DNA of 64,000 nucleotides from Geobacter sp. AOG1. Lineage in GTDB: Bacteria; Desulfobacterota; Desulfuromonadia; Geobacterales; Geobacteraceae. The stretch's first letter is position 1; each line of letters opens with the position of its first letter. The notes under the pieces are model-generated. The model was not told the DNA's origin and did not search any database. It saw only the letters and a program-made list of their open reading frames with translations. Positions 1 to 64,000 of the stretch are shown here, piece by piece. Both the position numbers and the translations under genes were made by a program. Location: assembly GCF_019972315.1 (NCBI RefSeq), contig NZ_BLIZ01000001.1, positions 880,513-944,512 on the forward strand. Direction: 5' to 3'.

Positions 1-475
1 GTCTCGAGGATGGATGGACCATCATGGCAGCATCCACCCCCTGGAAAATCCCCGCCTTGACCAGTTCCACCTTGCCGATACCAAGTTCCTCGGCAGGCGT
101 CCCGAGCACGACGATTCGGGCTTCTCCGATAGGAACAGCTTGCCGCAGGGCAATGGCCGCACCGACTGCGGCAGCGGCGATGACATTATGACCGCAGGCA
201 TGTCCCAGCCCCGGCAACGCGTCCATTTCCGCGAGAATGGCGATAGTCGGTCCGTCAGAACCGTAAGCGGCACGAAACGCGGTATCCATCCCTGCCAAAC
301 TCCGCTCCAGCCGGAACCCTTCCCGCTCCAAGATATCCGCCAGCAGGGCAGCGCTCCGGTATTCCTGCAAACCCGTTTCGGGGAACCGGAAGAGCTGTTC
401 GGCGATATCGGTCAGTTCATTCCTGCGCTGACCCACCACCCCTGCAATGGCCTGTTTGAGTGCCGCTAGTTCCAT
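1..475 (-). CDS. M20-family amidohydrolase, C-terminus cut off by the window edge
   Basis: Reading the minus strand from an ATG at 475 gives an open frame of 158 codons that runs off the left edge without a stop. The translation begins MELAALKQAIAGVVG and contains ETGLQEY, AEMDALPGLGHACGHN and GTPAEELG, the metal-binding and catalytic pattern of M20 metallo-amidohydrolases such as N-acyl amino acid or aminobenzoyl-glutamate hydrolases. These hydrolyse an amide bond with a di-metal centre. The substrate cannot be read from this fragment. It is divergent from prmA. Confidence 0.8.
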   Translation of the reverse strand, partial: MELAALKQAIAGVVGQRRNELTDIAEQLFRFPETGLQEYRSAALLADILEREGFRLERSLAGMDTAFRAAYGSDGPTIAILAEMDALPGLGHACGHNVIAAAAVGAAIALRQAVPIGEARIVVLGTPAEELGIGKVELVKAGIFQGVDAAMMVHPSSR

Positions 476-611
476 TTTCGCCCCGAACTATTTTAATGAG
501 GATTTCACATGAAAAGGGCCGATTTGTCAAGGTTTTTTGTTGTCAGGCGTGCATTGTTTTGCTACGGTACGCAGTAATGTCCTATCGTCAACGCTCCGGA
601 GTGACCGCCTG

Positions 612-1556
612 ATGGAAAATATGGTATGGGCCGAGGTTTCCTGCACCGTTCCGGCCACGATGGTGGACGAGGTGGCGGAATTTCTCGTCGACCTTTCCGG
701 CAGCGGCGTGAGTATTGACAACCTCTTTCTCGACACCTTCTCCCTCGACACCGTCGAAGAGTCCGATCGGAAAACGGTCAAAGCGTACCTCCCCGCCGAT
801 GCAGACCTATCGAGTAAAGTCGACGCCATAACCGCATTCCTGGCCAAGCACGGTCCGGCATTTCCCGGTTTCACCTTTCTGCAACCGACCATCTCCCTGC
901 TCCGGGAAGAAGACTGGGCCAACAACTGGAAACAGTACTTCAAACCGGCCCGTATCGGCAAACGGCTGGTTATCAAACCGACCTGGGAAACATTTTCCCC
1001 CGATCCCGATGATCTTATCATCGAACTGGACCCCGGCATGGCCTTCGGCACTGGCACCCACGCCACCACCAGATTATGCCTTGAGGCCCTGGAACAGCTC
1101 TTTTTCCGGGAAGGGGCGTGGGCGGATGGGCATGGGCCGGTACCGGCCACGGTTCTCGACGTGGGGACAGGTTCGGGGATTCTTGCCATCGCCGCCGCCA
1201 AACTGGGGGGGGCACGGATTGTCGGCCTGGACATCGACCCCCGGGCGATTGAGGTGGCGCGGGAGAACGTGCGCCAGAACGGGGAAGGGGAGAACGTGGA
1301 ACTGGACACCACCCCCCTCACGGAGGTAAAGGGCCAGTTCGACGTGGTGCTCGCCAACATCCTGGCTGAAGAACTGGTGAGGCTCGCCAGCCCCCTGATC
1401 GACCACCTCGTGCAAGGGGGAACGCTCGTACTGTCGGGGATACTGACGGAAAGGGAAGAATTTGTCAGGGCCGGTTTTGCCGGCCATGGCGTGACGTTAC
1501 TGACAACCACTCGCCATGACGAGTGGAGTTGCCTCTGTTATCGGCGGGATGCCTGA
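612..1556 (+). CDS. prmA: ribosomal protein L11 methyltransferase
   Basis: PrmA trimethylates ribosomal protein L11 using S-adenosylmethionine. The C-terminal half holds the class I methyltransferase fold, with the SAM loop VLDVGTGSGILAIAAAKLG, an acidic strand GLDIDP and the post-I motif VLANILAEEL. The upstream segment DPGMAFGTGTHATTRLCL is the PrmA family signature. The ATG at 612 follows a GGAG box and gives about 314 residues, slightly longer than E. coli PrmA. An in-frame upstream extension to 537 reads through unrelated sequence and was rejected. The stop overlaps the start of rsmE by 8 bp, so the two are probably translated together. Confidence 0.95.
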   Translation: MENMVWAEVSCTVPATMVDEVAEFLVDLSGSGVSIDNLFLDTFSLDTVEESDRKTVKAYLPADADLSSKVDAITAFLAKHGPAFPGFTFLQPTISLLREEDWANNWKQYFKPARIGKRLVIKPTWETFSPDPDDLIIELDPGMAFGTGTHATTRLCLEALEQLFFREGAWADGHGPVPATVLDVGTGSGILAIAAAKLGGARIVGLDIDPRAIEVARENVRQNGEGENVELDTTPLTEVKGQFDVVLANILAEELVRLASPLIDHLVQGGTLVLSGILTEREEFVRAGFAGHGVTLLTTTRHDEWSCLCYRRDA

Positions 1557-2298
1557 GGTGCGACGTTTCTTCGTTCCTCCCGGAAGCCTGAACCGGGAAA
1601 CGCTCACGGTCAGCGGCGAACTCCACCACCACATGATCAGGGTGCTCCGCCTGAAGGCCGGAACCACTTTGCTTCTGGCCGACGGCGATGGGCACGAGGC
1701 GCACGGGGTCATTGCTCAGGTCGGCAAAGAAAGTCTGACCATTGCACTGGAGGGGAAAGCCCTGCCGGTCGCCACCGAAACGGGACCGGCCATAACCCTT
1801 TACCAGGGGCTGCCGAAGGGTGACAAGCTGGAACTGGTCCTCCAAAAGGGGACCGAACTTGGCGCCGCCGCCATCGTGCCGTTTCAGTCAGGTCGGTCTG
1901 TTTCCCGAATCGGCCTCGACCAGCGCAGTGGCAAGGTCGAGCGATGGCAGCGGATAGCCGACGAGGCAGCCCGCCAATCACAGCGCGCTTCCTTGCCCCG
2001 GATTTCCTTCGCGGGAAGCCTGGATGAGGTACTACAGTCGGCGACCCAGTCCCTCAAGCTGCTCCTCTGGGAAGGCGAACGGAAAACCGGACTCCGAGCC
2101 GTTCTCGCGGAACAACTCACACCGGAAAGCGTGGCCGTCATCGTCGGTCCCGAAGGGGGTCTATCGGAGGAGGAGGCCCGGCAAGCCCGGGAAAACGGCT
2201 TCATACCGGTTACCCTGGGTCACCGTATTCTCCGGACGGAAACCGCCGGTCTCGCCATACTGGCAATTCTGCAGTTTCACTGGGGAGACATGGGGTAA
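1549..2298 (+). CDS. rsmE: 16S rRNA m3U1498 methyltransferase
   Basis: RsmE methylates U1498 of 16S rRNA. The 249-residue product starts MPEVRRFFVPPG and carries the small N-terminal PUA-like domain. A SPOUT methyltransferase domain follows, with the knot motifs VIVGPEGGLSEEE and LGHRILRTETAGLAIL, which bind SAM. The ATG at 1549 lies inside the last codons of prmA, giving a coupled start and the usual family length (E. coli has 243 residues). A longer frame starting at 1516 lies wholly inside prmA and is less likely. Confidence 0.95.
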   Translation: MPEVRRFFVPPGSLNRETLTVSGELHHHMIRVLRLKAGTTLLLADGDGHEAHGVIAQVGKESLTIALEGKALPVATETGPAITLYQGLPKGDKLELVLQKGTELGAAAIVPFQSGRSVSRIGLDQRSGKVERWQRIADEAARQSQRASLPRISFAGSLDEVLQSATQSLKLLLWEGERKTGLRAVLAEQLTPESVAVIVGPEGGLSEEEARQARENGFIPVTLGHRILRTETAGLAILAILQFHWGDMG

Positions 2299-2375
2299 TC
2301 TATTCCGGGTGTCTTTAAGGTTGTCTCTATGCCAATGATCAGTACGATTACACGATAAAACCAAGGAGTAGCATC

Positions 2376-3095
2376 ATGAAATGTCCAAAATGCGGGTACA
2401 ACAGCTTTGAAACCCTCGACAGCTGCAAGAAATGCAACCAGGACCTGACATCGTTCAAAGAGTCACGCGGGATTCGCCCTATTTTTCTGCAAGGGCTTTC
2501 ACGGCCTGCCGCCGAACCATCTCAGGACTTCGCACCTGCGACTGCCGGCATCACGGCGGGGGAGGAATTGTTCAACGGGGATTTTTCCACTGCAGAGGAG
2601 CCGGTACCAGCCGAAACCGATTTGGGACTCAATTTCGGCACCATCGGGGAAGATGATGCCACGAGCTTCAGCTTCGCACCCGAAACAGCGCCGGAAGCGA
2701 CGTCCGAGGTGGAAGAGCCGGCTTTTGGCGATTTTTCCTTCGAGGAAACTGCCTCTGCACAGGAACCGCCGCCAGCGCCCGCACAGGGGTTCGTTGACGA
2801 CAGCTTTGCCGACCTGCTGGAGTCTTCAGGTGCAGGGGACGAGCTGGCCACGCCGGCAGGAGAACCGGAAACAGATGAATTCGTGGAATTTGGCAACGTA
2901 GGCGGAGAAGACGCAACACCCGAACCGCCGGCTGCGGGGGGAGAATTCGAGATGGACTTTTTCTTCCAGGAAGATGAGACCGCCGCAAAGGACGAACCCA
3001 AAAAACTGCCGGCGGAAGACGCCGGCCTTGCCACGGATACGTTTGACTCCCTGTTCGGCGAACTTCCCGAAGAAGGTGACAAACCCGGTCAGTAA
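2376..3095 (+). CDS. zinc-ribbon protein with a long acidic low-complexity tail
   Basis: The 239-residue product begins MKCPKCGYNSFETLDSC and has two CxxC pairs (residues 3-6 and 17-20) that should bind one zinc. The remaining 200 residues are rich in Glu, Asp, Pro and Ala, contain repeated short aromatic-acidic patches such as FGDFSFEE and DSFADLLE, and are probably disordered. An AAGGAG box precedes the ATG. I do not recognise a function. The architecture would suit a cytosolic adaptor or scaffold, but that is a guess. It converges with rnd with only 2 bp between the stop codons. Confidence 0.7.
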   Translation: MKCPKCGYNSFETLDSCKKCNQDLTSFKESRGIRPIFLQGLSRPAAEPSQDFAPATAGITAGEELFNGDFSTAEEPVPAETDLGLNFGTIGEDDATSFSFAPETAPEATSEVEEPAFGDFSFEETASAQEPPPAPAQGFVDDSFADLLESSGAGDELATPAGEPETDEFVEFGNVGGEDATPEPPAAGGEFEMDFFFQEDETAAKDEPKKLPAEDAGLATDTFDSLFGELPEEGDKPGQ

Positions 3096-3097
3096 GC

Positions 3098-4276
3098 TTA
3101 CGCTTCCATCAGGGCCGCCAGATCGGCGGCCAGAACCTCCCGCTGCCACCCTTTCAGGGCGGCCAGGGCCGTCTGCCGCGCCTCGCGGGTCCTGTCCGCC
3201 ACCGCAAGGGATTCCAACAGGCTGTTGTTGATCAAAAGCCCCGCATCGATCCCCAATTCCCGCGCTTTCGCCTCCCGCACCTTTTTCAGCCGCTGTAAAA
3301 TTACCTGCTGCCCCTTGTCGAGGACCTGTCGCTGCTGTCGCGGAAACCGGGGGAATTTGTCGGGAGGAAGTGCCATCCCCCTGATAACCGCCTGGATGAT
3401 CCCCGAACCCAAACGTGTCAGGAGCTTTGTAGGGAACCCGGGAAGGGCTGCCAGCTCTTCCATGGTCCGCGGCTGCCCTTCGGCCAGGGCTCTGATCACG
3501 TCGGTCCCCAGTACCTTGAAAGGGGGAACGTCCTGCCGCCTGGCCTGATGGTCGCGAAAACGGAGCAGTTCCTCCAGTACGGCGAGGGTCCGCGGCTCCA
3601 TGCGGGCAGCCCCCTTGAAGCGGAAACAGAGCGGCTCCTGGTCACGGGGGACGGTCCTGACCCGGGAAAGCAGCCGGCACTCCTCCTCCACCCACGCGAG
3701 GCGACCCCGGCCGCGGAGCTCCGCCTCCAGCTGCTGGCAGAGCGGAATAAGCAGCGTCGTGTCCTGTACCGCATAGGCAATCATCTCCCCGCTCAGCGGC
3801 CGCCTGCTCCAGTCTGCCTTCTGGAATCCCTTGTCCAACTCCACGCCAAACCGCCTCTTCAGGACCGCCGCCAGCCCCACTTCGGCCTCACCGAGGAGTT
3901 GACAGGCGATCATGGTGTCGAACAGGCTGTTGACCTCCAGACCGAAATCCCGGTGCAGGGAGCGGATGTCGTAGTCGGCACCGTGGAAGACCTTGTGGAT
4001 AGAGGGATTGGCAAGCACCGACGCCAGTGGTGAAAGATCAGGCAAGGCAAGGGGGTCGATGAGGGCGCTTTCCGTCGGGGTGGCAACCTGGATCAGGCAG
4101 ACCTTTTCGGTGTAATGGTGGAGCGAGTCCGCTTCCAGATCGAAGGCAAGGACCGGTTCCTGTTCCATCCTCCCCACCAGGTCCAGAAGAGCCTCCCGGC
4201 TGGTGATGATACCGATGAAGTTGGCGGTCTGGTGCGACGACCCGGCTTCGGCCCCTGCAGATTCAGCGAATGTCAC
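3098..4276 (-). CDS. rnd: ribonuclease D
   Basis: RNase D is a 3'-5' exoribonuclease that trims tRNA precursors. The DEDD nuclease domain is visible: [11 protein letters not shown] (ExoI), [16 protein letters not shown] (ExoII) and [14 protein letters not shown] (ExoIII with the catalytic Tyr and Asp). A following HRDC region contains [10 protein letters not shown] and [14 protein letters not shown] chose the GTG at 4276 because GGAGG sits six bases upstream. It overlaps the end of hisC by 14 bp, so the two are coupled. In-frame sequence further upstream only shadows hisC. The product is 392 residues. Confidence 0.9.
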
Positions 4277-5306
4277 GAAGTGCCTCCACGGTTTTCTCCA
4301 TCTCCTCACGGGTGCCGATGGTAATCCGCATGCCGTGGGCAAGGAGCGGATCGGTAAAATAACGGACCAGGATGTTCCGGTCGAAGAGCCCCTGATAGAC
4401 CCTCTCCCCATCCCGGTCCGGCGATGAGGCAAAAACGAAATTGGCCTGGGACGGGATAACCGTATAGCCAAGCTCCCGCAGCTCGTTGCTGAACCATTCA
4501 CGGGTTGCCCGGATTTTCTCCACACAGCCACTGAAATACTCCTGGTCTCGCAGGGCGGCAGCGGCAGCGGTCTGGGCCAGCCGGTCCAGATTGTAATGGT
4601 CACGGATCTTGTTGAGGGCCGCTATCACCTCGGGACGGGCGATGGCTAGCCCCAGCCGCATGCCGGCTAGGGAATAGCTCTTGGAAAAGGTCCGGGTCAC
4701 CACCACGTTATCAAAGCGACGGACCAGGTCGAGGGAATGTTCCTCAGCGAAGTCCACGTAAGCTTCGTCAATCACCAGCATCCCCGCCACCCGACCGGCC
4801 AGTTCCTCGATGAATGCCCGGGGAAAGCAAAATCCGAGCGGCGCGTTGGGATTGGTGAGAAAGAAGAGCTTCCCCTCGTAGCGCGCCGGGAAACCGGCCA
4901 GGCTCAGCTGCTCTGTCAGGCCAAAGGTCCGCACCCTTGCCCCTTGAATCTCCGCCAAGGTAGCGTAGTAGGAGTAGGAGGGATGCACGTAGGCGATCTC
5001 CTCCCCTTCGGAGGCAAAGGCGCGGATCAGGTTGTTGAGCAACTCGTCGGAGCCATTGGCCATCACAACCCAGTCGGCGGGAAAGCCGTAGAGCCGTGCC
5101 GCCTCTTCCAGCGGTGCTCGGCTGGCTGCATCGGGATACCGCCGCAGCCCCTCCCCCACCTCGGCCATTATCGCCTCCAGCACCCGGGGCGATGGAGGAT
5201 AGGGATTTTCATTGGTGTTCAGCTTGATGTAGGCCGCCGCATCGGCGGGCTGGTAGCCCGGCACGTACCCGGCCATTTCCTTGATATTCCTGCGCAGGGG
5301 GATCAT
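4263..5306 (-). CDS. hisC: histidinol-phosphate aminotransferase
   Basis: HisC is a PLP enzyme that transaminates imidazole-acetol phosphate in histidine synthesis. The 347-residue protein starts [11 protein letters not shown] and has the fold-type I aminotransferase features: [13 protein letters not shown] near the N-terminus, [15 protein letters not shown], the PLP-aspartate strand [11 protein letters not shown] and the PLP lysine in [16 protein letters not shown]. The ATG at 5306 has GGAG five bases upstream. It sits 14 bp after mqnC and overlaps rnd, so it lies in one transcript with menaquinone genes and away from other his genes. Related aromatic aminotransferases look similar, so substrate choice is inferred. 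Confidence 0.88.
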
Positions 5307-5320
5307 GGGAACTCCGTCTC

Positions 5321-6388
5321 TTATGTGTACTCTTCGAGGATAGTGTACGTGGTGGTACGGCGCACAGGGAGAAAGCCGGCGCCCCGGATCAACTGGATCA
5401 TCTCTTCCCGGCTCATCCGGAAGGAGCAACCGGCCGCCGCCACCACGTTTTCCTCCAGCATGGTTCCTCCCAAGTCATTGGCCCCGAAGAAGAGGGCCAC
5501 CTGGGCCATCCTGGCTCCCTGGGTAACCCAGCTCGCCTGGATGTTCGGGATGTTGTCGAGGACGATGCGGGAGAGAGCCAGCACCTTCAGGTATTCCACG
5601 CCTGTGGCGGTCTTCCCACCAAGTTCCGTGTTTCCCGGCTGGTAGGTCCAGGGAATGAAGGCGGTAAAGCTCCCCCCCTCCGCCTGGAGGGCCCGGACCC
5701 GGAACAGGTGCTCGACGATGTCCTCTCGCGTTTCCGTGCTGCCGAACATCATGGTGGCGGTAGTCGGAAGCCCTTGCCGGGCCGCCTCTTCCATCACCCT
5801 CGCCCACCCTTCCCAGCCGATCTTGTTGGGGGAGATGTCCCGACGGACGCTGTCCACCAGGATCTCCGCCCCGCCGCCAGGGACCGAGTCCAGGCCGGCA
5901 GCATGGAGGCGCCGGAGTGTCTCGGGAACCGTGAGTTCTGAGAGCCGGGCGATGTGGGTAATCTCCGCCGGTGACAGGGAATGATTCTGCACCGCCGGGA
6001 ATTGGCGCTTGATCTCCCGAAACAGGCTTTCGAAGAACTCGACTTTCAGGTCGGGATGGAGCCCCCCCTGCATGAGGAGCTGGGTCCCTCCCTGGGCAAC
6101 CAGCTCGGCGATCTTGGCAAATATCTCCGCCTCGGCAAGGACGTAAGCCTCGTCGGAACCGGCGTCCCGGTAGAATGCGCAGAACTTGCACTTGGATTCG
6201 CAGACGTTGGTATAGTTGACGTTTCGGTCCACCACGAAGGTGACCCGGTTGTCAGGATGCCGCTTCTTCCGGATGCCGTCCGCCAACTTCCCCACCGCGA
6301 GCAGGTCGGCGTCAGCGAGGAGCCAGAGCGCCTCCTGCCGGTTGATCGGTTCGTTGTTCTCAATTTTGGCGGTAATGGTCGTCAGCAT
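5321..6388 (-). CDS. mqnC: cyclic dehypoxanthinyl futalosine synthase (radical SAM)
   Basis: MqnC uses radical SAM chemistry to cyclise dehypoxanthine futalosine in the futalosine route to menaquinone. Cysteines 63, 67 and 70 ([14 protein letters not shown]) form the CX3CX2C site for the 4Fe-4S cluster. [21 protein letters not shown] and [10 protein letters not shown] are shared by the MqnC/MqnE/CofH group. MqnC is favoured over MqnE because of CAFYRD and because the other paralogue lies just upstream. The ATG at 6388 fits the family length (355 residues). It is followed at 14 bp by hisC. Confidence 0.88.
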
Positions 6389-6406
6389 GCCTAAAACCTT
6401 AGAGCT

Positions 6407-6551
6407 CTCACCACAGAGAACGAAGAGGGACACCGAGGAAAACCGCACACTCCCCAGAAAACAAGCTAACCGTATTGGTAAAAGAATCTTCGATTCATGC
6501 CAAAAATCGGTTTGCTGTCCTCTGCAGTTCCTCCGCGTCCTCTGTGGTTGA
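6407..6551. repeat. inverted-repeat element, CCACAGAG family (copy 1)
   Basis: The gap between mqnE and mqnC holds two arms in opposite orientation. The left arm near 6408 reads TCACCACAGAGAACGAAGAG, and the right arm near 6516-6551 reads, on the other strand, TCAACCACAGAGGACGCGGA. About 75 unrelated bases separate them. The same arm sequence bounds elements at 42023-42119 and 47701-47827. No coding potential is evident. Confidence 0.75.
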
Positions 6552-6565
6552 TACTTTGTTGTTTA

Positions 6566-7660
6566 TCAGTACGTCTGAAGCTCGTTATAGAGTGTATCCC
6601 GCTCCACCGGCACCCGCCCCGCCATCCTGATGAGGGAGACGATATCCTCCCGCCCCATGGTCTGGGGGGAGGTAGCGCCGGCATCGTGGCCGATCTTCTC
6701 CTCCACCACCGTCCCGTCCAGGTCGTTCACCCCGAAGCAGAGGGAAGTCTGGGCGATCTTTTCGCCGAGCATCACCCAGTACGCCTTGATGTTGGCGAAG
6801 TTGTCCAGGTAGAGCCGGGCAACGGCAAGGGTCTTGAGGTCATCCACCCCGCCGCTCAGGGGGTTCTTCAGGTGGCCGAGGGGGTTGTTCTCCGTCTGGA
6901 AGGCCAGGGGGATGAACACCTGGAACCCCCCGGTTTCGTCCTGCAACTCCCGCAGCCGCCGCATGTGATCGATCCGGTCTGCATAGGTCTCCACATGGCC
7001 GTAAAGCATGGTGGCGTTGGATTTCAGCCCGGCACCGTGAACTGCCCGCATCACCTCCAGCCAACGGTCACCGCTGATTTTCTCCGGGCAGAGACGGTCG
7101 CGCACCTCCTGGCGGAGGATCTCCGCCCCTCCACCCGGCAGGGAACCGAGGCCGGCCTGCTTCAGCGCTTCCAGGGTCCCCTCCAGGGAAAGACCGGCAA
7201 GCGTGGCAAGGTAGTCGATCTCCACGGCGGTAAAAGCCTTGATATGGAGGGCAGGAGCCGTTTCCCGCACCGTCCGGAGCATCTCCAGGTAGAAGTCGAA
7301 GGGAAGGTCGGGGTGCAGGCCACCGACGATGTGGATCTCCGTCGCCCCTTGGGCAAGGGCCTGGAGGGTCCGGCTCCGGATCTCCTCAAGGTCGTAGGTA
7401 TAGGCCCCCGGCTGGTCGGCGGTACGGGAGAAAGCGCAAAACTGGCACCGGTTCACGCAGATGTTGGTATGATTGATATGCCGGTTGACGTTGAAAAAAA
7501 CCTTCCGGCCGTTGCGCCGCTCATTGGCAAAGGCCGCCAGTTCGCCAACCGCCAGGAGGTCAGGCGACTCGAACAGGAAGAGGGCTTCGTCGTCATCCAA
7601 CCGTTGGCCGCTCCGGACCTTCCTGTCTATGGATGCAAATGAAATCATGAATTTTCTCAT
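6566..7660 (-). CDS. mqnE: aminodeoxyfutalosine synthase (radical SAM)
   Basis: MqnE joins enolpyruvyl-benzoate to SAM-derived adenosyl to form aminofutalosine, the first committed menaquinone step of this pathway. The 4Fe-4S ligands are Cys68, Cys72 and Cys75 in HTNICVNRCQFCAFSR, and KAFTAVEI, GGLHPDLPFDFY and [13 protein letters not shown] match the family. The 364-residue length is normal. The start could be the ATG at 7660 or the one at 7648; neither has a clear ribosome site. It lies between ubiX and the repeat upstream of mqnC. The early enzymes MqnA/MqnB-type were not found in the window. Confidence 0.88.
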   Translation of the reverse strand: MRKFMISFASIDRKVRSGQRLDDDEALFLFESPDLLAVGELAAFANERRNGRKVFFNVNRHINHTNICVNRCQFCAFSRTADQPGAYTYDLEEIRSRTLQALAQGATEIHIVGGLHPDLPFDFYLEMLRTVRETAPALHIKAFTAVEIDYLATLAGLSLEGTLEALKQAGLGSLPGGGAEILRQEVRDRLCPEKISGDRWLEVMRAVHGAGLKSNATMLYGHVETYADRIDHMRRLRELQDETGGFQVFIPLAFQTENNPLGHLKNPLSGGVDDLKTLAVARLYLDNFANIKAYWVMLGEKIAQTSLCFGVNDLDGTVVEEKIGHDAGATSPQTMGREDIVSLIRMAGRVPVERDTLYNELQTY

Positions 7661-7712
7661 TTCCTAATCCGGTAACCGTGCTCCGGCAAGGTTTTCCACC
7701 GGTCCCCGGTCC

Positions 7713-8336
7713 CTAATCCCCGGTTCCTGCCCCTTCTCCCCAGCGCCGAACCAGCCGGTGCGCGATCCCTATATCGTCGAGCACTCGACCCACCACAAAA
7801 TCCACCAGGTCATCGAGAGAACGGGGATGGTTATAGAAAGCAGGCATGGCCGGTATCATCCGTACCCCCATACGGCTGAGTTTCAGCATGTTCTCCAGGT
7901 GAATCTCGTTGAGCGGCGTCTCCCGGGGGACCATGATCAGCCTGCGGTGCTCCTTGAGCATGACATCGGCACAGCGCTCCAAAAGATTGCCGGAAACTCC
8001 CGTTGCCACGCGGGCAAGGGTTCCCATAGAGCAAGGGCAGATAACGAGCGCATCGGGCGCGGCGGAACCGCTCGCAATGGGGGCAAATAAATCATCCTCG
8101 GCATAATGGGCAAGCTGCTTGGCATCCACCCCAAAGTGGCGGCAAAGGGTCTCCCGGACCCCCCTCGCGTCCCCGTCCAACACCAGCCCGCACTCCTCCT
8201 TAAGAACGGCAAAGCCGGGACGACTGATGAGCACCGTCAACCGCACCGATGCGCGCAACAGCTCTTCGGCGAGCCTGAGACCGTAGACCGCACCGGAGGC
8301 GCCGGTAATGGCAAGGACCACCTGACGCTCGTTCAT
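7713..8336 (-). CDS. ubiX: flavin prenyltransferase
   Basis: UbiX attaches a dimethylallyl unit to FMN to make prenyl-FMN, the cofactor of UbiD-type decarboxylases; in futalosine organisms a UbiD-like enzyme decarboxylates the naphthoate precursor. The N-terminus VVLAITGASGAVYGLRLAEEL is the FMN-binding Rossmann start. ALVICPCSMGTLARVATGVSGNLLERCADV and the end ENMLKLSRMGVRMIPAMPAFYNHP are typical for the family. The 207-residue length is normal. The start overlaps the end of the prenyltransferase gene by 4 bp (ATGA-type coupling). Confidence 0.93.
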   Translation of the reverse strand: MNERQVVLAITGASGAVYGLRLAEELLRASVRLTVLISRPGFAVLKEECGLVLDGDARGVRETLCRHFGVDAKQLAHYAEDDLFAPIASGSAAPDALVICPCSMGTLARVATGVSGNLLERCADVMLKEHRRLIMVPRETPLNEIHLENMLKLSRMGVRMIPAMPAFYNHPRSLDDLVDFVVGRVLDDIGIAHRLVRRWGEGAGTGD

Positions 8337-9226
8337 GCACTCCTCCCCAATAACACTTCCGCAAGGGTGAAGAGAAAAATCGCCACGCTGATATAGCCGT
8401 TCATGGTGAAAAAGGCCGCATCCAGACGGCTCAAGTCTCCCCCCCGCAGCAGCCAGTGCTCATAACCAAGCATTAGCGCCACCACCACCAGGCCGGCGAG
8501 AAACCAACTTCCGAGATGCATGGTCATGTAGAGCCCGACCAGCAGAACGAGCATGACGAGGGAAAAAAGGCGGGCCGTCCAGAGGGAACCGGTGACCCCT
8601 AACCGCACCGGAATGGAGTGGAGCCCCCGCTGCCGGTCGAACTCCAGATCCTGAAGCGCATAGAGGATATCGAAACCGGCCACCCAGAAGAGCACTGCCA
8701 GTCCCAGAAGCACCACCGGCAGATCCACTGTCCCCCGGATGGCGATCCACGCCCCGACAGGAGCGGCACCAAGACAGAGCCCCAGCACCAGGTGCGCCAG
8801 GGAAGTGAACCGCTTGCAGTAGGAATAGAGCACGAGGAAAGCGAGTGCCACTGGCGAGAGGTAGAGGCAGAGACGGTTCAGTTGGGCGGCAGCGAAGAAC
8901 AAGAGAAGTGAGGCGAGCAGCACGTAGACGAAGACTGTCCCCTTGCCGAGGAGACCGGCGGGGATGGCACGGCTGCTGGTACGGGGATTGGCGGCGTCGA
9001 TCTCCGCATCGATGAGCCGATTCAACCCCATGGCGGTGGTACGCCCCCCCACCATGGCCATGAGGATCCAGAACGCCTGCTCTCCGGAGGGAAGCCCCCC
9101 TTTCGCCAGCAACGCACCGGTGAAGGCAAAGGGGAGGGCGAATACGGTGTGGGAAAATTTGATCATCTCCAGGAATACCCGGAGTTTTTCCAGCCACGCT
9201 ACTTTCATTGCACTTTCCGCCTGCAT
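8333..9226 (-). CDS. mqnP: UbiA-type prenyltransferase of menaquinone synthesis
   Basis: This integral membrane enzyme should prenylate the 1,4-dihydroxy-6-naphthoate intermediate. It has about eight hydrophobic helices and both Asp-rich sites of the UbiA family: GLNRLIDAEIDAANPRTSSR (NDxxDxxxD-like) and ALQDLEFDRQRGLHSIP (second DxxxD-like). The ATG at 9226 has AGGG five bases upstream and nearly touches the preceding stop; the ATG at 9208 is an alternative. Its overlap with ubiX and linkage to mqnE and mqnC make MqnP more likely than UbiA of ubiquinone synthesis. Confidence 0.87.
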   Translation of the reverse strand: MQAESAMKVAWLEKLRVFLEMIKFSHTVFALPFAFTGALLAKGGLPSGEQAFWILMAMVGGRTTAMGLNRLIDAEIDAANPRTSSRAIPAGLLGKGTVFVYVLLASLLLFFAAAQLNRLCLYLSPVALAFLVLYSYCKRFTSLAHLVLGLCLGAAPVGAWIAIRGTVDLPVVLLGLAVLFWVAGFDILYALQDLEFDRQRGLHSIPVRLGVTGSLWTARLFSLVMLVLLVGLYMTMHLGSWFLAGLVVVALMLGYEHWLLRGGDLSRLDAAFFTMNGYISVAIFLFTLAEVLLGRSA

Positions 9227-9227
9227 G

Positions 9228-9740
9228 CTAACCCTGCCATTTCTCCGCAACGAGCAGTTCCTTCACTCGCTGCAACTCCTTCTTCAAATACTCAAGTTCG
9301 AACATGCCGGGGAATACCTCGTAGGGGTACCGCTTCTTCAGCGTGTCGAGTTTTCCTTCGTGATCGTAAACGTAGAACGTCCTGAGTTCCAGATCAATGG
9401 GAGTCAGCCGTACCGCAGTGCCCTTCTCTTTGGCGGTAACCCTGACTTCCAGCCGGTAGTGGTAGTCCCGTCCCCCGGCAGGCTGACCGGTGCTGGTGTC
9501 GTTGTAAAAGAACCGGTATCCCGTGAGGATCATGCCACTACTTGCATCGACTGTCTCCAGAAGAAATCCATCCTGCAGCAGCCGTTTTTCGATCTCGGCA
9601 ACAGTCCGCCCCACCGGTTGCCCGGTCTCGAAACTCGCCCCCTCAAGGGGAACCGGCATCAATCTCATATGATAGCAACCGCCGGCACAGAGCAGGACTA
9701 TCAGCATCAACCCGGCCAGAACCCCTCGCCACACCGTCAC
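9228..9740 (-). CDS. putative lipoprotein of unknown function
   Basis: The 170-residue product begins with a charged tip and a hydrophobic stretch ending in the lipobox LLCAGGC, so it should be lipid-anchored on the periplasmic side. The rest has alternating beta-type segments (YHYRLEVRVTAKEKGTAVRLT) and a helical C-terminus. I chose the GTG at 9740 because GGAGGA lies nine bases upstream and it places the signal peptide at the N-terminus; a TTG at 9782 is weaker. It is the first gene of the mqnP-ubiX transcript, separated from mqnP by one base. No family recognised. Confidence 0.75.
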   Translation of the reverse strand: MTVWRGVLAGLMLIVLLCAGGCYHMRLMPVPLEGASFETGQPVGRTVAEIEKRLLQDGFLLETVDASSGMILTGYRFFYNDTSTGQPAGGRDYHYRLEVRVTAKEKGTAVRLTPIDLELRTFYVYDHEGKLDTLKKRYPYEVFPGMFELEYLKKELQRVKELLVAEKWQG

Positions 9741-9990
9741 AAACTGTATTCCTCCACTCAAGGGCATCTGTTTACCAGTCAACGGTTACGTCAACAACCT
9801 CCAGCAGTGTATCGACCACCTAGATTCGCCGGGGTACCCCACCTCTCCCGCTTTTTCCGGTATTCCTGCATGGTTGCGGTAAGTCATTCACCCTCACCAT
9901 GAAATGCCGTGACGTTTCACCGAATCTAATTTTGTAGCACTTCGGGGGGAATCTGACAACGGTTTTTTGGCAAAAGGACCAGTTAACCTG

Positions 9991-10019
9991 TTGACAAACA
10001 ACGACCATCAAGGTATATA
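9991..10019 (+). promoter_or_regulatory. sigma-70-type promoter of tRNA-Pro
   Basis: TTGACA at 9991-9996 and TATATA at 10014-10019 are separated by exactly 17 bp. They lie 11 bp before the tRNA, the spacing expected for a tRNA promoter. The 250 bp to the left (9741-9990) show no gene I would support. Confidence 0.85.
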
Positions 10020-10030
10020 TAAGCCCTTGT

Positions 10031-10107
10031 CGGGATGTAGCGCAGCCTGGTAGCGCACCTGCTTCGGGAGCAGGGGGCCGCTGGTTCAAATCCAGTCATC
10101 CCGACCA
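10031..10107 (+). tRNA. tRNA-Pro (anticodon CGG)
   Basis: A 77-nt cloverleaf can be drawn. The acceptor CGGGATG pairs with CATCCCG, the anticodon stem CCTGC/GCAGG encloses the loop TTCGGGA with anticodon CGG, and the T arm contains GGTTCAAATCC. CCA is encoded. It is a single tRNA with its own promoter and terminator. Confidence 0.95.
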
Positions 10108-10120
10108 TACAAGACAAGAA

Positions 10121-10146
10121 AAGGGCTCCTCCGGGGAGCCCTTTTT
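10121..10146 (+). terminator. intrinsic terminator after tRNA-Pro
   Basis: AAGGGCTCC (10121-10129) pairs with GGAGCCCTT (10135-10143) around a five-base loop and is followed by a T run. It begins 14 bases after the tRNA. Confidence 0.88.
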
Positions 10147-10199
10147 CGTTCCCGGAGCCCCTGCTCCGGTATTCTTCCGGTCCATGATCGAATAGTACG

Positions 10200-11138
10200 T
10201 TAGTGCCCCATAGTCCATCTTTTGATCGCTCGGATCGAATCATAATTTGCGTCATTGCCCGGAACAAAACGGTCGATCATCATCCCAGCCAGGACATCTT
10301 TGCCTTCAGGCGTCTCATGCATGGACAGCAGCACCTTGAGCAGCCGCTCCCTGAGGGCAGGATTGAGATTCTTTACCACCATTGGTGGAATGCCGTAGGG
10401 TTCGGAGACGTAAACTATGCGGGTTTTGGTGGTCAGTTCAGGCCGTGTTCGCGCCAGATAGTCCCAGATCAGGCTGTTGACCGCTGCACCGTCCACCAAT
10501 TTTTTGGCTACGGAAGCAATTGATATGTCATGACCATAGGTGTAGGAAACCTTGCCGAAAAAGGATTTCGGCGTCTCTTTATGGCGGGCAAGCAGGTAGG
10601 TGGGCACCAGTTTCCCGGAATTGGACTGGGGCTCGGTGAAAGCAAATCTTTTCCCCCGCAGGTCATCGAGACTATTGGCCGTGCTATCCTTCGGCACGAT
10701 TATGTACGAATGGTACGCTGACTTCCCCTTCACCAGCGGCATTACCAGAAGCTCCAACCCGAACCGGTCATGCCCCTCCACATAGGGGCCGGCGCCGACA
10801 AAAGCAACATCAACCCCACCGACAGCCAGCAACCTGTTCATCTCGGCATTGTTTTCGCGATCAACGAGAGTTACCGGCATTCGCAGTTCTTTTGCCAGAT
10901 ACTCCTTCAGTCGCCTATAGTATAAATATCCTTCCTTAGGCGTGTTCAACGCCCCCATGCCGATACGCAGCCCCGGCTGTTCCGGGCCTGGCACCGGAGC
11001 AGATAGCGGGGCTTTTTTCTCCAGGCTGATTTTCCGCGCATCGGACCTGGTGCAGCCTGTCATGGCCAGGGCCAACAGGGACGTCAGAGCAACAGCTGCC
11101 AGCATTTTTAAGGGATTATGAGCGTCCTGCATTTTCAT
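10200..11138 (-). CDS. PhnD-like periplasmic substrate-binding lipoprotein
   Basis: The ATG at 11138 has AAGGAGG seven bases upstream. The product has 312 residues with a signal peptide ending in the lipobox LAMTGC. The mature part (LRIGMGALNTPKEGYLYYRRLKEYL, then VDVAFVGAGPYV and FTEPQSNSGKLVPTYLL) matches the phosphate/phosphonate-binding fold of ABC transporters (PhnD/PtxB type). No ABC permease or ATPase gene is adjacent, so it may instead be an orphan sensor-type binding protein like those used with histidine kinases. The ligand is unknown. Confidence 0.82.
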   Translation of the reverse strand: MKMQDAHNPLKMLAAVALTSLLALAMTGCTRSDARKISLEKKAPLSAPVPGPEQPGLRIGMGALNTPKEGYLYYRRLKEYLAKELRMPVTLVDRENNAEMNRLLAVGGVDVAFVGAGPYVEGHDRFGLELLVMPLVKGKSAYHSYIIVPKDSTANSLDDLRGKRFAFTEPQSNSGKLVPTYLLARHKETPKSFFGKVSYTYGHDISIASVAKKLVDGAAVNSLIWDYLARTRPELTTKTRIVYVSEPYGIPPMVVKNLNPALRERLLKVLLSMHETPEGKDVLAGMMIDRFVPGNDANYDSIRAIKRWTMGH

Positions 11139-11231
11139 GCCCAATCCTCCTTGCAAGCAATTATCGCATGGCACGTGCTTTATATACCGGGAATCGGGTG
11201 ACATGCCGGGAGTATGCACTGTTTGCCCTTT

Positions 11232-12302
11232 CTACTGCGGCGGCCGGTGGGGAAGATACTGCTCGAACTGCTTCTTGTCCGCCGCGCAGCGGTAGGCCTC
11301 CTCTGCTCCAATCTTCCGCATTTTGAGGAGGTCCAGGAGATGCTGGTCCATGAGCTGCATCCCCTCCTTCTTTGCGGTCTGGATGATGGATGGGATCTGG
11401 AAGGTCTTCCCTTCCCTGATAAGGTTGCCAATGGCCGGCGTTCCGACCATGATCTCCAGCGCCGGCACCCGCCCCTTTCCGTCGGCAGTACGCAGCAACT
11501 GCTGGCAGATCACCCCCCGCAGCGATTCGGAAAGCATAGTACGGACCTGCTCCTGGCTATCCCGCGGGAAGGCATCGATGATCCGGTCGATGGTCTTGGC
11601 AGCGGAATTGGTGTGGAGTGTGCCGAACACCAGGTGGCCGGTCTCGGCAGCGGTCATGGCGAGGCTGATGGTCTCCAGGTCGCGCATCTCCCCAACCAGG
11701 ATGACGTCCGGGTCCTCCCGCAGCGCCGCGCGCAGGGCCGCGGTGAAGCTCTCGGAATGCTCGCCGATCTGGCGCTGGTTCAGGAGCGACAGCTTACTCG
11801 GGTGAATGAATTCCAGCGGGTCCTCAAGGGTCAGGATATGTTCCCGCCGGGTGCTGTTGATGAGGTCGATCATTGCGGCAAGTGTTGTGGACTTCCCGGA
11901 ACCGGTCGGCCCGGTGACCAGGACCAGTCCCTTTTTCAGGTTGGTCATTTTTCGGACCCCTTCGGGGAGCCCCAGATCGTCGGCGGAGAGGATCTTGCTC
12001 GGGATGATCCGGAAGACTGCCGCAATCCCCTTGTGCTGCAGGAACATATTACCGCGGAACCGGGCCAGGCCGGGTATCTCGTAGGCAAAATCCAGGTCGT
12101 GCTTCTCCTCGAAGTCCCGCTTCTGCCGCTCGGTGAGGATCTCGTAGAGGATCGACTTGGTCTCTTCATGGGAAAGGGCCTTGAAGTTCGATTTCTCCAT
12201 CTCGCCGTGGAGACGGAAGATGGGAGGCGACCCCGTCGAGAGATGGAGGTCCGACGCCCCCTGGTCCTTGAGCATTTTGAACAGTCCGTCGATTCGTGCC
12301 AT
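11232..12302 (-). CDS. pilT: type IV pilus retraction ATPase
   Basis: PilT powers pilus retraction at the inner membrane. The 356-residue protein has the N-terminal PAS-like region, Walker A at 131-140 (GPTGSGKSTT), Walker B DPDVILVGEMRDLET, the His box HTNSAAKTIDRII and a C-terminal AIGNLIRE motif, close to the AIRNLIRE signature needed for retraction in other PilT proteins. The ATG at 12302 follows GGGGAG at eight bases. It is downstream of, and codirectional with, an ATPase-dead PilB-like gene. Geobacter genomes carry several pilT paralogues, so this may not be the main one. Confidence 0.92.
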   Translation of the reverse strand: MARIDGLFKMLKDQGASDLHLSTGSPPIFRLHGEMEKSNFKALSHEETKSILYEILTERQKRDFEEKHDLDFAYEIPGLARFRGNMFLQHKGIAAVFRIIPSKILSADDLGLPEGVRKMTNLKKGLVLVTGPTGSGKSTTLAAMIDLINSTRREHILTLEDPLEFIHPSKLSLLNQRQIGEHSESFTAALRAALREDPDVILVGEMRDLETISLAMTAAETGHLVFGTLHTNSAAKTIDRIIDAFPRDSQEQVRTMLSESLRGVICQQLLRTADGKGRVPALEIMVGTPAIGNLIREGKTFQIPSIIQTAKKEGMQLMDQHLLDLLKMRKIGAEEAYRCAADKKQFEQYLPHRPPQ

Positions 12303-12400
12303 GTTCTGTACTCCCCGTAAAACATTTATGCGGCGGAGCCGGTAGACTCCACAGATACTGCAACTGGGGCACACTCACGGGCCCCCCTGCCCTCTTTCAG

Positions 12401-14059
12401 TCAGAGGAGGAGTGAGGCAACATACTCCACCGGTGAAATCTCACCGGCCTGGAGCAGCTCCTCTCCCTCCGCCATGATGCCGCGATACCCCGCACCCTGC
12501 AGGTACCGCTCAATATCTCTGCTGTCGCGGGCCGACTCGAAAGCAGCCAATAGCCCTTCTTCGAAGGTGATCAGGTCAAGCAGATAGCGCCGCCCTTTGT
12601 GTCCGGTCTGGTCGCAAGCCGGGCAGCCGGCAGCCCGGAAGTAGTTCCCGGATGGCGCCGCCAGGCGCAGGGCGGCAATCTCTTCCCTGGTCGGGCTGTA
12701 TTCCCCGCGACAGTGGGGACAGAGTATCGCCACCCCCTTGCACGAGATCATCCCCCTGAGGCAGGTAGGGACAAAGTAATGCCGGTGCCAGAGATAGAGG
12801 AGGTGCTTGAACGCCGTGTCCATATCGGGGGAAGAGATGCCGGCCACTACCAGCTTCCCCCGCATGGCGGCCTTGGTTGCCGCAATGAAGGAGAGCGAGT
12901 CGGTAGCATCCTCCACGACGATGATGTCCGGATCATGTTCGAGGGCGGCAAGGAGCAGGTCGTGGGCCTCACCCGTCGCCCCGTTCGGTAGGGGAATCCG
13001 AGGAAAGTGCTTGCTCCCCTTGCCCAGGTCGTTGCCGAGGAGAAGGACACTCTTGCCAATCGTGGAGCACTCTTCCAGAAAGAGGTCCATGAGACGGCAG
13101 CGGTCTTCGCTGTCCCGATGAACGACCAGCACCAGACCTGATTCCGAGGCCGCCAGGCCCCGGAGCCGTGTAACCTGGCCTGCTGCACTGCCGAGATCCG
13201 CGAGCCGTGCGGGGAATGGTGCCACCGCCTGGGGCTTGATCGTCACGAAATCACCGGCTACGCCTCGCAACAGCAGAATCTGGAAGGAGAGGTGGGCCCC
13301 TTTGTAGCGAAACCCCAGCTCCCCCCCCGCTGCGCTTTCGACGGTATCGTCGATCTTGGCGAGTTTCTTTAACCGCAGTACGAAATCGGGATAGTAGGTA
13401 CCGGCAAGGGTGCCGACATGCCGGGTTTTCCCGGCCCGCTTCACCGCGATACCGACCGTATCCCCCACCGGTTGCAGGGAGAGCCCCGTCGCCTTGTTCT
13501 GGTTGACGAATACGAGGAGATAATCGAGGAGCCGTGCCCCGGTAAGATCGGCATTGATCTCCGCGAGCACGCGTTCGGGAAAACAGTCCGCCGCGAATCC
13601 GAGGGAGGTAGCGACCTCCGCCGGGCCGTAGCAGATATCCTGCATCTCCCGTATCTCCCGGATGAGGGCAACGGAGACCGTGACCTGACAACCGGTCAGT
13701 TCCTCCACCGCCCCTATGGCCTCCATGTTGAGCGGGTCTGCCATGGCAAGGGAGAGGTCGTCCCCCATCCTGAGCAGGGGGATAAGGTTGTACTGGCGTG
13801 CCACCGTGGCTGGAATGAGCTCGACCGCGTCCTGGTCGATCATTCCCTGCTTGAGCCGCACGTAAGGTATGTTCAGCTGGTTAGAGAGGGCCCAGTCTAT
13901 GTCCTCCTGGGTTACGACCCCCAGCTTGACCAGGGCCTCGCCGAAGCGGCAGCCGGAAGCCTGCTGCTCGTCCAGCGCGGCCTTGATGTCCTGTTCCGTA
14001 ATTATCTGTGACTTGAAAAGGATCGCACCCAGCGAACCTTCCTTAACCAGACCGTTCAT
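12401..14059 (-). CDS. PilB/GspE-like protein lacking a functional Walker A
   Basis: The 552-residue protein starts at an ATG with GGAGG just upstream. Residues 8-145 form an MshEN-type domain (SLGAILFKSQIITEQDIKAA and the LADPLN-like LAMADPLN). The rest follows the assembly-ATPase core. At the Walker A position (308-320) the residues are GLVLVVHRDSEDR, with no GxxGxGKT. At the Walker B position (376-384) they are DPDIIVVED, without the usual GEIRD, and the HTN box is gone. The zinc tetracysteine is kept (CPHC near 447, CPAC near 479). I read this as an ATPase-dead paralogue, not a pseudogene: the frame is intact. It lies upstream of pilT. Confidence 0.85.
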   Translation of the reverse strand: MNGLVKEGSLGAILFKSQIITEQDIKAALDEQQASGCRFGEALVKLGVVTQEDIDWALSNQLNIPYVRLKQGMIDQDAVELIPATVARQYNLIPLLRMGDDLSLAMADPLNMEAIGAVEELTGCQVTVSVALIREIREMQDICYGPAEVATSLGFAADCFPERVLAEINADLTGARLLDYLLVFVNQNKATGLSLQPVGDTVGIAVKRAGKTRHVGTLAGTYYPDFVLRLKKLAKIDDTVESAAGGELGFRYKGAHLSFQILLLRGVAGDFVTIKPQAVAPFPARLADLGSAAGQVTRLRGLAASESGLVLVVHRDSEDRCRLMDLFLEECSTIGKSVLLLGNDLGKGSKHFPRIPLPNGATGEAHDLLLAALEHDPDIIVVEDATDSLSFIAATKAAMRGKLVVAGISSPDMDTAFKHLLYLWHRHYFVPTCLRGMISCKGVAILCPHCRGEYSPTREEIAALRLAAPSGNYFRAAGCPACDQTGHKGRRYLLDLITFEEGLLAAFESARDSRDIERYLQGAGYRGIMAEGEELLQAGEISPVEYVASLLL

Positions 14060-14309
14060 GGCCCCTCCAGCGGAAACGTTGCCCCTGCGCCCGGAAACCA
14101 GACGCCAGTTCGGGCAAGCATATCTTCCATGCAATCTCTCTACCATACCGGCCGAAAAACAGCAGGCGTGCAAAGGTTGTCCCTAACCGCCGGTTTTTCT
14201 GGCCTTTACATTTGTCGACCGGCTGTGCTAGCCTTGGACAAATTCAATCGGGTTCCGTACGGGAGCGCTATTTCACTGGCTACCCCGGCATGGCACCACA
14301 GGAGACACC

Positions 14310-15314
14310 ATGCAGCGTAAAGCCCTCGCCCTTCTCTCAGGAGGACTCGACTCCACCCTAGCCGTCAAGGTCATGCTTGAGCAGGGGATCGCGGTTGAGG
14401 CCCTCAATTTCACCTCCCCCTTCTGCACCTGCACCGGCAAGAACGCCGGCTGCAAATCGGAGGCCGTCCGGGTCGCCGGCGAATTCGGCATCCCCATCAA
14501 GGTCCTGCACAAGGGGGCGGAGTATCTGGACATCATCCGCAACCCCCGCCACGGCTACGGCAAGGGGATGAACCCCTGCATCGACTGCCGCATCTATCTG
14601 CTCCGGAAGGCCAAGGAGTACATGGCGACATGCGGCGCCGATTTCGTCATAACCGGCGAGGTGCTGGGACAACGCCCCATGAGTCAGCGGCGCGACACCC
14701 TGCGGGTGATCGAGCGGGAGAGCGGCCTGGAAGGGCTGCTCCTGCGCCCCCTTTCGGCCAAGCATTTCCCCCCCACCATCCCCGAGCAGGAAGGTTGGGT
14801 GGACCGGGAGAAGCTTCTTGCCATCCAGGGTCGCTCCCGCAAGGAACAGATGCAGCTGGCCGACGACCTGGACGTGAAGAACTATCCCTGCCCTGCCGGC
14901 GGCTGCCTCCTGACCGAACTCTCCTTCGTCTCCAAGGTGCGGGACGTGTTCGACCACGCTGACCAGGTCAACCTGCGAGACTGCAGGCTCCTCAAGGTCG
15001 GGCGTCATTTCCGGATCGGACCGCGAACAAAAGTGCTGATCGGCCGCAACGAGGCGGATAACCAGCTGCTGGAAGGCGCGTTGCAGGACGGCGAGCTGGC
15101 GCTTCGCTGGAACGAGGGGGGTAGTCCCCTCGGCGTAGTGACGGGCATAGTGGAAGACCATCTGGTGCAGACCGCCGCCAGGATACTCCTTCGCTACACC
15201 AAGGCGGAACCGGGGCGCGACTGCACGGTAAAGCTGCTTCTAAACGGCGGTGAGGAACTGCAACAGATCACCAATGACTTCACCGAGACCGAGATCGAAG
15301 GCTTCCGTATCTGA
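14310..15314 (+). CDS. PP-loop ATP pyrophosphatase, tRNA-thiolation type
   Basis: Residues 10-15 (SGGLDS) are the PP-loop that adenylates a substrate. CTCTGKNAGC and NPCIDCRIYLL supply cysteine pairs in the places where MnmA/ThiI/TtcA-type enzymes have catalytic or cluster cysteines, and a third pair lies in NYPCPAGGCLL. The protein should modify a tRNA base by thiolation; which base is not evident. The 334-residue length includes a C-terminal domain with strands near TVKLLLNGGEELQQ. GGAG lies upstream of the ATG. It is divergent from the PilB-like gene and converges on mtgA at a perfect palindrome. Confidence 0.8.
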   Translation: MQRKALALLSGGLDSTLAVKVMLEQGIAVEALNFTSPFCTCTGKNAGCKSEAVRVAGEFGIPIKVLHKGAEYLDIIRNPRHGYGKGMNPCIDCRIYLLRKAKEYMATCGADFVITGEVLGQRPMSQRRDTLRVIERESGLEGLLLRPLSAKHFPPTIPEQEGWVDREKLLAIQGRSRKEQMQLADDLDVKNYPCPAGGCLLTELSFVSKVRDVFDHADQVNLRDCRLLKVGRHFRIGPRTKVLIGRNEADNQLLEGALQDGELALRWNEGGSPLGVVTGIVEDHLVQTAARILLRYTKAEPGRDCTVKLLLNGGEELQQITNDFTETEIEGFRI

Positions 15315-15317
15315 AGG

Positions 15318-15359
15318 CAGGCCTGTGGAGACGTTGCATGCAACGTCTCCACAGGCCTG
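15318..15359. repeat. perfect 42-bp palindrome between convergent genes
   Basis: Every base from 15318 to 15359 pairs with its mirror around the centre GCATGC. The arm begins CAGGCCTGTGGAGACGTTGC. It fills the 45-bp gap between the stop codons of the PP-loop gene (15314) and mtgA (15360). It could act as a two-way transcription terminator, although there is no T run on either side. Confidence 0.85.
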
Positions 15360-16343
15360 TCAGGGTTGTTTCGGTTCCCCCACTGCCGGCGTCTGGTCAT
15401 GGCCGCCGGCATCAACACCCTTGTTTTCCTGCCCGTCTGCCGGCCCGCCCGATGGCGCCCGATCCACCGGATGCACCGATTCCGCCGGCGGCGCGACGTG
15501 CACCTCTCCCTCTTTTACACCACTGCTCAGGTTCTTAAAAACCGGTTCCTGTTCGATGGTCTTATCCACCTTCTGCTGCATCCTCCCTACGTTGGGGATT
15601 TCCGCCAGCGCCTGGTGGTACTCATCCTCTGACAGCACCCCTTTGCCCCGCAGGAGTCGCAGAATCATGTCAGAACGCTTCAGCACCTTTCCCAGGTTTT
15701 TGTAGGGATTGTAGGCCACCCGCGGCCCGGGGAGCATGGCGGCAAGGAACGCGCACTCCCGTGGCGTGAGCTCCGCCGCCGATTTCCCGAAGTAGTACCG
15801 GGCGCCATGACCTATCCCGTGTACCATCGGCCCCAGTTCGACCACGTTGAGATAGAGTTCGACGATACGCCCCTTGGTCAGTTCCTGCTCCATCCGCCTG
15901 GCCAGGATGATCTCCTTGATCTTGCGGCTGATGGTCTTCTCCCGCGACAGAAAGAGGTTCTTGGCCACCTGCTGGGTGATGGTAGAAGCGCCGCGGGCGA
16001 GACGCTTCTTTTCCAGATCGTATTTGATGGCATTCTTGATCGCCTTGACGTCAATCCCCTCGTGCTTGTAAAAATTGGCATCCTCCGCCAGAATCACCGC
16101 CCATTTCATTTCGGCGGGGATGCTCCCCGACGGCGTCCAGTCTCTATTTTTCGGACCCACCACGAAGGGGTGGCTTTTACCCTGCCAGTCCCTGACCTGG
16201 ATGGTCATGACCGCGCGCCGGTTCTTCAACTCCTCAACCGACGGGAGAAAGAAGATGGATATACCGATGTAGACGGCATAGAGCAGGATTATGCCGCACA
16301 GAACGATACCTGCCTTCTTCACGGACATGCCGGGTCTTTTCAT
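15360..16343 (-). CDS. mtgA: monofunctional peptidoglycan glycosyltransferase
   Basis: MtgA polymerises lipid II into glycan strands. One N-terminal membrane helix (residues 10-32) is followed by the GT51 motifs EDANFYKHEGID (catalytic Glu), GASTITQQVAKNLFL, REKTISRKIKEIILA and YLNVVELG. There is no transpeptidase domain. After about residue 245 comes an unusual tail of some 80 residues rich in Pro, Gly and Glu, absent from E. coli MtgA and probably disordered. The ATG overlaps the pdxA stop (ATGA), so translation is coupled. Confidence 0.92.
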   Translation of the reverse strand: MKRPGMSVKKAGIVLCGIILLYAVYIGISIFFLPSVEELKNRRAVMTIQVRDWQGKSHPFVVGPKNRDWTPSGSIPAEMKWAVILAEDANFYKHEGIDVKAIKNAIKYDLEKKRLARGASTITQQVAKNLFLSREKTISRKIKEIILARRMEQELTKGRIVELYLNVVELGPMVHGIGHGARYYFGKSAAELTPRECAFLAAMLPGPRVAYNPYKNLGKVLKRSDMILRLLRGKGVLSEDEYHQALAEIPNVGRMQQKVDKTIEQEPVFKNLSSGVKEGEVHVAPPAESVHPVDRAPSGGPADGQENKGVDAGGHDQTPAVGEPKQP

Positions 16344-17353
16344 GGCTCTCCGTCCCCGTCACGCACGGCTGCCATGCGGGCAGCCAGCAGAATGGCCGCA
16401 ACCATGCTCCGGGGGTTGGCCTTTCCCGTTCCGGCCAGATCGTAGGCAGTACCATGGTCAACGGAGGTACGGATGATGGGGAGTCCCAAGGTAACGTTGA
16501 CGCCGTCATCGAAATGGAGGAGCTTTAGCGGGATGAGCCCCTGGTCATGGTACATGCAGATCACCGCATCGTACCCCCCCTGCACCGCGAAATGGAAAAG
16601 GGTGTCGGCCGAAAGCGGACCCACGGCATCGATCCCCTCGGCGCGGGCGGCCGCAATGGCAGGAGATATGACTCGTGCCTCCTCGTTCCCGAACAGCCCC
16701 CCTTCTCCGCAGTGTGGGTTAAGGGCGAGTACCGCAAGCCGCGGATTGGGTCGAAAATAGCGGTTCACATCCCGGTGCGTGGTCCTGATCGTAGACAGCA
16801 CCCTGTCGAAGGTGACTAGTTGGGGAACATTGGCCAGCGCCTCATGGATCGTGACGAGGGCCACTCGCAAGCGATCTCCAGCAAGCATCATGACAAACTG
16901 GTCCGTACCCGTCAACTCCGCCAAGAGTTCGGTATGCCCCGGATAGTGGTGGCCGGCACGGTTGAGCGCCTCCTTGTTGATGGGAGCGGTGGCCATCCCC
17001 GCAACCTCGCCGGCAAGGCAGAGTTTCGCCGCAGTCGTTATATAGTCGTACATTGCCGCGCCACTTGCGGGAGAGGGCGCTCCGAACACCATGTCGCCAG
17101 GCGACAGTCGTGACAGCGACCGCAGGTAGATGCGATCGGTACGGTCATCAGCCGGAGGAATGCCGTCATCGAGGAACTCAACCGCCAGTGGCTCGCCCGT
17201 GATGGCAAGTGCCCGTTCCATCACCGATGGGTCGCCGAGTACCAGAGGCCGGCATCTGTGCTGCACCTCGGAATCACGAAGCGCCTTGGCGATTATTTCG
17301 GGGCCCACACCGGTCGGGTCTCCCATGGTAACAGCAATAACAGGTTGTTTCAT
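16340..17353 (-). CDS. pdxA: 4-hydroxythreonine-4-phosphate dehydrogenase
   Basis: PdxA oxidises 4-phosphohydroxy-threonine in the pathway to pyridoxal phosphate. The N-terminus MKQPVIAVTMGDPTGVGPEI is characteristic. Metal and substrate contacts are visible in ATAPINKEALNRAGHHYPGHTELLAELT, in LNPHCGEGG and in VICMYHDQGLIPLKLL, which keeps the metal-binding His and the family lysine. 337 residues is normal. It overlaps mtgA and follows the terminator of the atp operon. Confidence 0.95.
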   Translation of the reverse strand: MKQPVIAVTMGDPTGVGPEIIAKALRDSEVQHRCRPLVLGDPSVMERALAITGEPLAVEFLDDGIPPADDRTDRIYLRSLSRLSPGDMVFGAPSPASGAAMYDYITTAAKLCLAGEVAGMATAPINKEALNRAGHHYPGHTELLAELTGTDQFVMMLAGDRLRVALVTIHEALANVPQLVTFDRVLSTIRTTHRDVNRYFRPNPRLAVLALNPHCGEGGLFGNEEARVISPAIAAARAEGIDAVGPLSADTLFHFAVQGGYDAVICMYHDQGLIPLKLLHFDDGVNVTLGLPIIRTSVDHGTAYDLAGTGKANPRSMVAAILLAARMAAVRDGDGEP

Positions 17354-17423
17354 CGTTGCCTCGCTGCCTGCACTGTAGCCAGAAGGCCGAGATTATACTA
17401 CAACAACCTCCCGGTGTGCCGGC

Positions 17424-17457
17424 AAAAAAAAAAGAGTGGCGAATCCGCCACTCTTTT
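17424..17457 (-). terminator. intrinsic terminator of the atp operon
   Basis: AAAAGAGTGGCG (17430-17441) pairs with CGCCACTCTTTT (17446-17457) around a four-base loop. On the minus strand the stem is followed by a run of ten T residues. It lies 22 bp beyond the atpC stop and separates the operon from pdxA. Confidence 0.92.
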
Positions 17458-17478
17458 ATACCACTCCTCAATTCTGGT

Positions 17479-17895
17479 CTATCTGTTGCCGCTCTTGCCG
17501 GCGACCTGGATTCTGGTCACGGCACGCTCCAGCGCGGCTTCATAGACGCGGAACTGCTTGTCCTCGGGATTCAAGCGTTTCAACGCTTCTTCGGCACGGC
17601 CAAGAGCAGCCTTGGCACGCTCAAGGTCGATTTCGTCGGCCCGTTCCGCGGTTTGCACCAATACGGTTACCTTGTCATCCTCGACCTCGAAGTATCCCCA
17701 GTTCACGGCCAGGTGGCTGACCGCACCATCCTTTTTATAGACAAACTCGCCGATTCTGAGTGAGGTGAGAAACGGTGCATGCCCCGGCAGCACACCGAAT
17801 TCGCCGATGGCGCCAGCGGCCGTAATCTCGTCCACCTCTTCGGAAAGGACCTTTTTATAGGGTGTTACCAGTTCAAGTTTCAGTTTTTCAGCCAT
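17479..17895 (-). CDS. atpC: ATP synthase F1 epsilon subunit
   Basis: Epsilon is part of the central stalk and inhibits ATP hydrolysis. The 138-residue protein has the N-terminal beta-sandwich (LKLELVTPYKKVLSEEVDEITA, then GEFGVLPGHAPFLTSL) and a C-terminal helical hairpin (AKAALGRAEEALKRL). It is the last gene of the F1 operon. The 80 bp before it hold a low-complexity GGCACTGGGC-like spacer. Confidence 0.95.
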   Translation of the reverse strand: MAEKLKLELVTPYKKVLSEEVDEITAAGAIGEFGVLPGHAPFLTSLRIGEFVYKKDGAVSHLAVNWGYFEVEDDKVTVLVQTAERADEIDLERAKAALGRAEEALKRLNPEDKQFRVYEAALERAVTRIQVAGKSGNR

Positions 17896-17975
17896 ATATC
17901 AAACCCTTTGGGCGCTGGACACTGGGCACAGGTACAATCTGGAACCTGGAGCCTGATGTCTCGTGCCTGACTAAT

Positions 17976-19424
<1,449 letters not shown>

Positions 19425-19443
19425 CTATTGTGTAAAATCCAAA

Positions 19444-20307
<864 letters not shown>

Positions 20308-20327
20308 ACGGAGATCCCGTCCTTACG

Positions 20328-21839
20328 TTACGCGGTAAATTCTTTCTTGAACTCTTCCAGAGAGGCAATAATCTTGGCCTTCAGATCGTCGTCGATGGCC
20401 TTTTTATCGCGCAATTCGGCCAGAACATCGCTCTTTCTGGCATCGAAGAACGTATAGAGCTCGGTCTCATAACGCCGCAGGGAAGCAACCGGGTAGTCAT
20501 CCAGGAAGCCGTTATTGGCCGCGAAGATGATGAGGACCTGCTTCTCGTTGGGGATAGGCCGATACTGGGGCTGCTTGAGAATCTCTACGAGACGCTCACC
20601 CCGGGCCAGCTGCATCTGGGTCGCCTTGTCCAGGTCGGAACCGAACTGGGCAAAGGCTGCCATTTCACGGTACTGGGCCAGATTGAGGCGCAGCGTACCG
20701 GCAACCTGCTTCATGGCCTTTACCTGGGCGGAACCGCCGACGCGAGAGACAGAGAGACCGACGTTGATGGCGGGACGGACGCCTGAGTAGAACAGGTCGG
20801 ACTCCAGGTAAATCTGGCCGTCGGTAATGGAGATGACGTTGGTCGGAATATAGGCGGACACGTCACCGGCCTGGGTCTCGATGATGGGGAGTGCCGTCAT
20901 GGAACCGGCACCGCACTCGTCGGAAAGCTTGGCGGCACGCTCGAGGAGACGGCTGTGGAGATAGAAAACGTCACCCGGATAGGCTTCGCGCCCGGGGGGA
21001 CGACGGAGGAGCAGGGAGAGCTGCCGGTAGGCGACCGCCTGCTTGGAAAGGTCATCGTAAATGATGAGGGCATGCTTGCCGTTATCACGGAAGTATTCAC
21101 CCATGGTTACACCGGTGTACGGGGCGATGAACTGGAGAGGTGCAGGTTCGGAAGCGGTTGCCGCCACAATTATGGTGTAATCCATGGCGCCATGTTCCTG
21201 CAGCTTGCTCACAACCTGGGCAACGGTGGAACGCTTCTGCCCGATGGCGACGTAAATGCAGACAACGTCTCCACCCTTCTGGTTGATGATGGTATCGAGG
21301 GCAACGGCGGTCTTGCCGGTCTGCCGGTCACCGATGATCAGCTCGCGCTGACCGCGGCCTACCGGAACCATGGAGTCAATCGCCTTCAGACCGGTCTGCA
21401 TCGGCTGATGGACCGACTTGCGCTTGACGATGCCGGGGGCCTTTACCTCGACCTTGCCGAACTTGTCGGTGTTGATCGGGCCCTTGCCATCGATCGGCTG
21501 GCCGATGGCGTTGACAACGCGGCCAACAAGGGCCTCGCCCACCGGAACCTCGACGATCCTGCCGGTACGCTTGACCGTGGCGCCTTCCTTGATGGTCTCG
21601 TTGTTCTCACCGAGGATGGCGGCACCGACGTTGTCTTCTTCCAGGTTGAGAACCATCCCGGAAACACCGCCCGGGAACTCCAGCAACTCGCCGGCCATCG
21701 CCTTGTCGAGACCATGAATACGGGCAATACCGTCACCGACGGAGATGATGGTGCCGGTTTCGGCGACCGCCACTTCCTTGCCGTACTCCTTGATCTGCTT
21801 CCTGATAATTTCGCTGATTTCTTCCGCTCTGATTTCCAT
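20328..21839 (-). CDS. atpA: ATP synthase F1 alpha subunit
   Basis: Alpha forms the noncatalytic nucleotide sites of the F1 hexamer. The 503-residue protein begins [20 protein letters not shown] and contains Walker A GDRQTGKT, the region [14 protein letters not shown], Walker [12 protein letters not shown] and the arginine-finger region [10 protein letters not shown]. Length is standard. The start is 9 bp after the atpH stop. Confidence 0.98.
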
Positions 21840-21848
21840 AGAAAGATC

Positions 21849-22391
21849 TCACCCCTTCTGTAATATATCTTCGATTCTGTCTAACTGGGTTCGTACACTG
21901 CCGTCATACACCTTGTCGCCGATCTTGGTCACCACGCCGCCGATCAGGGCCGGGTCGACCTCTACCTGCAACACGACCTGCTTGCCGGTAGACTTGGCAA
22001 GGGCCGTCTTTATCTCTTCCACCTGTCCCGCCTCAAGCTGCATGCCGGAAGTAAGCACCGGCCGGATGATGCCGGAAAGCTCATCGGCAAAAGCGCTGTA
22101 GCTTGCCGCTATCTGCGGGAGAAAGGCAATCCGGCTCCGGTCGAGTAGGAGCTGCAGAAAGTTCCCCACCATGGTAGAGAGGCCAGTCTTGCCGATGACA
22201 TCCTTGAGTATCTCTTTTTTCGCCTCTATGCCGTAGGCAGGATTGCTGAAAATGGCCGAAAGTTCGGGGCTGGCTTCCAGCAGGGTCGCAACCAGGGAGA
22301 GTTCGCCGTTAAACTTCTCGACCGCCCCATCCTCAGCTGCCAGCTGCACCAGCGCCTTGGCATACCGTCGTGCAATAGCGTTCGTGATCAA
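21849..22391 (-). CDS. atpH: ATP synthase F1 delta subunit
   Basis: Delta caps F1 and holds the peripheral stalk. I place the start at TTG 22391: it overlaps the atpF stop as TTGA, follows GGTGGAG at five bases, and gives [14 protein letters not shown] and a normal length of 180 residues. The C-terminal part ([24 protein letters not shown]) is the family signature. Sequence in frame upstream lies inside atpF and does not resemble delta. Confidence 0.93.
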
Positions 22392-23008
22392 TGTAACTCC
22401 ACCACCTTGGTAAGATATTCGCCAACCAGACGATCCTGGTCGTCTTTCTTGATCTTCTCCCGGAGGGTCTGCTCTGCAAGCTGAACGGCAAGCCGGGCCG
22501 CCTCGCCCCTGAGCTCCGCCTGGGCCCGCGCCACTTCCTGGCTGGCGGACAACTTGGCCTGCTCCTTGATCCGCTCTGCGGTCAGCTTGGCTTCGGCGAC
22601 AATGCGCTCTTTCTCCAGTTCGCCCTCTTTTTTGATGGCGGCGCAAATCTCATCGACCTCGGCGTTGGCCTTGGCAAGCCGGTCGCTGTATTCGGCAAAT
22701 TTCCGCTCCGCTTCGGCCCTGGCCTCCACTGCTTCCTTGAGGGCCTTTTCGATGGCGACCTGACGGGCTGCCAGGGAACCTTTGACGTCGGCCTTCTTAA
22801 CTCCCCAGGCGATCAATATGAAGAGCGCGGCAAAGTCGATGACCCGCCACATGAAATCCTTCATCTGGGCTGCGGCATGGCCTCCCTGGTGGGCACCTTC
22901 TCCCCCCTCGGAGGCGAAACCGGCCGTAGCCAGACCGACCAGCAGCAGGCAGACCGCTGCCGCCATGACCCACGATTTCCAGCCGGTATTCCGCTCACGG
23001 CATATCAT
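22388..23008 (-). CDS. atpF: ATP synthase Fo b subunit with N-terminal signal-like segment
   Basis: The b subunit anchors the peripheral stalk. The 206-residue protein starts at an ATG preceded by AAGGAG. It has a hydrophobic stretch (residues 13-31, [19 protein letters not shown]) resembling a signal peptide, then the membrane helix [19 protein letters not shown], then a long charged helix ([21 protein letters not shown]) for dimerisation. Classic b proteins have a single hydrophobic segment, so the extra one is notable. It directly follows the b' gene and overlaps atpH. Confidence 0.9.
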
Positions 23009-23009
23009 C

Positions 23010-23435
23010 TTACAGACTCCTTCCAAGGACTTTCTCGCAGATTTCGAGGGAGAGCCCGCGGGCCTGCTCACGCAAGAGCTCCTTGGCATCGGCAGCTTCC
23101 TTGGCCACCTTCTCCTTGATAGTCGCCAGGGTATCGGCGGCTTCCTTCCGGGCCTTCTCGAGAACGGCCGATTCTTCAGCCTGGGCCACCTTCTTCAGGG
23201 CGTCCCGCTCACCATTGGCCGCAGTCTTGGCCTCGCGCATACGTGCCTCGTAAAGGGCCACCTTCTCCTGTACATCACGGTCAACTTCGGCGGCCCGCTC
23301 CCGGGCACCGCTCAGTTCAGTCGCCCGGTCCGCCAGCACCCGGCGGATCGGTTTGAACAGGAAAACGTTCAGGATCAGTACCAGCACCAGGAAGTTGACC
23401 AGCTGGATAATGAAGGTCAAATCTAGATTGATCAC
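23010..23435 (-). CDS. ATP synthase Fo b' subunit
   Basis: This 141-residue protein starts at GTG 23435, seven bases after GAGG, as MINLDLTFIIQLVNFLVLVLILNVF, a single membrane helix followed by FKPIRRVLADRATELSGARERAAEV, a charged coiled-coil. The pairing with atpF suggests a b/b' heterodimeric stalk like those of photosynthetic bacteria and deltaproteobacteria. Genes for subunits a, c and AtpI are not in this operon or window and must lie elsewhere. It is the first gene of the F1 operon. Confidence 0.9.
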   Translation of the reverse strand: MINLDLTFIIQLVNFLVLVLILNVFLFKPIRRVLADRATELSGARERAAEVDRDVQEKVALYEARMREAKTAANGERDALKKVAQAEESAVLEKARKEAADTLATIKEKVAKEAADAKELLREQARGLSLEICEKVLGRSL

Positions 23436-23515
23436 CCTGCCACCTCGTGTCGTTCTTTTGTATACAGTATACAATCCGGCGTCCCTCTGCGGACCTCCGG
23501 ACTAAAAGCTTAGGA

Positions 23516-23544
23516 TAGCTATCACACGATACGTGCGATGTCAA
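23516..23544 (-). promoter_or_regulatory. probable sigma-70-type promoter of the atp operon
   Basis: On the minus strand TTGACA (23544-23539) and TAGCTA (23521-23516) are 17 bp apart. The expected start site is about 75 bp before the b' start codon. The -35 box is perfect and the -10 box is weak. Confidence 0.6.
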
Positions 23545-23599
23545 GTTTTTTATACACCTTAAAGAACTCGGATCTGCCAGAACTCTGCTGAGGTTGTGA

Positions 23600-24436
23600 T
23601 TATTTGTTCAGGATATCGAGGAGCCGGTCAAGTTCGCCCGGAGAGGTGTAAAATATCTCGATCTTCCCCTTCTTGCCACTCTGATGGATGGCAACCCTGG
23701 TCTTGAAGTGCCGCTTCAGCTGCTCCATCAGGTCGGTGATGTGGGGATCGGGTTTCGGCGCCGCCTTGGCCGGTCTGTTGGCCTTCAGCCGCTTGACCAG
23801 GTTTTCCGTTGCCCGGACAGTCAGGTCTCCCTTGAGGATCTCCTCCCGGGCCTGCTTCATCTGTTCCGGCGAATCAAGGGCCAGGAGGGCACGGGCATGG
23901 CCCATGGCAAGACGCTCCTCCACGATGTCACGCTTGAGTTCGGTCGGCAGCTTCAGAAGCCGCAGGGAGTTGGCTACGGTGGAGCGTTCCTTGCCAACCC
24001 TTTTTGCCAGCTCCTCCTGAGAGAGCTCGAACTTGTCCAGCAGTGCGTGATAGGCTTCCGCCTCTTCCACCGCGTTCAGGTCCTCCCGCTGAATATTCTC
24101 GATGAGGGCCATCTCCAGGGCGGTATCGTCCGACACATCCTGGATGACCACCGGCACATCTCGCAGCCCAGCTTTCTGGGCAGCCCGCCAGCGCCGCTCC
24201 CCGGCAATCAACTCGTAGTGGTCGGACTTCTTGCGCACCACCAGAGGCTGGATAATCCCCTTTTCGCGGATGGACGCCGCCAGCTCTTCCAGCTTCTCCG
24301 GCACGAAGGTCTTGCGCGGCTGCCCCTTGTTCGGGCGTATCTCTTCGATGGGGCAAGAGAAGTAACTCTTGTTGTCCTCCGCGGCCACCGGCAGCAGGGC
24401 GGCCATGCCTTTTCCCAACCCGGTCTTCTTAACCAT
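23600..24436 (-). CDS. parB: chromosome partitioning protein ParB
   Basis: ParB binds parS sites, spreads on DNA as a CTP clamp and works with ParA. The 278-residue protein has the N-terminal ParA-contact region KKTGLGKGMAALLP, the CTPase motifs IRPNKGQPRKTF and ELIAGERRWRAAQ, the helix-turn-helix LSQEELAKRVGKERSTVANSLRLLKLP and a C-terminal dimer domain. The ATG at 24436 lies within the last codons of parA (8-bp overlap). No clear parS (TGTTTCACGTGAAACA-like) was seen nearby. Confidence 0.95.
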   Translation of the reverse strand: MVKKTGLGKGMAALLPVAAEDNKSYFSCPIEEIRPNKGQPRKTFVPEKLEELAASIREKGIIQPLVVRKKSDHYELIAGERRWRAAQKAGLRDVPVVIQDVSDDTALEMALIENIQREDLNAVEEAEAYHALLDKFELSQEELAKRVGKERSTVANSLRLLKLPTELKRDIVEERLAMGHARALLALDSPEQMKQAREEILKGDLTVRATENLVKRLKANRPAKAAPKPDPHITDLMEQLKRHFKTRVAIHQSGKKGKIEIFYTSPGELDRLLDILNK

Positions 24437-25202
24437 TGCTCCCCTCTTTCCTGAGGACTTCCTTGGCAAGCTCCAGGTAGCTGGCAGCTCCCCGGGAGGT
24501 AATATCATAAAGGATTATCGGTTTGCCGTGGCTGGGAGCCTCGGACAGCCTTACATTCCGCGGAATCATGGCCGCAAAGGTCTCCCGCGGGAAATGGGTC
24601 CTGATCTCCTCGCTCACCTGACGGGAGAGATTGTTCCGGGCATCGAACATGGTGAGGAGTATTCCCTCGATTTTCAGGGCCGCATTCAGTCCCTTCTGGA
24701 CAAGGCGAATGGTATTGAGTATCTGGGATAGCCCTTCCATGGCGTAGAATTCGCATTGCAGGGGGATCAAGACCGAATCGGCAGCCGTCAGGGAATTGAT
24801 GGTCAGGAGGTTGAGGGAGGGAGGGCAGTCGATGATGATGTAGTCATACCTGTCACGAAGTGCTTCCAGTGCCTGCTTGAGCTTGAGCTCCCGCGCCATC
24901 GCCGCCACCAGTTCCAGTTCCGCCCCCGCCAGATCGGCGGTAGCCGGCAGAAGATCGAGACCTGCAAATCCGGTTGGAATGATGGCACCGGCCGGATCGG
25001 TCTCGTTGATGAGGACGTCGTAGACTGTTTCCCCCAGCCCCCCCTTGTCCACACCGACACCACTACTGGCGTTCCCCTGTGGGTCCATGTCGATAAGGAG
25101 GGTCTTCTTCTCCGCCGCGGCAAGGGAAGCGGCGAGATTGACCGAGGTGGTGGTCTTCCCCACCCCCCCCTTCTGATTGGCGATACAGATCACTTTTGCC
25201 AT
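24429..25202 (-). CDS. parA: chromosome partitioning ATPase ParA
   Basis: ParA is a Walker-type ATPase that moves ParB-parS complexes over the nucleoid. The 257-residue Soj-like protein has the deviant Walker A KGGVGKTTT (residues 11-19), the A' motif LLIDMDPQGNASSG and Walker B YIIIDCPPSLNLLT. It lacks the N-terminal DNA-binding domain of plasmid ParA proteins, as expected for the chromosomal type. It is upstream of and overlaps parB, with the atp operon behind. Confidence 0.96.
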   Translation of the reverse strand: MAKVICIANQKGGVGKTTTSVNLAASLAAAEKKTLLIDMDPQGNASSGVGVDKGGLGETVYDVLINETDPAGAIIPTGFAGLDLLPATADLAGAELELVAAMARELKLKQALEALRDRYDYIIIDCPPSLNLLTINSLTAADSVLIPLQCEFYAMEGLSQILNTIRLVQKGLNAALKIEGILLTMFDARNNLSRQVSEEIRTHFPRETFAAMIPRNVRLSEAPSHGKPIILYDITSRGAASYLELAKEVLRKEGSNG

Positions 25203-25500
25203 AATTTGCGCTTAATTTCCGGTAAGTTATGCGACTAGTACGGCAGGAGACGACGTGCGGATTCGAGAGCACCGCACGGTACCACAAAATATCTCCCAAG
25301 AAAAGGGATTTTTCTTTTCCACCGCAACCCCTTTCCTGATGTTACGTCGCTTAAACGGCGATTTCATGAAAAATTATGACTATAAGGCACCACGTGTCAT
25401 CTCCATGCGAATCAACGGCAGCATTTTTGACTTCGGTCAAACCGTGCCCGAACGCATCGCGCTAGACTCCCCCCATCATCACACAATGGGGAGAATCACC
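25203..25500. other. divergent intergenic region between parA and the triheme cytochrome
   Basis: About 300 bp without a gene I would support. An in-frame extension of the cytochrome covers part of it but would put the signal peptide inside the protein. The region is AT-richer than its surroundings and should hold both promoters; I could not place them with confidence. Confidence 0.5.
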
Positions 25501-25767
25501 ATGAAACGTATCTACGGCGTTATGCCTGCCATCATCGCCATCCTCCTGACGGTGCCCGCCACGCAGTCCCTGGCGTTTCAATGCAACGAATGTCACAGCA
25601 AGAACCCGGCCATGGTCCGCATGCATGAGGCGCTGCGGGGGCGAGGGTGCTTCGACTGCCACAAGGTCGGCCAGAAACTCATGGGTAAGGGCCAGCCGAC
25701 GGACCGCGACTCCCTGTTGACGCGGCGTAGCAGCGATCCCCTCTGCGTGGAGTGCCACAAAAAATAG
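25501..25767 (+). CDS. small periplasmic triheme c-type cytochrome
   Basis: The 88-residue product has a signal peptide (about residues 1-26, IYGVMPAIIAILLTVPATQSLA) and three CxxCH heme sites: C28-C31-H32, C50-C53-H54 and C82-C85-H86. The mature size of about 62 residues and three hemes recall the cytochrome c7 group, but spacing and spare histidines differ (few His besides H42 are available as sixth ligands), so it may be another small triheme family. GGGGAG precedes the ATG. It lies about 90 bp before a heme-containing sensor gene on the same strand. Confidence 0.85.
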   Translation: MKRIYGVMPAIIAILLTVPATQSLAFQCNECHSKNPAMVRMHEALRGRGCFDCHKVGQKLMGKGQPTDRDSLLTRRSSDPLCVECHKK

Positions 25768-25858
25768 CGGCCGCACCCATTCCAGCATCCACCTTTTTGC
25801 TTGCGGTCGGAACCGCACCGGCTATACTTGCAGGGAAATCGCACCTTTGGAGGCCGGC

Positions 25859-27076
25859 ATGCCCAGGTTCCGCGACCTGCACATCAGCACCAAGTTCAAC
25901 ATCATCATGTCCCTGCTCCTCATCGTCCTCTTTCTCGCGGCGGCCTTCATGACCTACCGGCGGCAGCAGGCACTGATCCTCAAGGTAGCGGTGGACAACG
26001 CCCGCAGCTTCGCCCGTCAGATCATCGAAACCAGGGATTACATGTCGAGCGTCGTGCGGGGTGAGCCGGAAAAAAACTACGCTCTCGTCCCTCAGGTGGT
26101 TGCGACCCGGGTGGCGAAACGGATCACCAGCGGCAGCAAGTACTACGTCCGCCAAGTGTCCCTGCGCTACCGCAACCCAGAAAATCGCCCGGATGACTAT
26201 GAAACCGCCCAGCTGCGGATCTTCGCCAGCAAGGATGGCGGTGAAACCTATCGGGTCATCAAGGTACGCGGACAGGAGGCATTTCGCTACATGCTCCCCA
26301 TGGTGGCGGAAAAATCCTGTCTGGAATGCCATGGCGACTACGACAGCGCCCCACCCTTCGTCCGCGCCCTGTTCCCCCGCGGTCACTTTTCTTTCAACTA
26401 CAAACTCGGTGAAGTGATCGGGGCGGTCTCCGTGACCATACCCATGGCCGACCTCTACCGGGAGATCGGCACCAACCTGGAACTCGAACTTCTCTATCGT
26501 GCCGTCATTTTCTTCATCATCATCCTGATCATGGGAACCCTGATCCGCCGCACCGTCATTAATCCCGTCACTCTCGTCTCGGCCACCATCACCCGGGTCA
26601 CCCGTACCGGCAGGTTCGACGAGCGGATTCCTCAAAAATCCAACGATGAGCTGGGACAGCTGGTCGGCACCTTCAACGCCATGATGGAAGAGCTGGAGCA
26701 CAAGACCCTCCAGCAGCAGGAATCGGAAGAACGCTATCGGGGGATGATCGAAATGGCCCACTCCGCCATCGTGACCTTCCTGGAGGACGGCAAGATCGTC
26801 ATCGCCAACCAGGAAGCGGAGCGGTTGTTCGGACTCAGCAGACAGGACCTGCTCGGGGAAATAATCTACGGATTCCTGATGGATGGGAGCGACGTGGAGA
26901 AGGGGATTCGGAAATTCCTCCAGGAGGGGCATGGCGGCGGCGTGGGAGAAACGACATTCCACCACTTCCAGGACCGGCGCGGTGGGACAACATCCGTGGA
27001 AATCGCCCTCTCCGCATCACGGGCCGCCCAGAAAACCATGTTCACCGCTATCCTGCGCGAGGTGTCCCGGTCGTAA
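25859..27076 (+). CDS. membrane sensor with periplasmic heme c domain, HAMP and PAS, no output domain
   Basis: The ATG at 25859 has GGAGG five bases upstream. The 405-residue protein has TM helix 1 (about 15-34), a periplasmic domain of the Tll0287/DUF3365 type with one heme c site (C154-L-E-C157-H), TM helix 2 (about 203-224), a HAMP segment and a PAS domain (GMIEMAHSAIVTFLEDGKIVIANQEAERLFG). It then ends at SRS*. No histidine kinase, GGDEF or methyl-accepting region follows. It could sense redox state and signal through a partner. The preceding gene is a triheme cytochrome. Confidence 0.82.
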   Translation: MPRFRDLHISTKFNIIMSLLLIVLFLAAAFMTYRRQQALILKVAVDNARSFARQIIETRDYMSSVVRGEPEKNYALVPQVVATRVAKRITSGSKYYVRQVSLRYRNPENRPDDYETAQLRIFASKDGGETYRVIKVRGQEAFRYMLPMVAEKSCLECHGDYDSAPPFVRALFPRGHFSFNYKLGEVIGAVSVTIPMADLYREIGTNLELELLYRAVIFFIIILIMGTLIRRTVINPVTLVSATITRVTRTGRFDERIPQKSNDELGQLVGTFNAMMEELEHKTLQQQESEERYRGMIEMAHSAIVTFLEDGKIVIANQEAERLFGLSRQDLLGEIIYGFLMDGSDVEKGIRKFLQEGHGGGVGETTFHHFQDRRGGTTSVEIALSASRAAQKTMFTAILREVSRS

Positions 27077-27119
27077 CCGTCGGGAGATTTCCTGTCGCGG
27101 CGGCTGTATGCCAGCACGT

Positions 27120-27584
27120 TCAGATGCCACAGTGTGGGGCGCCCCGCTTTTCCAGATATCTCTGGTGGTATTCCTCCGCCCGGAAAAACTCCTCCGCCGG
27201 GACGATCTCCGTCACGATGGTCCGCCGATGACGCCCCTGTTCACGGTCCCGGGAGAGCCGAGCCGCGTCAGCCTGGGCCGGAGTGTGATAAAAGATCGCC
27301 GAGCGGTACTGGGTACCCACGTCGGGCCCCTGCCGATTGAGAGTCGTCGGGTCGTGCATCCCCCAGAACACCTCCAGCAGCGCTTCGTAGGAGACCTTCG
27401 CCGGATCGTACTCCAGCTGCACCGCCTCCGCATGACCTGTCATCCCGGTACAGACATCTTCGTAGGTCGGGTTCGTCCTGTTTCCGCCGGTGTAGCCGAC
27501 CATGGCGCCGATCACCCCCGCAACCCTGCGGAATGCTGCTTCCACCCCCCAGAAACATCCTGCCGCGAATGTCGCCATCGCCAT
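27120..27584 (-). CDS. msrA: peptide methionine-S-sulfoxide reductase
   Basis: MsrA repairs oxidised methionine in proteins. The catalytic motif [13 protein letters not shown] lies close to the N-terminus, with [18 protein letters not shown] and [13 protein letters not shown] as expected. The protein of about 154 residues ends PHCGI and keeps one C-terminal cysteine. I chose the ATG at 27584 because AAGAAGGG is six bases upstream. The ATG at 27590 overlaps the recQ stop (ATGA) and is also possible. Codirectional with recQ. Confidence 0.93.
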
Positions 27585-27586
27585 CG

Positions 27587-29407
27587 TCATCCCTTCTTTC
27601 CCGGCACAGTGCCCCCATAGCCGCGCAGCACCTCCAGAAACTCCCCGCCATACCGGCCGAGCTTGTGTCCCCCCACCCCGTTGATCCGGAGCAGCGCCTC
27701 CGGGTCAGTCGGCCGAAAAGCCGCCATCTCCATCAGTGTGGCATCACCGAAGATCACGAAAGGCGGGACTCCGGCCGCGTCCGCCAGCTCCTTGCGAAGG
27801 GAGCGCAAAGACTGGAACAACCCTTCGTCATAGGCGATACTGCCGGCACCACGCCGAGGGGATTTGGCGGGAGCCACCGGTTTCTCACGGGGACGTGCCA
27901 AGTGCAGCCGCTCTTCACCCCGCAGAAGAGGCCGGGCCGCTGCTGTCAGCTTCAGTACTCCATAGCTGGCAAGGTCCTGTTCCAGGTAGCCCAGGTGTAC
28001 CAGCTGGCGGAGCAGCCCTCCCCAGAGTTCGGGAGAAAGCTCCTTGCCGATGCCATAGGTGGAGAGCCGGTCATGTCCCAGCTGGAGCAGCCGCTGGCTG
28101 CGGGAGCCGCGCAACACGTCGATCACGTGCCCCATGCCGAAGCGCTGGCCGACCCGATAGACACAGGAAAGTGCCTTTTGTGCCTCTTCCGTCGCATCGA
28201 AGCGCTCAGGCGGGTCGAGGCAGACGTCGCAGTTCCCGCAATCCTCCCCCAGTGACTCGCCGAAATAGCCGAGGAGCACCCGGCGCCGGCAGGTCACCGC
28301 CTCGGCGAAGCCAACCATGGCGTTGAGTTTCTGGAGTTCGATCCGGTTCTGGTCCGGATTTCCGCCGTTTTCGATGAGGCCGCGGGCCACCGCGATATCC
28401 CCGTAGCCGAACAGGAGCAGCGCCTCGGCGGGAAGGCCGTCCCGCCCGGCACGGCCGGTTTCCTGGTAATAGCTCTCAATGTTCTTGGGGAGGTCGTAAT
28501 GAACCACGAATCTGACGTTGGGCTTGTCGATCCCCATTCCGAAGGCGACCGTGGCCACCACCACTCGCAGCTCGTCGCGCTGGAAGGCCTCCTGGACCCT
28601 ACTCCTCTCCCCGTCCCCCAGGCCGGCATGGTAGGGAGCGGCGGCGATCCCGGCCGCGACCAGGCGACCTGCCACCTCCTCCACCCGCTTGCGGGAAAGG
28701 GCATAGACGATCCCCGCGTCTTCGGGAGGGCGGCCGGCCAGGAATGCCTGGAGTTGATTGAACGGCTTCTGTTTGTCCACGACGGTATAGCGGATGTTGG
28801 GGCGGTCGAAACCGGTGACGTGACAGGTGGCCCGGGTCAGCCCAAGGCGGCGGATGATATCGGTGCGGGTCTGGGCGTCGGCGGTGGCGGTGAGGGCAAG
28901 GAGCGGCACCCGCGGAAAGAGCTCCCGCAGGCGGCCGAGCTGGACGTAGTCGGGGCGGAAATCGTGACCCCACTGGGAAACGCAGTGGGCCTCGTCGATG
29001 GCGAAGAGGGAAAGGGGGATATCCTTGAGCCGCTCCAGGAAAGACTCCCCCATGAGCCGTTCCGGCGCGACGTAGAGGAGGTCGAGATCGCCTTGGTGAA
29101 GCCTGGCCAACACCCGTTGCGCCTCACGTTCCGTGAGGGAAGAGTTGTAAAACTCCGCCCTCACACCGTTGGCCTGCAACGCATCCACCTGATCCTTCAT
29201 GAGGGAGATGAGGGGTGAGACCACCAGGGCCACCCCCTGCCGGTGCAGGGCGGGAATCTGGTAGCAGAGGGACTTGCCGCCGCCGGTCGGCATCAGTACG
29301 AAACTGTCCTCCCCCCGGATTACCCCAGCAATGATCTCCTCCTGGTGGGGACGGAAAGCGTGGTAGCCGAAGACGGCGCGGAGGGTTTCAAGGGGTGCTT
29401 CAGGCAT
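27587..29407 (-). CDS. recQ: ATP-dependent DNA helicase RecQ
   Basis: RecQ unwinds DNA 3'-5' in recombination and fork repair. Of 606 residues, Walker A is at 41-46 (TGGGKS), followed by [18 protein letters not shown] (DEAH and the aromatic-rich loop), [22 protein letters not shown] (motif VI), the zinc site C-x16-CGNCDVC, the winged helix and a C-terminal HRDC domain ([22 protein letters not shown]). The ATG at 29407 has AAGGA at eight bases. It overlaps the alternative start of msrA. Confidence 0.95.
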
Positions 29408-29442
29408 GGAGGTTGTCCTTATCCACCTATCACTCAATCTGG

Positions 29443-30282
29443 TCACAACTCCCGCAGCACCCGCAGGCCGAGGTAGACATAACGGCCGTCGGGGTTCCCT
29501 CGGCCGCGGGCCGAAGAGCGGACATAGCGCGGCTTGCTCCCGAAGGAGCCCCCCCGCTGCACACGCCGCTTGTCCTCTCCTCCCTGCCAGGCACTCCCGT
29601 CGGTTGGAGCACCTTCATAGCTCTCGTGCCAGTTGTCCTGACACCACTCCCACACGTTGCCTGCAGTGTCGAACAGGCCAAAGGGGTTGGCACCGAAGGC
29701 GCCGACCGGGGAGGTCAGCTTGTTGTCCCACTTGCTGCCGCACCCTTTGCAGTTGGCGCGGTTCTCACCTACGCTGAACCCCCACCAGTAGCGCTCTTCG
29801 ATCCCGCCCCGCGCAGCGTATTCCCATTCCGCCTCGCTGGGGAGGCGGTAGCGCTGACCTGTCTGCTCGGAAAGCCAGCGGGTGTAGGCCACCGCATCAT
29901 CCCAGGTGACGTTCATCACCGGACGGTGATCCCGTCCCCAGTTGGAAAAGGGGAACCAGCGCCGGCCGTCCTTCGGTTTTTCACGGCCGGTTGCCTGGCA
30001 GAACCGGTCGTATTCGGCAAAGGTGATCTCGTAACGCCCCATGGCAAAGGGGCGGGAGATGGTTACCGCATGCACCGGTTTCTCGTCCGGGTCACCACCG
30101 CCATTGATGGCCCCCATCCTGAAACTGCCGGCCGGGATTACCACGAGTTCCGGTCCGGGTGTGCCGTCACGGAGCCGGTCGCGCACCACCGTTCCCGCCG
30201 CCGGTTGCTCCTTCACCCCAGCCGCCTGAACTACCCCAGCGAGCCCCAGCAGCACGATTACCCCAATGAACACCCTTACCAT
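29443..30282 (-). CDS. exported formylglycine-generating-enzyme-like protein
   Basis: A signal peptide (residues 1-20, ending VQAAG) is followed by a SUMF1/FGE-sulfatase domain: FRMGAINGGGDPDEKPVH, YEITFAEYDRFC, MNVTWDDAVAYTRWLSE, YRLPSEAEWEYAARGG and GNVWEWCQDNWH, ending RVQRGGSFGSKPRYVRSSARG. True formylglycine enzymes use copper-binding cysteines in the C-terminal part; I could not align them safely here. Many bacterial members are of unknown role. No sulfatase gene is nearby. Confidence 0.82.
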   Translation of the reverse strand: MVRVFIGVIVLLGLAGVVQAAGVKEQPAAGTVVRDRLRDGTPGPELVVIPAGSFRMGAINGGGDPDEKPVHAVTISRPFAMGRYEITFAEYDRFCQATGREKPKDGRRWFPFSNWGRDHRPVMNVTWDDAVAYTRWLSEQTGQRYRLPSEAEWEYAARGGIEERYWWGFSVGENRANCKGCGSKWDNKLTSPVGAFGANPFGLFDTAGNVWEWCQDNWHESYEGAPTDGSAWQGGEDKRRVQRGGSFGSKPRYVRSSARGRGNPDGRYVYLGLRVLREL

Positions 30283-30410
30283 TCTCGCCCCCTGAAAAAC
30301 TACATTGAACTAACAAACGTCAGATTTGAGATAATCACATAGATGGTGAGGAGGCCGACGGCGAGTCGGCGTAAGCAAGCGTTCAAATATGGCGTTTGCA
30401 TATACAAACA

Positions 30411-30436
30411 AAAGAGGGCTGGAAACCCAGCCCTCT
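30411..30436 (-). terminator. intrinsic terminator of the 6S-like RNA
   Basis: AGAGGGCTGG (30413-30422) pairs with CCAGCCCTCT (30427-30436) around a four-base loop. On the minus strand TTTTGTTTG follows, and it begins about 14 bases past the RNA's closing stem. It is symmetric enough to work in both directions. Confidence 0.85.
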
Positions 30437-30449
30437 TTTTTTACTCTCT

Positions 30450-30631
30450 CCACCATGCCGTTAGCTTTAGGGCCTCCGAGCGAGTTCCCTAACACGTGGG
30501 CGTCTCTGTATCGCTTCAGGCAAATCCCGCAGAGGGGCAGCACACCACGATCGATCAAGACCCCCGAACAAATGAGTATTCCGCCTGGGCATTGCAGCAT
30601 CACGCACATGGCAGAGAGAAGCCGGTTATGT
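30450..30631 (-). ncRNA. ssrS: candidate 6S RNA
   Basis: A 180-nt transcript is framed by a strong promoter and an intrinsic terminator. Its ends pair perfectly over 12 bp: CTCTCTGCCATG with CATGGTGGAGAG. Further pairs stack inwards in register: GTTC/GAAC, CGTGG/CCACG and CTCTG/CAGAG. These leave unpaired stretches between them, giving a rod-shaped hairpin with a central bubble. That shape, length and single-gene layout match 6S RNA, which binds sigma-70 RNA polymerase. The primary sequence was not compared with a 6S covariance model, so the family name is an inference; that it is a structured RNA is well supported. Confidence 0.65.
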
Positions 30632-30638
30632 GGGAATC

Positions 30639-30667
30639 ATTGTAACGCCGTGCCATCTTTAATGCAA
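30639..30667 (-). promoter_or_regulatory. sigma-70-type promoter of the 6S-like RNA
   Basis: On the minus strand TTGCAT (30667-30662) and TACAAT (30644-30639) are separated by exactly 17 bp. The predicted start near 30631 lies 13 bases before the closing stem of the RNA. Confidence 0.82.
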
Positions 30668-30693
30668 GGGGCTAATTCTCCTCCGGGAATTGG

Positions 30694-30721
30694 TTGCATT
30701 TTTGTGGGGATTCAGTAATAT
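30694..30721 (+). promoter_or_regulatory. probable promoter of the DUF507 genes
   Basis: TTGCAT at 30694-30699 and TAATAT at 30716-30721 are 16 bp apart, divergent from the RNA promoter. The GTG start of the first DUF507 gene is 30 bp further on. Confidence 0.55.
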
Positions 30722-30750
30722 ACACCTACTTTTATGTTAGCGGGGGAACA

Positions 30751-31038
30751 GTGCGCCTCAAGGACGAGCAGATTGCCAAACTGGCCGACAAAATTCTCGC
30801 CGATCTCACCACCGCCGATCTCATTCGTCTCAAGCGGGAGCGGGGGGCGATCCTGGCCGGCATCAAGGGAGCCATCGCCTCAGACCTCTCGATGGAAGCG
30901 ACTCTTGAAAAGGATGCGGAAAACCTCCTGGAACAGACCCTCCGCTCCATGGGAAGCGCCGCCAGCGGTATCGACCGGCACAAGATGCTCAGGATGATCA
31001 AGGAGAAACTGGCCAAGGAACGCAAAATCGTCCTTTGA
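30751..31038 (+). CDS. DUF507 family protein (first copy)
   Basis: The GTG at 30751 follows CGGGGGAACA, and the 95-residue product begins MRLKDEQIAKLADKILADL. It is highly charged and helical, with the DUF507 pattern (KLADKIL, RGAILAGIKGAI, RMIKEKLAKERK at the end). The biochemical role of DUF507 is unknown. A second DUF507 gene lies 55 bp downstream, so these are tandem paralogues. An upstream in-frame ATG at 30694 would read through the promoter and is rejected. Confidence 0.82.
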   Translation: MRLKDEQIAKLADKILADLTTADLIRLKRERGAILAGIKGAIASDLSMEATLEKDAENLLEQTLRSMGSAASGIDRHKMLRMIKEKLAKERKIVL

Positions 31039-31093
31039 TCCGTTTTCTTTTCACGTTTTACCTTTTACTTTTCACCATTCATCGGGGTTCCCC

Positions 31094-31366
31094 ATGCACG
31101 TAAGCGAAGACCGCATCTCCCACCTGGCCCACCGCATCGTAGAAAAGATCTGGCGGGACGACCTGGCCGATTTCCCCGATGAAGCCCGTGCCCTGCAGTC
31201 GGTCAAGGATACCATCGCCACCTTTTTCCACCTGGCGGCAGAGGTGGACGAAGCGGTCCGGAAAAAACTTGCATCTTACAGCCAGGCCAAGGTTCCGGGG
31301 AGCAGGGACTGGGAAATCCTCTACCAGAAATTTTATCAGGAAGAGATGGTCAAGCGAAAATGGTAA
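31094..31366 (+). CDS. DUF507 family protein (second copy)
   Basis: The 90-residue protein MHVSEDRISHLAHRIVEKIW is the diverged neighbour of the first DUF507 protein: same size class, same alternation of charged helices, little identity. Its end YQKFYQEEMVKRKW is typical of the family. GGGG lies upstream of the ATG. The last codons overlap the start of a lipoprotein gene by 7 bp, suggesting one transcript. Confidence 0.8.
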   Translation: MHVSEDRISHLAHRIVEKIWRDDLADFPDEARALQSVKDTIATFFHLAAEVDEAVRKKLASYSQAKVPGSRDWEILYQKFYQEEMVKRKW

Positions 31367-31926
31367 CGTCACGCCTACGGTTTCTTGTCAAATGCAGGCT
31401 TTCCTCACACCTCGCCCTTCTCGTGGTGCTGCTGTTGACTGGCTGCGGTCCCGCAACGAAAGTCTCCGTTACCCCCGACTTCAAGAAGGGACCGGAACAG
31501 GAAGCGGTCTACATCGTCCCCTTCGTCACCACCCTGGTGCCTGAAAATTTCAGCGATACCGTATTCAATTCCTACGTGGACGACCTGAACGACAACCACG
31601 CCCAGACCAACGCCACCTGGTTCTCCATCATCAAGGAAGACCTGAAGAACGTCAACCAGCAATGGCTCGCCAAGCAGTTCTACATTACCGGCGAAATCTG
31701 GAGCTACATCGAGAACTCCGGCTGCTGCTCCACCGAACTGCGGGTCAAGGCCCGGCTCCAGTTCTACGAAGTGGGAAAGAAAGAACCGTCCATGGAGGTC
31801 TATATTCCCCTGGAAAGCTTCTTCGACCACGACCGCTCCACCCTCGCCGTGGAACGGGATCGTCTGGCAGCACGCCTGGCCCACGAAATGACTGTCCAGA
31901 CCCTCAAGGCACTCCAGAAGCGGTAG
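31360..31926 (+). CDS. putative lipoprotein of unknown function
   Basis: The 188-residue product has a positively charged tip, a hydrophobic stretch and the lipobox LLLTGCGP. The mature part has IVPFVTTLVPENFSDTVFNSYVDDL and IWSYIENSGCCSTELRVKARLQFYEVG, reminiscent of small outer-membrane lipoproteins that present a beta-sandwich, but I recognise no family. The start overlaps the second DUF507 gene. It is the last gene before the groE promoter, about 90 bp away. Confidence 0.75.
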   Translation: MVTSRLRFLVKCRLSSHLALLVVLLLTGCGPATKVSVTPDFKKGPEQEAVYIVPFVTTLVPENFSDTVFNSYVDDLNDNHAQTNATWFSIIKEDLKNVNQQWLAKQFYITGEIWSYIENSGCCSTELRVKARLQFYEVGKKEPSMEVYIPLESFFDHDRSTLAVERDRLAARLAHEMTVQTLKALQKR

Positions 31927-32017
31927 CACCAGCGTCTCGCCAAGCCGTGAAGAAACGCACCGACCTCCGCCAGTTCATCAACCAACCAGGCCACAGGAAT
32001 TTTTTTCGATTAATGAC

Positions 32018-32046
32018 TTGATTTTTACCGGCGGCCTGTTTATATT
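32018..32046 (+). promoter_or_regulatory. sigma-70-type promoter of groESL
   Basis: TTGATT (32018-32023) and TATATT (32041-32046) are 17 bp apart and lie just before the CIRCE operator, so repressor bound to CIRCE would block the early transcribed region. Confidence 0.82.
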
Positions 32047-32056
32047 TACCCAGCGA

Positions 32057-32083
32057 TTAGCACTCAGCGGTTTCGAGTGCTAA
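32057..32083 (+). promoter_or_regulatory. CIRCE operator (HrcA binding site)
   Basis: TTAGCACTC at 32057-32065 and GAGTGCTAA at 32075-32083, separated by nine bases, match the CIRCE consensus exactly. HrcA repressor binds here, making groESL heat-inducible through HrcA. Confidence 0.97.
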
Positions 32084-32140
32084 TATTTTTTTCGCCAACA
32101 CAATCTATTACAAAACCCACGCAGAAAGGAGATGCAGCTG

Positions 32141-32431
32141 ATGAATCTGAGACCATTGCAGGACCGTATTATCGTGAAGAGACTGGAAGAGGAGACAAAA
32201 ACCGCCGGCGGAATACTGATTCCCGACACCGCCAAGGAAAAGCCCCAGCAGGGGGAAGTGGTTGCGGTCGGGAAAGGCAAAGTCACCGAGGACGGCAAGA
32301 TTCTCCCGTTGGACGTGAAGGTTGGCAACAAGGTGCTGTTCGGCAAATACGCCGGCACCGAGATCAAGCTGGACGGGCAGGACTACCTGATCATGCGGGA
32401 AGACGACATCCTCGGCGTCCTGGAAAAGTAA
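32141..32431 (+). CDS. groS: co-chaperonin GroES
   Basis: GroES caps the GroEL folding chamber. The 96-residue product [21 protein letters not shown] has the mobile loop region ([19 protein letters not shown]) and the [25 protein letters not shown] end. I chose the ATG at 32141 because AAGGAG is nine bases upstream; an ATG at 32132 is too close to that box. It stands 60 bp before groEL. Confidence 0.97.
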
Positions 32432-32484
32432 ACGCACCACCGTGCGGTAACACCATCAATCAGTTATTACCCCAAGGAGGATAG

Positions 32485-34140
<1,656 letters not shown>

Positions 34141-34148
34141 ATTCAATA

Positions 34149-34270
34149 GGAAGCGCTGCTTTTCCGCAATCTCGTCGTTGCTCTTCGGGACTGGTTGTGC
34201 GGCGTACTTCCAGTACGCCTCCGCCCAATCCCTTGAGCGCCTAGAGCTTATCGAAAAATCCACGCTTCTG
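34149..34270. repeat. GTACGCC-hairpin repeat element (copy 1)
   Basis: The core GGCGTACTTCCAGTACGCC (34201-34219) is an 8-bp hairpin. The flanks match, on the opposite strand, the element at 38189-38306: CGGAGGCGTACTGGAAGTAC is shared, as are CGCACAA and TCCCGAAGA to one side. It lies between groEL and its terminator. Confidence 0.8.
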
Positions 34271-34287
34271 ACTTTGCCTAAAACAGC

Positions 34288-34322
34288 AAAAGGGAGCGAC
34301 CAAACGGTCGCTCCCTTTTTTA
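34288..34322 (+). terminator. intrinsic terminator after groEL
   Basis: AAAAGGGAGCGACC (34288-34301) pairs with GGTCGCTCCCTTTT (34306-34319) around AAAC and is followed by T residues. It is nearly symmetric and may also end the CcsA-like transcript from the other side. Confidence 0.9.
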
Positions 34323-34387
34323 TTTCGTCTATCCACATTACCTTTTGCAAACCACTTCTCTGTGGTGGTTTTCAGACCCAAAGGGGG

Positions 34388-35107
34388 TCAAAAACTGTGG
34401 GAACTCTTCATCAGCATGCTGACCCCCAGGTAGGTGAAGAGGGTCACGGCGAAGCCAACGATCCCTCCCCAGGCCACGGCCCGCTCCCATTGGGGACCTT
34501 TGAGCCGGATGTGGAGGTAGAACGCGTAAAAGAGCCAGAGGATAGAAGTCCAGAACTCCTTGGGGGTCCAGAGCCAGTAGGTCCCCCAGGCATAGTACCC
34601 CCAGATCCCCCCCGACACCATGGAGGCGGAGAAAAACGTGTACCCTACCAGGGCCGCCCGGTACTGGAGGTCAAGGAGCGGCCGCTCGTTCCGCATGAGG
34701 AAGAGCGCGCCGAGCAGGGCACCGATGGTGAACAGGGCATAGGCAAAAAAGGCGAGCGCCACGTGGAGCTCGAACCAGTATATGTCCAGGATCGGCGGCA
34801 GCGGCATGTTGAAGCTCCTGAACGGAAGGGCCATGAGGGCGAAGAGCGCCGCAGTGAAACCAACCAGCCAGGCAAATCGATCGGACTGCCGCAGGGGAGC
34901 GGCGAAGAGGAAGGGTAGCGCCATGAGGGGTATGGAGGTGGAGAAAAAGACCAGGGTGTCGTGGGGGCCAACGAGCGGCAACCGCCCCAGGTCGTGGCCA
35001 CGCAGGGCCAGATAGGTGAGCTCGGCCACCAGCCCGGTGACCAGGAACGGCCGCCTGAAGCCGCCGAACAGGTAGAGAGCACAGGAGAGAAGGAGAAGCC
35101 ATTTCAT
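34388..35107 (-). CDS. CcsA/ResC-like cytochrome c assembly protein
   Basis: This 239-residue integral membrane protein has about seven helices and belongs to the heme-handling CcsA/CcmC/CcmF superfamily. Its WWD-type segment reads GGIWGYYAWGTYWLWTPKEFW; the family usually has WDPKE, so the aspartate is replaced by threonine. The histidine in IYWFELHVALAFFAY could be a heme ligand. It is shorter than typical CcsA (about 300 residues). No resB-like partner gene is adjacent. It should act in attaching heme to c-type cytochromes, though the altered motif leaves that open. Confidence 0.8.
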   Translation of the reverse strand: MKWLLLLSCALYLFGGFRRPFLVTGLVAELTYLALRGHDLGRLPLVGPHDTLVFFSTSIPLMALPFLFAAPLRQSDRFAWLVGFTAALFALMALPFRSFNMPLPPILDIYWFELHVALAFFAYALFTIGALLGALFLMRNERPLLDLQYRAALVGYTFFSASMVSGGIWGYYAWGTYWLWTPKEFWTSILWLFYAFYLHIRLKGPQWERAVAWGGIVGFAVTLFTYLGVSMLMKSSHSF

Positions 35108-35267
35108 CCGTTATTCACCAGCCAGATTGGGAATCAATACAATCGGCACAACTATACCCGGCGGGCTGGGGGGGTCAAGAGAAATTTGCCACTGCACAAA
35201 TATGCTTGCCACGGCAGGCCGTTCCCCTACATTTAAGCATCTTTTCCCCCCTTGGTCCCCGGAAAGG

Positions 35268-35303
35268 AAACGGCCGCTCCTCCAAGGAAGAGCGGCCGTT
35301 TTA
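35268..35303. terminator. hairpin terminator between the DUF6448-type and CcsA-like genes
   Basis: AAACGGCCGCTC (35268-35279) pairs with GAGCGGCCGTTT (35290-35301) around a ten-base loop. It lies 25 bp past the DUF6448-type stop. The T run is better on the plus strand (TTTTATAT) than on the minus strand. Confidence 0.7.
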
Positions 35304-35327
35304 TATCGTAATCCTGCAAAAGAAAGG

Positions 35328-35957
35328 TCAGTGTTTATGCTCCAGTGCCCCGCCTCCTCCTTCGCCATGGTGGGCACCCTCACCCACGATGTCCCGGTGC
35401 AGCCGCTCCACATAGTGGATGAACTCGACGTAGGCCGCCACGTACTCCCGGCCGGCGGCCACGCTCTCCTCCGCATGCTTCTTCTTCGCCGCGACTTCAG
35501 CAAAGCGTTCCTTGATCCCCTTGGCCGCATGCTCGGCAATCCGCTTCGCCAGTTGGTCACCGGCGCCACTTTCCACCGCCTTGTCCGCCATGGCGATGGC
35601 CGGCTCCACTTCGCCGGCCGGCTTCAGACCCGTATAGGGAGCACCTTCACCTGCCCGGTGGACCCGAACCAGGGTTTCGAAGAAGTAATGATCAGCCAGT
35701 TCCCGCGCCTCCGGCCCCTTGCCGCGCACCGTCAGGGCCAGCTTGAAGGCGTCGCGGAGTTCCCCTTCGACCTCCGGCTTTACCCACTTCAGGACCGGCG
35801 TCATATCCCCCTTCTCCAGGGCCTTCCGTCCATCAACCACCACCGGCCCGTCAAGCGTATCGCAATGGGCCAAGGCCGATTCAGCCCCCGCCAGCAGCAG
35901 ACCGACAGCGATCGCCCCTACCATTGCTTTCATGCAGCGTTGCACCTTTGTTTCCAC
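35328..35957 (-). CDS. exported DUF6448-type protein
   Basis: The GTG at 35957 follows AAGGAGG at six bases and gives 209 residues with a signal peptide ending ESALAHC. The mature protein begins AHCDTLDGPVV, is mostly helical, contains repeated His-containing helices (RELADHYFFETLVRVHRAG, EFIHYVERLHRDIVGEGAHH) and ends in a His/Gly-rich tail. The many histidines suggest metal or heme binding. I assign the DUF6448 family from memory of its N-terminus. It lies 23 bp after a small membrane peptide gene. Confidence 0.78.
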   Translation of the reverse strand: METKVQRCMKAMVGAIAVGLLLAGAESALAHCDTLDGPVVVDGRKALEKGDMTPVLKWVKPEVEGELRDAFKLALTVRGKGPEARELADHYFFETLVRVHRAGEGAPYTGLKPAGEVEPAIAMADKAVESGAGDQLAKRIAEHAAKGIKERFAEVAAKKKHAEESVAAGREYVAAYVEFIHYVERLHRDIVGEGAHHGEGGGGALEHKH

Positions 35958-35980
35958 GGACGACCTCCTTTTCCCCCTGC

Positions 35981-36064
35981 TCAACGTTCCTGCCGAAACG
36001 GACAAAACGCGAGTGCGATAACCACCGACCAGATCCCTGCCATTAATGCCACGATAATTTCCAT
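35981..36064 (-). CDS. 27-residue single-helix membrane peptide
   Basis: An ATG at 36064 with GGGAGG six bases upstream opens a 28-codon frame. The product starts MEIIVALMAGIWSVV, continues as one hydrophobic helix and ends CPFRQER. The strong ribosome site, the codirectional position and the 23-bp distance to the DUF6448-type gene argue for a real gene. Small subunits of membrane complexes (CydX- or KdpF-like) look like this, but no specific match was recognised. Confidence 0.55.
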   Translation of the reverse strand: MEIIVALMAGIWSVVIALAFCPFRQER

Positions 36065-36196
36065 ACCGCACCTCCCATGGGAAAATAATCCCCGTAAATC
36101 CCCGGCGGTGGCATTTCCCCCACCTCCTATCCTGTCATCAACCTTATCATCGGGCAGAAGATTTTCTTTGAGCCAGGTCAAAAAAGTGCGATTTCA

Positions 36197-36230
36197 CAAA
36201 AAAAGGGCCCGGCACACCTGCCGGACCCTT
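36197..36230 (-). terminator. intrinsic terminator of the hdr-flox operon
   Basis: On the minus strand AAGGGTCCGGCA pairs with TGCCGGGCCCTT around a short loop, followed by seven T residues. It lies 25 bp past the floxA stop. Confidence 0.9.
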
Positions 36231-36254
36231 CATCTTCTCTACCCCCGGCGAATC

Positions 36255-37100
36255 TCAGAACTCCTGGGGCATCGCCTTCACCTGCTTCGCCGTGAATACC
36301 GGCCCGTCCTTGCAGACGTAGACGTTCCCCACGTTACAGCGGCCGCACTTCCCCAGCCCGCACTTCATCCGGTTCTCCAGGGTGGTATAGATCGCCTCGT
36401 CAGAAAAGCCGAGTTTCTCCAGTACAGGAAGGGTGAACTTGATCATGATGGGGGGGCCACAGACCAGGGCGATGGTGTTGGCTGCAGCAGGGGCCGCCTC
36501 CTCTAGGATGGTTGGCACGAAGCCGACCTTGCCATCCCAGGTGGGGCCGTTGCCACCGGGATCGACGGTCTTGACGAGGTTCACGTCGCTCCGCTCCTCC
36601 CACTCCTTCAACTCGTGCTTGTAGACCAGGTCCGCCTCGCTCCTGGCACCGTAGACGATGGTGATGTCACCGAACTTGTCCCTGAGATCGAGACAGTTCC
36701 AGATCACCGTCCTGAGTGGCGGCAGGGCGATTCCCCCGGCCACGAAGACCAGGTTCTTGCCGTAGAACTCTTCGATGGGGAAGGAGTTACCGTAGGGACC
36801 ACGGACGCCGACGGTGTCCCCCACCTCCAGGGAGCGGAGCGCATCGGTCACCCGCCCCACGGAGCGGAAGCAGCACTCGATGTACCCCTTCCTGGTGGGA
36901 GAGGAAGCGATGCAGAAGGTGGACTCGCCGGCCCCGAAGGCGGAGTACTCGGCGAACTGGCCGGCCCGGAAGGTGAAACTCTCCCGCACCTGTTCGTCCT
37001 GGAACACCAGCCGAAAACTCCGGATGTCGGACGTCTCGTCGCGCATCGCCTCGATAGTGGCGAGGTGGGGCATGTAGATGTTTTTACCGTGTTCGCACAT
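36255..37100 (-). CDS. floxA: FloxA-like NAD(P)H-binding flavoprotein (HydG/AsrB type)
   Basis: The 281-residue protein has a ferredoxin-reductase fold: FAD region FRAGQFAEYSAFG with CIASSPTRKG, nucleotide region LVFVAGGIALPPLRTV and VYGARSEADLVYKHEL, and a C-terminal 2Fe-2S motif CGLGKCGRCNVGNVYVCKDGP. This matches AsrB and the gamma subunit of sulfhydrogenases. In Desulfovibrio FloxA oxidises NADH for the Flox-Hdr complex. I chose the ATG at 37100 with GGAG five bases upstream. It is the last gene of the operon. Confidence 0.88.
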   Translation of the reverse strand: MCEHGKNIYMPHLATIEAMRDETSDIRSFRLVFQDEQVRESFTFRAGQFAEYSAFGAGESTFCIASSPTRKGYIECCFRSVGRVTDALRSLEVGDTVGVRGPYGNSFPIEEFYGKNLVFVAGGIALPPLRTVIWNCLDLRDKFGDITIVYGARSEADLVYKHELKEWEERSDVNLVKTVDPGGNGPTWDGKVGFVPTILEEAAPAAANTIALVCGPPIMIKFTLPVLEKLGFSDEAIYTTLENRMKCGLGKCGRCNVGNVYVCKDGPVFTAKQVKAMPQEF

Positions 37101-37159
37101 GATAACTCCAGGCACGAGGCGTCAGACACGGGGCTTTAGGAAAACCTAGAGCCCAGTGC

Positions 37160-38167
37160 CTAGTGCCCAGAGCCGATTTTGTCCAGGATTTCGTAGATGT
37201 CGATGCCCACCGGGCAGTGGCGGATACAGCGTCCGCAGCCGGTGCAGAGGGTCTGGCCGAACTTGTCGTCGTAGTACTTGAACTTGTGCATGATCCGGTT
37301 GCGGTAGCGCTTGTTCTGGATGTCCCGTGGGTTGTGACCGGAGGCGTGGTTGGTGAACTTGCCGAAACCGCAGGCGTCCCAGTGCTTGCGGCGTTCACCC
37401 TTGTCGGCGGTTCCTTCGTCGTTGATGTCGAAGCAGTGGCAGGCGGGGCAGAGAAAGGCGCAGGCGCCGCAGCCGGCGCACCGATCGGCGATGCCGTTCC
37501 AGATGGGGCTTTCGAAGTTGCCGTCGAGCCACGTCTTGATCTTCTCCAGGTCGAGTTTCTCCACCGCCGGTTCCGCCGGGGGGAGGGGTTTTGCGTTGTC
37601 TGTCTCGTTGAAGAGCTGGGGATAGCGCGCCATGAGGCGCTCTCCCTTCTCCGTCGGCGCCTCGCAGGAGAATCCCCCACCTTCCAGCGGCGTCAGGAAG
37701 AGGTCGGACCCCTTCATATCGGCAGGGGAAAGCCCCACCGCCGTGCAGAAGCAGGCGTCGTCGGCCTTCGTGCAGGCAAGGCCGATGATGGTGGTCCGGC
37801 GCCGCCGCTCCAGGAAGAATTCGTCCTTATAGTCCCAGGAAAAGACCGCATCCAGGATTCCCGGCGCCGCCGCGTCGCAGGGTCGGGCGCCGAACAGCAC
37901 CGTCTCCGGAACGGCGCACACATCCACATCTAGCACCGTCGTCTTTCCCTCTTTTTTCTCGAAGGAGAGGATGGTCTCACAGACGGGGAAGAACGCCTCC
38001 TTGGCGGAACGGCGCGGCAGCTGATCCAGGACCAGATCGTCCCCCTTCGTCAGCGGTTCGTAGAGGGTCATGGTCCCGGCCTGTTTGGGGCCCACCACCC
38101 GGGCACCCTCTTTAACGAGGGTGTCGACGAGGAGGCGGAGGTTCTGTTCGGTAATCATTTTCGGCAT
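37160..38167 (-). CDS. floxB: FloxB-like iron-sulfur protein (AsrA/HydB type)
   Basis: The 335-residue protein has an N-terminal AsrA-like region (VDVCAVPETVLFGARPCDAAAPGILDAVF) and two 4Fe-4S motifs at the C-terminus: CAGCGACAFLCPACHCFD and CTGCGRCIRHCPVGIDI. It should pass electrons between FloxA and the other subunits. The start at ATG 38167 fits family length; ATG 38158 is possible. A 59-bp spacer of low-complexity GGCACTGGGC-like sequence separates it from floxA. Confidence 0.88.
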   Translation of the reverse strand: MPKMITEQNLRLLVDTLVKEGARVVGPKQAGTMTLYEPLTKGDDLVLDQLPRRSAKEAFFPVCETILSFEKKEGKTTVLDVDVCAVPETVLFGARPCDAAAPGILDAVFSWDYKDEFFLERRRRTTIIGLACTKADDACFCTAVGLSPADMKGSDLFLTPLEGGGFSCEAPTEKGERLMARYPQLFNETDNAKPLPPAEPAVEKLDLEKIKTWLDGNFESPIWNGIADRCAGCGACAFLCPACHCFDINDEGTADKGERRKHWDACGFGKFTNHASGHNPRDIQNKRYRNRIMHKFKYYDDKFGQTLCTGCGRCIRHCPVGIDIYEILDKIGSGH

Positions 38168-38188
38168 AGGATTTCTCGATGTCTTTTT

Positions 38189-38306
38189 GAAGCGAGCAAT
38201 TTTTCGCTCAATCAAGGCTGTCGAGGGAGAGCGCGGAGGCGTACTGGAAGTACGCCGCACAAGCTATCCCGAAGACTTACGCAGAGTGAGCGAAAAAGGG
38301 CCGCTT
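38189..38306. repeat. GTACGCC-hairpin repeat element (copy 2)
   Basis: Core GGCGTACTGGAAGTACGCC at 38238-38256. The outer ends are inverted as well: TTTTTCGCTCA on the left and TGAGCGAAAAA on the right, so the whole element folds on itself. It fills the gap between floxC and floxB. Confidence 0.85.
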
Positions 38307-38308
38307 CC

Positions 38309-39253
38309 CTATTTTATGAAGCTCTGGTCGTCGTTGTCCTTGTACTCCGCCAGCGGCCCCTTCTCCACCGGCTGGAGTCCCGTCTCGAATCCGTACAGCT
38401 CCTTCATCTCCTGAGCCATCTTCCGGTTGAGGAGGTTCAGGGGGATGTCCATGGGGCAGACCCGCTCGCACTCGGCGCAGCCGGCGCAGCGCCCCGCCAG
38501 GTGCATGGCACGGACGATGTGCCAGGCCATGTTCCCTGCCGGCCGGGGAGTGCTCTCCACAGCCTGGGGGCGGTTCTTGTCACAGAGGCACTGCTCGCAG
38601 TAGCAGAAGGGGCAGACCTGGCGGCAGGCCATGCAACGCACGCAGCGGGAAAACTGTTCCTTCCAGAACTCCCAGCGCTCCGCCGGCGTCATGGCCTCCA
38701 GCCGGGCCATCTCCCGGGCCTCCACCGGCGTCAGCTCCGGCAGTGAGGGCATGGTCCCGGCGGTAAGGTCGGCCCCCTCCGGCGTGTGGACGGTGCATTC
38801 CCGGCATTTGCGGGCAAGATTCCCGGTGGTAAGCGGCTCGCCGTTACCGGCCCCGCTCCCCTTCACCCCGGCGCAGACCACGCCGATGATGAAGACCTCC
38901 TCCCGTTTCAGCTGGGATTCCCCCATGAGGCCGGCCAGGGCGCGCATGTCGCACCCTTTGGCGACGATGGCAATCCGCCCTTTTTTGACCACGTCCTTCT
39001 TCGCCTTGGTGAGGTAGAGGGCGAGGTTGTTGACACAGGCAGGGGAGAAGATCAGGTCGCCGGCCTTTTCAGGATCAGTGACGATGGCCGGCATGGTGGT
39101 GCCGGCACGACGACCGGCCTTGTACCCCACCACCGCAGTTACCGTCCCGTCGGAGAGAATCCGGGCCGCTTCGTTCCGGATAGCGTCGGTGACGGCGGCA
39201 TAGCAGGAGGTGTCGATAGGGATGGCCGTTTCAAGTTTCTCTGCTCTGTTCAT
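38309..39253 (-). CDS. floxC: FloxC-like FrhB/FdhB-domain iron-sulfur protein
   Basis: The 314-residue protein has a central FrhB-like region (AIVAKGCDMRALAGLMGE, EEVFIIGVVCAGVK, LARKCRECTVHTPEGAD), then CVRCMACRQVCPFCYCEQC and CAGCAECERVCPMDIP, giving two cluster-binding sites. It resembles F420-hydrogenase beta subunits and the FloxC protein of Flox-Hdr clusters. GAAGGG precedes the ATG. Neighbours on both sides are flox genes, each separated from it by a repeat element. Confidence 0.87.
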   Translation of the reverse strand: MNRAEKLETAIPIDTSCYAAVTDAIRNEAARILSDGTVTAVVGYKAGRRAGTTMPAIVTDPEKAGDLIFSPACVNNLALYLTKAKKDVVKKGRIAIVAKGCDMRALAGLMGESQLKREEVFIIGVVCAGVKGSGAGNGEPLTTGNLARKCRECTVHTPEGADLTAGTMPSLPELTPVEAREMARLEAMTPAERWEFWKEQFSRCVRCMACRQVCPFCYCEQCLCDKNRPQAVESTPRPAGNMAWHIVRAMHLAGRCAGCAECERVCPMDIPLNLLNRKMAQEMKELYGFETGLQPVEKGPLAEYKDNDDQSFIK

Positions 39254-39269
39254 AACTGTAACCCTTCAA

Positions 39270-39372
39270 TTAACAGGGATGTTCAGGATAGTCAGGATAA
39301 AACCCAATAGTTTTTTATTGTTGTTGAATCTAAACATTCTTAATCCTGAAGATCCTGATTATCTCTGTTAAA
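39270..39372. repeat. inverted-repeat element, TTAACAG/CAGGAT family
   Basis: The left arm from 39270 reads TTAACAGGGATGTTCAGGAT. The right arm, read on the other strand from 39372, starts TTAACAGAGATAATCAGGAT. Both continue with a second TCAGGAT. About 37 AT-rich bases separate the arms. The right end supplies the TAA stop codon of floxD. No other copy was found in the window. Confidence 0.78.
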
Positions 39373-39871
39373 TTTGGTTGTACGCCTCTTGCAGTTCCGG
39401 GGTAGCCAATGCACCCGACCAGCACTCCTCCGTCTCCAGCGTCTTGAACTCTTCCATCGGACCCATGGCGCGGATCCGCTCCGTCAACTCCGTCACCACC
39501 TCGACCCATTTTCCCCCCTCGGCAGCCGAGACCCAGGAAAACTGGAGGCGGTTCAGGTCGACGCCGACGAAGTCCAGCAGCCCCCGGAAAGCGGCAAACC
39601 GGCGCCGGGCATGGAGGTTCCCCGCCATGTAATGGCAATCGCCGGGATGGCAGCCGGAAACCAGCACCCCGTCGGCACCGCGCTGGAAGGCGCGAAGGAT
39701 GAAAACCGGGTCGATCCGCCCGGTGCAGGGAAACTTGAGAACCCGGACGTTGCTCGGGTACTGGAGCCGGCTCGTCCCGGCCAGGTCCGCGCCGGCATAG
39801 GTGCACCAGGTGCAGACGAAGGCAACTATTTTCGGTTCAAAGTCATGTTTTTCTTTGGTTTCGTGCATCAT
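39368..39871 (-). CDS. floxD: MvhD/FloxD-type 2Fe-2S electron-transfer subunit
   Basis: MvhD-type subunits link an electron donor to HdrA. The 167-residue protein has FVCTWCTYAGADLAG, FPCTGRIDP and GCHPGDCHY, which supply the cluster cysteines of the family. AGGA lies just before the double ATG (39871 or 39868). The gene stands between hdrA and floxC, as in Desulfovibrio. Its stop codon lies inside an inverted repeat. Confidence 0.9.
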   Translation of the reverse strand: MMHETKEKHDFEPKIVAFVCTWCTYAGADLAGTSRLQYPSNVRVLKFPCTGRIDPVFILRAFQRGADGVLVSGCHPGDCHYMAGNLHARRRFAAFRGLLDFVGVDLNRLQFSWVSAAEGGKWVEVVTELTERIRAMGPMEEFKTLETEECWSGALATPELQEAYNQI

Positions 39872-39889
39872 TTCCTCACATCATTCGGA

Positions 39890-40003
39890 ACGAGCAAGTT
39901 TTCGTCAGATCAAGGAAGGCAAGTTCCGGCGCGGAGACGTAGCAGCGCTACGTCGCACAAGAAGGAGCGAAGTCTGACGCCGAGCTGGCGGAAAATCACT
40001 CGT
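39890..40003. repeat. GTACGCC-type repeat element, variant core (copy 3)
   Basis: The core here is ACGTAGCAGCGCTACGT (39937-39953), but the flanks keep the family words: TTTTCGTCAGATCAAGG on the left, CGCACAA after the core and GAGCTGGCGGAAAATC on the right. The same TTCGTCAGATCAAGG start is found in the copy at 58303-58497. It fills the gap between hdrA and floxD. Confidence 0.78.
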
Positions 40004-42001
40004 TCATAACGCTTCGATCATTGCCATGACCTGCTCGTCCGTATACCCGTCCAGTTCCACGGATTTGGACGGGCAGGTTGCCTGGCAGGTACCACAGCCG
40101 CCGCAGACGCCGGGGTTGACGTAGGCCACCACCCGGACCAGGTTCCCCTGCCGGTCGCGAATTTCCTTCTCCTCCACAGCGCCGTAAGGACAGACCTTCT
40201 TGCAGTAGAAGCAAGCGACGCAGTTCCTTTCGTTGACCCGCGCCACAATCGGCTCCCGCTCCAGTTGGTCCTTGGCAAAGAGGGTCATCACCTTGGCCGC
40301 GGCGGCGGAGGCCTGGGAGACGGTGTCCGGGATATCCTTCGGTCCCTGGCAGGCACCTGCCAGATATATCCCGGCCGTTGCGCACTCCACCGGCTTCAGC
40401 TTGGCATGGGCCTCGGAGTAGAAATTGTACGTGTCGTAGGAGATGCCGAGTTTCTGGGCCAGGGAATCGGCTCCTTGCCGGGGCTGAACCGCCGTGGCGA
40501 GGACCACCAGGTCCGCCTCGATCTCCACCTGGACGCCGACCAGCACGTCGCTCCCCATGACCACGATCTTGTCCCCCTTCTGATAGAGGCGGGAGACCAT
40601 GCCGCGGATGTAGACCGCTTCCTCTTCCTCCACCGCACGGCGCCAGAATTCGTCGTAGCTCTTCCCCGGCGTACGGGCATCCATGAAGAAGACGTAGGCC
40701 TGTCCGTCATGGACCTTATGCTTGTAGAGCATGGTGTGCTTGGCGGTGTACATGCAGCAAACCTTGGAGCAGTAGGATATCCCCTTCTCCCTTGCCCGGG
40801 AACCGACGCACTGGACAAAGACCACCTGTTTCGGCTCCCTTCCGTCCGAGGGACGGAGGATCTTGCCGCCGGTGGGGCCGCTGGCCGAGGCGAGGCGCTC
40901 GAAGGTCATCCCGTCGATGACATCGGGGATGGTGCCATGGCCGAATTCCCCGTACCCCTTGATGGAAGAGCCCTTCGGCTTTTCGGCGATGCTGTAGAGC
41001 TCGAATCCGGTTGCGACGACGATGGCCCCCACCGGTTCGGTAATAAGCTCGTCCTGCTGGTCATAATCCACGGCACCGGGACCGCAGACCTTGGCGCAGA
41101 CACCGCACTTGCCGGACTTGAAGTACGTGCAGTTTTCCCGGTCGATAACCGGAGCGTTGGGGACCGCCTGGGGAAACGGGACATAGATGGCCGGCCGGGT
41201 GCCGAGACCGCAGTCGAACTTGCTCTTGATTTTCTTCTGGGGACACTTGGCCATGCAGACGCCGCAGCCGGTGCACTTGTCCATGTCGACGGAGCGGGCC
41301 TTCTTGCGGATGGTAACCTGAAAGTTGCCGATATAGCCGTCGACGTTCTCTATTTCGGACCAGGTGTAGAGCTTGATGTTGGGGTGGTTGGCCACGTCCA
41401 CCATCTTGGGGGTCATGATGCACTGGGAGCAGTCCAGGGTGGGAAACGTCTCGGAAAGTTGGGCCATGTGGCCGCCGATGGAAGGTTCCCGCTCCACCAG
41501 GAGCACCTGGTGGCCGCAATCGGCAATGTCCAGGGCTGCCTGGATGCCGGCGATGCCGCCACCGATGACGAGCGCCCGCTTGGTGATGGGAACGGTGATC
41601 GGCTGGAGTGCCTTGTCCTTCTTCACCCGTTCCACCATAAGCCTTACGATGTCGATCGCCTTGGCTGTCGCTTCCTCCCGGTCCTCGTGGACCCAGGAGC
41701 AATGCTCGCGGATGTTGGCCATCTCGCAGAGAAACGGATTCAGGCCCGCAGCCTTCGCAGCATTGCGGAAGGTCTTCTCGTGCATGCGGGGGGAACAGGC
41801 TGCGACCACAAGTCCGTCCAGCTTGTGCTCAGCCACCGCCTTCTTGAGGAGCCCCTGCCCCGGATCGGAGCACATGTACTTGTAGTCGGTGGCATAGGCC
41901 ACGCCGGAGATGTGACCGGCAGCCTCAGCCACCCGCTCCACGTCAACCGTTCTCGATATGTTCTCACCACAGTGGCAGACAAAAACGCCGATTCTGGACA
42001 T
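40004..42001 (-). CDS. hdrA: heterodisulfide reductase subunit A-like protein
   Basis: HdrA is the FAD- and iron-sulfur-rich bifurcating subunit. The 665-residue protein starts MSRIGVFVCHCGENIS and has the FAD-binding motif ALVIGGGIAGIQAALDIAD. Cluster motifs include CTGCGVCMAKCP, CGVCAKVCGPGAVDY, and C-terminal CVACFYCKKVCPYGAVE and CGGCGTCQATCPSKS. The ATG at 42001 has GAGG six bases upstream. The frame is continuous, with no in-frame UGA, so no selenocysteine is used. It is the third gene of the operon. Confidence 0.94.
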   Translation of the reverse strand: MSRIGVFVCHCGENISRTVDVERVAEAAGHISGVAYATDYKYMCSDPGQGLLKKAVAEHKLDGLVVAACSPRMHEKTFRNAAKAAGLNPFLCEMANIREHCSWVHEDREEATAKAIDIVRLMVERVKKDKALQPITVPITKRALVIGGGIAGIQAALDIADCGHQVLLVEREPSIGGHMAQLSETFPTLDCSQCIMTPKMVDVANHPNIKLYTWSEIENVDGYIGNFQVTIRKKARSVDMDKCTGCGVCMAKCPQKKIKSKFDCGLGTRPAIYVPFPQAVPNAPVIDRENCTYFKSGKCGVCAKVCGPGAVDYDQQDELITEPVGAIVVATGFELYSIAEKPKGSSIKGYGEFGHGTIPDVIDGMTFERLASASGPTGGKILRPSDGREPKQVVFVQCVGSRAREKGISYCSKVCCMYTAKHTMLYKHKVHDGQAYVFFMDARTPGKSYDEFWRRAVEEEEAVYIRGMVSRLYQKGDKIVVMGSDVLVGVQVEIEADLVVLATAVQPRQGADSLAQKLGISYDTYNFYSEAHAKLKPVECATAGIYLAGACQGPKDIPDTVSQASAAAAKVMTLFAKDQLEREPIVARVNERNCVACFYCKKVCPYGAVEEKEIRDRQGNLVRVVAYVNPGVCGGCGTCQATCPSKSVELDGYTDEQVMAMIEAL

Positions 42002-42022
42002 GTAAAACCTCAAAAAAAATCG

Positions 42023-42119
42023 TTTACCACAGAGGACACAGAGGATATCGGAGGCAACCCCGATAAGCCCGAAAGTTTTTGCCTTTTCTCGGGGTTCTTC
42101 CGCTCCCTCTGTGGTTAAA
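42023..42119. repeat. inverted-repeat element, CCACAGAG family (copy 2)
   Basis: The left arm from 42023 reads TTTACCACAGAGGACACAGA, and the right arm on the other strand reads TTTAACCACAGAGGGAGCGG. Arms and inner GGCAACCCCG/CGGGGTTC segments pair. The right end supplies the TAA stop of hdrB. Confidence 0.85.
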
Positions 42120-42999
42120 GCAGTTGTTTCTCCCGCAGAAGCGGCAACGGGTTGACGATCATGCTTTCGAGCCCCAGTTTCCCCGTCGGCACCCCTACCG
42201 CCAGGCCGAGGAGCTGGGTCATGTAGAACACCGGCATCCCGTAGCGGGTGCCGTTGGCCTCTTCAATCTCCTTCTGGCGAATGTCCAGGTTGCCGTGGCA
42301 GAGGGGGCAGGCGACCATGATGCAGTCGGCGCCGGCTCTCTTGGCGGAGGCGAGGATCGCGTTGGAGAGATTGAGGACCACGCCAGGGCGCGACAGGGTG
42401 AAGTTGGCCCCGCAGCACTCCAGCCGGTGGCTCCAGGAGACCGGCTCAGCTCCGGTGGCTGCTATGACGTTCTCCATGATGGTCGGCGCTTCGCAACAGT
42501 CCAGTTCCGGTACATCAGGGGGGCGGGTGAGGAGGCAGCCATAGTAGGTGGCAACCTTCAGACCGGTCAGGGGCTTTTTGACCGCGTCGGCGAGCCTGTC
42601 AAGGCCGTAGTCCTTCGCCAGGATCTCCAGCAGGTGCTTGACTGGCTTTTCCAGGGAAACGGAGCCGGCAATGGCTGTCTCCACCTGCTTTCGCTTGATA
42701 TCGTTCTCCGTCAGCCGGTGCTGGGTAGTCTTGAGCCGGGAGAAGCAGGCAGCGCAGGCAACCGCCAGGTCCCCCTCCACATTGTCGGCGAGGGAGAGAT
42801 TCTTGGCACAGAGAGAGAGGGACAACAGCTCGTCCACGTTGTGGGCCGGGGTGGCACCGCAGCAGAACCAGTCGGGCACTTCCTTCAAGCCGATCCGCAG
42901 GGCCTTGAACACCCCTTTCGTGGACTCGTCGTACTCCTTGGCCGAGGCATGGAGGGAGCAGCCGGGGTAGTAGGAATAGTTCAGCAGGTTCTTCGTCAT
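42115..42999 (-). CDS. hdrB: heterodisulfide reductase subunit B-like protein
   Basis: HdrB holds the disulfide-reducing noncubane clusters. The 294-residue protein has two CCG-domain repeats: YYPGCSLHASAKEYDES, WFCCGATPAH and CAACFSRLK, then YYGCLLTRP, CCEAP, LECCGANF and CPLCHGNLD. AGGA precedes the ATG. The substrate in bacteria is unknown; DsrC-like proteins are proposed in sulfate reducers. Its stop codon lies in a repeat element. Confidence 0.93.
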   Translation of the reverse strand: MTKNLLNYSYYPGCSLHASAKEYDESTKGVFKALRIGLKEVPDWFCCGATPAHNVDELLSLSLCAKNLSLADNVEGDLAVACAACFSRLKTTQHRLTENDIKRKQVETAIAGSVSLEKPVKHLLEILAKDYGLDRLADAVKKPLTGLKVATYYGCLLTRPPDVPELDCCEAPTIMENVIAATGAEPVSWSHRLECCGANFTLSRPGVVLNLSNAILASAKRAGADCIMVACPLCHGNLDIRQKEIEEANGTRYGMPVFYMTQLLGLAVGVPTGKLGLESMIVNPLPLLREKQLL

Positions 43000-43054
43000 G
43001 ATCTTCCTGTCCTTTTACAAGTCGCGCGTCCCGGGTCCCGGGTCCCGGTCTTTA

Positions 43055-43639
43055 TCACGGTGCTTCACCTTTTTTCCGCATCTCCTCGATGCGGGAGAAT
43101 ATCTGCTCGATCTCACCGATGTTCCGGTTCTTCTGGTGGAACACTTTCAGCTTCCCCTTGGTGAGGAGTTTGGGCCCAAGGAGGAAGTCCTTCATGAACT
43201 GGCCGCTCTTTATGTTGAAGACAGCGGCAAGCCGCATCTCGTACTGGCGGCCGTAGGTCTTGATGTTCTCGATGAACAGGCGGTTGGCAAGCTGGACGTA
43301 GCTCTCCTTGGAGGGGCCGTTGGCGTCCCAGGAGAGCTTTCTCAGGGCGTCCATGATGGCAGCCAGGTCCACCTTGTTGGGACAGCGGGTGGAGCAGGTC
43401 TCGCAGGAGGCGCAGTACCAGATGGAGCGACCGGCAAGTACCCGCTCCCACTGGCCGAGCTGGAGCAGACGGACGATCCGGTTGGGGGGGTGCTCCATGA
43501 AGGTGCGCATGGGGCAACCGGCGGAGCATTTACCACACTGGAAACAGCGGCGTACCGAACTGCCGGAAAGGGCCTCCACCTTCCGCACGAATCCGAGGTT
43601 CATGGTCTCGGTGGAGAGGTGCATTTTTGAGTTCTTCAC
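43055..43639 (-). CDS. hdrC: heterodisulfide reductase subunit C-like protein
   Basis: HdrC links HdrA to HdrB through two 4Fe-4S clusters. The 194-residue protein has CFQCGKCSAGCPM and CASCETCSTRCPNKVDL. The start is GTG 43639 with AGGAG five bases upstream. It is the first gene of the seven-gene operon. The 55 bp before hdrB contain tandem CCCGGGT words. Confidence 0.92.
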   Translation of the reverse strand: MKNSKMHLSTETMNLGFVRKVEALSGSSVRRCFQCGKCSAGCPMRTFMEHPPNRIVRLLQLGQWERVLAGRSIWYCASCETCSTRCPNKVDLAAIMDALRKLSWDANGPSKESYVQLANRLFIENIKTYGRQYEMRLAAVFNIKSGQFMKDFLLGPKLLTKGKLKVFHQKNRNIGEIEQIFSRIEEMRKKGEAP

Positions 43640-43803
43640 TGAAACTCCTTTCCTGCCCCGGCGCAGGGTGAATCCATGGATGGTCAGGCGATAGACAGCA
43701 GGGGAAGGGGAAACGTGGCGCGACGGGAGAAGGGTGGCAGGCGCCTGGGACGGGAAGATGCGGTTATCGGCTCTGGACAGCTCTTTTAGTATTGCTAAAA
43801 TTC

Positions 43804-43830
43804 AACAAAACAATAACCCGGTTATTTTGT
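43804..43830. promoter_or_regulatory. AT-rich inverted repeat between divergent hdrC and ABC exporter genes
   Basis: ACAAAACAATAACC and GGTTATTTTGT form an imperfect palindrome around CG. It lies within a 280-bp AT-rich divergent region (43640-43919), where an operator or promoter is expected. On the minus strand a perfect TTGACA lies near 43889-43894, but no good -10 box follows at the right distance. Confidence 0.4.
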
Positions 43831-43919
43831 GGTGGTTACGACTACATATTTAATTATAGTAAAAATCAATAGCATACCGGAAATTCATTTGTCAACAACT
43901 ATTTAGGCGTTCGTCGGTC

Positions 43920-45851
43920 ATGATAAAACAGTGGACACAAAAATGCACATATAACCTTCCCCATCACTCTCATGAGAACTATACCCTTTTCGGTAACAAA
44001 ATGGCAACAAGAGAATGGATACCGGGCAAAGACTTTGACAGGGGGGGGGTAAATGGATTAAAACTGGAACTGTCGTCGCAAAACCAGGCCAATGGATATA
44101 CGGAGCGGACCATTAGCGAACTTGCCAGACTCTACCGCTACATGCGGTCACGCCGGGGGACCTACCTCCTGGGGGGGCTCTTCCTCCTCGGTACCAACAG
44201 CTGCGCCCTTCTCATCCCCTGGCTGATGAAACTGGCGGTTGAAGGGCTCCAGTTTCCCCTGAAGGCGCCACATTCCTCCGTGTACTACGCCCTGCTCATC
44301 ATTGCCGCCGCCCTGCTCCAGGGGATCATCCGCATCTTCTCCCGCACGACCCTGCTCCATGCCGCCCGCCGCATCGAGTTCCAGCTCCGCGAGGAGCTCT
44401 ACGCAAAGCTCCTCGACCTCGACCTCCCCTACTTCAGCCGGGAACGGACGGGGGATATTCTCTCCCGCTTTTCCAACGACCTGACCAACGTCCGGATGCT
44501 CATGGGGTTTGGTGTCCTCAACGTCATCAACACGGTGATCATCTACGTGGCCGCCCTCTTCCTCATGGTCCGCATCAGTCCGAGCCTGACCGCCTTCGCC
44601 ATCATCCCCTTTCCGCTCATGATCCTGATCGTAAAACGCCTCAGTGCCTCCATGTTCCGTCGCTCGAAACGTGCCCAGGAAGAGCTGGCCAGGCTCTCCA
44701 GCCATGTGGAGGAAAACGTCTCCGCCGCCGCCGTGGTCCGGGCCTACTGCCGGGAGGCCGCTCAGATCGACGCATTTCGGGAGATCAACAGTCGCTACCT
44801 GGAAAGCAACATGGGAATGGCGAGGCTTCGGGGGTGGATGATTCCGGTCATGGCCTCCGCCGGGGCGTTCGGCACCCTCATCGTCCTCTTCCTCGGTGGC
44901 AGCCGGGTCATCGCCGGTACTTTCACCCTCGGTGATTTCGTCGCCTTCAACGGCTACCTCGCCATGCTCATCTGGCCAACCATCGTCATGGGGTGGATAC
45001 TCAACCTCATGCAGCGGGGGGCCGCCTCCATGTCGCGGCTGAACCACGTGCTGGAAGCGAGGGGAACGGTCACGGAACCGACCGAACCGGCACCGGTGGA
45101 GCGGTTGCGGGGAGAGATCGAATTTCGAAACCTGGCCTTTTCCTATGGCGATGAGCCGTTCCTTGCAGATATCTCCCTGACCATCAAACCCGGCATGAAG
45201 GTCGGCATCGCCGGTCCGGTCGGGAGCGGCAAGTCTTCCCTGGTTCGGCTCATCCCCCGTCTCTACCCGGTGGCCGATGGCCGGCTCTTCCTCGACGGCA
45301 TCGATGTCAACCGTATCCCCCTCGCCCGCCTCCGTGACGCCATCGGTTTCGTCCCCCAGGAGAGCTTCCTCTTCTCCCGCAGTATCAGGGACAACATCGG
45401 CTACGGAAAGGAAGATGCTGCCCCGGAGGAGATCGCCACAGCTGCCCGCCTCGCCAGCCTGGAAAATGACGTGCACCGGTTCCCTGACGGCTACGATACA
45501 CTGGTGGGGGAACGGGGGGTGACCCTTTCGGGCGGCCAGAAACAGAGGGCGGCCATCGCCCGGGCGCTCCTCAAGGATTCAGCCATCCTGATTCTGGACG
45601 ACCCCCTCTCCGCCGTCGATTCCCGCACCGAGGAGGAGATTTTGGGAAGTCTGGGCGGCTACTACGGCGACCGGACCGTCATCATCGTTTCCCACCGCCT
45701 CTCCGCCCTCCGGGAGTGCGACCTGATCCTGGTGCTGGAAGCGGGAAGGGTGGTGGAACAGGGAAGCCACGAGGACCTGCTGGCCATGGGCGGGCGCTAT
45801 GCAGCCACCTGGCATGAACAGCAGCTGCGGGCGGAGATCGAAAGGCTGTAA
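43920..45851 (+). CDS. ABC exporter half-transporter, degenerate-site partner
   Basis: An ABC transmembrane domain (about residues 80-370, six helices) is fused to a nucleotide-binding domain. Walker A is at 432-440 (GPVGSGKSS), the signature is LSGGQKQR, and Walker B ILILDDP has Asp561 in place of the catalytic glutamate. The H-loop VSHRL is intact. A missing catalytic Glu in one half is typical of heterodimeric exporters (TM287/288, LmrCD type). The next gene supplies the intact Glu. The first 70 residues are poorly conserved and include a 9-G run, so the true start is uncertain; no good ribosome site precedes 43920. Confidence 0.88.
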   Translation: MIKQWTQKCTYNLPHHSHENYTLFGNKMATREWIPGKDFDRGGVNGLKLELSSQNQANGYTERTISELARLYRYMRSRRGTYLLGGLFLLGTNSCALLIPWLMKLAVEGLQFPLKAPHSSVYYALLIIAAALLQGIIRIFSRTTLLHAARRIEFQLREELYAKLLDLDLPYFSRERTGDILSRFSNDLTNVRMLMGFGVLNVINTVIIYVAALFLMVRISPSLTAFAIIPFPLMILIVKRLSASMFRRSKRAQEELARLSSHVEENVSAAAVVRAYCREAAQIDAFREINSRYLESNMGMARLRGWMIPVMASAGAFGTLIVLFLGGSRVIAGTFTLGDFVAFNGYLAMLIWPTIVMGWILNLMQRGAASMSRLNHVLEARGTVTEPTEPAPVERLRGEIEFRNLAFSYGDEPFLADISLTIKPGMKVGIAGPVGSGKSSLVRLIPRLYPVADGRLFLDGIDVNRIPLARLRDAIGFVPQESFLFSRSIRDNIGYGKEDAAPEEIATAARLASLENDVHRFPDGYDTLVGERGVTLSGGQKQRAAIARALLKDSAILILDDPLSAVDSRTEEEILGSLGGYYGDRTVIIVSHRLSALRECDLILVLEAGRVVEQGSHEDLLAMGGRYAATWHEQQLRAEIERL

Positions 45852-45893
45852 TAAAGTCTGCCCCGAGACACAGCAACAAGATAAAAGGCTCTT

Positions 45894-47690
45894 ATGCACT
45901 ACGGCGGCATCTACGAAGACGAAATAGTCGGCAAGGCCTACGACCGGCGCCTCATGGGACGGTTCATCGGTTACCTGCGCCCTTACCGGTTGCTGGTGGC
46001 GGTGACGCTCATCCTGCTCCCCCCCATGGCGGCGGCGCGGCTGGCACAGCCCTACCTCCTCAAGCTGGCCATCGACAACCACATCGTGAAAGGCCAGATG
46101 GAGGGGCTGCCGCTCCTGGCGGGTTGGTTCATTCTCCTTATCCTCGCCGAATCACTCTTCACTTACGCCCAGGTCTGGCTCCTCCAGTACGTGGGGCAGA
46201 AGGTGATGTTCGACCTGCGCCTGGCACTCTTCACCCATGTCCAGCGTATGCCTGCAGCCTTTTTCGACCGGACCCCCACCGGCAGCCTGGTAACCCGGCT
46301 CACCAGCGACGTGGAGGTGCTCGGGGAGATGTTCGCCGCCGGAATCATCACCATCGTCGGCGATATCATGGTGCTGATCGGGATCATCGGCATCATGCTC
46401 TGGATGAACCTGAAGCTGTCCCTGGTCACCTTCTCCGTGCTCCCGCTCCTCGTCTGGGTCGCCTTTACCTTCCGCCGCCGTATGCGCGAAGCTTTCCGCC
46501 AGGTGCGGGCGCGGCTCGCCAACCTCAACGCCTTCCTGGCCGAAAGCATTGGCGGGATGGCGGTGGTGCAACTCTTCAACCGGCAGGCCCGAGAACAGGA
46601 GGAGTTCACCCGGCTGAATGCCGCCTACCGGGACGCCAATCTGCCGGTCATCAGCTGGGATGCAGCCCTCTACGCCCTTGTGGAAACCCTTTCCTCGGTG
46701 GCGGTGGGGATCATCGTCTGGTACGGCGGAGGGGAGATTCTTCAGGGTGCCCTCACCTTCGGCGCCTTGGTCGCCTTCATCCAGTACATCGAGAAGTTCT
46801 TTTCCCCCATCCGCGACCTGTCCGCCAAGTATTCGATCATGCAGGGGGCGATGGCGGCGCTGGAGAGGATATTCAATCTGCTGGACCGAGAAGAAGCGGA
46901 GGTGCCAACGGGAAAAATGTACGACCCGGGAGCGCAGAAAGAAGCGCCCACCACCGTTCCTCCCGTCCAGACTATCCAGTTTCACGACGTCTGGTTCGCC
47001 TATAGCGGCTACGACTACGTACTGAAGGGGTTCAACCTCTCCCTCCGTCGAGGGGAGACCGTAGCGCTCGTGGGAGAAACCGGCGGGGGAAAGACCACCG
47101 TCACCCGCCTCCTGTCGCGCCTCTATGACGTGCAGCGGGGGATCATCTCCTTCGACGGCACCGACATCCGGGATATCCCTCTCAATGAGTTGCGCAGTCG
47201 GATCGGCGTGGTACTCCAGGACCCCTATCTCTTCACGGGGAGTATCGAATTCAACATCTCCCTAGGTGACGAGAGGGCCCGCCGGCGGGTAGAGGAGGCG
47301 GCGCACATCGTCGGCGCCGACCGCTTCATAAGCCAGCTTCCCAACGGCTACCGGGAAGAGGTGCGGGAGCGGGGGGTGAATCTCTCCGCAGGAGAGCGGC
47401 AGCTCATCTCCTTCGCCCGGGCGGTCGCCTTCGATCCGGAGATCCTCGTCCTCGACGAGGCTACGGCCAGCATAGACACGACCAGCGAACGGCTCATCCA
47501 AGAGGGGCTCCGGGGGCTCATGACGGGGCGTACCTCCCTCGTCGTCGCCCACCGCCTCTCCACCATCCAGGACGCCGACCGAATCGTCGTCATCCACCGA
47601 GGGGAAAAAATGGAGGAGGGAAGCCACCAGGAGCTGCTGGCGATGCGGGGGCTCTACTACCGGCTCTACCAGCTGCAGTTCAGGGATTGA
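45894..47690 (+). CDS. ABC exporter half-transporter, catalytic partner
   Basis: The 598-residue protein has six transmembrane helices and a nucleotide-binding domain with Walker A GETGGGKTT, Walker B ILVLDEATAS with the catalytic Glu, and an H-loop VAHRL. The signature is LSAGERQL instead of LSGGQ. Paired with the first gene, which has a good signature but no Glu, one composite ATP site is fully canonical at each key position and the other degenerate. Substrate unknown; lipid or drug export is common. It lies 42 bp after the first. Confidence 0.9.
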   Translation: MHYGGIYEDEIVGKAYDRRLMGRFIGYLRPYRLLVAVTLILLPPMAAARLAQPYLLKLAIDNHIVKGQMEGLPLLAGWFILLILAESLFTYAQVWLLQYVGQKVMFDLRLALFTHVQRMPAAFFDRTPTGSLVTRLTSDVEVLGEMFAAGIITIVGDIMVLIGIIGIMLWMNLKLSLVTFSVLPLLVWVAFTFRRRMREAFRQVRARLANLNAFLAESIGGMAVVQLFNRQAREQEEFTRLNAAYRDANLPVISWDAALYALVETLSSVAVGIIVWYGGGEILQGALTFGALVAFIQYIEKFFSPIRDLSAKYSIMQGAMAALERIFNLLDREEAEVPTGKMYDPGAQKEAPTTVPPVQTIQFHDVWFAYSGYDYVLKGFNLSLRRGETVALVGETGGGKTTVTRLLSRLYDVQRGIISFDGTDIRDIPLNELRSRIGVVLQDPYLFTGSIEFNISLGDERARRRVEEAAHIVGADRFISQLPNGYREEVRERGVNLSAGERQLISFARAVAFDPEILVLDEATASIDTTSERLIQEGLRGLMTGRTSLVVAHRLSTIQDADRIVVIHRGEKMEEGSHQELLAMRGLYYRLYQLQFRD

Positions 47691-47700
47691 CGCATTTATT

Positions 47701-47827
47701 TTTAACCACAGAGGACACAGCAGTTTTCGCAAAAATCATCACACTACGTATTTTTTCAAATGACGTTGACTTCGATATGTAATGGCCTCGTTATTCCTCT
47801 GCCGCCCTCCGAGTCCTCTGTGGTAAA
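47701..47827. repeat. inverted-repeat element, CCACAGAG family (copy 3)
   Basis: The left arm from 47701 reads TTTAACCACAGAGGACACAG, and the right arm on the other strand reads TTTACCACAGAGGACTCGGA. About 80 AT-rich bases lie between. It fills the gap between the ABC exporter and selB. Confidence 0.85.
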
Positions 47828-47854
47828 CTGCCTTGACTTTAACCGGAGATACCC

Positions 47855-49765
47855 ATGAAACACCTCATCCTCGGCACCGCCGGCCACATCGACCACGGCA
47901 AAACCTCGCTGGTGAAGGCCCTGACCGGCATCGATACCGACCGACTGCCGGAAGAGAAGGCTCGCGGCATCACCATCGAACTCGGGTTCGCCCATCTGGA
48001 ACTGCCGGGGGACGTGCAGTTCGGCATCGTCGACGTTCCGGGACACGAACGGTTCGTCCGGACCATGGTGGCCGGGGTAGGGGGGATGGACCTGGTGATG
48101 CTCGTCATCGCTGCCGACGAGGGGATCATGCCCCAGACCCGGGAGCACCTGGATATCTGCCGGCTGCTGGGGGTAAAGAAGGGGCTGGTGGCACTGACCA
48201 AGAGCGACCTGGTGGACCCGGAGTGGCTCGGGCTGGTCATCGAGGAGGTGAAGGAATACCTGGCGGGGGGCTTTCTGGAAGGGGCGGCCATTCTGCCGGT
48301 CTCGTCCCGCACCGGCGCCGGCCTGATTGAGCTGAAAGCGGAGCTTGCCCGGCTGGCCGTCGACATGGAAGAGAAGAAGAGCGCCGGCCCGTTCCGGCTC
48401 CCCGTGGACCGCGTCTTCACCGTCACCGGCTTCGGCACCGTTGTGACCGGCACGCTGCTGAGCGGGTCCATCACCGTCGGTGACGAGGTGGAGCTCCTCC
48501 CGTCCGGGATCCGTACACGGGTGAGGGGAGTGCAGAGCCATGGCAGCAAAGGGGAGAAGGGTGCCGCCGGCCAGCGGGTGGCAGTGAACCTCCAGGGGGT
48601 GGAGCATACGGAGGTCCGACGCGGCGACGTGGTTGTCTCTCCCGACGCATTCCGCACCACCCGTACCGTGGACGCCATGCTCGTCCATCTTCCCTCGGCC
48701 CCCCGCAACCTGAAGCATCGGGCCACCCTGAGGCTCCATTCCGCCACCTACGAGGTGCCGGCACAGGTGATACTGCTGGACAGGGATACGCTCAAACCGG
48801 GGGAATCCGCCTTTGCCCAGCTTCGCCTGGAGCACCCCGTCCTGCTCCTTCCCGGCGACCCTTTCGTTCTCCGCACCTTTTCGCCCCCGGCTACGGTCGG
48901 CGGCGGGCGGGTGCTCGACCCGGCCCCGGCAAGACGTCGGCGCCGTTCCACGGAGGCGCTGAACCTTCTCAACTCCCTTGCCGGAGACGACGACCGGCTT
49001 AAGGTCAACCTGTTGGTTGCCCAGAACCTCTACTCCGGGATTACAATCCAGGAAATCGTCACCCGGAGTGGACTCCCCCTCAAACAGGCAGATGCAGCCC
49101 TGGCGCCGCTCTTGTCGGACGGCACCCTGATCCAAGTGGTTAGGGAACCGCGCATCTTCCTAGGGAAGGGCGCCTTCGCCGATCTGCAGGAACTTCTTTT
49201 CGGCGAACTGGAACGCTTCCTGCGGGACAACCCACTGAGGGAAGGGATCGGCAAGGAGGAACTGAAGGGGCGTCTGCCGAAACGGAGCGACCCCCGTTTC
49301 TTCGGTCCGCTCTTGGCATTGCTTGAAAAGGATGGTAAGGTAGTGGTGGAACGCGACTTGGTCAAGCTCCCCGGCCGCAAAGGAATCCCCTCCACCGCCC
49401 AAGCCGAGGTACAGGAGCGGATCGCCGACCTCCTCCGCAAGGGGGAGATGGAGCCGCCAACCGTCAGGGAACTCGCGGATGCCGCCGGTTGCGGTGAAAA
49501 GGATGTCCTCGGGCATCTCAACTTGTTGGTCCGGGAGGGGCGCGCCGTCAAGGTCAAGAGCGATCTATTCTACGCGCCGGACCCCGTCGCAGCCATCCGG
49601 GAAAAACTCATCGTCTACCTGAAGGAGAGAAAGGAGATCACCCCCACCGACTTCCGGGAATTGACCGGCCTCTCCCGCAAGTTCATGATTCCCCTGCTGG
49701 AATTTTTCGACGGCGAAAAGCTGACCATACGGGTCGGCGACAAGCGGGTGCTGCGAAAAGGGTAG
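47855..49765 (+). CDS. selB: selenocysteine-specific elongation factor SelB
   Basis: SelB carries Sec-tRNA to UGA codons by binding the SECIS hairpin in the mRNA. The 636-residue protein has an EF-Tu-like GTPase: [17 protein letters not shown] (G1), [13 protein letters not shown] (G2), [12 protein letters not shown] (G3) and ALTKSDL (G4). Beta domains follow, and four winged-helix domains at the C-terminus (from about residue 375) bind RNA. GGAG precedes the ATG. selA, selC and selD are not in the window. The adjacent tRNA is tRNA-Arg, not tRNA-Sec. Confidence 0.95.
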
Positions 49766-49799
49766 GGAACGGAAGAAACATCACCATCGGCATCATCAC

Positions 49800-49876
49800 G
49801 CGCCCGTAGCTCAGCTGGATAGAGCACCAGGCTTCGAACCTGGGTGTCGGGAGTTCGAATCTCTCCGGGCGCGCCA
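49800..49876 (+). tRNA. tRNA-Arg (anticodon TCG)
   Basis: A 77-nt cloverleaf: GCGCCCG pairs with CGGGCGC, the anticodon stem CCAGG/CCTGG encloses CTTCGAA with anticodon TCG, and the T arm contains GAGTTCGAATCTC. CCA is encoded. It begins 34 bp after selB. No integrase or duplicated tRNA end is seen downstream. Confidence 0.95.
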
Positions 49877-49884
49877 TTTAAAAC

Positions 49885-49916
49885 AAGCACTTAGATAATT
49901 ATCTCGGTGCTTTTTT
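49885..49916 (+). terminator. intrinsic terminator after tRNA-Arg
   Basis: AAGCAC-TT-AGATAA pairs with TTATCT-CG-GTGCTT, with two mismatched or wobble positions, followed by six T residues. It starts nine bases after the tRNA. Confidence 0.8.
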
Positions 49917-50038
49917 CATTTGTGTAACCTTTGGTATAACCTTCATGCTGTGGGGTAGGGTGAAGCCGGGCGCATTACTGAACCTTACTTGCCTTCTAGC
50001 TTAGTGAGTACACACAGACACCCGCCGGGAGGAATTTC

Positions 50039-50479
50039 ATGCATGAACTATCAAACATGGGCACCATCGCCCACGTCATTCAGTTGGCCATCGCCCCGGT
50101 GTTCCTCCTTACGGCAATCGGCACGTTGCTGACAGTAACGACGAACCGGTTGGGCCGCATCATCGACCGAGCCCGCAACCTGGAGGGCAAACTTGAAAGC
50201 ACGCCCCCCGAGGGAATAGCGAAGATACACTCCCAACTTGCTAACCTGTCGCGCCGCTCTAAACTCATATATCTCGCTATCACCCTCTCCACCACAGCGG
50301 CTCTCCTGGTCTGCGCGGTCATTGCAATCCTGTTCCTGGGTGACTTTTTCAGTTTCAATATCACGATCCCTGTCGCTGTTCTGTTCATCATAGCTATGCT
50401 GTCACTGGTTTTGGCACTTCTCAGTTTTCTTCGGGAAGTTTTCGTTGCTACCGCCAATCTACGGATTGGGCCGCACTGA
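50039..50479 (+). CDS. DUF2721 family membrane protein
   Basis: The 146-residue protein has three hydrophobic segments (about 13-32, 78-98 and 108-130) with a cytosolic charged loop NRLGRIIDRARNLEGKL after the first. The pattern AIAPVFLLTAIGTLLTVTTNRLGRIIDR is the DUF2721 signature. Function unknown. GGGAGGAATTTC precedes the ATG. A 287-bp gap with a likely sigma-54 promoter follows. Confidence 0.85.
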   Translation: MHELSNMGTIAHVIQLAIAPVFLLTAIGTLLTVTTNRLGRIIDRARNLEGKLESTPPEGIAKIHSQLANLSRRSKLIYLAITLSTTAALLVCAVIAILFLGDFFSFNITIPVAVLFIIAMLSLVLALLSFLREVFVATANLRIGPH

Positions 50480-50660
50480 CGGGGGAGGGCGGAAAATCCG
50501 TATATGACCACCGGCCGCTGCGACCAATGCTTACGCTAGCGGTTTATCCGCGACGCCGAATAACTCCATGAAATATTAATTCTCATCTTTATCTCCTCAA
50601 GCTGCACCTGTCGCGGCACATTCAAAAAAATGTAGATAAATTCACCATGTTAGGCTATAA

Positions 50661-50677
50661 CTGGTAGCAATATTGCA
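50661..50677 (+). promoter_or_regulatory. probable sigma-54 promoter of the cytochrome/minor-pilin operon
   Basis: TGG at 50662-50664 and TTGCA at 50673-50677 place the invariant GG and GC exactly ten bases apart, as in the -24/-12 consensus. The expected start near 50688 leaves a leader of about 78 nt that contains the hairpin ACGGTC/GACCGT (about 50722-50739). Pilus genes are often under sigma-54 and PilR control, including in Geobacter. No activator site was defined. Confidence 0.62.
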
Positions 50678-50766
50678 TAAAACTAATCTTCTTGGTTTCT
50701 CTTTGCAGTTCGGGAACAGCCAACGACGGTCCGAGACGACCGTTTCACGGGTAGAGAGAGGTGAAT

Positions 50767-51510
50767 ATGGGGAGGCTTTCGATCCTCTGCACAGCTGCGA
50801 TTGCCGCCGTCATCGTAACCGGTTTCAGCGGAACCGCGTATGCCATTACAACTTTTGCGCAGAAGTTCAATATGAAATGCGATGCATGCCATACGACCGT
50901 TCCCAAGTTGAATGAATTCGGCGTGGTGTTCATGGCGAAAGGGTTCGTGCTTCCTGGTCCCGAGAAGGGGGATCGGTTGGAGGAAAAGCCTGCCGCTACC
51001 GGCAAACCCGACGGAAAAGAACCAGGCAAGGGCGGAGAAAAAGCGGGGGTTAGTGGAGAGGCAAAGGATGCGGACAAGACGTCGGGGATCAATTCCCCAG
51101 CAGGCACGAAAGAAGAAACCGCTGCACCGGCCGTAGAGCCTCCACCGCCGACGGTCGTCTACAAGGTGCCAACACGGGACGGCAGCATCTATTTCACGGA
51201 CAACCCTGACCGGAAGGGGAAGCTGGTGAAGGATGAGGAACTGGAAACCGGCGAGAGAGAGACTGAGGTCAGCAGGAAGCACCTCCTACCCAAAAAGAAA
51301 CAAACCATGCGCATACCATCTCCAGTGCGTCAGACAGCCGGAAAGAGCATTGCCTCCGCAGAGGAAAAGCCTGAACGGTACCGTAATTACGCAGAATGCA
51401 TGGAACGGCAACTTGACGGAAAATCCCCACCGGAAACAGCCCAGGAAATGATGGACCTCTTCGCAGCGGCGGAAAAGAAATGTGCCCCTTACCAGGCGGG
51501 AAAACGCTAG
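50767..51510 (+). CDS. exported monoheme c-type cytochrome heading the minor-pilin operon
   Basis: The ATG at 50767 follows GAGAGGTGA; GTG 50761 is an alternative. The 247-residue product has a signal peptide (to about residue 26, TAYA), a heme site C38-D-A-C41-H42 followed by TTVPKLNEFGVVFMAKGF, then a Pro/Gly/Lys-rich linker, a DUF4124-like patch (VVYKVPTRDGSIYFTDNPDRKG) and a C-terminal part with two cysteines (ECMER, KKCAPY). It ends one base before pilV, so it is part of the operon. Its role beside minor pilins is unknown. Confidence 0.8.
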   Translation: MGRLSILCTAAIAAVIVTGFSGTAYAITTFAQKFNMKCDACHTTVPKLNEFGVVFMAKGFVLPGPEKGDRLEEKPAATGKPDGKEPGKGGEKAGVSGEAKDADKTSGINSPAGTKEETAAPAVEPPPPTVVYKVPTRDGSIYFTDNPDRKGKLVKDEELETGERETEVSRKHLLPKKKQTMRIPSPVRQTAGKSIASAEEKPERYRNYAECMERQLDGKSPPETAQEMMDLFAAAEKKCAPYQAGKR

Positions 51511-51511
51511 C

Positions 51512-51964
51512 ATGGCGGAAATGAGTGAAAAGCGGCACGCCGTTGCCCATTCGGTGACGATAACGAATCGCCTGGCGCGCCAGCAGGGGTTCACCCTGAT
51601 CGAGCTGTTGGTAGCCCTCGTGCTGATGATGATAGGATTCCTGGCGGTCTTCACCGTCCTCTGGGGATCGGCCGCCTCGGGGCGCTTCACCCGGGACATG
51701 ACCACGGCCGCAAGCCTGGGCCAGGACATGCTGGAACGGGCACAGACCCTCGGTTACAGTAACCTCCCGGCTCCGGGGGGATTCGTTAACTACACGACGG
51801 CGAGAGTCTCGGCAGTTGGATTTACCCGGAAATGGCGAATCGAGAACGACACGCCGCAAACGGGAACGAAAACCATCACCGCCACCGTAAGCTGGAATGC
51901 CACGATTGGTGAGGTCACAACTAAGACCCGAACGTTTGTCATGACCATGCGGAATGAATACTAG
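51512..51964 (+). CDS. pilV: PilV-like minor prepilin
   Basis: A leader of about 26 residues ends RLARQQG and is followed by FTLIELLVALVLMMIGF, the prepilin peptidase site with Glu at +5 and the hydrophobic helix. The globular part of about 120 residues resembles the PilV/T2SJ minor pilins (SAASGRFTRDMTTAASLGQDMLE). ATG 51512 or 51521 are possible starts. Minor pilins prime pilus assembly together with PilY1. Confidence 0.85.
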   Translation: MAEMSEKRHAVAHSVTITNRLARQQGFTLIELLVALVLMMIGFLAVFTVLWGSAASGRFTRDMTTAASLGQDMLERAQTLGYSNLPAPGGFVNYTTARVSAVGFTRKWRIENDTPQTGTKTITATVSWNATIGEVTTKTRTFVMTMRNEY

Positions 51965-51970
51965 GCACGG

Positions 51971-53041
51971 ATGATGAAACTACTACTTGGCGAAATTTCA
52001 GATAAAGGGTACTCCATCGTGGAGGTACTCATTGTCATCGTTATCCTTGGTCTGGTCACCACCGGTCTCACGGTGACATTCATCACGGGACAGCGGGAGT
52101 ACAGCGAACGGGATACGACCATCAGGATGCAGCAACAGGCCAGGCTCGCCATGTCTTTCATGGAGCGGGATATCAAGATGGCCGGTAGTGGCCTGGCAAA
52201 TCTCGGCAACCTGAAAATCAATGTCTACACTGGAACGCCAACGATAACCACATGGGGCATGGTGCAGTGGGGAGATGGGGGCAGCGGCGGTCCCGACAGC
52301 ATAACGATTCTCTATCAGAACCCCACATCGCCTACCGACGAAGAAAAAGGAGGGGAAAAACCAGCGCAAGTAACCTTGTCCGCCGACTACCCCTCGTCGA
52401 AACCGAATAATCTGCTCGTCAGCTCCTCAACACTGACCACGGATTATAAGGAATCGGATCTTTTTCTCATATACAATCCGGAGGACCAAACCAGACCTGC
52501 TTCTTTGCTGCAAGTTTCCAACGTTCCCGCCCCTGGCAACTGGATTAGTCATGCTTCCGGCACCAAGTATCCCTATAACCCTCCGAACGCGACCGAACTT
52601 TTCCCCGCTGGTGGTTACAAAAAGCGGGGGAGTACGGTGCTGAGCCTCAGTGCGAACGATATCAAGAGAGTTACGTACTTCCTCGATGGCGATAAACTTG
52701 TCCGGAACGAATGGTCGAGTACAACGAAGCAAACACAGCGCCATTTTGTGGCGACGGGGATCGAGGATTTGCAGGTCAGGTACCAGTTCAAGGACGGCAC
52801 ATGGCGAGACGACATGGACTCCTCGACAGGTTCGAGTCACGATGTCAAGGACGTAAGGGGAGCGCGAATCAGTATTATCGCCAGGACGGCAAAGCCCGAC
52901 CCCCGATACCAGTCAACCCAGGCCTTCCAGTTGACGGGACCCTTGGGCAACGGTAAGGTTTACAGCGGCGGAGGCTATCGCCGGATGACCATGAGCACCA
53001 TGGTCTCCCTGCGCAACCTGGCTATGCGGAATACTCCATGA
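51971..53041 (+). CDS. pilW: PilW-like minor prepilin
   Basis: A 13-residue leader ends SDKG and is followed by YSIVEVLIVIVILGLVTTGL, with Tyr instead of Phe at +1 and Glu at +5. The 356-residue protein continues with RMQQQARLAMSFMERDIKMAGSG, typical of PilW/GspJ-like minor pilins, and a large globular domain. It lies seven bases after pilV and overlaps pilX by 4 bp (ATGA). Confidence 0.85.
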   Translation: MMKLLLGEISDKGYSIVEVLIVIVILGLVTTGLTVTFITGQREYSERDTTIRMQQQARLAMSFMERDIKMAGSGLANLGNLKINVYTGTPTITTWGMVQWGDGGSGGPDSITILYQNPTSPTDEEKGGEKPAQVTLSADYPSSKPNNLLVSSSTLTTDYKESDLFLIYNPEDQTRPASLLQVSNVPAPGNWISHASGTKYPYNPPNATELFPAGGYKKRGSTVLSLSANDIKRVTYFLDGDKLVRNEWSSTTKQTQRHFVATGIEDLQVRYQFKDGTWRDDMDSSTGSSHDVKDVRGARISIIARTAKPDPRYQSTQAFQLTGPLGNGKVYSGGGYRRMTMSTMVSLRNLAMRNTP

Positions 53042-53502
53042 ACGCATTACTGCGAAACGAGCGGGGGGCAGCGCTGGCCATGGCATTGCTGTTTCTCATG
53101 GTCCTGTCGATCCTCGTGGCAGTACTTCATAGAACAACAATTATCGAAATACTGTTCAGCCGGAACTACCAGGAAGGACAGAAGGCATTTTACGCAGCGG
53201 AAGCGGGGCTCAGGGAAGGGCTTCGGAACTGTCGAGATGACAGGAAATATTCGCGCAGTTGGTATTATGACCCTGCACTACCAGGTACGATAGCAGAGCC
53301 GCCATCATGGTCACCTAATACCACGATTGGGGAAGCAAAATATCACTATTACATCGAGTACATTGGGTCCATGTCGGATCCAGGGATGGATGCGTCGTTT
53401 CAAATTCCTGTTTTGCGGATCACCTCCGAAGGAATGAGCAGGGACGGCACCACAAAAAAACGTTCGCAAATCGTAACGACACTAACAGCTGGGGCATTAT
53501 AA
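53038..53502 (+). CDS. pilX: PilX-like minor pilin
   Basis: The 154-residue protein begins MNALLRNERGAALAMALLFLMVLSIL, a PilX N-terminal pattern: Gly before Ala, no Glu at +5, and a hydrophobic helix. FYAAEAGLREGLR is the typical following segment. The start overlaps pilW. A 72-bp gap with an AGGAG box separates it from pilY1. Confidence 0.83.
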   Translation: MNALLRNERGAALAMALLFLMVLSILVAVLHRTTIIEILFSRNYQEGQKAFYAAEAGLREGLRNCRDDRKYSRSWYYDPALPGTIAEPPSWSPNTTIGEAKYHYYIEYIGSMSDPGMDASFQIPVLRITSEGMSRDGTTKKRSQIVTTLTAGAL

Positions 53503-53574
53503 TTATCAAGGTCAAATGCACTACATTCAGACGGTCGAAGCGTAACCAAGGTTCATTGTTAGCAGGAGATAAGA

Positions 53575-56199
53575 ATGGGCAATAACGCCTATCTTTTAAA
53601 AAAAAGCACTTTTCTTGCAACTACGCTTGTTTTTTGCGCCATAGCAGCGGCTGTTTCCCTGGCAGCAATATCCCAGACACCCCTCTACCTGGTAAACAGC
53701 AACCAGCCCAATATCATGATCCTGCTGGACAACTCCGGGAGTATGAGTCAAAGCGTAGACGGTGCAGTAAAGATTGTATCCGCACGAAGGGTGGTCAGCA
53801 ACCTCGTAAAGTCGACTTCCGGCGTCAGGTTCGGCCTGACGATTTTCAATACGGACAATGGCGGCCGTGTCGTCATGAAATGCGGCGAACTTACGGCGGC
53901 AAACGTGGATGCAACTGTCAATGCCATCAATGCGGAAACATTTACCCCCTTGGGCGAGACCCTTGCGGAAATCTGGCAATATTTCAAGGGGAGCTCCTCT
54001 TCCTACAACTCCGGCGTCTCCTATTCGAGTCCCATCACTTCCAGCTGCCAGAAGAGCTTTGTCATTATCGTGACCGATGGCGAACCGACGAGGGATTTCT
54101 GCTACAAGGGGGACTTCAGCACCTACGGATGCGATACGTCGAGCGTGAGCCGCCTCGCCGAAGTAGCAAAATACATGCATGAACATCCCGCCGTGGCAGC
54201 GTACCCCGGTTCCACCATCACCACCTACACCGTCGGGTTCGCAGTCAACGTCCCCATACTGCAAACGGCGGCGACAAACGGCGGAGGGCAGTACTATACT
54301 GCCGCAAACGAGGCTGCCCTCGCAAGCTCCCTGCAATCGGTAGTCAACACCATTATCGGCATGGTATCGACTGCAACAACTGGCACAAGAGCGAGTCTCT
54401 TTCTGGATTCGGACAACAGCAATTATAAACCGATATTCGATTCCACCGATTGGAGCGGTTATCTGGAGGCTTACCAGCTAGACACTGCAACCGCTAATCG
54501 CATCGGCAGCACTCCTCTCTGGGAAGCGGGCGCTCGCCTCAACAGCAGGACAACTGCATCCCGTGTTATTTACACCGCTGGAACCCCGTCGGGCAATAAA
54601 CGGACCGATTTCACCACTACCAACCAGGCGAACATCGCAACGGCTGCAAACTTCACCAACTTCTCCACAAACTGGATAAGCTATGTGCGTGGCGACGCCA
54701 TTTCAGGTTACCGGACACGAACAAACAAACTGGGTGACATCATCTATTCCTCGCCGCTCAAGTATGCCCCCCCCAACAAACTCTACACTGACCATGATTA
54801 TCAAGTTTTCCGGAAAAACAATGCCGCCCGGCAGTCACTGGTCCTTGTGGGGGCCAACGACGGGATGCTCCATGCCTTCAATGTCGATACGGGGGACGAA
54901 GAGTGGGCATTCATCCCCGCCAGTCTCCTGAACAAGCTCAAGCTTCTCCGGAGCATACCCTATACCCATACCAACTACGTGAACGGGATGATCACCGTGG
55001 GTGACGCCTACATCAAGTCAAAGAATACGAGCGGTACTGTCGACCCATCCGCCGCTTGGCACTCCATCGCCGTCTGCGGACTGCGGGAAGGGGGCAAAAG
55101 CTACTTTGCACTGGATATCACCGATCCCAAGAACCCTGTCCCCCTCTGGGAAATCAACGCGTCATCTGCCAACGGACTTGGATACTCTTTCGGCACTCCC
55201 TTGATCCTCAAGCTCAAGGACAATTCCCAGCCCGAGAAATTCCGGTGGGTGACGGTGCTTCCCAACGGCTATGAGGGGGCCGCGACCAGCAAAGCCGCCT
55301 CACTGATCATCGCCGATCTCGCAACCGGGACCATTCTTCGTGAGATCGTCGTGGACGGCAACACGAACGGTGGGGCCTATCAGAACGGACTGGCAACATC
55401 TGCAGCCGTTGATGTGAACAATGACGGGTATACCGATTATCTCTACGCTGGCGACCTCAAGGGGCACCTCTGGAAATTCGATGTAACGAGCGATACCATC
55501 GCCAACTGGGATGTTGCCTGGAGGAAGTCCGGCTCGCCGGTAGCGCTCTTCAAGGCTACAGACCCTGGCGGAGCTCCCCAGCCGATTACCACGCGGCCAG
55601 CCATATCACAGCGGGTCGGCTACCAGATCGTCTTCTTCGGCACGGGAAAGTACTACGAGACGGGAGACAACGCAACGACTCAGACCCAGAGTTTTTACGG
55701 GGTCTATGATGACATTTCCACTACCGCCACCCCATCAAATGCCCAGGCGACAAACGAAGGGATGTTGACCAAGAGTGATCTGGGCCAGCAAACCGTAACA
55801 CAGGTTACATCCGGCGGGATAATAACCGATCGCAATGTCTCAAATAATCCCGTTGGCGCGAACGGTTGGTATCTTAACCTCCCCATCACCGGGGAACGGG
55901 TTGTTACCAACCCCGTTGCCATAGCAGGGTTGATTAACTTCAACACTTTTGTCCCTTCGACTGATCCCTGCTCGTCGGGGGGTATAAACTGGCCGTTTCA
56001 CCAGGAAATGGAAACAGGAAAAAAAGTGAACATAATCCCTCCACCTGGCGGTATACCTGGTCCGCCTTTACCTCCGGAAATTATTGTAACAGACGATGGA
56101 ACTGTTGTAAGTATAGATCCTAATGATCCGACTAAACCACCAGTAGTTATAGGTAAACTTAAACGATTCGGAGTACTCAGCTGGCGACAACTCAAGTGA
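53575..56199 (+). CDS. pilY1: PilY1-like pilus tip protein
   Basis: PilY1 sits at the pilus tip with the minor pilins and acts in adhesion, mechanosensing and priming. The 874-residue protein has a signal peptide (about 1-32), a von Willebrand A domain with the MIDAS DNSGS (residues 52-56), and a C-terminal quinoprotein-like beta-propeller (LVLVGANDGMLHAFNVDTGDE, YFALDITDPKNPVPLWEI). It also has a calcium loop DVNNDGYTD at 613-621 and a closing RFGVLSWRQL. The last 60 residues are Pro-rich. Four bases of the terminator overlap its end. Confidence 0.93.
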   Translation: MGNNAYLLKKSTFLATTLVFCAIAAAVSLAAISQTPLYLVNSNQPNIMILLDNSGSMSQSVDGAVKIVSARRVVSNLVKSTSGVRFGLTIFNTDNGGRVVMKCGELTAANVDATVNAINAETFTPLGETLAEIWQYFKGSSSSYNSGVSYSSPITSSCQKSFVIIVTDGEPTRDFCYKGDFSTYGCDTSSVSRLAEVAKYMHEHPAVAAYPGSTITTYTVGFAVNVPILQTAATNGGGQYYTAANEAALASSLQSVVNTIIGMVSTATTGTRASLFLDSDNSNYKPIFDSTDWSGYLEAYQLDTATANRIGSTPLWEAGARLNSRTTASRVIYTAGTPSGNKRTDFTTTNQANIATAANFTNFSTNWISYVRGDAISGYRTRTNKLGDIIYSSPLKYAPPNKLYTDHDYQVFRKNNAARQSLVLVGANDGMLHAFNVDTGDEEWAFIPASLLNKLKLLRSIPYTHTNYVNGMITVGDAYIKSKNTSGTVDPSAAWHSIAVCGLREGGKSYFALDITDPKNPVPLWEINASSANGLGYSFGTPLILKLKDNSQPEKFRWVTVLPNGYEGAATSKAASLIIADLATGTILREIVVDGNTNGGAYQNGLATSAAVDVNNDGYTDYLYAGDLKGHLWKFDVTSDTIANWDVAWRKSGSPVALFKATDPGGAPQPITTRPAISQRVGYQIVFFGTGKYYETGDNATTQTQSFYGVYDDISTTATPSNAQATNEGMLTKSDLGQQTVTQVTSGGIITDRNVSNNPVGANGWYLNLPITGERVVTNPVAIAGLINFNTFVPSTDPCSSGGINWPFHQEMETGKKVNIIPPPGGIPGPPLPPEIIVTDDGTVVSIDPNDPTKPPVVIGKLKRFGVLSWRQLK

Positions 56200-56231
56200 A
56201 AAAAAGCCGGGCTTTTTAGCCCGGCTTTTTT
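56199..56231 (+). terminator. intrinsic terminator after pilY1
   Basis: AAAAAGCCGGGC pairs with GCCCGGCTTTTT around a short T-rich loop, with A and T tracts on both sides. It lies between the convergent pilY1 and the 663-residue gene and can serve both. Confidence 0.92.
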
Positions 56232-56238
56232 GCGCCCC

Positions 56239-58230
56239 TTACCAGACATAGTCCCTGGCGATCCCCCGCTTGTCGTGGCCGGCGAGCACGTGAAACACCC
56301 GCAGGTGCTTGAGCCGTACCGGCGAGAGAGAGCCCAAGGGGATGTAGACGATCTTCCTGCCGAACCGGGCCGCCAGCTGCTTGAAATAACTCCGGGGCGG
56401 CCGGGCCGCCACGTACACCACGTGCTTTTCCAGCGAGTAATCCAGGGCCGCCAGCAGCAGCACCTCGGACTTGCTCCGGGCGAAGGAGTAATCGGCCGTA
56501 TGCCAGACGTCGAGCATCCGCCGAGGCGGTGAGGCAAGGACGAAGCCGCCGTACTCGCAGCGGGAGATGCCAGGACCGACGATGTTGTCTTCGGGGGGTG
56601 TGGCGTAAAATGCCATGTCCGACTCCTGGGTATGCTCCCCCAACCAGGTCATCAGGTAGGGGTACCGTTCGCCGCGCCGGTCCTCGTCGAAGATCACCAC
56701 CACGCTTCCCACTCCCCCCTTAACCCGTTCCTGCTGACGCACATAGATACGCCCCTCGTGGATGTTACGCAGGGTCTCCCGCATGTCGATACCGTCCAGC
56801 ATGGAGACGGTGAACGGCTCCACCCGGCACTGCTCTTCCGAAAGCTGCTTCGCACCCTTCTTTTTCAGGAACCGGCCGTAATCCTCGATGACCAGGTCCT
56901 CAGGGGGGTAGGAACAGATGGAGGGATCGTCGAACCCTTCCAGCCATTCGCCGGGATGTTTCTCCCGTTTCCGGTTGAGAAAGGCGAGCCGGGAAAGCCC
57001 CTTGCCGTGCCGCCGCTCCTTGGGCCGGAACCGGATGCGACGGCTCTGCCGCCAGAGATCGGCAAGGTCCAGACTGATGGTGGGGAGATCGCTTACCTCT
57101 TTCTGCCAGGGATAGAACGTGGCGAGACGGCAGAAGGCATGGGCAAAGTTGTCGTCCACGCAACCGCGAGCCGCGGAGAGCAGATGGTAGAGGTCGGGGA
57201 GGAGCAGGCCGTCAAGAAGGGCACAGTTGCGGGCGAAACGGAAGAAGGCCCGTTTCTGCCAGACGCGCACCGGCTCGCCGGTCTCCTGCTTGTAGTGTCG
57301 GGCCGACTCCAGGAAGAGGCGGAGGATGATCCGCTGCCGGTCGGGCATTTCCCCCAGACACCCCACGAGCCTTACGCTCCGGGCGATGGAGAGGGTGAGC
57401 GCTTCCGCCTCGGGGATATCACGTTTTCCCCCCGCAATCAGTTCCAGGGCGTGGAACCGCTTGCGCAGGGAGGGACCCTCCCCCGCCGGTTCGGGGGGAA
57501 ACTCTCCACGGCGCTGTTCGTACACTGCGTTGACAAAGGGGAATTCGCCGAGGACCTCCCGACAGGATGCAGGGTGGAGGTTGAAAAGGCGGACGTTCTC
57601 CCGTTTCACCCTCGCCAGGGGTTCCCCTTGGGGGTCCTGAAAAAACTCCCTGATCCGCCCCAGGTGGTACATGCCGCAGACCAGCAGCACTCGGCCGTGC
57701 TTCGCGGAAAGCTGCTGCAGGTGCCAGGCCATCCCCTTTTCCCGCCGCAGGTCTTCCCGGTCCGGCACCACAGGGGCAAAGGCTGCCGCGAATTCCCGGT
57801 AATAGGGGGCAAGGCCGATCCGCTGCACGGCATAGGAATCGGGAACGGGCTCTTCGTGGAGGGGGTAGTCATCCAGATCGATGTCGATGAGGTGGAGGGG
57901 GATCTCCCGTTCCAGAGCCTGCCGGGCTGCCTCCACCAGGGGGTCGGCCGGCTCGATGAGGAGATAGACACTCTGGGAGCCACCCTCGGCCACCTTCCCC
58001 CTGAGAAGGCTGGCGGTGCTCACGTCGTAGGTAAGGACCGATATTTCCGGCAGGCGCCGGACCCCGCGCAGAAAGGGAGCTTCAAGGGTAGGTGGCAACT
58101 CGATGGCTATGCAGTCGGGCTGCACCAGCTCCACCGCCTGCCGCACCAGGTGGGCGAACTCCATCTTGTAATGGAGGACGGGAAGGGCATGGACGTTGCC
58201 GAATTGTTCAAGATGGATGCGATGGGGCAT
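56239..58230 (-). CDS. 663-residue protein of unknown function, N-terminus possibly TraB/ChaN-like
   Basis: The frame is intact from ATG 58230. Residues 41-47 (IAIELPP) and 180-192 (VLLVCGMYHLGRI) resemble the conserved strands of TraB/ChaN/EreA-type proteins, where a Glu and a GxxH are catalytic or metal-binding; this is inference from short matches. The middle is helical (RIILRLFLESARHYKQETGE). The C-terminal 200 residues (VGSVVVIFDEDRRGERYPYLMTWLGEHT, EVLLLAALDYSLEKHVVYVAARPP) form a second alpha/beta region I do not recognise. No signal peptide. It follows a MoxR-type ATPase gene at 270 bp. Confidence 0.75.
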   Translation of the reverse strand: MPHRIHLEQFGNVHALPVLHYKMEFAHLVRQAVELVQPDCIAIELPPTLEAPFLRGVRRLPEISVLTYDVSTASLLRGKVAEGGSQSVYLLIEPADPLVEAARQALEREIPLHLIDIDLDDYPLHEEPVPDSYAVQRIGLAPYYREFAAAFAPVVPDREDLRREKGMAWHLQQLSAKHGRVLLVCGMYHLGRIREFFQDPQGEPLARVKRENVRLFNLHPASCREVLGEFPFVNAVYEQRRGEFPPEPAGEGPSLRKRFHALELIAGGKRDIPEAEALTLSIARSVRLVGCLGEMPDRQRIILRLFLESARHYKQETGEPVRVWQKRAFFRFARNCALLDGLLLPDLYHLLSAARGCVDDNFAHAFCRLATFYPWQKEVSDLPTISLDLADLWRQSRRIRFRPKERRHGKGLSRLAFLNRKREKHPGEWLEGFDDPSICSYPPEDLVIEDYGRFLKKKGAKQLSEEQCRVEPFTVSMLDGIDMRETLRNIHEGRIYVRQQERVKGGVGSVVVIFDEDRRGERYPYLMTWLGEHTQESDMAFYATPPEDNIVGPGISRCEYGGFVLASPPRRMLDVWHTADYSFARSKSEVLLLAALDYSLEKHVVYVAARPPRSYFKQLAARFGRKIVYIPLGSLSPVRLKHLRVFHVLAGHDKRGIARDYVW

Positions 58231-58302
58231 GGTTGTTTATTCGCCTGTTGGAGCGGCCCCCTGTGGCCGCCCGATTGAGAAAAACGGCTGCCGTTTCCTG
58301 AA

Positions 58303-58497
58303 ATGTCGATTTTTCGTCAGATCAAGGCTGTCGAGGGATGACGCGGAGGCGTAGTACCCAAACATCGGGCATAAACAGCGCTACGTCGCACAATTTCGCT
58401 TGTGAAATTGGACCGCGAAGGCGCCCCGCAGGGGGCGGCCGCAGGCCGAGTCACAAGGAATTCCGAAGACTTACACAGAGCTGGCGAAAAAGCGACA
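58303..58497. repeat. GTACGCC-type repeat element, long composite copy (copy 4)
   Basis: The left flank ATTTTTCGTCAGATCAAGGC and right flank AAGACTTACACAGAGCTGGC match copies 2 and 3, but the middle is about 75 bp longer. It contains two extra hairpins: CAATTTC/GAAATTG (58391-58410) and GGCGCCCCGC/GGGGGCGGCC. It fills most of the gap between the MoxR-type gene and the 663-residue gene. Confidence 0.78.
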
Positions 58498-58499
58498 TT

Positions 58500-59318
58500 T
58501 CATTTTAGGTACCTGAGAGCCTCCTCGCCAAGGATTCTCTCCACCGCCAGCGCCAGCAGTTCCTCGGGCACCTGGCCGACCCCCTCCATCATCTTCATTG
58601 CGTAACGGGCGATGTTGATGCCGTCCCGCACCGAATAGAGCTCGTCGGCGGCATGGGCCCGCTGGAGGAAATCCACCACGTAGCGGAGGACCCGGCTCCC
58701 GGCAAAGGGGAGGTTCTCCTTGAGAATCTGCAGCTCCTCGTCCGCCTCGGGGAAGTCGATGTAGATCTGGGGCTGGAGACGGGAGTGGATGTATTCCGGC
58801 ACCTCGAAGGTGGAAGAGTCCTCGTTCATGGTGACCACGATGCGAAAATCGGCGTGGGCCGGCACCCGCAGACCGGTGATGATCGACTCCACGTAGCGGC
58901 GGTCGTCGAGAAGCGGCGCCAGCGACGCCCACGCCTTCTCGCTCATCCGGTTCCCCTCGTCGAGGATCAGCACTCCCCCCTTGAGCATGGCAGAAACGAG
59001 GGACGAGGCGGCGTACTGGATCTTGCCGTCCGGCCCGATGACCGGCGTAATGATGAGATCCTCCGGCCGGGTATCCATGGTCGCCTGGAAGAGATAGACC
59101 GGCCGCCCCAACCGCTTAGCCGCAGCATAGGCGAGGGTGGTTTTCCCAACCCCCGGCTTGCCGATGAGGCGGGGGTTGAAGGGGATGTCCCGCTCGTCGA
59201 TTACCATCCAGGCAGCAAGGAGCTGTTTCAGCAACTCCTCCTGCCCGACCCAGCGGAGCGGCAACTCCACCGGCCGCGCCAGGGAAAGGGCAATACCGTC
59301 AATAACCGTCGTTTCCAT
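58500..59318 (-). CDS. MoxR/CbbQ-type AAA+ ATPase
   Basis: The 272-residue protein has Walker A at 53-60 (GKPGVGKT), Walker B GGVLILDEGNRM with Asp120-Glu121, sensor 1 RIVVTMNEDSS, and the arginine-bearing segment HSRLQPQIYIDFP. This is the MoxR/CbbQ/NirQ branch, which remodels partner proteins, often with a VWA-domain protein. No VWA partner is next to it here. I chose the ATG at 59318, five bases after GGAG; an ATG at 59381 lies in the repeat element. Confidence 0.88.
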   Translation of the reverse strand: METTVIDGIALSLARPVELPLRWVGQEELLKQLLAAWMVIDERDIPFNPRLIGKPGVGKTTLAYAAAKRLGRPVYLFQATMDTRPEDLIITPVIGPDGKIQYAASSLVSAMLKGGVLILDEGNRMSEKAWASLAPLLDDRRYVESIITGLRVPAHADFRIVVTMNEDSSTFEVPEYIHSRLQPQIYIDFPEADEELQILKENLPFAGSRVLRYVVDFLQRAHAADELYSVRDGINIARYAMKMMEGVGQVPEELLALAVERILGEEALRYLK

Positions 59319-59368
59319 GTGTTCTCCGACGTGATGTGGTTCTTGGTTTTGGACAACAACCACATTTT

Positions 59369-59491
59369 CGTTCACGCTCAAGAATGTCCAGATGCAAGGC
59401 GCGCGAGGCCGAGGAGTGAGGCGTACACCGGTACGCCGCAGCGACGCAGGCCGAAGCGCAACGCCGCAGATGGGCGTTTTTCAGCGTGAAC
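59369..59491. repeat. GTACGCC-hairpin repeat element, divergent subtype (copy 5)
   Basis: Core GGCGTACACCGGTACGCC at 59420-59437. The ends are inverted: TTCACGCTCAAGAATG on the left, and on the other strand TTCACGCTGAAAAACG on the right. Inner words (GCAAGGCGCGCGAGGCCGAG) differ from copies 1-4. It fills the gap between the zinc-ribbon gene and the MoxR-type gene. Confidence 0.78.
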
Positions 59492-59494
59492 TTC

Positions 59495-59722
59495 TCACGT
59501 GTTGTGTTCGTGCAGATACATCATGGCCAGCCGTGCCCTGTTTTCCAGGCATCGTGGGCAGAGTTGGCCGGCGTCCTTCCAGACCTCCTCCGCCAGCCAT
59601 TCGCCAGCTTCGGCAAAGACCGACGGGACCTGGTCGGAGAGGAAAAACTCCTGCCGACAGATGCTGCAAACTCGCTGCAGTTCCGCGTCAGAACTCACCG
59701 CTTCACTCCTCACTTTTACCAT
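59495..59722 (-). CDS. 75-residue zinc-ribbon protein
   Basis: Two CxxC pairs, C19-S-I-C22 and C55-P-R-C58, should bind one zinc. Between them is an acidic helix (SVFAEAGEWLAEEVWKDAG). GGGAGG five bases before the ATG supports a real gene. Function unknown. It is the first gene of the minus-strand run with the MoxR-type ATPase and the 663-residue protein, and is divergent from the globin sensor across a 16-bp palindrome. Confidence 0.75.
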   Translation of the reverse strand: MVKVRSEAVSSDAELQRVCSICRQEFFLSDQVPSVFAEAGEWLAEEVWKDAGQLCPRCLENRARLAMMYLHEHNT

Positions 59723-59731
59723 ATCCGCCTC

Positions 59732-59747
59732 CCCATTTGCAAATGGG
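59732..59747. promoter_or_regulatory. 16-bp perfect palindrome between divergent genes, possible operator
   Basis: CCCATTTGCAAATGGG is a perfect palindrome, 10 bp upstream of the zinc-ribbon start codon and 50 bp upstream of the globin sensor start codon. Position and symmetry suit a dimeric regulator's site. No second copy was seen. Confidence 0.45.
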
Positions 59748-59796
59748 TGGTCAGCGCCTATACTGTTGAAAACGACTCCATCCGCCGGAGCACGCC

Positions 59797-60699
59797 ATGT
59801 TCACCATGCAGGAGATAAAAAGCCATTACCTGTTCACCGACGAGGACGCGGAGCAGCTGAAGTCGTTGCTCCCCATCGCCGAGGCAGACAAGGAACAGCT
59901 TATCGAGGAATTTTACGACCACCTGCTGGGAATTCCGGAAACTGCCCAGTTTCTGCAGGATGACCAGCGGCTGTACCGGTTGAAGAAAAACCATGCCGAC
60001 TGGTTCGTCGGCATGTTCGCCGGCACCTACGACAATCTCTACCTCCACCGTCTTCAGCGGATCGGCCATGTCCACGTACAGATCGGCCTCAATGCCCATT
60101 TCGTCAATGCAGCCATGCAGGTAGTGCGGCGATTTTCGGTCGGCATGATCCGGGAGAACTTCACCGACCGCGAAGAGCGGCGGATGAAGACACAGGCTGT
60201 CGAAAAAATCATCGACATCAACCTCGACATCATAACCGCCTCCTATATCGAGGAAGAACTGAAAAAGGTCTTCATCTCCCACCGGTTGGAATCCAAGCTG
60301 ATCCACGCCACCGAACGGTTCACCTACGGTCTCAACCTGGTCCTCGTCCTGGCCCTGGCCGGGGTTTCCATCTCCATCGTGGGCCTGTTCGGCTGGGACA
60401 TTTTCCACATCTTCCGGGGAGACATGGAAAAAGGGATACTGTCCGCCCTCGGTTCGCTTCTGATCCTCTGGATGATGATCGAACTCATGGACAACGAGAT
60501 AAAAACGCTCAAAGGGGGACGGTTCAACATCCTGGTATTCATCGGAGTGATCATCGTCGCCATGATCCGGGAGATCCTCATCTCTACCCTGCGCCACGAC
60601 GCGCTGGAAACCCAGGCGTTTCTGGCCGGCACCCTTCTCATCCTCGGCGTGGTCTACTTTCTGGTCGCCAAAAGCCAGCAGTTCCGCACCACCCCGTAG
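59797..60699 (+). CDS. globin-coupled membrane sensor with PsiE-like domain
   Basis: Residues 1-165 form a sensor-globin/protoglobin domain; the proximal histidine is probably His91 or His93 in RIGHVHVQIGL. Residues 176-290 hold four membrane helices, and LGSLLILWMMIELMDNEI and GGRFNILVFIGVIIVAMIRE match PsiE-type proteins. This is the layout of the known Geobacter sulfurreducens globin-coupled sensor with a transmembrane domain, whose output is unresolved. GGAG lies six bases before the ATG. Confidence 0.88.
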   Translation: MFTMQEIKSHYLFTDEDAEQLKSLLPIAEADKEQLIEEFYDHLLGIPETAQFLQDDQRLYRLKKNHADWFVGMFAGTYDNLYLHRLQRIGHVHVQIGLNAHFVNAAMQVVRRFSVGMIRENFTDREERRMKTQAVEKIIDINLDIITASYIEEELKKVFISHRLESKLIHATERFTYGLNLVLVLALAGVSISIVGLFGWDIFHIFRGDMEKGILSALGSLLILWMMIELMDNEIKTLKGGRFNILVFIGVIIVAMIREILISTLRHDALETQAFLAGTLLILGVVYFLVAKSQQFRTTP

Positions 60700-60763
60700 C
60701 CAGCATTCCTTCAACAAAATTTACACGTTTTTCCCAAGAGACGCCCTCGGCGGGCGCCACCTT

Positions 60764-61717
60764 TTACTTTTCACACCCCCGCACAAGGTCCGCCAGACAA
60801 TCGATGAACGCCGGCGAGGCGTTGAGCGAGCCACTGCGCCAAAACTTGGCATAGCCGAGCTTGAACGCCTCCTTCGCGTACTGGATGTCGATCTCGTAGA
60901 GGGTTTCGATGTGGTCCGAAACGAAGGAGAGCGGGACAACGAGGAGATTCTTGCTGCCGTGCGCCGCCAGGTGCTCCAGCATCGCCTCGGTGGACGGTTC
61001 CAGCCACTTGACCGGCCCTGCCCGGGACTGGAAGGCCAGGTGGTGGGTGATAGTACCGAACCGCTCCATGACGAGCCGTACCGTTTCCTCAATATGTGCG
61101 AGATAAGGGTCACCGCCATCGATGAACGACTGGGGGAGGGAATGGGCAGAAAAGAGGATCTCCACGTCGGCAAGGGGGTGGAACTGCTCGATCCCCTCCC
61201 GAATTTTTTCCGCGAGGGCGTCGATGTAGCGAGGATGGTCGTAGAACCGGTCGATGGTGGAAACCTGGAACTGCACACCCGCTTCAGCCAGCACCCGCTT
61301 CAGCTCGTTGAAGCTCGACCCGGTAGTGGCTCGGGAATAGTGAGGGTAGAGGGAGAGGGCGATGATCCGGTTGATCCCCTCCTTCCGGATGGCAGCCAGC
61401 GCCTCGATGGTAGAGGGGTGCCAGTAGCGCATGGCAACGAAACAACGGTACTCCTCCCCCAGCTGCTCCTCCAGTGCCCGTGCCTGGGCGTCCGTCAGCT
61501 CCCGGATGGGGGACTTGCCACCGATCTGCTCGTAGTATCCTTCTACTTTCGGGGCGCGCCGCCGGGCGATGATCCGGGCGATGAGCGGCTGGAGAAAGGC
61601 CGGGCCGATCCTGATGATGTCCCGGTCGGAGAAGAGATTGGTGAGAAACGGCTGAACGGCATCGATGGAATCGGGTCCCCCCATCTGGAGGAGAAGAACG
61701 GCGGTTTTCGCGGACAT
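60764..61717 (-). CDS. hemH: ferrochelatase
   Basis: HemH inserts iron into a porphyrin at the end of heme synthesis. The 317-residue protein has [19 protein letters not shown] at the start, [14 protein letters not shown], the catalytic His in [33 protein letters not shown] and [18 protein letters not shown]. The ATG at 61717 has AGG five bases upstream; a GTG at 61723 is an alternative. High heme demand fits the many cytochromes. Confidence 0.95.
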
Positions 61718-61763
61718 GGGCACCTCACCTGTAAGTTATCATACATCAACGGTACACCTTCGG

Positions 61764-62528
61764 CTAATCCTGCTTCTTCCGGTGCACCGCCAGTGGTCCC
61801 CACGCCTGGTCGATGGACATCACCTCCAGGGTATTGACATTGACATGGGAGGGGAGCCCGGCCACCCAGACGACGATACCGGCCACATCCTCGCCGGTCA
61901 GGGCCTCGGCTCCGGCGTAGACCTTCGCCGCCGCTGCCGCATCCCCCTTGAACCGAACCAGGGAAAAATCGGTCGCGGCCATCCCCGGCGCCAGGCAAGT
62001 CGCCCGCACGCGCGTGCCGAGCAGGTCGGCCCGGAGGTTGCGGGTGAACTGTTCGACGAATGCCTTGGTCCCACCGTAGACATTCCCCCCCGGATAGGGC
62101 CAGGCGCCCGCCGTGGAGCCGATGTTGATGATGTGCCCCCGGTTGCGCGCCACCATCCCGGGGAGAAGAAAGCGGGTGCAGTAGGTAAGCCCCTTGATGT
62201 TGGTATCGATCATTGCGTCCCAGTCATCGAGACTGGTCTCATGGGCCGGCTCCAGGCCGAGGGCGAGACCGGCGTTGTTGACAAGGATATCCACTTCACT
62301 GAACCGCGCCGGCAGAGCTTCCACCGCCTCCTGGACCGCTTGGCGGCTCTGGACGTCGAGGGTTACGGCATGCACTTCCGCCTTCCCCACCAGTTCATTC
62401 TTGAGCTCCTGGAGTGGCTCCATTCTTCGCGCCGCCAGCACGAGCCGGTCACCCTGCTCCGCGAACAGCCGCGCACACGCCGCACCGAACCCAGCCGACG
62501 CACCGGTGATGACTACGGTTCTGGCCAT
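61764..62528 (-). CDS. SDR-family oxidoreductase, YdfG-like
   Basis: The 254-residue protein has TGASAGFG (cofactor loop), AARRMEPLQEL (Arg-Arg suits NADP), LVNNAGLALGLEPAH and the catalytic Ser-Tyr-Lys in GSTAGAWPYPGGNVYGGTKAF. VRATCLAPGMAATDFSLVRFKGD matches YdfG-type enzymes that act on 3-hydroxy acids such as serine or malonic semialdehyde. GGGGGG lies four bases before the ATG at 62528. Substrate is inferred from similarity only. Confidence 0.88.
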   Translation of the reverse strand: MARTVVITGASAGFGAACARLFAEQGDRLVLAARRMEPLQELKNELVGKAEVHAVTLDVQSRQAVQEAVEALPARFSEVDILVNNAGLALGLEPAHETSLDDWDAMIDTNIKGLTYCTRFLLPGMVARNRGHIINIGSTAGAWPYPGGNVYGGTKAFVEQFTRNLRADLLGTRVRATCLAPGMAATDFSLVRFKGDAAAAAKVYAGAEALTGEDVAGIVVWVAGLPSHVNVNTLEVMSIDQAWGPLAVHRKKQD

Positions 62529-62620
62529 GATACCCCCCTGCAAAATCCCGTAATAGCTTTTACTATGCCCTCTCTTCCCGTCTCACGCAACCGAATTTTA
62601 TCCCTGTCGGTCGATGAAAT

Positions 62621-62652
62621 AAGGAAAGGCAGGGGTTCCCCTGCCTTTCCTT
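62621..62652 (-). terminator. intrinsic terminator after the DHH gene
   Basis: AAGGAAAGGCAGGGG pairs with CCTGCCTTTCCTT around a short loop, 23 bp past the DHH stop. The T-rich tail on the minus strand is modest. Confidence 0.75.
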
Positions 62653-62675
62653 GACGCACTGTCGTGTTTCGCCTG

Positions 62676-63581
62676 CTAACCCTTGCAGGCAGCCATCAGC
62701 TCATTGAGCACCTTATCGGCCTGATCGTACGGCACCTGGCAGGTACCGACCGCCTTGTGTCCGCCTCCGCCGTACCGAAGCATGAGGGAGCCCACGTCGA
62801 CCGTGGCGGAACGATTGAGAATACTGTAGCCAACGGAGATGGCGACGAACTCCTTCCCCCTGCCGTCGATGAGGCGAATGGAGATGTTGGTCTCCGGGAA
62901 GAGGGAATAGATGAGAAACCGGTTGGACGGGGGGATCTCCGCCGCACCCCTGGCATCAGTAACGACCACCGGCCCGTCGGCTCGGGAACGCTCCTTGAGA
63001 AATGCCCGTCCCTTCTGGTCGTTCTCTCGGTAGAGGGCAATCCGTTCCCGGGTATCGGGAAGAGCAAGGATTTCGTCGATGCTCTTGGTACGCATATGCT
63101 CCACCAGATCGTTCATGAACGCCAGATTGCTGATCCGGTAGTTCTTGTGGTAGCCGAGGCCGGTTCGGGGGTCACAGATGAAGCCGAGGAGAATCCATCC
63201 CGCCGGGTTGAGGATTTCGTCCTCGGTCAGTTGGGCCGAGTCCACCTTGTCCACATAGCGGAGCATCTCAGAAAAACGCGCGAGCTTTTCCGGACCGTAG
63301 TAGTCGTAAACGACCCGCGCGGCGCTCGGAGCGTTGGTGCTTCGCCCCTCGTATTGTCCCTGGAGGCTCACCCGCTCCCGCTCGCTGGAGTGATGGTCGA
63401 ACCAGAGACCGCACCCCGGCACATAGGGAACGTTAGCAAGGATATCGTCCTTTGTAACTGGGATCTTCCCGTCCTGCAGGTCCTTCGGATGGGCGTAGAC
63501 CATCTCGTCCATCAGGCCAAGCTCTTTCAGGAGTACCGCACAGCAGATACCGTCAAAATCGGAGCGGGTAAGCAGGCGCAT
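62676..63581 (-). CDS. DHH-family phosphoesterase
   Basis: The ATG at 63581 has AAGGAGG nine bases upstream. The 301-residue product has the DHH pattern RSDFDGICCAVLL and GLWFDHHSSE, which binds two metals, and the C-terminal DHHA1 motif RYGGGGHKAVGTCQV. Such proteins hydrolyse polyphosphate, nanoRNA, pAp or cyclic dinucleotides; the substrate cannot be told from the sequence. Sequence in frame upstream to 63839 is noncoding in appearance. Confidence 0.87.
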   Translation of the reverse strand: MRLLTRSDFDGICCAVLLKELGLMDEMVYAHPKDLQDGKIPVTKDDILANVPYVPGCGLWFDHHSSERERVSLQGQYEGRSTNAPSAARVVYDYYGPEKLARFSEMLRYVDKVDSAQLTEDEILNPAGWILLGFICDPRTGLGYHKNYRISNLAFMNDLVEHMRTKSIDEILALPDTRERIALYRENDQKGRAFLKERSRADGPVVVTDARGAAEIPPSNRFLIYSLFPETNISIRLIDGRGKEFVAISVGYSILNRSATVDVGSLMLRYGGGGHKAVGTCQVPYDQADKVLNELMAACKG

Positions 63582-63958
63582 CGTTATGTTCCTCCTTGGG
63601 GGATTAAATAAACCGCAGGAATCGGAAAATTCTATCAGATGCTGCATTCTATAGCTTCTGGGGCACGGGGAAGTCAAGATATTAATGAAGTACATGGCAG
63701 AGAAACCAATAAAAAAAGCAACGGTTTTTCGTTGCATTCCGACCGCCATAGTCAGCATCGCCGTTTGTCGATTCGGGGAATTGAACACAGAAAAGAAAAG
63801 GGGAGCGAACAACCGCTCCCCTCCTGCACAAACAGACATAAGTATACCAGAATAAAAATTTTTAAACAGACTGGTAATAACATATTTCCGTTGCTATAGT
63901 GTAACTAGGTAGCTACCTGTAACAACCTGCAACAGACCGCACGAAAAGGAGGGCGATA
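63582..63958. other. intergenic region with a hairpin terminator and AGGTAGCTACCT palindrome
   Basis: No gene supported. GGGGAGCG/CGCTCCCC (63800-63821) is a hairpin whose minus-strand exit is T-rich, so it may end transcripts entering from the right. AGGTAGCTACCT at 63907-63918 is a 12-bp palindrome close to TATAGT (63895-63900). No convincing promoter for the DHH gene was identified. Confidence 0.5.
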
Positions 63959-64000
63959 CTATCGAAGATACTCCACCGGGCTGTAACCTGAATATGAGCG
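63959..64000 (-). CDS. possible C-terminus of an IS3-type transposase, cut by the window edge
   Basis: The minus strand from 64000 reads 13 codons, RSYSGYSPVEYLR, and a TAG at 63959-63961. GYxSPVEYL-like ends are common in IS3-group transposases. The fragment is too short to be sure. Confidence 0.25.
   Translation of the reverse strand, partial: RSYSGYSPVEYLR

Follow-up and report, generated by a model that had tools for sequence, protein, structure and literature searches.

The window, by which the entire 64,000-nt stretch of Geobacter sp. AOG1 analysed here is meant, carries a small RNA gene on its minus strand, flanked by a divergently oriented pair of short protein genes on one side and by a gene for an FGE-sulfatase domain protein on the other. 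When the entire 64-kb window was scanned with cmscan at curated cut-offs, three matches were obtained, namely two tRNAs and 6S RNA (RF00013). The 6S match spans 30443-30620 on the minus strand, scores 65.9 bits against a cut-off of 46.4 (E 8.4e-11) and aligns to positions 1-187 of the 187 model positions, i.e. over the full length. The original prediction had suggested a 6S RNA at this position and had proposed this very check, which bore the identity out. The class II-only model R3, introduced below, also recovers this copy (39.7 bits), its sole match when the window is searched up to E 1. Other Rfam families around the locus, sraA and RsmZ among them, remained below their own cut-offs (E 0.11 or worse) and were rejected. 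The features of the locus are as follows:

29443..30282, minus strand: FGE-sulfatase domain protein gene, next downstream of the 6S terminator
30410..30439, minus strand: intrinsic terminator with a 13-bp stem and the minus-strand tail GTTTGT
30443..30620, minus strand: 6S RNA body, from the RF00013 match and covariation
30579..30584, minus strand: GCGGAA in the 5' strand of the central bubble, presumed pRNA template
30631..30632, minus strand: probable transcription start, placed by spacing (7-8 nt past the -10 element)
30639..30644, minus strand: -10 element TACAAT, 17-nt spacer, present in 4/4 genomes of the genus
30662..30667, minus strand: -35 element TTGCAT, read directly, present in 4/4 genomes of the genus
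30754..31038, plus strand: DUF507 gene divergent from the 6S RNA, matching the N-terminal half of PF04368 (start codon provisional)
31094..31366, plus strand: adjacent DUF507 gene, matching the C-terminal half of PF04368

The minus-strand promoter that had been proposed, TTGCAT and TACAAT separated by 17 nt, was read at 30667-30662 and 30644-30639, and the proposed intrinsic terminator was found as a 13-bp stem (30439-30410) followed by GTTTGT. The promoter is weak by its agreement with the sigma-70 consensus, 8 of 12 positions, and is absent from the consensus scan because a threshold of 9 was applied there; a promoter script settled on an equally scoring frame shifted upstream by one base (CTTGCA, with a spacer of 18). 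The terminator stem also scores in the plus direction, where it has the better T-run. In line with the view that no credible gene covers the stretch, the two overlapping open reading frames (30310-30609, minus strand; 30389-30718, plus strand) match no Pfam family. The divergent DUF507 genes that had been mentioned are indeed present, as two adjacent half-length genes: the DUF507 protein encoded at 30754-31366 is split, with the halves matching PF04368 positions 2-93 and 95-180. The genome belongs to the order Geobacterales; in Geomobilimonas luticola, the nearest named relative found, DUF507 is 93% identical. Pairing between the two ends of the RNA body was found as described. Regarding the predicted folding, the closing stem was recovered, whereas the folding energy lies within the range of chance (z -1.61, with 12 of 200 shuffled sequences equally stable) and was dropped as evidence for an RNA. 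Since fold energy alone does not exceed chance, the evidence for the RNA consists of the model match and covariation.

At E 0.001, 54 of 58 related genomes (the present one included) yielded a 6S match, and the 88 matches were divided by the first letters of their 5' strand into 52 class I sequences, to which the window copy belongs, and 36 others, termed class II. Class I is present as one copy each in 52 of the 58 genomes. The window copy is 97.8-98.9% identical to the copies in three other genomes of the genus, and the class I 6S of genome G002 is 98.3% identical to it. In an alignment of 51 class I sequences (L005 was omitted, being identical to L004), 18 of 41 predicted pairs show substitutions at both positions that preserve the pairing; the compensatory changes expected in related genomes are therefore present, and the closing stem, the central bubble and the apical arm of the window copy are supported by covariation. 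In the bubble strand, CCC and GCGGAA are unchanged across 51/51 sequences, and the pRNA start presumably lies opposite the U at 30578, a placement made by analogy to the start on E. coli 6S RNA. Promoter-like sites with at least 8/12 consensus letters occur within 70 nt upstream of 48 of the 52 class I loci (own locus included; shuffled mean 14.6), 36 of them with a 17-nt spacer, and a hairpin followed by a T-run lies within 100 nt downstream of 52/52 loci under lenient criteria (mean of five shuffles, 4.8). The DUF507 neighbourhood is preserved in part only: at 33 of the 52 loci a divergently oriented DUF507 relative is present upstream, at a distance of at most 200 nt at 9 of them and of 1.2-1.9 kb at 24; the upstream flanks that were checked span 1.5-2.1 kb, so relatives at larger distances would have escaped notice. 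The window gene is thus an ordinary 6S RNA from a known family: it shares with 6S RNA/SsrS (RF00013) the rod shape with closing stem, central bubble and apical arm, the conserved bubble strand and the possession of its own promoter and terminator, and only ordinary sequence divergence was found between them. For Geobacter sulfurreducens, an expression change of the 6S RNA gene GSUR0059 is listed among RNA-seq data in the accessible part of a published study (PMC10599522).

The genome contains three RF00013 matches above the cut-off, the window copy and two class II copies, both of which are accompanied by a boxA-like motif at the 5' end and by a downstream element, termed R1, of about 180 nt:

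C1:2194978-2195155: class II copy, 46.7 bits, RF00013 above cut-off
C1:3064236-3064415: class II copy, 56.4 bits, RF00013 above cut-off
C1:2194965-2195389 (L113:2266-2690), plus strand: whole unit around the first of these copies, with boxA-like motif, 6S-like domain, R1 and terminator
C1:3064223-3064639 (L112:2224-2640), plus strand: whole unit around the other copy, with boxA-like motif and a much diverged R1

The two class II copies of this genome share 42-45% identity with the window copy and 64% with each other, and model R3 likewise marks three places in the genome. Among the 36 class II matches, 21 reach the RF00013 cut-off and 15 miss it. A tree of all 88 sequences separates class I (52) and class II (36) exactly, with a FastTree support of 1.0, and this split is retained in 60/60 column bootstraps; a value of 0.426 displayed on the class I side of the re-rooted tree was read as an effect of re-rooting. 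For 30 class II sequences, 91.6% of the cells are paired compared to 83.5% after shuffling, and 30 of 46 pairs show changes on both sides compared to 14-19 in slid controls, with the structure having been derived from the same sequences that tested it. Class II accordingly has a 6S-type fold supported by covariation. Three or four 6S matches (E 0.001) occur in 6 of the 58 genomes. In having more than one 6S-type RNA per genome, the Geobacter genome resembles Legionella, which reportedly has 6S and 6S2, and B. subtilis with 6S-1 and 6S-2. Unlike these two-copy systems it has three, and its class II, unlike their additional 6S RNAs, mostly carries a boxA-like motif at the 5' end and R1 at the 3' end. 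Most genomes are described as having one 6S gene and some, e.g. B. subtilis, as having two, in the available sections of PMC8876501.

Words such as TGTTCTTTGACAA stand directly 5' of the class II closing stem. The gamma-proteobacterial boxA consensus is given as GYTCTTTAANA in the accessible part of PMC5725501, and the search pattern GYTCTTTRANA adds a G at position 8, a widening that was made after the sequences had been inspected. At least 10 of 11 letters of this pattern were found at 57 of 76 class II loci and at none of the 52 class I loci (mean of the shuffled class II controls, 0.45 of 76); the former divide into 24 of the 36 class II loci found with Rfam and 33 of the 40 further ones that lie upstream of additional R1 places (shuffled means 0.21 and 0.24). 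The class II motif resembles the rRNA leader boxA, which serves NusB/S10 antitermination, in fitting GYTCTTTRANA, and differs from it in mostly having G rather than A at position 8 and in preceding a 6S-like RNA; the comparison is to the gamma-proteobacterial consensus, the rRNA leader of this genome being masked (it reads N). Across the genome, TGTTCTTTGANAA with one mismatch gave 10 matches as opposed to 15 for a reversed-pattern control and is therefore meaningless at this scale. Two of these matches, L120 and L122, fall in a duplicated open frame and not in rRNA; the frame is near-identical at both sites (C1:2300309 and 2922467) and integrase-like by eye.

In the accessible part of a published account, 6S RNA is described as a mimic of an open promoter that is held by the sigma-70 holoenzyme and is set free by pRNA synthesis (PMC8876501). 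By analogy to the family, the sigma-70-type promoter at 30667-30639 would start a transcript near 30631 that would end at the terminator 30439-30410, giving a stable product of approximately 180-190 nt. This RNA would form a rod of closing stem, central bubble and apical arm, thereby mimicking an open promoter, occupy the sigma-70 holoenzyme's active site and damp transcription when growth stops, until, once growth resumes, the polymerase synthesizes a short pRNA on GCGGAA of the bubble and then releases the RNA. Sequence, covariation-based fold, promoter, terminator and conservation of the window gene belong to the observations, while polymerase binding, its timing, pRNA synthesis and the pRNA start are carried over from the 6S family. 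In all, the window feature is almost certainly the main (class I) 6S RNA gene, extending from promoter to terminator and acting as the family does.

With two additional 6S-like genes in the genome, the 6S function may be common to all three or split between them. A scenario in which the class II paralogues perform the 6S work and the window copy is a remnant or serves some other purpose could draw on the presence of three 6S-type genes in one genome, on a full TTGACA -35 word recognized by eye at one of the own class II copies and on the boxA-like motif of most class II loci; yet this is quite unlikely, as class I is kept as a single copy in 52/58 genomes with promoter, terminator and structure conserved, and outscores class II against Rfam in the own genome. 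Considerably less probable again is that the stretch encodes a structured RNA of a different kind or serves as a cis-regulatory leader to the FGE-sulfatase gene, which does lie downstream on the same strand, since the terminator stands between the two, every other Rfam family stays below its cut-off, a relative of the FGE-sulfatase gene accompanies only 10 of the 52 class I loci (flanks of at most ~2 kb) and the full-length 6S match already renders a leader implausible. As for a chance fold in a gene-poor stretch, the unremarkable folding energy (z only -1.61) speaks for it, but covariation, conservation and an E-value of 8.4e-11 refute it, and it can be given practically no weight. The assignment of the window copy as the main 6S gene settles where this gene lies in the lineage; of greater weight are its paralogues, given that one genome has three 6S genes and that two of these bear boxA-like motifs and are joined to an unclassified RNA domain.

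This domain, R1, follows 26 of the 36 class II loci, including one weak instance (L092, 19.7 bits), and is absent from the other 10. Among the loci that were listed and read by eye, R1 is followed by a terminator. Most of the 26 R1-bearing loci served to build the models and hence match by construction, and the E-values of models R1, R2 and R3 are rough owing to a short calibration; R2 was built from matches of R1 and leans towards its structure. In 22 aligned copies, 86.9% of the cells of R1 pair, compared to 78.0% after shuffling and 30-41% when slid, and 27 of 52 pairs show changes on both sides (14-20 when slid), with 129 such cells compared to 46.8 after shuffling. The both-side changes are the stronger point here, because a structure derived from the same sequences favours the paired measure. 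The possibility that R1 is a hidden member of a known family was rejected for the loci scanned: no Rfam family matched at its curated cut-off or at E 0.001, and relaxed E-values brought up weak, unrelated matches only. Next to the window 6S gene no R1 was found, and model R2 gives one match of 11 bits (E 0.31) elsewhere in the window. In the own genome, the much diverged R1 copy scores 34.5 bits with model R1 and 55.5 bits with model R2. The L113 unit, in turn, precedes an open frame that looks, by eye, like a lysyl-tRNA synthetase gene.

Applied to 141 Geobacterales genomes at E 0.001 with strict filters, model R1 matched 107 places in 74 genomes, with 67/141 genomes lacking a match. The 54 places outside the 6S set were fetched, and a class II 6S domain lies upstream at 40 of them and is absent at 14, several of which have a promoter-like site close upstream by eye. 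At L170, approximately 190 nt separate the 6S-like domain from R1. Conversely, L090 and L097 combine a class II 6S RNA and a boxA-like motif with an immediate terminator and no R1, so the parts of class II appear separable. Matches to the boxA pattern at 10 or more of the 11 letters were found at 2 of the 14 R1 places without 6S and at 0 of 17 distant R1 places (two partial distant loci were left out), and matches at 9 or more letters at 9/14 and 4/17, respectively (shuffled 0.62 and 1.11).

Drawn from sequence and covariation, these data suggest that R1 probably represents a real new family of non-coding RNA and that boxA, 6S-like domain and R1 form a single transcript of ~400 nt in Geobacterales, which would make this a composite second class of 6S RNA. 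The production of R1, and possibly its action, might be coupled to the transcription machinery via 6S and Nus factors; this notion is considerably more speculative than the joint transcript, as is the idea that R1 may, for example, link polymerase-bound 6S to a second protein partner. The survey by Wehner from 2014 is said to be the main one on 6S RNA. No paper on 6S RNA with boxA or on an R1-like RNA was found in the open-licence literature, two papers that mention both 6S RNA and boxA being devoted to other subjects by their titles, and the accessible main text of a study on new RNAs in 50 bacterial genomes, Geobacter included, mentions neither '6S RNA' nor 'boxA' (PMC11109978). R1 is conserved and apparently undescribed, which makes it a concrete candidate for a new stable RNA. 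Two questions follow, namely why a Nus-modified polymerase would synthesize a 6S-type RNA and to what the attached domain binds.

Beyond the order, the broader model R2 (E 0.001, strict filters) matched 18 of 395 phylum-sampled genomes, three of them from the own order, and none in the remaining 377. Of 19 R1 loci outside the order, 11 have a tRNA-Sec above cut-off downstream on the same strand at gaps of ~13 to 290 nt, and one more has a tRNA-Sec just below cut-off. In another family of the phylum, R1 occurs in 23 of 30 genomes, 7 of the 23 overlapping with the 19 loci above. A 6S-like stretch lies upstream of R1 on the same strand in 19 of these 23, in 15 of the 19 by its apical arm only, and a tRNA-Sec follows R1 in 12 of the 23, up to ~600 nt away. 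The term '6S-like' relies for this distant family on model R3; RF00013 gave no match at E 0.001 at the seven loci scanned, and at two of them none at E up to 3. R1 was rejected as a general tRNA-Sec leader, as R2 matched (E up to 1) at 0 of the 30 best-scoring tRNA-Sec loci from 148 genomes searched. To judge from the genome sequences, R1 is elsewhere encoded either on its own or next to a 6S-like gene and tRNA-Sec, and it goes with a 6S-type RNA in two separate lineages, being fused to it in one and neighbouring it in the other. One might speculate that R1 is a novel stable RNA that is co-produced with others of this kind, in stable-RNA units. Individual loci of other families of the phylum with R1 directly upstream of a same-strand tRNA-Sec are L158, L159, L160, L163, L205, L206, L209, L210, L211, L215 and L216, and the class II model places a 6S-like stretch, unreported by RF00013 at E 0.001, upstream of R1 at L161, L162, L163, L206, L208, L209 and L210, with the apical arm as the sole part recognized at six of these seven.
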